Of a stretch of 23,780 nucleotides of DNA, positions 1 to 23,780 are shown piece after piece; position 1 is the first letter of the stretch; every line of letters begins with the position of its first letter. This DNA is from a virus. Location of the stretch: IMG/VR virus record IMGVR_UViG_3300031565_000375, positions 1 to 23,780 of that record; one strand, written 5' to 3'. The notes below the pieces were generated by a model. The model made no database searches and was not told where the DNA came from. It saw nothing but the letters and a program-made list of their open reading frames with translations. A program made the translations under genes and the position numbers.

Positions 1-1
1 T

Positions 2-739
2 GGTGAAGTAGAACTCGGTGATACATTTGTAGATAATAATAAAAAAGTTAAACCACTTTTACCAAACGAAGGTGACGTAATAGTAAGAGGTAGATTTGGT
101 AATAATATTAGATTTGGTAATAATCCTGAAACTAATAGTCCAAATATGAAGATTAGTATTGGTCAATCACCGGTGGTAAATAGTTCAGAACCATTGACCC
201 ATTATATAGAAGATATAAATGAAACACCAACATCTATCTGGTCAACATCAGATGAAATAATAGAAATAAAACCTATTACAAAGGGTGCAAGTTATTATTT
301 GAAGTCAGCAAAAAATCCACCAACTACATTTGACAAAGTTCAATTAATTTTCAATACAGATAGAGTTATTTGGAATGCAAAGAAGAATGAGATTTTAATG
401 TTTGCAAATAAAGGTATAGCATTAAATACTCACGGGTATATTGCACTTGATTGTCAAGATACATTTGGAATTACAACATTAGATAAATTAAACATTGCTG
501 CTAAGAATGGAACATTTGTAGATGCACCAAAAATAATTTTAGGCAAAGATGCAAGAGAACCATTAGTATTAGGTGATAAGTTGGTTCAAATATTAGGTGA
601 ACTAATAGATGCAATAGTTCAAGAAACACATCCGACTGGAGCTGGACAAAGTGGACCACCAGTAAACTCTGCTGCATTTAAAATTATTAAAAATAAATTA
701 GCAAGAACGATTTTATCAAAACAAAATAAGACACTTTAA
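2..739 (+). CDS. Baseplate hub/spike protein, gp5-like C-terminal part (5' end outside window)
   Basis: The frame is open from base 2, so the Met codon at 146 is almost certainly internal and the gene begins before the window; 245 residues are visible. The first part has a compact motif, GDVIVRGRFGNNIRFG, of the type found in OB-fold/spike regions of T4-like baseplate hub proteins. It is followed by a run of short beta-strand units (VQLIFNTDRVIWNAKKNEIL, then IALDCQ, ITTLDKLNI, then IILGKDAREPLVLGD) that looks like a trimeric beta-helix needle. In that family the hub protein forms the membrane-piercing tip of the tail tube in the centre of the baseplate. The stop codon overlaps the next start by one base, and gp25- and gp6-like wedge genes follow, which fits a baseplate operon. 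No lysozyme domain is in the visible part, so whether this hub protein carries one is unknown. The assignment rests on motif pattern and context, not on an alignment. Confidence 0.65.
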   Translation, partial: GEVELGDTFVDNNKKVKPLLPNEGDVIVRGRFGNNIRFGNNPETNSPNMKISIGQSPVVNSSEPLTHYIEDINETPTSIWSTSDEIIEIKPITKGASYYLKSAKNPPTTFDKVQLIFNTDRVIWNAKKNEILMFANKGIALNTHGYIALDCQDTFGITTLDKLNIAAKNGTFVDAPKIILGKDAREPLVLGDKLVQILGELIDAIVQETHPTGAGQSGPPVNSAAFKIIKNKLARTILSKQNKTL

Positions 740-1254
740 TGATTAATTGGCCGCAGTTTGAAAATGATATAGCTTCATATTTAGATTTGAAACAAGCAAA
801 GAGTGAAGATGATTTAGCAAAATATATTTCTGATAAATATGACCAACAGATTAAGCTTGGACTAAATCAATACCAAGAAGGAATAGCAGCAACTAATAAA
901 GAATCATTAAAAACATTTATAGCATTAGCATTGAGAGAAGCAAGAGCAGGTAAAAACTTACAATCAGTTGCACAAAGAATATCAACTGGTATAATATCAT
1001 ATTGGAATACAGTTCAAATGAAAATAGATGTTCCACCTCCAGGTGCAGTATCTGTTGTGACTAATAAAGTTATAAGTCCGGGCACTCCGTTTTCATTTGT
1101 AATAATAAATACATTAGACCCAAAGAGATTAGCCAAGGCAATGACAAATGCATTCAAACTACACAGTACTACAATACAAGGAATTACGACTGCATTAGTA
1201 TATACTGGAACGACATTAGTTCCTACTCCCTTTCCTTGGACTGGGATAAAATAG
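739..1254 (+). CDS. Small virion-cluster protein of unknown function
   Basis: I do not recognise this 171-residue protein. It is mostly alpha-helical and charged over residues 1-90 (acidic and lysine-rich helices, with an alanine-rich stretch near 60-75). The second half holds a proline-rich turn (DVPPPGAVS, near residue 98) and hydrophobic strands towards the C terminus. There is no signal peptide and no clear membrane segment. The start overlaps the stop of the spike gene by one base, so translation is probably coupled. It ends in TAG, the only TAG among the complete genes here. Position between the hub/spike gene and the gp25/gp6 wedge genes suggests a small baseplate or tail-completion component, but nothing in the sequence proves this. 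Confidence 0.75.
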   Translation: MINWPQFENDIASYLDLKQAKSEDDLAKYISDKYDQQIKLGLNQYQEGIAATNKESLKTFIALALREARAGKNLQSVAQRISTGIISYWNTVQMKIDVPPPGAVSVVTNKVISPGTPFSFVIINTLDPKRLAKAMTNAFKLHSTTIQGITTALVYTGTTLVPTPFPWTGIK

Positions 1255-1262
1255 CAGTTTCA

Positions 1263-1280
1263 TATATTTATTTATAATAT
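1263..1280 (+). promoter_or_regulatory. Candidate phage promoter (ATATTTAT motif)
   Basis: An A/T-only block in the 51-nt gap before the gene at 1306. Its core ATATTTAT (1264-1271) begins 42 nt before the start codon and is followed by TTATAATAT. The same core lies 37-42 nt before the starts at 11190, 14820 and 19014. The octamer also occurs inside genes of this A/T-rich genome, so the support is position rather than rarity. Confidence 0.35.
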
Positions 1281-1305
1281 AGTTTAATAACAAAGGAGAG
1301 TTTCA

Positions 1306-2043
1306 ATGGATAACAAAAAATTAGCAAAACTGATAGATGGAATAGTAAAGCTAAGAATAGAAAAAATATTGAAATCTGATAGTTTGAGAGCAATTATTAA
1401 AGAAGAAGCACAAAAAGAGCTTATTAAAATATTGTTAGAGGCAAAAAGTGAAATAAGACCCAAGAAACGCAGTTCTACATCACTAAAATCAGCAGCATCG
1501 GTATTAGGTGAAGATAGGAGAAGAACAGAAAGAACTTATCCTACATTACCAAACAGAGCACCTAAAACATATTCTAAAAATCCAGCTTTGAATGCAATAT
1601 TATCTCAAACTGCTGGTGATCCAAGTTCAATGGCACAATATAATAGTCAAACATCATTAGCAGATATGGTAGATGGTGGTCAATCTGTAAGCGTAGGTGC
1701 AAACAGTTCTATATTAAATAGCAGAGTATCTGTAGATGCAGGAAACTTGGCTAACGAAGCATTAGCAATGGCTCAAGGAGAACTTTCAAAATATGGAATG
1801 GCAAAAAGTATAACAGAAGAAGTTAATATGGATTCACCTGGTTCTGCTAATACAAACTTCAAAGATATGTTTGATGATAAATATGTTGAATATAATGAAG
1901 ACATATCTCAGGTTGATGACGGAATGGTTTTAGAAGGTGGTAATGATGGAATGGAACATATTACAAGAGCTCTTACAAGAGACTATTCACAACTAATGGT
2001 AGCAGCAGACCAAAAAGCAAAAGAAAAAAGACCGGTCTTATAA
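1306..2043 (+). CDS. Unknown baseplate-cluster protein with helical, lysine-rich N terminus
   Basis: This 245-residue protein is unrecognised. Residues 1-47 are a predicted amphipathic helix rich in Lys, Leu, Ile and Glu. Within it, residues 26-34 (SLRAIIKEE) closely resemble the N-terminal tag of the small proteins encoded at 5017 and 12863 (SQLKAIIKEE). The middle (about 48-150) is low in hydrophobics and rich in Ser, Ala, Asn and Gly, probably extended or disordered. The C-terminal third is acidic (DMFDDKYVEYNEDISQVDDG). A strong AAAGGAG site lies 8 nt before the start, and the preceding gap holds a candidate promoter, so this gene may open a transcription unit that runs into the gp25- and gp6-like genes. 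The lack of a globular core hints at a scaffold, chaperone or linker role; that is only inference. Confidence 0.75.
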   Translation: MDNKKLAKLIDGIVKLRIEKILKSDSLRAIIKEEAQKELIKILLEAKSEIRPKKRSSTSLKSAASVLGEDRRRTERTYPTLPNRAPKTYSKNPALNAILSQTAGDPSSMAQYNSQTSLADMVDGGQSVSVGANSSILNSRVSVDAGNLANEALAMAQGELSKYGMAKSITEEVNMDSPGSANTNFKDMFDDKYVEYNEDISQVDDGMVLEGGNDGMEHITRALTRDYSQLMVAADQKAKEKRPVL

Positions 2044-2054
2044 TAAGGAAATAA

Positions 2055-2444
2055 ATGGGAACTATAAAAGGTATAAACGTAGATTATCCAATAACAAAAG
2101 GAAATACAGGGTTTTTCAAACAAACCTTTGACACACTTTCTGCTGCCAGAAGTAAGATTTATATTTTACTAAAAACTGATCCAAGAGAAAGAGTATTTAA
2201 TCCTACGTTTGGTTTAGGAATGAGACAATATTTGTTTGAACCCATTACCCAATATACAGTTGATGATATTACTCAAAAAATACAAGATAGTATTGCTATG
2301 TATATACCTGAAGTATATATTTCAAACTTAGAAGTAAATGCTGATTTTAATAATAATGTAGATAGAAATGAAATAATAATTAAATTAACAGTTAATTTGA
2401 AAAAAGATCCAACACAAACTACAACCGTTAGAACGACTATATAA
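2055..2444 (+). CDS. 25: Baseplate wedge subunit, gp25-like (GPW/gp25 family)
   Basis: The 129-residue length is close to T4 gp25 (132 residues). The layout is that of the GPW/gp25 family: an N-terminal strand region, a helix with a conserved-looking run (PRERVFNPTFGLGMRQYLFE, near residues 43-62), a helix ending in an IPEV motif (DSIAMYIPEVYI), and C-terminal beta strands (IIIKLTVNL). In contractile tails this protein sits in the inner baseplate, binds gp6-type wedge proteins, and its sheath-like domain starts polymerisation of the tail sheath. The gp6-like gene follows after 12 nt, the gene order seen in many T4-like phages. The start has AAGGA 8 nt upstream. Confidence 0.9.
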   Translation: MGTIKGINVDYPITKGNTGFFKQTFDTLSAARSKIYILLKTDPRERVFNPTFGLGMRQYLFEPITQYTVDDITQKIQDSIAMYIPEVYISNLEVNADFNNNVDRNEIIIKLTVNLKKDPTQTTTVRTTI

Positions 2445-2456
2445 TAGGAGAACTTA

Positions 2457-4307
2457 ATGCCAACAAAAGATATATTTAAGGATGTAAAATATCTCAATAA
2501 AGATTTTGTATCTACACGAAACACTTTAATAGAGTTTTCTAAAATATATTTCCCAGAGGAATATAATGATTTTAGTGACTCATCTGTTGGTATGATGTTT
2601 ATTGAAATGAGTGCTTACGTTGCAGATGTTTTATCTTTATACACCGATACACAATTACGAGAGTCTTTGATTCAGTTTGCTAAAAATAAAAGTAATATAT
2701 TTAATATTGCTCAATCATTTAGTTATCAACCAAAATTAGCAGGTGTCTCATATACAGATTTAGATATTTATCAAATTGTTCCGGCTATTACCACTGGCGT
2801 AGATTTTTTACCCAATTGGAATTATGCACTAAAAATTAAAAATATGAGAGTAGCATCTCAGACAAATCCGGATATTCAATTTAGAATTGATAGTCCAGTT
2901 GATTTTGCAGAATCTGGATCAGAACCAACAGACATTACAATTTATGAATTAGATGGTTCAAATGTAGCATATTATTTATTAAAGAAAACAATAAAGGCAT
3001 CATCTGGAATAGTCACTACAAAAACATTTACAATTGGTAATGCTAAAAAATATTTAAATATAGCTCTACCAGATACTGATATAGTAGATATTTTAAACGT
3101 AGTAGATTCAGATGGTAATACTTGGTATGAAGTTCCTTACTTAGCACAAGATACTGTTATTGAAAGTATCCCAACAGAACAAATTTCCCAATACAGTGAT
3201 TATAGATATACAGTTCCTTATGTATTAAGATATAGAAAAGCACCAAGAAGATTTATTAAAAGAGTTAGAACTGATAATAGAACTGAACTACAGTTTGGTG
3301 CAGGTGTAAGTGCTATAGCAGATGAATTATTAATACCTAATCCAAGAACAATTGGTTATACATATTTTAATAGACCTGTTGATCCAAGAAACTTTTTAAA
3401 TACACGAACATATGGTTTAGCACCATCTAATATTACTTTAACTGTCACATATGTAAGAGGAACCGACGAGAGAGCAAATGCTGCAGTTGGAGATGTTAGT
3501 GTAGTCATAAATGCAGAAATAACAAATGATTCGACCGGTCTAGCAGATTATAGTAGAGTTAAAGCTTCATTAGCAGCAGTTAATTCTGTTCCCGCAACAG
3601 GAGCCAAAGGTGCAGAAAGTTTAGATGAGATTAGAAATAATACAATGGCATTTTTTGCTGCTCAAGAACGTTGTGTGACTATAGAAGATTATAGAATTAG
3701 AATAATGTCAATGCACCCAAGATATGGAACAGTTGCTAAGGTTGATATTATTCAAGATAGAGTAAAATCTTCTGGAAAAGATGCACTAAAAGGATATGTT
3801 GAAAACTTCTTAGCTCTAAATGCATATTGTTTATCATATGATGGTGACAAACATTTAATAACATTAAACCAAGCAGTAAAAGATAATTTAAAAGTATATT
3901 TAGAACAATATAGAATAGCAACAGATGCAGTTAATATTAAAGATGCTTATATAATTAATATTGGTGTAGAGTTTGAAATTATTACATATCAAAATGTAAA
4001 AAATAAAAGAGCAGTTGTATTACGTTGTATTGACGCACTAAAGACTTATTTTAATATTGATAACTGGCAAATAGGTCAGCCAATATTAATAACAGATTTA
4101 TATAACCTATTAGATAAAATTGAGGGTGTAAGAACTGTATCGGATATTAAAATAATAAATAAATATGACTCAACTGGAGTTCAATATTCAAGTAATGTTT
4201 ATGACACATACGCAGCAACTTATGAGGGAGTAGTTTATACTTCATTAGACCCAAGTTGTTTCGAAGTTAAATATCCCGATAAAGATATATTTGGAAGGGC
4301 AAAATAA
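2457..4307 (+). CDS. 6: Baseplate wedge subunit, gp6-like
   Basis: At 616 residues it is near T4 gp6 (660). The N terminus carries the family pattern: YLNKDFVSTRNTLIEFSKIY, then FPEEYNDF, a serine/glycine turn and FIEMSAYVADVLSLYTDTQL, then a region ending in FSYQPKLAG. This is the typical opening of gp6/gpJ-type wedge proteins. In the assembled baseplate, gp6 dimers form the continuous inner ring that ties the wedges together and contacts gp25 and gp53. The C-terminal part (about 400-600) has alternating helices and strands (IEDYRIRIMSMHPRYGTVAK, LYNLLDKIEGVRTVSDI), also typical of the baseplate J-like domain. It follows the gp25-like gene and shares one base with the next small gene, so the two are probably translationally coupled. 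No disruption is seen. Confidence 0.9.
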   Translation: MPTKDIFKDVKYLNKDFVSTRNTLIEFSKIYFPEEYNDFSDSSVGMMFIEMSAYVADVLSLYTDTQLRESLIQFAKNKSNIFNIAQSFSYQPKLAGVSYTDLDIYQIVPAITTGVDFLPNWNYALKIKNMRVASQTNPDIQFRIDSPVDFAESGSEPTDITIYELDGSNVAYYLLKKTIKASSGIVTTKTFTIGNAKKYLNIALPDTDIVDILNVVDSDGNTWYEVPYLAQDTVIESIPTEQISQYSDYRYTVPYVLRYRKAPRRFIKRVRTDNRTELQFGAGVSAIADELLIPNPRTIGYTYFNRPVDPRNFLNTRTYGLAPSNITLTVTYVRGTDERANAAVGDVSVVINAEITNDSTGLADYSRVKASLAAVNSVPATGAKGAESLDEIRNNTMAFFAAQERCVTIEDYRIRIMSMHPRYGTVAKVDIIQDRVKSSGKDALKGYVENFLALNAYCLSYDGDKHLITLNQAVKDNLKVYLEQYRIATDAVNIKDAYIINIGVEFEIITYQNVKNKRAVVLRCIDALKTYFNIDNWQIGQPILITDLYNLLDKIEGVRTVSDIKIINKYDSTGVQYSSNVYDTYAATYEGVVYTSLDPSCFEVKYPDKDIFGRAK

Positions 4308-4342
4308 TGAGCACAATTAAATTAAAAAAATTATTAAAAGAA
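4307..4342 (+). repeat. Tag-coding repeat, copy A1
   Basis: The first 12 codons of the gene at 4307 match the first 12 codons of the gene at 4645 at 34 of 36 bases; the rest of the two genes does not match. Both encode MSTIKLKKLLxE. The near identity at DNA level limited to the tag suggests recent duplication of the 5' end, or recombination at it. Confidence 0.85.
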
Positions 4343-4636
4343 TATAGTGATAAGAACGTATTTAAGGTACCAGTTAGTGTATCCCAATCAGATAAAAATC
4401 ACTTAAGTTATTTTAATGTTTCAGGTAATTCTAATGATGATTTAAAAGTAATAATTAAATTATTAAAAGGCAGAAATTTTAAGTATAAAGGAAAGACATC
4501 GGGTCATTACCCAAGCGAACATTGGTATTATGATGGTAAAAAATATCCTATAGGTAATTATAGATTAACTGGACACTATGAACTAAGAGGAAATCCAGGT
4601 GATTTTATAGAAGTAGAAGAAATAAATTTTAACTAA
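4307..4636 (+). CDS. Small tagged protein, type A (MSTIKLKKLLKE N terminus), unknown function
   Basis: This 109-residue protein begins MSTIKLKKLLKEYSD. The first 12 residues are nearly identical to those encoded at 4645, and related to the tag at 14019, while the rest is different. The body is polar with several aromatic residues (HYPSEHWYYDGKKYPIGNY near 66-84) and an acidic end, which looks like a small globular beta-rich domain; I do not recognise it. The tag ends with L-K-E at residues 10-12, the [LI]-x-E form cleaved by T4-type prohead proteases. An internal head protein or other packaged cargo is therefore a possible reading, but unproved. The start codon overlaps the stop of the gp6-like gene by one base. 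Confidence 0.75.
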   Translation: MSTIKLKKLLKEYSDKNVFKVPVSVSQSDKNHLSYFNVSGNSNDDLKVIIKLLKGRNFKYKGKTSGHYPSEHWYYDGKKYPIGNYRLTGHYELRGNPGDFIEVEEINFN

Positions 4637-4644
4637 GGAATACA

Positions 4645-4680
4645 ATGAGTACAATTAAATTAAAAAAATTATTAACAGAA
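4645..4680 (+). repeat. Tag-coding repeat, copy A2
   Basis: Second copy of the 36-bp tag-coding segment; it differs from 4307-4342 at two positions (AGC/AGT Ser codon and AAA/ACA, Lys to Thr at residue 11). Confidence 0.85.
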
Positions 4681-5007
4681 GTACATTGGTATGTAAGATC
4701 TATAAAGAATAGAGATGAAATTAATCCTAAAAATATGAAGATGGTAATGAAATATGACGCAAGACAAGATGGGACTATTATTGCTACATTTGTAGATAGA
4801 TATATTTTAGTTGGTCATTACTACGATGATAATATATACAAATATGGAATTAAATGGAAAAAACATTCAGATTCATCATCATCATATAAATGGTTAGTTG
4901 AATTTGATAGTATAGAAGAATTAAATAAAGAATTTGGATTACGTCTAGATAAAAAAACAATTCAGAAACAAATAGATAAATTAGAAGATAAATATCATAA
5001 CTCATAA
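4645..5007 (+). CDS. Small tagged protein, type A (MSTIKLKKLLTE N terminus), unknown function
   Basis: A 120-residue protein whose first 12 residues repeat those of its upstream neighbour except for Lys to Thr at residue 11, giving LLTE. The remainder is unrelated: a strand-rich middle (GTIIATFVDRYILVGHYYD, then YKYGIKWKK), a serine run near residue 75 (DSSSSYKW), and a helical, charged C terminus (EELNKEFGLRLDKKTIQKQI). I do not recognise the fold. The LTE at residues 10-12 fits the [LI]-x-E prohead-protease consensus even better than its neighbour. It has an AAGGA site 7 nt upstream and lies 8 nt after the previous stop. Shared tag plus divergent body suggests a targeting sequence attached to different cargo. 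Confidence 0.75.
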   Translation: MSTIKLKKLLTEVHWYVRSIKNRDEINPKNMKMVMKYDARQDGTIIATFVDRYILVGHYYDDNIYKYGIKWKKHSDSSSSYKWLVEFDSIEELNKEFGLRLDKKTIQKQIDKLEDKYHNS

Positions 5008-5016
5008 TGAATTAAA

Positions 5017-5076
5017 ATGAAAAAATCACAACTAAAAGCAATCATAAAAGAAGAAATTAAAAATGTGGTCAAAGAA
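5017..5076 (+). repeat. Tag-coding repeat, copy B1
   Basis: The first 20 codons match those at 12863-12922 at 51 of 60 bases, including an identical first 21 bases. Similarity stops after the tag, as in the type-A pair. Confidence 0.8.
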
Positions 5077-5271
5077 GATTATAGAAAAGATTATGCTTCC
5101 TATAAATCTAAATGGAAAGCATTAGAGACTGCTCTTAAAGCATATAAAAATGAACTTAAAAGATTAAATTCTGCGTCGGGTATGCCCCAAATAAAAGACA
5201 TAGAAAGACAACTTGTAAATTTAAATGTAGAAGCAGATGAATTAGTTAGTACATATGGTTATGGTGAATAA
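5017..5271 (+). CDS. Small tagged protein, type B (MKKSQLKAIIKEE N terminus), helical
   Basis: An 84-residue, almost wholly helical and charged protein. Residues 1-20 form the type-B tag, shared in sequence and in DNA (51 of 60 bases) with the gene at 12863. The body (about 25-75) is a likely coiled coil (WKALETALKAYKNELKRL, then IKDIERQLVNLNVEADEL). The tag holds I-K-E at residues 10-12 and V-K-E at 18-20. No good ribosome-binding site is visible in the 9-nt gap after the previous stop (TAATGAATTAAAATG), so re-initiation after the upstream gene is likely. Function unknown. Small helical internal proteins are common in T4-like heads, but other roles are possible. Confidence 0.7.
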   Translation: MKKSQLKAIIKEEIKNVVKEDYRKDYASYKSKWKALETALKAYKNELKRLNSASGMPQIKDIERQLVNLNVEADELVSTYGYGE

Positions 5272-5289
5272 TATAACAAGGAGAAATTA

Positions 5290-6408
5290 ATGCATATTTT
5301 TGTAGTGCCTTCAAAAGATACAACAATTTATAATGATGAGCCAACTCAAAACACTGGTAAAGATGAAATATTAGAAATAATAAAGAAACCTATAACTGCG
5401 GCTTCTAGAAGTCTTTCACCATCAGAAACAGCATATGTTTCAGCATCTATATTATCAAGAGCTTTGATTCAATTTGATTTGAGTTATATATCTAGGTCAA
5501 TAGCTGCAGGGACAATTACTGCTCCGAGATTTTATTTAAATATGCACGTGTGTAGAGTTGATGGGCAAGAAGAGTCTTCAACACTTTATATTTATCCTAT
5601 ACAAACGGGTTCTAGTTGGGTTCAAGGTATTGGTAAGAGATGGGATGGTGTAATAAGAGAAGAAGGTGCAAGTTGGACAGCAAGTGATGGTGAAGTACCA
5701 ACGTATTGGGCACTATCAGGCAGTAATTTTATAGACACAGGATCTCTGACAGCAACAGCATCATTATGGCCTAACCAAAATAATTTTACAGATAGTGAAA
5801 TATATACATATGAATTAGCAGACCTAAGAGCAGATGTAAGTAATATTGTAAATAGGTGGTTTAGTGGGTCTGAAAATAACGGATTTTTAATAAAACGTTC
5901 TGTATCTGAAGAGGAAGACGTAAAAGATTATGGTATAATTCAATTTTATTCAAGTGATACACATACAGTCTATGGACCAACTTTAGAGGTTGCCTGGGAT
6001 GATTCAGCATTCGCTACAGGAACATTAGTTGCTTCTAATATAGATGATATGTTTATATACACAAAGAATTTGAAAGCACAATATAATAATAGAGAAAAAG
6101 CCAGAATAAAAGTTGGAACTAGAGAATTATTTCCATCTAAATCATATGCAGATTCTAATCCATATTTACACCAAAAATATTTACCAACATCTTCTTATTA
6201 TTCTGTAATTGATTCATTTACAGCAGAAACAATTGTGCCATTTGATACTGGTTCAACAAAAATAAGTTGTGATAGTAATGGTAATTTTTTCAATATATGG
6301 ATGAATGGTTTTCAACCAGAAAGATTTTACAAATTAAGAGTTAAAGTTGTATCGGGTTCATCAGAAAATATTTTTGATATTCCAACTAATTTTAAGGTAG
6401 TTAGATAA
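5290..6408 (+). CDS. Virion structural protein with DNRLRE-like beta-sandwich N-terminal region
   Basis: This 372-residue protein opens with a pattern like the DNRLRE/CBM-type beta-sandwich found in secreted and virion surface proteins: DTTIYNDEPTQNTGKDEIL (residues 10-28), SRALIQFDLS (56-65), a strand RFYLNMHVCRV, then IYPIQTGSSWVQG and a Trp-rich segment. The region closes near residue 235 with YGPTLEVAWDD. The remaining part (about 240-372) is another beta-rich domain (KARIKVGTRELFPSK, FYKLRVKVVSGSSENIFDI). There is no signal peptide. It follows the tagged genes after 18 nt with an AAGGAG site, and its stop overlaps the next start by one base. Place in the cluster, in the slot of T4 gp7/gp8, suggests a peripheral baseplate or tail protein. 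The fold call is from pattern only. Confidence 0.7.
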   Translation: MHIFVVPSKDTTIYNDEPTQNTGKDEILEIIKKPITAASRSLSPSETAYVSASILSRALIQFDLSYISRSIAAGTITAPRFYLNMHVCRVDGQEESSTLYIYPIQTGSSWVQGIGKRWDGVIREEGASWTASDGEVPTYWALSGSNFIDTGSLTATASLWPNQNNFTDSEIYTYELADLRADVSNIVNRWFSGSENNGFLIKRSVSEEEDVKDYGIIQFYSSDTHTVYGPTLEVAWDDSAFATGTLVASNIDDMFIYTKNLKAQYNNREKARIKVGTRELFPSKSYADSNPYLHQKYLPTSSYYSVIDSFTAETIVPFDTGSTKISCDSNGNFFNIWMNGFQPERFYKLRVKVVSGSSENIFDIPTNFKVVR

Positions 6409-7694
6409 TGAGTGAAGTTAATAGCAATAATTATGAAGGTTTTACCGGGTCATTTGTTCCTGTTAGAGATATTAATAATAATTTATTATCTATTACAAGT
6501 TCAACTGTTCCAATTAATGACGAGTCTCAATTTATAGAACAGGATTCTTCCCGTGTCTATTATTCATCAAGTTCACTAAATCAGATAGTAGATACTAATT
6601 TTTCTGAATTAACAATAACAGATGAAGGTCAATTTACTATACCTTCTGGAAGTTTTATTGCTAATGAGTCTGATTATCAATGGTTATTAGACCGTATTCT
6701 AAACTTAGAAGAAGATTTAATATCAACAGAAAGTTTATTTCAATCAGAAATAGAAATATTAACCTCAGAAAATACAGCATTAGAGAGAACAGTTCAATCA
6801 GTTGCTGGTGCTGCTCTAAACATTACTAATGAATTAATTTCAAGATATGAGGCAACACAATCGGTTGCAAATGATTTGGGTGCATTTAGATATTTATGGA
6901 ATACACCATTTAATGATATAATAACAAATAGAAATGGTAATTTAACAGGTAGTCATCACGAATATTTAGATATCTCACAATCAGGAGCAACCGGTTTAGG
7001 TCAAATTCCTACAACAATTCACAGAACAGAAGTTAGTTATAGTTTAGCATATGACGGTAATTATTTAGTAGATTTATTTACAAACTATGAATGGGGAACA
7101 TTAACAATAGCTGCGCTACAAGGTAAAATAATAGAGTTGCATGCAGTGACAAAGTCGATGCAAGATCAAATAATTAGTTTAGAAAATCAATTATATATAT
7201 GTCGAAATAGTGGTGGAACTTCCGGTACATCTGGTGGTGGTGGAACACTTGGTCAATTATCTATTCATATTCAAACTCCTGATTTGAATAATGTTGTTGA
7301 AACATATAAAGATTTTGAAATTAGATTTAAGACAGACGATGGTCCATCAAGTCAATATAATTACGTAGATTGGATGTATGAACATGCAACAGGTGGTTTT
7401 ATGAATACAAGACATGTACAATATATAAATTCTTCTACTATTACATTTTGGAAAGATGTAGAATATACTTATTATAAATCAGATGGTGACCCACTAATTG
7501 GTCATAGATGGGATCCATGGGTTTTAGAAGCACAAGATGTGACTTCACTACAAGTTAAAATTGCCGGTGTATTACAACAACCATTTATTATTAATAATGA
7601 AAATTTAAGTAATTTATCATTTCCAGTAAAAGCAGGTCAAACAACTAATGTTTATATCGTTGCAGATAAACGTGCATGGGGACTTAGAGCATAA
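6408..7694 (+). CDS. Virion structural protein with two coiled coils and a Gly-rich linker
   Basis: An unrecognised 428-residue protein with clear modules. Residues 1-85 are Ser/Thr/Asn-rich. Residues 90-150 form a coiled coil (WLLDRILNLEEDLIST, then SEIEILTSENTALERTV). A globular stretch spans about 155-230. A second short coiled coil (GKIIELHAVTKSMQDQIISL) covers about 236-262. A flexible linker NSGGTSGTSGGGGTLG covers about 266-281. A C-terminal beta-rich domain (285-428) is rich in aromatics. Coiled coils joined to terminal beta domains are usual in trimeric fibres and baseplate connectors, so I infer a trimeric baseplate or short-fibre part. Both ends overlap neighbouring genes by one base (TAATG), consistent with tight coupling in a structural operon. 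Confidence 0.75.
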   Translation: MSEVNSNNYEGFTGSFVPVRDINNNLLSITSSTVPINDESQFIEQDSSRVYYSSSSLNQIVDTNFSELTITDEGQFTIPSGSFIANESDYQWLLDRILNLEEDLISTESLFQSEIEILTSENTALERTVQSVAGAALNITNELISRYEATQSVANDLGAFRYLWNTPFNDIITNRNGNLTGSHHEYLDISQSGATGLGQIPTTIHRTEVSYSLAYDGNYLVDLFTNYEWGTLTIAALQGKIIELHAVTKSMQDQIISLENQLYICRNSGGTSGTSGGGGTLGQLSIHIQTPDLNNVVETYKDFEIRFKTDDGPSSQYNYVDWMYEHATGGFMNTRHVQYINSSTITFWKDVEYTYYKSDGDPLIGHRWDPWVLEAQDVTSLQVKIAGVLQQPFIINNENLSNLSFPVKAGQTTNVYIVADKRAWGLRA

Positions 7695-10600
7695 TGAGCA
7701 CAACAAATTTAAATACAATATTACCAGTAGAAACTCAGGGATACCTAACAGCCTCTGCAGATATGAGTTCTTCATTTGTTGAGTTAATCGTATATGATGT
7801 GAATGGTGTATTGATAAATGAAAACTTAATTTATATGAACACGATACAGGGTGATAGTTTATATATTTATGATACAAAATTTATTATGAACCCAGGTGTT
7901 CATTTAAGATCACTTGGTTATTCAGCCGGAACATATAAAGTTAAATATAATTTCTTTAAAAAAGTAGTTGGCAATTTTGATGAGGTTGAACAAACAGCAA
8001 CACTTAAAAAAATATCTCCGTCAAGAACAGAATTAGAAGTTGTAATACCAACCGATGTATCAAGTTCTATTAAAATAGAGATAGATAATTTTTTAGAATC
8101 AGATAAATCAAAATTAGTATATTATACGTTTTTTGGTAGTGATAGAAATTTCTTAATTATTAATAATATGTTGTATAATAAAGATCTATTATTGAAACTA
8201 TATGAAGAATTACCTGCTGATATTGATATTTTAACAAGATTTACTATTGTTGAAAAATATGTAGAATCATATGAAGATACAATTACTTTACGCACATCAT
8301 ATATTGATGATCTAAGTAATTTAAATTATTTACATGGTCCAAAAATAAATTATAAAGCTGCAGGGCTAACATATAGAACTACACCATTAGAAAATTTTGA
8401 AGCATTGGCTAGTACAACTATAGTAAAGCAAGATGAGATTACAAGATTATATCTGAGTTCAAGTCTAATTGAAGGTATAGATATTAATATTGATTATAGA
8501 GATTTTTCACAGTTTATTCATTTTAGCTCAGCAGAACAAAGATTGAAAAATTTTAAATCTAAAATGAAAAAATTAGAGTTCTATAATTCAAAATTGGTTT
8601 TATTTGCAAGTGGAAGCACAGTTGGTTCTACAGGTTCAAGTCTTTCATATTACAAAGGTCAAAAAGATGAAATATTAAATACGTTCGATCAATATGAATA
8701 TTTTATGTATTATGAAACAGGTTCATATGAAAGTAGTTCATTGGGAGTATTTCCAGATTATACTTGGCCAAAATACACTAATACTAACCCATATCTATTA
8801 TATCCTGTCACTTCAAGTCAGGCATCTATGTGGTATGCTTCAATATTAGTTAGTGCTTCTGAATATGATAATTTGAACCCAAATATTTTAACAAATACTA
8901 TACCAGTTGAAATAGTATTAGATGATCAAAATAGTCAATATCTTACAAATATTCAAATGGTTGGTCATATGTTAGATATAAATTATAATTATGTAAATAG
9001 AATGACTTCAATTCATGAAAGACAAAATTGTATTTTTGAAGGTATACCAAGAGAGTTAATTTTACCAGCAATAAACCACTATGGGTTTGACCTAAGAAGC
9101 GGTAATGTAATTAAAGGTTTAGTAGAATGTATTCCTATATCAGGATCCATCACAGGTAGTGTTTCAGACTGTTCAATAAATATGTTTGAAACATATGAAA
9201 ATATTACTACTGAGGTTTGGAAAAGAATATTAAACAATCTACCTTACTTATATAAAACAAAAGGTACTATTAGAGGACTAAAAGCATTAATAACTTGTTA
9301 TGGTATTCCTTCAACAATTTTATATATAAGAGAATACGGTGGTCCAGATTTAAGTAATGATACAAGTAGTTTAGATGAAAGTAATTATGCATTAGATAAC
9401 TTTACCACGGTATTACCGTTTACAGGTGGTCAAGGTATTAGTTTAGGTTGGCATACATCATCTTTTGGAAGATATCCAAGTACGGTTCAAATAAGATTTG
9501 ATACAACAGGAAGTGCATATACTTTAGCAAATTCTATGTCATTAGTAGAAGTTGCAGACTCTTGGTCACTTTCAGTTGCACAAAGTGGGTCTAATGGATA
9601 TGGATATATAAAATTTGAATTAGTAGGTGGTCCAACTATAAGTTCAAGTGCAATGCCAATATATGATGGTCATTATACATTTGTAAATCTTCAAAGAGAA
9701 AGTGGAAGCGACGGTGCTATAAGTCAGTCATTTAGTTTAGATGCTAAAAAATATGATAGAGGTCAAATATTATACGCTGTAAGTGCAAGTGTAGATACTA
9801 CCCCAGCAGAAAATGCAGCATGGAGAAGTCCAGGTACATTAATTATTGGTAGTGGTTCTTTTGCAACACCGTTTTATGGTCAATTAGACGAATTTAGATT
9901 ATGGGAAACACCACTAACAGAATATGTTATTAATAGTCATGTAAAGTTTCCTGAGTCTTACATTGGAAATACGCTCACTGGTTCTTTTGTAGATTTATTA
10001 TTACGCTTTGCTTTTGATGACCCAATAAATATGGCAAGTTTCCAAACCGAGTCTATTGTTAATAATGCAGCATCACTAGATTATGATATGAGTGGTCTAA
10101 CAATATTTGGTTGGCCAGATGCACCAACTTTTCCTTATAGTTTTACAACAGATGCATATGAAGGTGAAGCACACGCATTAAATATTGGTATGAATAGATA
10201 TTCTTCTAATAAAGTTAGAGTAGAAGGTGGAACATTAAATGGTCCATTATCATCAGTCACTTTTAGAGAAACCGGAGAATACGATAATGCACAATTAGAC
10301 TCTAATAAACTAGGAATATATTTCAGCCCTACAGAATTAATAAATGAAGATATTATTAAAACATTAGCAGTGTCAGACATTGGAGATTTGATTGGTGACC
10401 CTGGAGAAGTTTATAGTTCATCATATTCAAATTTAGAAGCACTAAGTAGATTATATTGGAAATATGGTAGCAATAGAATTTCAACATTTGATTATATGAA
10501 TTATATTAAATATTATGACCCATCGTTGTTTGACCATATAAAAGAGTTTATACCTGCAAGATGCCAAACCGTATTAGGTGTAATGTATGAACCAACAGTT

Positions 10601-11134
10601 TTGGAAAGAGCTAAAGTACAACATAATGTTCCTGTGGTTGAGAGATTAGACTATTCAGATACTATTAATATGCCAAGTCAAGCAATAACGAGTAGTTATG
10701 ATAACTATAATTTAATGATTTCGATGAGTTATGTTTCAATAACTAGTTCAAATTTTGAAAAATCCAATATTTATACTATATTGACAGTCTCAGAAATTTA
10801 TGCACCAACTGGTAATTTAATAGAAATGATAGTACCAATGGTTGATTTTGATCACAGTTTAAGAACTTATTCAAGTTCTGCTGGTGCTCCGGGTGATATA
10901 GGTTCCATCAAATTTTCATTAACACAATCATATGACTTTGTAACCAGATATCATCCAAGACATTATAGAAATTTTGAAGGTTATTACACATGGGAAAGAA
11001 GATTGAAATACGAAGGTTGTATGCAAAATGAAAACACAACAACAGATCAACTATCACCTATTGAGGTATGGGAAACTAATCCAAATAAACTAACAGCAAG
11101 AGATGATGGAAGATCCAATTTACAAGTAAATTAA
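7694..11134 (+). CDS. Large baseplate-type structural protein with embedded LamG-like domain
   Basis: At 1146 residues this is the largest structural protein here, near the size of T4 gp7 (1032) and in the gp7 position relative to the gp6-like gene. The N-terminal 110 residues are beta-rich. A helical and mixed region follows (about 130-540), ending in a motif seen in tail proteins that wrap the tail tip (EVWKRILNNLPYLYKTKGT, then RGLKALITCYGI, about 506-541). Residues about 565-755 look like a concanavalin/LamG domain (GHYTFVNLQRESGSDG, then FYGQLDEFRLWETPL near 727). The C-terminal part includes YMNYIKYYDPSLFDHIKEFI, then RHYRNFEGYYTWERRLKY. A LamG domain suggests glycan binding at the cell surface. 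The gp7-like role is inference from size and order. No stop or frameshift interrupts it. Confidence 0.75.
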   Translation: MSTTNLNTILPVETQGYLTASADMSSSFVELIVYDVNGVLINENLIYMNTIQGDSLYIYDTKFIMNPGVHLRSLGYSAGTYKVKYNFFKKVVGNFDEVEQTATLKKISPSRTELEVVIPTDVSSSIKIEIDNFLESDKSKLVYYTFFGSDRNFLIINNMLYNKDLLLKLYEELPADIDILTRFTIVEKYVESYEDTITLRTSYIDDLSNLNYLHGPKINYKAAGLTYRTTPLENFEALASTTIVKQDEITRLYLSSSLIEGIDINIDYRDFSQFIHFSSAEQRLKNFKSKMKKLEFYNSKLVLFASGSTVGSTGSSLSYYKGQKDEILNTFDQYEYFMYYETGSYESSSLGVFPDYTWPKYTNTNPYLLYPVTSSQASMWYASILVSASEYDNLNPNILTNTIPVEIVLDDQNSQYLTNIQMVGHMLDINYNYVNRMTSIHERQNCIFEGIPRELILPAINHYGFDLRSGNVIKGLVECIPISGSITGSVSDCSINMFETYENITTEVWKRILNNLPYLYKTKGTIRGLKALITCYGIPSTILYIREYGGPDLSNDTSSLDESNYALDNFTTVLPFTGGQGISLGWHTSSFGRYPSTVQIRFDTTGSAYTLANSMSLVEVADSWSLSVAQSGSNGYGYIKFELVGGPTISSSAMPIYDGHYTFVNLQRESGSDGAISQSFSLDAKKYDRGQILYAVSASVDTTPAENAAWRSPGTLIIGSGSFATPFYGQLDEFRLWETPLTEYVINSHVKFPESYIGNTLTGSFVDLLLRFAFDDPINMASFQTESIVNNAASLDYDMSGLTIFGWPDAPTFPYSFTTDAYEGEAHALNIGMNRYSSNKVRVEGGTLNGPLSSVTFRETGEYDNAQLDSNKLGIYFSPTELINEDIIKTLAVSDIGDLIGDPGEVYSSSYSNLEALSRLYWKYGSNRISTFDYMNYIKYYDPSLFDHIKEFIPARCQTVLGVMYEPTVLERAKVQHNVPVVERLDYSDTINMPSQAITSSYDNYNLMISMSYVSITSSNFEKSNIYTILTVSEIYAPTGNLIEMIVPMVDFDHSLRTYSSSAGAPGDIGSIKFSLTQSYDFVTRYHPRHYRNFEGYYTWERRLKYEGCMQNENTTTDQLSPIEVWETNPNKLTARDDGRSNLQVN

Positions 11135-11151
11135 AATTTTTAAATAAACTC

Positions 11152-11170
11152 AATATTTATATAATAATAT
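11152..11170 (+). promoter_or_regulatory. Candidate phage promoter (ATATTTAT motif)
   Basis: In the 55-nt gap before the gene at 11190 lies ATATTTAT (11153-11160) followed by ATAATAATAT, starting 37 nt before the start codon. It matches the candidates at 1263, 14779 and 18972 in core and position. Confidence 0.35.
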
Positions 11171-11189
11171 ACAAACAAGGAGATTTACG

Positions 11190-11816
11190 ATGTCATATTT
11201 AGACAATACCACAATAACAGTAGATGCAGTTCTAACCAAATTAGGAAGAGAAAGATTTTCTCAAGGTAATTTCAATGTCACACAGTTTGCATTAGCTGAT
11301 GATGAGATAGATTATGGTTTATATAATGTGACCCACCCATCAGGTTCAGACTATTATGCTATAGCTTTAGAAAATCTACCTTTATTAGAAGCAATTCCTG
11401 ATGATTCAAAAACTATGAAATTTAAATTAATAACTTTACCAAAAGGAACAGCTCAAATACCTGTTATTTCTACCGGTATTTCAACTCTTAATATGTACGG
11501 TGCATATAACGGTCGTCCAGGTCAAACAGTAGTAGTAGCTCCATCGACAGTAAATGGACTTAATAATACATTGGGATACACTGCAACATTAGATTCACCT
11601 AATTATGTTACACTAGCTATTAAAGAAGCTGTATCTGTTAGATCCATTATTACTCCATCTGGTAGAAGGGCCTCAACGCTACCAGGAATGTCATCGGTTG
11701 TAGGTAAATCATTTACACTAACAGCAAAAGCTTTACCACAATCACTTTGGACTACTGGATCAATAATTATGACAATCAATGTTTATAAAGATATAAAAAC
11801 AGCAAACGAATATTAA
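11190..11816 (+). CDS. Virion structural protein of unknown fold (MSYLDNTTITVDAVLTKLG N terminus)
   Basis: A 208-residue protein starting MSYLDNTTITVDAVLTKLG and continuing with FALADDEIDYGLYN. From memory this opening is common among predicted structural proteins of aquatic T4-like phages, but I cannot tie it to a named T4 protein. Strands and turns dominate and there are no Cys residues. A basic patch (TPSGRRAST) lies near residue 155. The C-terminal half looks like an immunoglobulin-like sandwich (SFTLTAKAL, then GSIIMTINVYKDI). An AAGGAG site lies 8 nt upstream, and a candidate promoter lies in the gap. The next gene follows after 25 nt. It is probably a tail or baseplate-attached subunit. 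Confidence 0.7.
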   Translation: MSYLDNTTITVDAVLTKLGRERFSQGNFNVTQFALADDEIDYGLYNVTHPSGSDYYAIALENLPLLEAIPDDSKTMKFKLITLPKGTAQIPVISTGISTLNMYGAYNGRPGQTVVVAPSTVNGLNNTLGYTATLDSPNYVTLAIKEAVSVRSIITPSGRRASTLPGMSSVVGKSFTLTAKALPQSLWTTGSIIMTINVYKDIKTANEY

Positions 11817-11841
11817 AATAAAAAGTACAGGAGATAATTAA

Positions 11842-12849
11842 ATGGCAGATACAGTATTTACAATTTTTGGTGCAGATGATCAGGTAGTTGCTTCACCTAG
11901 TAGAGTAACAAATGCACTTTGGTCTAATGGAGTAGGTATATTAACTACATTCACAACATCATTAGCCTTCCCAACAGGTACATTAATAGGTAATGATAGA
12001 TATTATGTTGACATTTATGCATCAGCTCCTGCTACTGAACAAGTTGAATTTTCACTTGCATATGGACATATATCGGGTTCTGGAGCTAATTCTAGTGATT
12101 TAGATTATCCAACAAAAGCAATATATAGTCAATACAGAAATCTATTATTAGATAATGCTAGTGGTCAATTTATACTAAACACTAGTGGACCCATTTCAAT
12201 GAGTCAATTTTATGCTATTACAATAAAGAGAGCAAACTTAAAACAAAAACTTGATCCTGGCAACTGGGAACTACATTTAGGTGGTCTTGCAGCATCACCA
12301 TCTCTGAGTTTAATTGATAATAGTGCTGACTCAAACGATTTAAATGCCGGTTCAACAGCTCGTTCTTATAAGGTTGTAAGTGGATCAATAACAAGCGGTC
12401 AAGTAGGTACAGCTATATATGGACTTGTTTATCCCGATTATGGTGTATTATTACTAGATCCATCAATATTTTCCGCATCAATTAAGATGTCATTGAATAC
12501 AGGTGCAACTTGGGTAAATGCTGCTAATAAAAATAATATATGGAATATGTTTACAGCAATGTCTCAAAGTGAATACTTCGCAGCTCGTAGCGAAGAAAAA
12601 ATAAGTTCTACACACTATTTTGTTAGAGTAAAAAATCAACAATACAATTATAGTAGTAATCCTACGTTTTATTCAGCATCAGACGGAACTATAATTCAAC
12701 AAGCATTTTTTGATGATCCTCAGGTATTTCTTACAACAGTTGGTTTATATAATGATGGTAATGAATTATTAGCAGTTGCAAAACTAAGTCAACCTGTGAC
12801 TAAGGGATTTGATAAGGAAGCATTAATTAAGGTTCGTTTGGACTTCTAA
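11842..12849 (+). CDS. Virion structural protein, paralogue P1 (shared C-terminal domain)
   Basis: A 335-residue beta-rich protein. Residues about 1-155 form one domain (GNDRYYVDIYASAPATEQVE, later FYAITIKRANLKQKLDPGNW). Residues about 160-255 form a second. The C-terminal domain (about 260-335) has FVRVKNQQYNYSSNPTF, then VGLYNDGNELLAVAKLSQPV and a closing IKVRLDF. The same C-terminal layout recurs in the protein at 13185 (EGEYNYTSNLTAML, then IGLYNDNNELLMIGKLGRPY, then FVVRIDL), so the two genes are partial paralogues. The start has an AGGAG site 7 nt upstream (ACAGGAGATAATTA). It probably forms a peripheral tail or baseplate component, with the shared domain serving as an attachment or multimer module. 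The biochemical role is unknown. Confidence 0.75.
   Translation: MADTVFTIFGADDQVVASPSRVTNALWSNGVGILTTFTTSLAFPTGTLIGNDRYYVDIYASAPATEQVEFSLAYGHISGSGANSSDLDYPTKAIYSQYRNLLLDNASGQFILNTSGPISMSQFYAITIKRANLKQKLDPGNWELHLGGLAASPSLSLIDNSADSNDLNAGSTARSYKVVSGSITSGQVGTAIYGLVYPDYGVLLLDPSIFSASIKMSLNTGATWVNAANKNNIWNMFTAMSQSEYFAARSEEKISSTHYFVRVKNQQYNYSSNPTFYSASDGTIIQQAFFDDPQVFLTTVGLYNDGNELLAVAKLSQPVTKGFDKEALIKVRLDF
12619..12849 (+). repeat. Duplicated C-terminal domain, copy 1
   Basis: Region coding for residues 260-335 of paralogue P1. It matches 13758-14000 at protein level: YNYSSN versus YNYTSN, GLYNDGNELLAVAKL versus GLYNDNNELLMIGKL, and a closing hydrophobic-Val/Arg strand (VRLDF versus VRIDL). Confidence 0.8.
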
Positions 12850-12862
12850 TGAAGGAAAATAA

Positions 12863-12922
12863 ATGAAAAAATCACAACTAAAACAAATTATTAAAGAAGA
12901 AATTAAAAAGGTTTTAAAAGAA
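12863..12922 (+). repeat. Tag-coding repeat, copy B2
   Basis: Second copy of the 60-bp type-B tag segment, about 7.8 kb downstream of copy B1 (5017-5076). Most of the nine base differences lie in codons 8-10 and 16-18. Confidence 0.8.
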
Positions 12923-13159
12923 GAAAAAATAAGTCAATATGGTACCCATTCTAATGGACGCTTGTATTTTCAAATTGGAAATGATTTTTATAAGATTGAT
13001 CACTTCTCAGGTGGTACTGCAATTAGAAAAGCAAAACAGATACCAACAGGATTTAGAAAACAAAATAAACCAGATTTACAATTTGCCAACCAAATTATTA
13101 AAAGTATTAAAAATAAAAAAAATGATATGGGCAGTTGGTATAGTCTTTCATACTCTTAA
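12863..13159 (+). CDS. Small tagged protein, type B (MKKSQLKQIIKEE N terminus), unknown function
   Basis: A 98-residue basic protein whose first 20 residues (MKKSQLKQIIKEEIKKVLKE) repeat those encoded at 5017. After the tag comes a different body with a short strand pair (GRLYFQIGNDFYKIDHF, about 32-48) and a Lys-rich helix (QFANQIIKSIKNKKND). I-K-E at residues 10-12 and L-K-E at 18-20 fit a T4-type prohead protease site. The gene sits as a separate cassette between the two paralogous structural genes at 11842 and 13185, as if inserted there. An AAGGAAA site precedes it. Function unknown; the tag suggests targeting, possibly to the prohead. Confidence 0.72.
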   Translation: MKKSQLKQIIKEEIKKVLKEEKISQYGTHSNGRLYFQIGNDFYKIDHFSGGTAIRKAKQIPTGFRKQNKPDLQFANQIIKSIKNKKNDMGSWYSLSYS

Positions 13160-13184
13160 TTTAAATTAAAGTAAAAGGAATTAA

Positions 13185-14000
13185 ATGTTCAAGTCATTGG
13201 ACTCATCAGATGTTGCCTTACGAACATTCAAGGTATTTAAAAACTGGTCGTGTGATCATACAACAACTGGTAGTTTAGGTATAACAATTCAAGATGGCAT
13301 TTATGATGCTACATATTTTACCTACGGAAACCCGCAAAATGCAGATGGAAGCTATAAAAAATTAATATGGTCTTCTATCAATCATTTATATTATTCAAGT
13401 GGTAGCCACGTAGAAGATAACCCTTGGTATAATTATGCAAACTTTTCTCAACTGAAATATGTAAGTAGAAGTTTAGGTACTGGAATAAAAGTTATTAATA
13501 TCCCGCATAAAAAATTCGGCGAACAAATAAAACCCAACAGTGTAGTAATAGAATCAGGATCAGGCGCGTCATATAAAAAATTTATTGACGATGGTTCTTA
13601 TAATTTATTTGTTAGTGGAAATGATTCTCCAAGAGAAGTAATAGGTAATGTATTTTACGATACAGGTCATATCCTTATAACAAGTGAAAGTTATACTGCA
13701 TCACTTGCTACATTTGATTTATCATTTCAAAGTACTGTAGAAATAAGAGAATATGAAGTAGTATGCACAGTATTAGAAGGTGAATATAATTATACTTCAA
13801 ATCTAACAGCAATGTTATCTGGTTCTGGTAATAACGGATTTTATATGACCCCGTTAGTTTCATCTTCAATGAAGCCACTTATTACAATGATTGGTTTATA
13901 CAATGATAACAATGAATTATTAATGATTGGTAAGTTAGGAAGACCTTATAAAAGGGAATATGATTTAGATACTACATTTGTTGTAAGAATTGACCTCTAA
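13185..14000 (+). CDS. Virion structural protein, paralogue P2 (shared C-terminal domain)
   Basis: A 271-residue protein with a distinct N-terminal half (MFKSLDSSDVALRTFKVFKN, then Trp/Tyr-rich segments LIWSSINHLYYSSGS and NPWYNYANFSQL) and a beta-rich middle (IKPNSVVIESGSG, then GNVFYDTGHILITSES). The C-terminal domain (residues 192-271) is paralogous to that of the protein at 11842. The N-terminal halves do not match, so this is domain sharing rather than whole-gene duplication. An AAGGAA site lies 6 nt before the start. Together with its partner it probably forms part of the peripheral baseplate or a tail-attached structure. I cannot name a T4 counterpart. Confidence 0.75.
   Translation: MFKSLDSSDVALRTFKVFKNWSCDHTTTGSLGITIQDGIYDATYFTYGNPQNADGSYKKLIWSSINHLYYSSGSHVEDNPWYNYANFSQLKYVSRSLGTGIKVINIPHKKFGEQIKPNSVVIESGSGASYKKFIDDGSYNLFVSGNDSPREVIGNVFYDTGHILITSESYTASLATFDLSFQSTVEIREYEVVCTVLEGEYNYTSNLTAMLSGSGNNGFYMTPLVSSSMKPLITMIGLYNDNNELLMIGKLGRPYKREYDLDTTFVVRIDL
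13758..14000 (+). repeat. Duplicated C-terminal domain, copy 2
   Basis: Region coding for residues 192-271 of paralogue P2; the counterpart is 12619-12849. A serine/glycine-rich insert (MLSGSGNNGFYMT) distinguishes this copy. Confidence 0.8.
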
Positions 14001-14018
14001 CTAAACAAGAAAATTAAA

Positions 14019-14360
14019 ATGAATATAAAATTAAAAACATTATTAACTGAAAAAATGAAAAATATAAGAAAAAGATATAAATTTTCAGGTCTATCAAAAG
14101 ATACAGACGGAGACTTCGCTGTTTCAGTTAGTGAGGGATTTACAAATGTCGTAGATTCTCAATATCAACCATTTGTGACATTGGAATTACAAACATACAC
14201 TTTAGCGCATATGGGCATTCCACTAAAAAATCAAAATGATGCATCCAGTAGTAAAATGATATCAGAGTTTATAGACGCAGCAGATAAATTTAATAAAGAT
14301 TTAATTAAAATTAAAAAACGATATGGATTATTAGATGATATAGAATTATCATCAAAATGA
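14019..14360 (+). CDS. Small tagged protein (MNIKLKTLLTE N terminus), unknown function
   Basis: A 113-residue basic protein with a tag MNIKLKTLLTE close to type A (IKLKKLLTE), L-T-E falling at residues 9-11. The body has a strand pair (DGDFAVSVSEGFTNVV, about 31-46), a middle strand (PFVTLELQTYTLAHMGI) and a helical C terminus (MISEFIDAADKFNKDLIKIK). I do not recognise it. It is the only gene in the window ending in TGA, and the frame stays open for 16 more sense codons after that stop. The ribosome-binding site is weak (AAGAAAA). It lies between the last structural paralogue and the nuclease/primase genes. The tag suggests the same targeting as the other small tagged proteins. Confidence 0.7.
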   Translation: MNIKLKTLLTEKMKNIRKRYKFSGLSKDTDGDFAVSVSEGFTNVVDSQYQPFVTLELQTYTLAHMGIPLKNQNDASSSKMISEFIDAADKFNKDLIKIKKRYGLLDDIELSSK

Positions 14361-14411
14361 AATATATTAGATTTTATACCAAAATCAAGACGTAAAAAAA
14401 TGGGAATATAA
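14358..14411 (+). other. In-frame open extension after TGA (possible readthrough or gene remnant)
   Basis: Directly after the TGA at 14358 the same frame reads NILDFIPKSRRKKMGI and then TAA (14409-14411). The peptide is protein-like, with a hydrophobic segment and a basic cluster, and fills most of the 66-nt gap before the next gene. It has no own start at its 5' end. It could be a readthrough tail or a remnant of a longer C terminus cut by mutation. Confidence 0.35.
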
Positions 14412-14426
14412 AAAATAAGAGGTAAA

Positions 14427-14774
14427 ATGCTAACAAGATCAGCAAAGAATAAAGGAAAAAAGTTGCAAAAACAAGTTCAACAACTATTATTAGAAAAAAC
14501 ACATCCAATCGGTTTGGTTGAAGGTGACATTTCAAATACTATTATGGGTGAAGCCGGCAGAGATATTAAATTATCTCCAGCAGCAGAAAAAGTTATCCCA
14601 TTTGATATAGAATGCAAAAATCAAGAGCACATTAATATTTGGTCTTCCCTGCAACAAGCAGAAGATAATTGTAAAGAAGGTCGAATTCCAATGTTGGTCT
14701 TCAGTAAAAACCGTTCGAAAACCTACGCAGTTGTCGAGTTAGAAAAATTGCTCGACTTGCTTTATTCGGAATAA
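14427..14774 (+). CDS. PD-(D/E)XK-type nuclease, possibly Holliday-junction resolvase-like
   Basis: A 115-residue protein with the order of elements seen in small PD-(D/E)XK phage nucleases. It has a basic N-terminal helix (SAKNKGKKLQKQVQQLLLE), an acidic residue in GEAGRDIKLS (Asp46), the core strand VIPFDIECKNQE with E62-x-K64, and a helix starting IWSSLQQAEDN that supplies polar residues. The fold binds Mg2+ and cuts branched or double-stranded DNA. In phages such enzymes resolve recombination or replication junctions before packaging, or take part in host DNA breakdown. The next genes are a primase and an Mre11-Rad50-type protein, which fits DNA metabolism. Sequence alone does not separate a junction resolvase from a different endonuclease of this fold. 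An AAGAGG site precedes the start. Confidence 0.65.
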   Translation: MLTRSAKNKGKKLQKQVQQLLLEKTHPIGLVEGDISNTIMGEAGRDIKLSPAAEKVIPFDIECKNQEHINIWSSLQQAEDNCKEGRIPMLVFSKNRSKTYAVVELEKLLDLLYSE

Positions 14775-14778
14775 TCTG

Positions 14779-14798
14779 TATATTTATTTAATATAAAT
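14779..14798 (+). promoter_or_regulatory. Candidate phage promoter (ATATTTAT motif)
   Basis: In the 45-nt gap before the primase lies ATATTTAT (14780-14787) followed by TTAATATAAAT. The core starts 40 nt before the TTG start at 14820. Confidence 0.35.
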
Positions 14799-14802
14799 GC
14801 TA

Positions 14803-14810
14803 AAAAAGGG
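14803..14810 (+). promoter_or_regulatory. Ribosome-binding site deciding the TTG start of the primase
   Basis: AAAAAGGG ends 9 nt before the TTG at 14820. No in-frame ATG or GTG lies between the gap and the zinc-binding motif, so this site supports TTG as start. Confidence 0.55.
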
Positions 14811-14819
14811 TTCATAGTT

Positions 14820-15791
14820 TTGCAACTTAGATTATTATCTTTACTCGAAAAAGTTCTAAACCAACACGGTGATATTTACAAAAATGATGACGTAGCATTT
14901 CATTGTCCTGTATGTAATATTGAGGACCATAAAAAGAAACTCATTATCAACCTCAACGAAAATCATTCAAAATTTGGTTTTTGGAGATGTTGGAACTGTA
15001 AGGACTCCCACGGAATGCACGGAAGAAGTCTCATAAGATTATTCCATAAACTTAAAGCACCTCGTCAAGATACAGCCTCACTTTATACCATATTAGATGT
15101 TGCTGTTCTTCTAAAAAATAATTCTGAAGTTGTTGTTTCAACTTTGCCAAAACAAACAATGTCATTACCATTAGAGTTTATTTCTATTACGAGTGTTCAA
15201 GATACAAAAGATTATCAAAACGCAGTAAAGTTTCTCTTAGACCGAGGTCTTACAAGAAACGATATAATAAAATATAACATTGGTTATTGTGAAAAGGGTA
15301 AGTATGCTCATCGTATTATTATTCCATCATATAATACTCAAGGAGAATTAAATTACTTCGCAGCGAGGACGTATGAAGATAAGATAAGGCCTAAATACCT
15401 CAATCCACCTATAGCAACAAGCGATGATGTAATATTTTTTGATATGCATATAAACTGGAACTTACCGGTTCTCTTATGCGAAGGAGTATTTGATGCAATC
15501 TCAGCAAAGAGAAATGCAATCCCTGTATTAGGTAATTCAATATATGGTGCTCTTTGGAGAAAGATTATTTTTGAAGATGTAAAGGATATTGTTTTAGCAT
15601 TAGATATGGATATGGTAAAGACCTCATTACATTATATTGAAAAGTTTGTCTCAGAAGGAATAAACGTAAAGTTCATTTCTATGGGAAAGAAAGACCCGTC
15701 GGAACTTGGGTTTCAAGAGTTCATAAAGTTATACAACAAATCCAATACATTAGATTTTGGAACAATAGTTCAAATGAAATTAAATTACTAA
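14820..15791 (+). CDS. 61: DNA primase, DnaG-type (T4 gp61-like), zinc finger plus TOPRIM
   Basis: Synthesises RNA primers for lagging-strand replication with the phage helicase. The 323 residues are close to T4 gp61 (342). A four-cysteine zinc site lies near the N terminus (HCPVC, Cys29/Cys32, and CWNC, Cys57/Cys60), as in the zinc-binding domain that reads the priming site. The catalytic core follows: YNIGYCEKGKYAHRIIIPSY (152-171), then the TOPRIM elements LLCEGVFDA with Glu221, LALDMDM with Asp262 and Asp264, and KDPSELG (291-297). These acidic residues bind the metal ions. Translation starts at TTG, backed by a good ribosome-binding site; starting at the first ATG would remove the zinc finger. 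The recombination-nuclease gene follows after 9 nt. The position inside a structural cluster is uncommon. Confidence 0.9.
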   Translation: MQLRLLSLLEKVLNQHGDIYKNDDVAFHCPVCNIEDHKKKLIINLNENHSKFGFWRCWNCKDSHGMHGRSLIRLFHKLKAPRQDTASLYTILDVAVLLKNNSEVVVSTLPKQTMSLPLEFISITSVQDTKDYQNAVKFLLDRGLTRNDIIKYNIGYCEKGKYAHRIIIPSYNTQGELNYFAARTYEDKIRPKYLNPPIATSDDVIFFDMHINWNLPVLLCEGVFDAISAKRNAIPVLGNSIYGALWRKIIFEDVKDIVLALDMDMVKTSLHYIEKFVSEGINVKFISMGKKDPSELGFQEFIKLYNKSNTLDFGTIVQMKLNY

Positions 15792-15800
15792 AAGGAATAT

Positions 15801-18800
15801 ATGGATATAATACAAATACCTACTTCTATTGAAAAAGTTGATAAGATATTTCATATTGCTGATATACATATAAGGCCATATAAAAGACACCACGAATATA
15901 AACAGGTTTTTCAATCATTATACAACTCGATAAAATTACAAGCCACTAAGAACTCAATCATTGCAGTATTAGGAGACATTGTTCACGCAAAAACAGAAAT
16001 GTCACCCGAACTTATAGATACAGTTTCTGATTTTTTTAATAATCTTGCCTCATTGTGTTATACGATTGTTATTCCTGGAAACCACGATGCCAATCTAAAT
16101 AATAAAAATAGAATGGATGCAATATCCCCGATTTTGAGAAATATAAATAATAAAAATCTTATTTATCTAAAGGATAGTGGTGTATATCAGTTTGCAGATT
16201 TGTATTTTGTAAATATGTCTGTATTCAATAATACGAAAAAACTTGATTTGAATGGTATAAAAGAACTAAAACCGAAAATAGCATTATTTCACGGTATTGT
16301 AGATAAAGCAATAAATAAATTCGGGTTTCATTTTAGAAATGAAAAAATAGATAAAGATGTATTTAGTAGTTATGATATCGTTTTATTAGGTGATATTCAT
16401 AAACATCAGTATTTAGCACCAAACATTGCTTATCCTGGTTCCTTGATACAACAAAACCACGGCGAAGATTTAGAACACGGTTATATTTTATGGGATATGA
16501 CTGATTTTTCAAGTGAGTTTATTAAAATACCAAACGACTACGGTTATTATACATTAGAAATTAGAAATGGAATTATTCCCGAGGTGACTGATATTCCAAA
16601 GAAGTGTCGCCTAAGAATACAGGCATATGATATTATAGCCGGTGATTTAACAAACTTGATTTTGGAGATAAAGAAAAAATACAAACCTACTGAAATAACT
16701 ATAAATAGAATTAATAGTATTGGCATATTAGATATTAATGGAGCAAAGTTAGATTTACCAAATATTACTGATGTTGATTATCAAAATAAACTAATAGAAG
16801 ATTTTGTAGTTCAAACATATTCTGTAGATAAAGAAATAGTAGATGCTATAAAACAAATCAACATAGAAACAAACTTAGAAATAGAAATAGAAGATACAGT
16901 AAAAAATGTAAGATGGACTCCAATAAGATTTGAATGGTCAAATATGTTTTCTTATGGTGAAGGAAACTATGTAGAGTTTGCTGATATGAAAGGTGTTATA
17001 GGTTTATTTGGACCAAATAGGGACGGGAAAAGTGCATTTGTAGATTCATTATCATTTTGTTTATTTGATAAAGCCAGCAAAGATTTCAAACCAATTAATA
17101 TTATGAACAATAAGAGTGATGAGTTTATATGTAAGGTTGTATTTGAACTATCAGGCAGACAATACTTTATTGAAAGAAAAGTTTGGAAAAATAAATCAGG
17201 AAACCCAATGTATAAAGTAAACTTTGGATTTTATGATGATAAAGGGGTTGAACAATCATTGAATGGAGAAAATAGATGGGGAACAAACAAAAATATAGAC
17301 TCATATATTGGTTCATTTGAAGACTTTGCTCTAACAACATTTAGTATGCAGGGCAAAAGTGCAAACTTTATTGAGAAAGGACATTCAGACAGAAAAGATT
17401 TAATTATTCAGTTTGTAGGTTTAGGTTTATTTGACCAACTATTTGAAATAGCCGCAGACAAAAATAAGGAAATAAATATTTCTCTAAAGACTTTAGAAAC
17501 AGAAAACTGGGATGATAAACTAATCGCAGTCGAAAATAATTTTACTAAATATGAAACAAAGTTTAATAATAAAGATAGCGAGTCTAAAGTTATTATTGAT
17601 AATATAGTTAATCTTGAAAATGAAATTAAAGATTTGACTTTTCAACTAATAGATATTGATGAGGCTTTATCTATTACAGAACTGAGATTGGACCAACAAA
17701 CTTATAAAAATACAGGTCTTAGACTTGGGTCTTTAGTAAGTAACATTACATCCGTGATACAAGATGAAACAAAACAGTTAGATGAATATAAAGAAAGAAT
17801 AGATATTTTTAATTTACTAAAGGTTGAAGATTTATATAATGAATTAGCATCGCTCGTGTCAGATAAAAAAGATATTGAGTCTGAGATTAATACTTTACAC
17901 GTAAAAATCGATAATGAATTAGATAAAATGAAAAAACTTACTGAGTTAGAATATGACCCAGATTGTAATTATTGTATGAATAATATATTTGTAAAAGATG
18001 CAATTGCTACTAAAAAACTTTTAGATGGACATGAAAAACAGATGGAAGATTTATCAGAGCGTCTATCTCATTTTGAAGAAATAATTAAAACAAAATCAAA
18101 CATAAAAACTGATTATATTGAATATAAAGATATATTAAAAAGTGCAAATGACTTAGAAATAAAATCATATAAGAATGCGGTGTTAAAAACTGAGATTGAA
18201 GATGATATTGAAGAGAATAAAATATTAATAAAAGAAAATGATAATAAGATTAAAAAGTATTATTATTTAGAAAAATCTATAAAATTTAATGAGAATCTTC
18301 AAATTAATATTGATGAAAAACAATTAGAAAATAATAAACTTAAAACACAAAAACTAGATATTGATAAAGAAACATTAGATATTTATGGTAAAATGAAGGT
18401 TGAAGAGTCTAATATTAAAACCTATAAAGATAATATTAAGAGGTTAAATAAACTAAGAGTAAAATCTGAAAGCTATAAGTATTATATTAGTGCTATCAAA
18501 AGAGATGGTATTCCCTATGACTTGATTACAAAAATAGTTCCAGCAATAGAGGCAGAAATAAATAATATTCTAAATCAAATCGTTGATTTTTCTATTGTTA
18601 TAGATTTAGATGAGTCAAAAAACATAAATATGTATATTGTTTATGATGAAGAAAACTTCTGGACATTGGAGTTAGCAAGCGGTATGGAACAATTTATTGC
18701 TTCTATTGCTATCAGAGTTGCTCTAACAAATATTTCACACTTACCAAGACCGAACTTTTTAATAATCGATGAAGGATGGGGAACCTTAGATGCAGATAAC

Positions 18801-18953
18801 TTAAACTCTGTATCTATGTTATTAGATTATTTGAAAACACAGTTCGAGTTTGTATTAATAATATCTCACGTCGGCCAAATAAAAGAAGTTGCAGATATTA
18901 TCATAGAACTCAAAAAAGAGGATAATTTTAGTTCTATAAAACACCCTTTCTAA
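15801..18953 (+). CDS. Fused Mre11-Rad50-type recombination nuclease (gp47-gp46/SbcD-SbcC in one chain)
   Basis: In T4, gp47 (339 residues) and gp46 (560) are separate proteins that resect DNA ends for recombination-dependent replication. Here both are in one 1050-residue chain. The N-terminal part (about 1-370) has all phosphoesterase motifs: ADIHIR (Asp21, His23), LGDIVHA (Asp59), GNHDA (93-97), LFHG (His164) and GDIHKH (197-202). The C-terminal part (about 371-1050) has Walker A GPNRDGKS (404-411), a Q-loop FSMQG (Gln517), long coiled coils, a zinc hook CNYC (722-725), an altered ABC signature LASGMEQ (958-964), Walker B FLIIDEGWGTLD (986-997) and the switch His1023. No stop, frameshift or start signal separates the halves. 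The start has AAAGGA upstream. The product should cut and resect DNA ends with ATP-driven gating. Confidence 0.92.
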   Translation: MDIIQIPTSIEKVDKIFHIADIHIRPYKRHHEYKQVFQSLYNSIKLQATKNSIIAVLGDIVHAKTEMSPELIDTVSDFFNNLASLCYTIVIPGNHDANLNNKNRMDAISPILRNINNKNLIYLKDSGVYQFADLYFVNMSVFNNTKKLDLNGIKELKPKIALFHGIVDKAINKFGFHFRNEKIDKDVFSSYDIVLLGDIHKHQYLAPNIAYPGSLIQQNHGEDLEHGYILWDMTDFSSEFIKIPNDYGYYTLEIRNGIIPEVTDIPKKCRLRIQAYDIIAGDLTNLILEIKKKYKPTEITINRINSIGILDINGAKLDLPNITDVDYQNKLIEDFVVQTYSVDKEIVDAIKQINIETNLEIEIEDTVKNVRWTPIRFEWSNMFSYGEGNYVEFADMKGVIGLFGPNRDGKSAFVDSLSFCLFDKASKDFKPINIMNNKSDEFICKVVFELSGRQYFIERKVWKNKSGNPMYKVNFGFYDDKGVEQSLNGENRWGTNKNIDSYIGSFEDFALTTFSMQGKSANFIEKGHSDRKDLIIQFVGLGLFDQLFEIAADKNKEINISLKTLETENWDDKLIAVENNFTKYETKFNNKDSESKVIIDNIVNLENEIKDLTFQLIDIDEALSITELRLDQQTYKNTGLRLGSLVSNITSVIQDETKQLDEYKERIDIFNLLKVEDLYNELASLVSDKKDIESEINTLHVKIDNELDKMKKLTELEYDPDCNYCMNNIFVKDAIATKKLLDGHEKQMEDLSERLSHFEEIIKTKSNIKTDYIEYKDILKSANDLEIKSYKNAVLKTEIEDDIEENKILIKENDNKIKKYYYLEKSIKFNENLQINIDEKQLENNKLKTQKLDIDKETLDIYGKMKVEESNIKTYKDNIKRLNKLRVKSESYKYYISAIKRDGIPYDLITKIVPAIEAEINNILNQIVDFSIVIDLDESKNINMYIVYDEENFWTLELASGMEQFIASIAIRVALTNISHLPRPNFLIIDEGWGTLDADNLNSVSMLLDYLKTQFEFVLIISHVGQIKEVADIIIELKKEDNFSSIKHPF

Positions 18954-18971
18954 AGTTATTTTATCTTTTTC

Positions 18972-18990
18972 TATATTTATATTTATATTA
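18972..18990 (+). promoter_or_regulatory. Candidate phage promoter (ATATTTAT motif)
   Basis: In the 60-nt gap before the fibre gene, ATATTTAT (18973-18980) followed by ATTTATATTA starts 41 nt before the GTG start at 19014. It would restart transcription of the tail genes after the DNA-metabolism island. Confidence 0.35.
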
Positions 18991-18995
18991 AACTG

Positions 18996-19002
18996 AAAAG
19001 GA
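18996..19002 (+). promoter_or_regulatory. Ribosome-binding site deciding the GTG start of the fibre gene
   Basis: AAAAGGA lies 11 nt before GTG at 19014. An in-frame TAA stands directly before that GTG, so the gene cannot start earlier; the next in-frame ATG would remove 45 residues. Confidence 0.6.
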
Positions 19003-19013
19003 TATACATATAA

Positions 19014-22000
19014 GTGGCCAGATTAGATAAAAAGCTTACATACCAAGGTCTTAAAGATTATCCCGTATATAAAGAAGATACCGATAATACGATATTCAAT
19101 GTCGTAAATGTTCCTGATATTTTCCCTCAAGGAAAGAGTTATTTTCTTATGCTTGGGTCCAAGTTATTGAGACAAGGTTCAGCAGTATTAATTGAAATAT
19201 TGGACTCTCGTGGCCAAGTAATTTATTACGAAGTACCTTCATATTTAGAAAATGCAGGTAGAGCTATTTCTGTTTGGATATATGACCACATAGTTCCAGG
19301 AGAAGCATTTATCACTATAGTTGGTGAGCTAACAAATGTACCTCAGGTATGGAAAAATAAACCTAATCTAAAAAGAACTTTTAGAATATTTGTAAATCCT
19401 CAACTAAATAATAAGCAACCTATAAAATTTAATACTTTACCCGTCGTCACAGCATCATATGTTGATAGAAGTTATTTGGTATGGGCAGAAGATCAAACTG
19501 CAGAAGTGCCATATAATTTGACTTCCCAATCAGATGGATTCGTGGGAACATATGATCGAGCTTATAGTCGTAACAATCTTGACGCACCATATTATATACG
19601 AATAACAGGTACTACTGTTTCTGATCCTCCAAATGTTCCTATTAGAGCAGAATGGTCTGGGGCCAGATTTGAAGCAGCTTCAATCGTACTTTCGGACCCC
19701 GGCAATAGTGTTGTATCATATAAAGGTACAATTACTAAATTACTTTCAACTTCAAGTTTTGAAGTATATCCTCCTATAACTGGTACTGCTGAGGATCCAC
19801 CAATATGGGATACAACAGGAAGCAAGCAAGTAAATGGTACAATAATATATTATAGTGCAGCAACAGGTTCAGCATCTGAACTAACAGCATCATTTGTACA
19901 ATTGAAAATTAAAGACTTATTTACATTTTCTGGTGATGTTGATACTATAAAAGTATATAAGAAAAATAGATCTGCAGATACAGCATATTATTTATTAGGT
20001 CAATACGCTGCATCACCTACAGAATTATTTTTAGAGTCTGGTTCAATAAATCAAACGCTTGGCACATTCAGTAGTAATGCATTCATTACAGCAAACTGGA
20101 CATCTTCAAAAATAGATGGAACTGCTATAGATAGTACTCAGCTTCCAGATATATACTATTCATTGGGTACATTTCAAGGCGGAGTAGTATTACAACAGTG
20201 GAGTGGTCCCATCGGTGCCACACAGGCAGTTAGAAGATTTAAATTTTATCCAATAAACGGTGCAATACAAACACCTAACTTTCATGAATATACTATTAAA
20301 GCAACATATAACGGAACGCCAGACAATTATCTAGGTGCCACTGGTTATATTACAACTGCATCATTGGGTATTTATATTTCTGGTAGTGCTGTCAATCACG
20401 ATGTTCCTAGTGATCAATTGGGTAAGCAAATTGGATTTTTAACAACTAATGCAAATAGAAATTACGGTGAATTAGAGTTCAACGTCATCACAGATCACAA
20501 TGGTGTTATGAATTTAAACTTTGTTGTATTTGAAGGAATTTGGACAATAGCAGACATTTCAATAATGGCAGCAACAGATCCCGGTTTCAATCCTGATGAA
20601 CTTACAATTTATGCTCCATTAGGTAATACAAAAAGAAATGAATTAGCAACATTTAGATTAGAGTTTATTAATTCAATAGGTGATCCCTGTGTAGAGACAG
20701 TGACAACTATTCGTACAATAAAACTTATAAATCAAGCTGTATATATGGAAGAGTCTGATAACTTGGTTATTGGTAAATTAAGTTTAGCTTCATCTATGGA
20801 ACGAGGTATTATATTAGTAGGAGATACAGGTTCAGCTATTAAATCATATGCATATGAAGGTATGGCATTAGCAGATGCTTCTGGTTCCGGTGGATTTATG
20901 CAATATTCTGGTTCAGCATTGCCCGGATATGAAGGTGTTGGTTTTGAACTAAATGCGGGTCTCGGAACAGGTTCATTAGATTTTAGATACAGCCCACCAG
21001 CAAATTCTTATTTATATATAAGTGCAAGTATTTTTGCTCTTCCTGGTTCTAATGTTGGTGAAGCAATCGGTGGTGGTTTCTGGACAGAAAGTGCAGATGG
21101 TACTATTACAAGAGAAAGTGATGTTCAAATAACCGGTTCATTATATATAACTGGTGATTTTATTTATGTTTCTTCATCTATAATATATGCAAGTGGTTCA
21201 ACGAAGTTTGGTGATAGTTTAGATGACACACATCAATTTACCGGAAGTGTAAGTATTACGGGTGCATTGAATATAGATGGACCAATAACATCAACCGAGT
21301 ATTTCCCTACAGCAAGTTGGGCTTGGAATGTTGTCAGTGGTAGCGGATATTCAGTTCAAGCATTTGGCTCTTCATATACATGGTCATTTGCTCATAACTT
21401 AGCGCATCAATATGTCAATATTGAAATATATAATTCATACGATGAAATAGTAATTCCACAAAAAATAATTGCAGTTGATAGTGAAAATGCAGATATTTAT
21501 TTTAATATTTTAGCTGAAGGTACAGCAGTTGCAACATTCGGTGGTCACAATTGGCCTCCAAGTGAGCGTATGATTTCTATTGGTGGAATAGCAACTCAAA
21601 GTTTTAGTTCTGCTGTGACGTGGTCATTTGATCATAACTTAGCATATAAACACGTATTGGTACAAACATATGATACAAATAGTTATCAAATGATGCCAAG
21701 TAATGTATTATTAATAGATCAAAATAATTTAGAAATATATTTTACACCCGGAGCATCTGGAATTGCAGTTGCATCGATAGGTGGTAGTAGTATTGTTAAA
21801 CAAGCTACCATTGCATTAGCTTGCTCAGACGAAATAAATCCATTAACCTCGTCAGCAACTGTCACTACATTTTATATGCCATATGAAATGAATTTGAATA
21901 ATGTTAAAGTTTCTCTTAATATATCAAGTAGTCAAAGTTGTTCTATTGATATTAAAAGAAATGGTTCAACAATATTTGATTATCCATTAATAATAAGTGC

Positions 22001-22127
22001 ATCTTCATATACAAGTAGTTTAATCCCTTCATCCTCATATCTTGCAGAAGATGACAGAATTGCAGTCGATATACTTCAAGTAAGTAATGATAGTGCTGGA
22101 TTAAAAGTTTATTTAGTAGGATATTAA
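19014..22127 (+). CDS. Large tail fibre or tail-surface protein with C-terminal tandem repeat
   Basis: A 1037-residue beta-rich, Ser/Thr/Gly-rich protein. The N-terminal region (1-150) is a virion-attachment type module (GLKDYPVYKEDTDNTIFNVV, then SAVLIEILDSRGQVIYYEV). A long run of sandwich-like domains follows. Near residues 725-750 a short repeat-like stretch (ASGSTKFGDSLDDTHQFTGS) resembles segments I know from marine phage fibres. Residues 786-925 hold two copies, 80 residues apart, of a domain with the motif TWSFxHNLA. The last 100 residues form a further small beta domain ending VYLVGY. It starts at GTG, directly preceded by an in-frame stop. The adhesin-like gene at 22129 follows after one base. 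I infer a tail fibre or a baseplate-anchored surface protein in host recognition. Confidence 0.75.
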   Translation: MARLDKKLTYQGLKDYPVYKEDTDNTIFNVVNVPDIFPQGKSYFLMLGSKLLRQGSAVLIEILDSRGQVIYYEVPSYLENAGRAISVWIYDHIVPGEAFITIVGELTNVPQVWKNKPNLKRTFRIFVNPQLNNKQPIKFNTLPVVTASYVDRSYLVWAEDQTAEVPYNLTSQSDGFVGTYDRAYSRNNLDAPYYIRITGTTVSDPPNVPIRAEWSGARFEAASIVLSDPGNSVVSYKGTITKLLSTSSFEVYPPITGTAEDPPIWDTTGSKQVNGTIIYYSAATGSASELTASFVQLKIKDLFTFSGDVDTIKVYKKNRSADTAYYLLGQYAASPTELFLESGSINQTLGTFSSNAFITANWTSSKIDGTAIDSTQLPDIYYSLGTFQGGVVLQQWSGPIGATQAVRRFKFYPINGAIQTPNFHEYTIKATYNGTPDNYLGATGYITTASLGIYISGSAVNHDVPSDQLGKQIGFLTTNANRNYGELEFNVITDHNGVMNLNFVVFEGIWTIADISIMAATDPGFNPDELTIYAPLGNTKRNELATFRLEFINSIGDPCVETVTTIRTIKLINQAVYMEESDNLVIGKLSLASSMERGIILVGDTGSAIKSYAYEGMALADASGSGGFMQYSGSALPGYEGVGFELNAGLGTGSLDFRYSPPANSYLYISASIFALPGSNVGEAIGGGFWTESADGTITRESDVQITGSLYITGDFIYVSSSIIYASGSTKFGDSLDDTHQFTGSVSITGALNIDGPITSTEYFPTASWAWNVVSGSGYSVQAFGSSYTWSFAHNLAHQYVNIEIYNSYDEIVIPQKIIAVDSENADIYFNILAEGTAVATFGGHNWPPSERMISIGGIATQSFSSAVTWSFDHNLAYKHVLVQTYDTNSYQMMPSNVLLIDQNNLEIYFTPGASGIAVASIGGSSIVKQATIALACSDEINPLTSSATVTTFYMPYEMNLNNVKVSLNISSSQSCSIDIKRNGSTIFDYPLIISASSYTSSLIPSSSYLAEDDRIAVDILQVSNDSAGLKVYLVGY
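21369..21545 (+). repeat. Fibre domain tandem repeat, unit 1
   Basis: Encodes residues from SYTWSFAHNLA to VATFGG. The motif TGGTCATTTG-CTCATAACTT recurs exactly 240 bp downstream with one mismatch. The domain pattern (Trp-Ser-Phe-x-His-Asn-Leu, a Val/Ile-rich strand, a closing Gly-Gly) is frequent in phage fibre proteins. Confidence 0.75.
21609..21785 (+). repeat. Fibre domain tandem repeat, unit 2
   Basis: Second unit, offset 240 bp from unit 1; it encodes VTWSFDHNLAYKHVLVQTYD and continues to VASIGG. Confidence 0.75.
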
Positions 22128-22128
22128 T

Positions 22129-23385
22129 ATGTTTATTATTAATTCATTTTGGTATAAATACATATTTGAACCAACGTTATCATTGTCAAGTGATATAAAC
22201 TTTTTTGAGAATGTTAATTATTCATCTGAGTTTGGCTCTTTGATAGCAGCAAATATAAATTTTTATGAGAATATTACTGAGACATCTGTTTCTAGTTTTC
22301 CAGATTTTTTGGGTATAGGAACATATCAAGATCCATACTTAATATATTCAGCATCTCAATTTATTGCAATACCAAACAAAACAACATATTATTATAGAAT
22401 AATGGAAGATTTAGATTTTACAGGTTTATATCATGCTCCAAAAGAATTTTATGGATATATAGATGGTCAAAATCATGTTTTATCTAATCTAAACATAAGT
22501 AGTTGGCACTATAGTACTGGTGCAACTACAGGATATGTTGGTTTATTTGGTTATGTCCAAGGAACTGGTAATGGAGGAATAATTAGAAATATTATTTTAG
22601 ATAATGCAATGTATAATGTTAGTGGTTCATTTGGTTATTTTTCATATTTTGGTGGTATAGTCGGAAGAGCATCAACTGGTACAAGAATATATAATTGTCA
22701 TATACGAAGTTCATCATTATTTTCAACAGGTAATTCATATTCAGAACAATTTGGTGGTATCGTAGGTTATATTGAATCTAGCAACCATGCATTAGATTCT
22801 TGTTCAGTTGTCAATACAGTATTATCTTGTTCTAAAGTTTCAGGAACCAATATTAATTCGGCTGGAATAATTGTTGGTCAAATAAATGCAACAATGACTA
22901 TTAATAAAACATTTGTCCAGAGTTGTAGTATAGATCACAGGCGAGTTAATTATGCAGAAATTAAAGGAGCAGGTTTCAAAGGTGGTAATACAAATCAATA
23001 CATATATGATTGTTATATGAAAGATGTTTTAATAACTGGTAATGCAACTGCATCTTGGGGTGTAACTGCAGATGGTATGCATGCAAATGGAAATTATGCT
23101 ATACGTTCCTATGCAGTTGTCACGGCGTCTATAGTTGGTGACCCCGGTAAAACAATAGTACAGGGTTTTTGCCCAATATCCTCAGTAGGAACTTCAACTT
23201 CAAGTTTCTATAATGTAGATGTAATGGGTTATGTTTCTGGTTCTGGCGGTCCAAAGACAACAGCCGAAATGTTAAATCAAGATACTTATATCTTTTCATC
23301 AAGTTGGGACTTTGATAATATTTGGATGACAGGTTCTTTAAATGGTGGTTATCCATATCTAAGAGATAATCCACCGCCATATTAA
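22129..23385 (+). CDS. GLUG-repeat beta-helix protein, probable receptor-binding fibre or adhesin
   Basis: A 418-residue protein with a short duplicated N-terminal motif (INFFENVNYSS near 23 and INFYENITETS near 43), perhaps a virion anchor. After a DPYLIYSASQF entry segment (68-78) come four GLUG-type units: GYVGLFGYVQG (135-145), FGGIVGRAS (174), FGGIVGYIES (208) and SAGIIVGQIN (244), separated by I-x-N-x/C-rich rungs (IRNIILDNA, IYNCHIRSS). This is the layout of right-handed parallel beta-helix adhesins. The C terminus, TTAEMLNQDTY then SSWDFDNIWMTGS and GGYPYLRDN, is the usual closing of GLUG proteins in bacteria. There is no signal peptide, which fits a virion protein. Directly behind a fibre gene, it is best read as a receptor-binding part. 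An AGGA site lies inside the end of the previous gene. Confidence 0.8.
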   Translation: MFIINSFWYKYIFEPTLSLSSDINFFENVNYSSEFGSLIAANINFYENITETSVSSFPDFLGIGTYQDPYLIYSASQFIAIPNKTTYYYRIMEDLDFTGLYHAPKEFYGYIDGQNHVLSNLNISSWHYSTGATTGYVGLFGYVQGTGNGGIIRNIILDNAMYNVSGSFGYFSYFGGIVGRASTGTRIYNCHIRSSSLFSTGNSYSEQFGGIVGYIESSNHALDSCSVVNTVLSCSKVSGTNINSAGIIVGQINATMTINKTFVQSCSIDHRRVNYAEIKGAGFKGGNTNQYIYDCYMKDVLITGNATASWGVTADGMHANGNYAIRSYAVVTASIVGDPGKTIVQGFCPISSVGTSTSSFYNVDVMGYVSGSGGPKTTAEMLNQDTYIFSSSWDFDNIWMTGSLNGGYPYLRDNPPPY

Positions 23386-23401
23386 AATAAAGGAAATTTA
23401 A

Positions 23402-23780
23402 ATGAAATTAAAATCACATAATATGAATGTCGGAGCATCAATAAAACACTTAGATACCGACGGGTCTCTAATAAAAGAATATTATTACCCAACAAGTAAT
23501 AATGGTGCAGAACCATTTATTGAAGCAAAAGTTGAAAATGAAAATGGTGAAGTTATTTATAATGAAAAATATCCATTTAGAAGTTTCAATTATAATTATA
23601 TGGGAGTTCTTAGATGGTTTATATGGCCAACCGTTTTTGGCTGGGGGTTTGGAATAAAAACACTAAATGGTTCTCTTTTTAGTGGTGCAGGTTTGCCTGG
23701 TTATTATGGTGAAGGAATAGCATTTCCAGGTGCGTATAGTCATACCTATAATGGAATTTGTGTAGGAACATCATCTGTTA
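23402..23780 (+). CDS. Unknown tail-region protein, 3' end outside window
   Basis: An open frame from ATG at 23402, with AAAGGAAA 6 nt before it, to the window end; 126 residues are visible and no stop is reached. It begins MKLKSHNMNVGASIKHLD, runs through a polar region (AKVENENGEVIYNEKYPF) and then a Trp/Gly-rich segment (GVLRWFIWPTVFGWGFGI) followed by glycine loops (SGAGLPGYYGEGIAFPG). I do not recognise it. The Trp-rich segment could be the hydrophobic core of a fibre or adhesin domain rather than a membrane span. Position directly after the GLUG-type gene suggests another tail fibre component or fibre-assembly helper. Confidence 0.7.
   Translation, partial: MKLKSHNMNVGASIKHLDTDGSLIKEYYYPTSNNGAEPFIEAKVENENGEVIYNEKYPFRSFNYNYMGVLRWFIWPTVFGWGFGIKTLNGSLFSGAGLPGYYGEGIAFPGAYSHTYNGICVGTSSV

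What the first reader, a model, noticed from the sequence alone, without database searches (positions are those of the whole stretch)
4307..14360. Family of small proteins sharing an N-terminal tag with [LI]-x-E at residues 9-12: candidate capsid-targeting cargo
Five small genes (4307, 4645, 5017, 12863, 14019) start with related tags (MSTIKLKKLLKE, MSTIKLKKLLTE, MKKSQLKAIIKEE, MKKSQLKQIIKEE, MNIKLKTLLTE), while their bodies are unrelated. At DNA level the type-A tags match at 34/36 bases and the type-B tags at 51/60, and similarity stops there. In T4, internal head proteins carry a short N-terminal capsid-targeting sequence that the gp21 prohead protease cuts after [LI]-x-E, near residue 10. 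The same spacing here suggests a modular targeting tag swapped between cargo proteins that are packaged and possibly injected. I know of no description of these particular tags; the functional link is inference.
Basis: partly seen in the sequence, partly recalled or inferred. Interest (0 to 1): 0.8.

Follow-up and report, generated by a model that had tools for sequence, protein, structure and literature searches.

The report
Phage capsid-packaging tags on unrelated proteins
Five small genes of an uncultured T4-like phage begin with the same short protein address labels fused to unrelated proteins; related phages carry these labels by the dozen, many beside the head-assembly protease gene, so the labels probably mark cargo that is packed into the phage head and may be injected into the host cell.

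Summary
Five ORFs (4307, 4645, 5017, 12863, 14019) share two N-terminal tags (A: IKLKxLLxE; B: MKKSQLKxIIKEEIKxVxKE) on unrelated bodies. DNA identity is 34/36 (A pair) and 52/60 (B pair) and then falls.

(1) A 99.7% identical contig extends the window to terminase and T4-type portal, just after three more tag-B genes. (2) A relative with a 77% identical portal has the gp21-type prohead protease (Peptidase_S77) surrounded by A- and B-tagged genes. (3) In nine protease-bearing relatives, [LIVMF][LI]xE with E at residues 8-13 occurs in 118 of 1,685 genes against about 36 expected; four protease-lacking contigs give 11 against 8. (4) All nine major capsid proteins keep [LI][VI]xE at the expected propeptide junction. 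(5) The tags sit on about 150 body clusters, and homologous bodies carry different tags. (6) A third tag type copies the C-terminal motif (RMxxLAG) of the scaffold protein gp22.

Best explanation: a modular capsid-targeting propeptide, working like the T4 internal-protein CTS, with new sequences and much larger cargo arrays. Packaging and injection themselves remain untested.

The parts
4307..4342 (+). type-A tag, MSTIKLKKLLKE, predicted cleavage after E12
4343..4636 (+). body of cargo gene 1 (97 aa, no family); absent from the corresponding place in relatives L016 and L018
4645..4680 (+). type-A tag, MSTIKLKKLLTE, predicted cleavage after E12
4681..5007 (+). body of cargo gene 2 (108 aa); orthologues in L016 and L018 keep a tag-A variant; predicted five-stranded sheet with C-terminal helices, no significant PDB match
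5017..5076 (+). type-B tag, MKKSQLKAIIKEEIKNVVKE, potential sites after E12 and E20
5077..5271 (+). body of cargo gene 3 (64 aa, charged); orthologue in L016
12863..12922 (+). type-B tag, MKKSQLKQIIKEEIKKVLKE, potential sites after E12 and E20
12923..13159 (+). body of cargo gene 4 (78 aa, no family)
14019..14051 (+). type-A tag, MNIKLKTLLTE, predicted cleavage after E11
14052..14360 (+). body of cargo gene 5 (102 aa, no family; structure prediction of low confidence)
2055..2444 (+). landmark: baseplate wedge protein gp25 (PF04965)
2457..4307 (+). landmark: baseplate wedge protein gp6; cargo islands flank gp25/gp6 in the relatives

Best explanation
The shared N-termini are cleavable capsid-targeting propeptides. 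During head assembly the amphipathic, basic tag docks each cargo protein onto the prohead core (scaffold gp22 and its partners). The gp21-type S77 prohead protease then cuts after [LIV]-x-E (residue 11/12, and for tag B probably also residue 20), when it matures the capsid protein and destroys the scaffold. The freed bodies stay in the head with the DNA and are probably ejected into the host on infection, as T4 internal proteins and Alt are. The bodies are interchangeable cargo, which explains why neighbouring genes and related phages share tags but not bodies. Shown by sequence: tag sharing, modularity, motif position, association with the protease and the head-gene cluster, matching capsid-protein sites. 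Inferred: docking partner, cleavage, packaging, injection, cargo functions.
For: Tags on unrelated bodies in the window and on about 150 body clusters in relatives; the consensus of 98 tagged proteins is MxxKLKxLIxE followed by almost nothing conserved. Relative L019 has about ten differently bodied genes with MKLKDLIKE-type tags around gp25/gp6. Homologous bodies carry different tags: L014 (B), L327 (C), L311 (A); L104 (D) against L108 and L168 (C); L088 (A) against L319 (B). A 99.7% identical contig extends the window to terminase and portal, with three tag-B genes just before them. L362 (portal 77% identical) has the S77 protease among A- and B-tagged genes. G003 has tags beside gp21 and the capsid-protein site QLIKE|SS. 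The motif is enriched at residues 8-13 in nine protease-bearing genomes (118 vs 36, p about 3e-28), not in four protease-lacking contigs (11 vs 8); T4 as control recovers ipII, ipIII, gp21, gp22 and gp24 among 11 hits. Motif-bearing genes are enriched within 8 kb of gp21 (odds ratio 3.2, p 6e-6). Type-C tags carry the scaffold C-terminal motif RMxxLAG. T4 precedent: PMC9026906, PMC3012670, PMC5694885.
Against: No virion proteomics or cleavage data. No available contig of the window's own species reaches the protease gene. Similarity of the tags to the T4 CTS beyond the cleavage motif was not tested. A similar helix opens a large orthologous family next to gp25 (about 78 members), so such a helix can have another role. 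Some motif hits are ordinary proteins (terminase, clamp loader). T4 ipI and Alt were not recovered by the motif test. The body clusters were collected with tag patterns, so their tag consensus is partly built in.
Confidence: 0.8

Rival explanations
1. The tags load cargo onto the tail or baseplate rather than the head: the genes lie among baseplate genes, so the helix could bind a tail component and the body be delivered by the contractile tail.
For: In the window and in L019/L021 the tagged genes lie around gp25 and gp6. The tag-B-like helix of the 1306-2043 family is encoded directly upstream of gp25.
Against: The same tags occur in the head cluster around gp21, are enriched near gp21 and end in the gp21-type cleavage motif that the capsid protein also carries. 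Tail loading gives no reason for that motif, and tagged genes also lie in other parts of the genomes.
Confidence: 0.08
2. Packaging tag without processing: the helix docks the protein onto scaffold or capsid, but the glutamate is part of the binding motif and is not cut, or is cut only incidentally.
For: The glutamate is the invariant column of the aligned set, but the set was chosen by patterns containing it. For T4, targeting and processing depend on different residues, and a variant at residue 10 is targeted but not processed (PMC9026906).
Against: The tag motif resembles the conserved capsid-protein site, and tag B has a second [LIV]xE where similarity ends.
Confidence: 0.1
3. The similarity is a DNA-level feature: recent copying by recombination, or a shared translation-start signal, with no protein function.
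For: DNA identity of the window pairs is high, and upstream sequences are all A/T-rich.
Against: Upstream bases are not conserved. Across 13 tag-B copies codons vary synonymously at S4, L6, I9, I10, E12 and E13 while the residues stay. L019 copies use different codons for the same residues.
Confidence: 0.02

Closest known systems
Capsid targeting sequence (CTS) of T4 internal proteins IPI, IPII, IPIII and Alt
   Same: Short N-terminal sequence of 10-20 residues on otherwise unrelated proteins, ending in [LI]xE; gp21-family protease and gp22/gp23-type head in the relatives; highly variable cargo (PMC9026906, PMC3012670).
   Different: Resemblance to the T4 tag was seen only in the motif and its position; at least four interchangeable tag types; arrays of up to about ten cargo genes, many beside gp21 or among baseplate genes; packaging not demonstrated.
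Propeptides of ejection proteins in giant phages SPN3US and phiKZ
   Same: A related prohead protease removes N-terminal propeptides from head-packaged proteins; two diverged SPN3US paralogues share an identical 15-residue N-terminus (PMC5694885).
   Different: Several of those propeptides are over 100 residues long and the motif is S/A-x-E.
N-terminal capsid targeting signal of DarB in phage P1
   Same: N-terminal 30 residues are sufficient to target a reporter to the capsid (PMC9024508).
   Different: The authors found no consensus among the Dar protein N-termini; here the tags are shared.

Membership tests
T4-type capsid targeting sequence | short N-terminal segment shared by proteins with otherwise unrelated sequences | tested here: met
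T4-type capsid targeting sequence | propeptide ends in [LI]xE at about residue 10 | tested here: met
   (T4 as control)
T4-type capsid targeting sequence | gp21-family (S77) prohead protease encoded by the same phage | tested here: inconclusive
   Present in 15/20 records tested and in the relative with a 77% identical portal; contigs of the window's own species end before the gene
T4-type capsid targeting sequence | gp23-type capsid protein with the matching cleavage motif in the same phage | tested here: inconclusive
T4-type capsid targeting sequence | sequence similarity to the T4 CTS beyond the cleavage motif | not tested
   T4 genes were fetched only for the position test; no formal alignment was made
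T4-type capsid targeting sequence | cargo found in the head and cleaved; tag sufficient for targeting | not testable with these tools
   needs virion proteomics and fusions

The most novel reading that the evidence does not exclude
Environmental T4-like phages use several interchangeable packaging zip codes (types A, B, C, D), at least one of which copies the scaffold protein's own C-terminus, to load large, fast-changing sets of injected proteins (candidates include a 2H phosphoesterase with weak Acb1 similarity, ADP-ribosyltransferase-like proteins, zeta-toxin-like kinases, nucleotidases). The tag alone would then let one read the injected proteome of uncultured phages from sequence.
Probability: 0.5. 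Interest if true: 0.82.

Novelty: new variant of a known kind. Interest (0 to 1): 0.64.

Why it matters
If right, a short, readable N-terminal tag identifies which of the many unknown small proteins of environmental T4-like phages are packed into virions and delivered into hosts. That would turn a pool of anonymous genes into a list of candidate injected effectors and anti-defence proteins, and supply new tags for loading proteins into phage heads. The match between one tag type and the scaffold C-terminus also suggests what a tag docks to, which makes the docking question testable.

Tried and rejected
Family searches of the five window proteins against PHROGs and Pfam gave nothing reliable. 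Megablast of the window against phage records gave no match; tblastn of the 20-aa tag and of 14019 gave none (the short query may be below sensitivity). AlphaFold of 4645 was moderate (pLDDT 63) with no significant PDB match; of 14019 poor. The strict tag-B pattern found only five loci; the looser pattern was dominated by one orthologous family encoded near gp25 (MKLDQLRKIIREEV), set aside as non-modular. Six of the type-A pattern matches in IMG/VR are out of frame and many others give only short ORFs, so they are chance; four long contigs of such dubious matches lack the protease and served as negative controls. ADP-ribosyltransferase-like bodies (L012, L184, Mel-JY01) are only weakly supported (Tox-ART-HYD1 E 0.006 for L012, none for the others), and Acb1 for L290:17420 is below the curated cut-off. 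The four negative-control contigs are few and their GC ranges from 0.31 to 0.44.

Full report
WHAT IS THERE. The window is an IMG/VR fragment of 23,780 bases of a T4-like myovirus: gp25 (2055-2444), gp6 (2457-4307), a RusA-like resolvase (14427), primase (14820) and a fused SbcD/SbcC (15801). Its gp6 is 47% identical to that of Microcystis phage Mel-JY01 and 41% to that of Flavobacterium phage immuto. The five ORFs of the finding are present as described. Tag A (IKLKxLL[KT]E) opens 4307, 4645 and 14019; tag B (MKKSQLKxIIKEEIKxVxKE) opens 5017 and 12863. DNA identity is 34/36 and 52/60 within the pairs and then drops. The tag-A pattern occurs three times in the window against 0 in 100 shuffles. 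None of the bodies has a reliable family.

THE TAGS ARE MODULAR. In a closely related contig (L016, 87-91% identical DNA) gene 4307 is missing while 4645 and 5017 are kept; in L018 only the 4645 orthologue remains, with tag MGIKLKTLINE. In L019 (gp6 66% identical) the same places around gp25 and gp6 hold about ten genes opening with MKLKDLIKE-like tags, all with different bodies. Among 269 proteins matching tag patterns, body clustering gave 154 clusters. The largest (78) is a single orthologous family encoded next to gp25 and is not evidence of modularity. Homologous bodies occur with different tag types: L014 (B), L327 (C) and L311 (A); L104 (D) against L108 and L168 (C); L088 (A) against L319 (B). 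An alignment of 98 tagged proteins has the consensus MxxKLKxLIxE and almost nothing after it (the selection by pattern contributes to this). In 13 tag-B copies codons vary synonymously while residues stay, so selection acts on the peptide rather than the DNA.

LINK TO HEAD ASSEMBLY. (i) A contig 99.7% identical to the window over 12 kb continues to 31.9 kb in window coordinates and shows three more tag-B genes (about 27272, 27568, 27925) followed by terminase (29011) and a T4-type portal (31132; PF07230, 1e-20). (ii) The relative L362, whose portal is 77% identical, has the prohead protease at 15897-16520 (PF03420 2.8e-30; phrog_207 1.6e-47), with tag genes on both sides: MKKSELRQIIKEE, MKLKQLIKE, MKKSDLKNIIREE, MKLASLIKE, MKKSELRQIIREE. 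(iii) In G003 (gp6 54% identical) tags flank gp21, and the capsid protein has QLIKE|SS. (iv) Peptidase_S77 is present in 15 of 20 records tested. Of the five without it, four are records whose tag-A match gave a short or doubtful ORF, and one is a 47-kb fragment. (v) All nine capsid proteins have N-Q-A-[KR]-Q-[LI]-[VI]-x-E at about residue 60; the T4 gp23 propeptide is 65 residues long (PMC5694885).

STATISTICS. In nine protease-bearing genomes (1,685 called genes) 118 genes have [LIVMF][LI]xE with E at residues 8-13; 35.9 are expected from internal positions (p 3e-28) and 36.3 +/- 5.8 from shuffled N-termini. Four protease-lacking contigs give 11 against 8.4 and 6.5. T4 as positive control gives 11 hits of 266 genes, among them ipII, ipIII, gp21, gp22 and gp24; ipI and alt are missed. 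Motif-bearing genes are enriched within 8 kb of gp21 (26/151 against 92/1525, odds ratio 3.2, p 6e-6).

A THIRD TAG AND THE SCAFFOLD. Type-C tags (for example MKKQILSEQFRRMQKLAGIITE) carry the motif [RK][MFWL]xxLA[GN][ILV], which also ends the scaffold protein gp22 in all nine genomes (for example ILNESNNVVERMKKLAGIVK). In the middle of proteins the motif is almost absent; one N-terminal match occurs in the negative controls. This suggests that the tag docks where the scaffold's C-terminus docks. Tag A shares LLKE with the scaffold N-terminus, which is weaker evidence.

CARGO. Recognisable bodies include cytidylyltransferase-like, 5'(3')-deoxyribonucleotidase, zeta-toxin-like kinase, HAD and alpha/beta hydrolase, GNAT and a 2H phosphoesterase with sub-threshold similarity to the anti-CBASS protein Acb1. 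ADP-ribosyltransferase-like bodies are suggestive only. Most are unknown.

MECHANISM. Most likely: tag docks cargo on the prohead core; S77 protease cuts after [LIV]xE during maturation; cargo remains in the head and leaves with the DNA. The association with head assembly is supported by sequence; docking, cleavage, packaging and injection are inferred from T4, where the first ten residues of IPIII suffice for targeting (PMC9026906), cargo diversity is attributed to an arms race with host defence (PMC3012670), and multiple cleavage sites in propeptides are usual (PMC5694885).

NOVELTY. The principle is known. The tag sequences, the existence of several interchangeable types, the scaffold-like tag and the size and placement of the cargo arrays were not found described in the open-access library; subscription papers and preprints were not searchable. 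I therefore call it a new variant of a known kind.

Noticed in passing
L008:1675-2139, L009:13061-13456, L327:6483-7061, L327:18878, L327:19223, L306:9992, L313:15607: A third tag type whose RMxxLAG motif equals the C-terminal end of the scaffold protein gp22 in all nine genomes.
   Followed up: partly
window 1306-2043; L003:21525-21944; L095-L174: A large orthologous family encoded upstream of gp25 with a tag-B-like N-terminal helix (MKLDQLRKIIREEV...), function unknown.
   Followed up: partly
L290:17420-18505: Tagged 2H phosphoesterase with sub-threshold similarity to the anti-CBASS protein Acb1 (E 4e-4): candidate packaged anti-defence enzyme.
   Followed up: partly
L006:14276-14926, L006:14923-15105, L006:16056: Three neighbouring Mel-JY01 genes with MIKLxSL tags and related bodies (ISDRVWHxT...), possibly ADP-ribosyltransferase-like; no family match.
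   Followed up: no
L019:4573-5133, L019:11860-12066, L023:2064-2645: Small lipoprotein-like proteins (signal followed by LACSP or GCYT) encoded among the baseplate genes.
   Followed up: no
L007:22183-22410: Mel-JY01 has a gene annotated as ribosomal protein S21 inside the head-gene cluster, after gp21 and the putative core protein.
   Followed up: no
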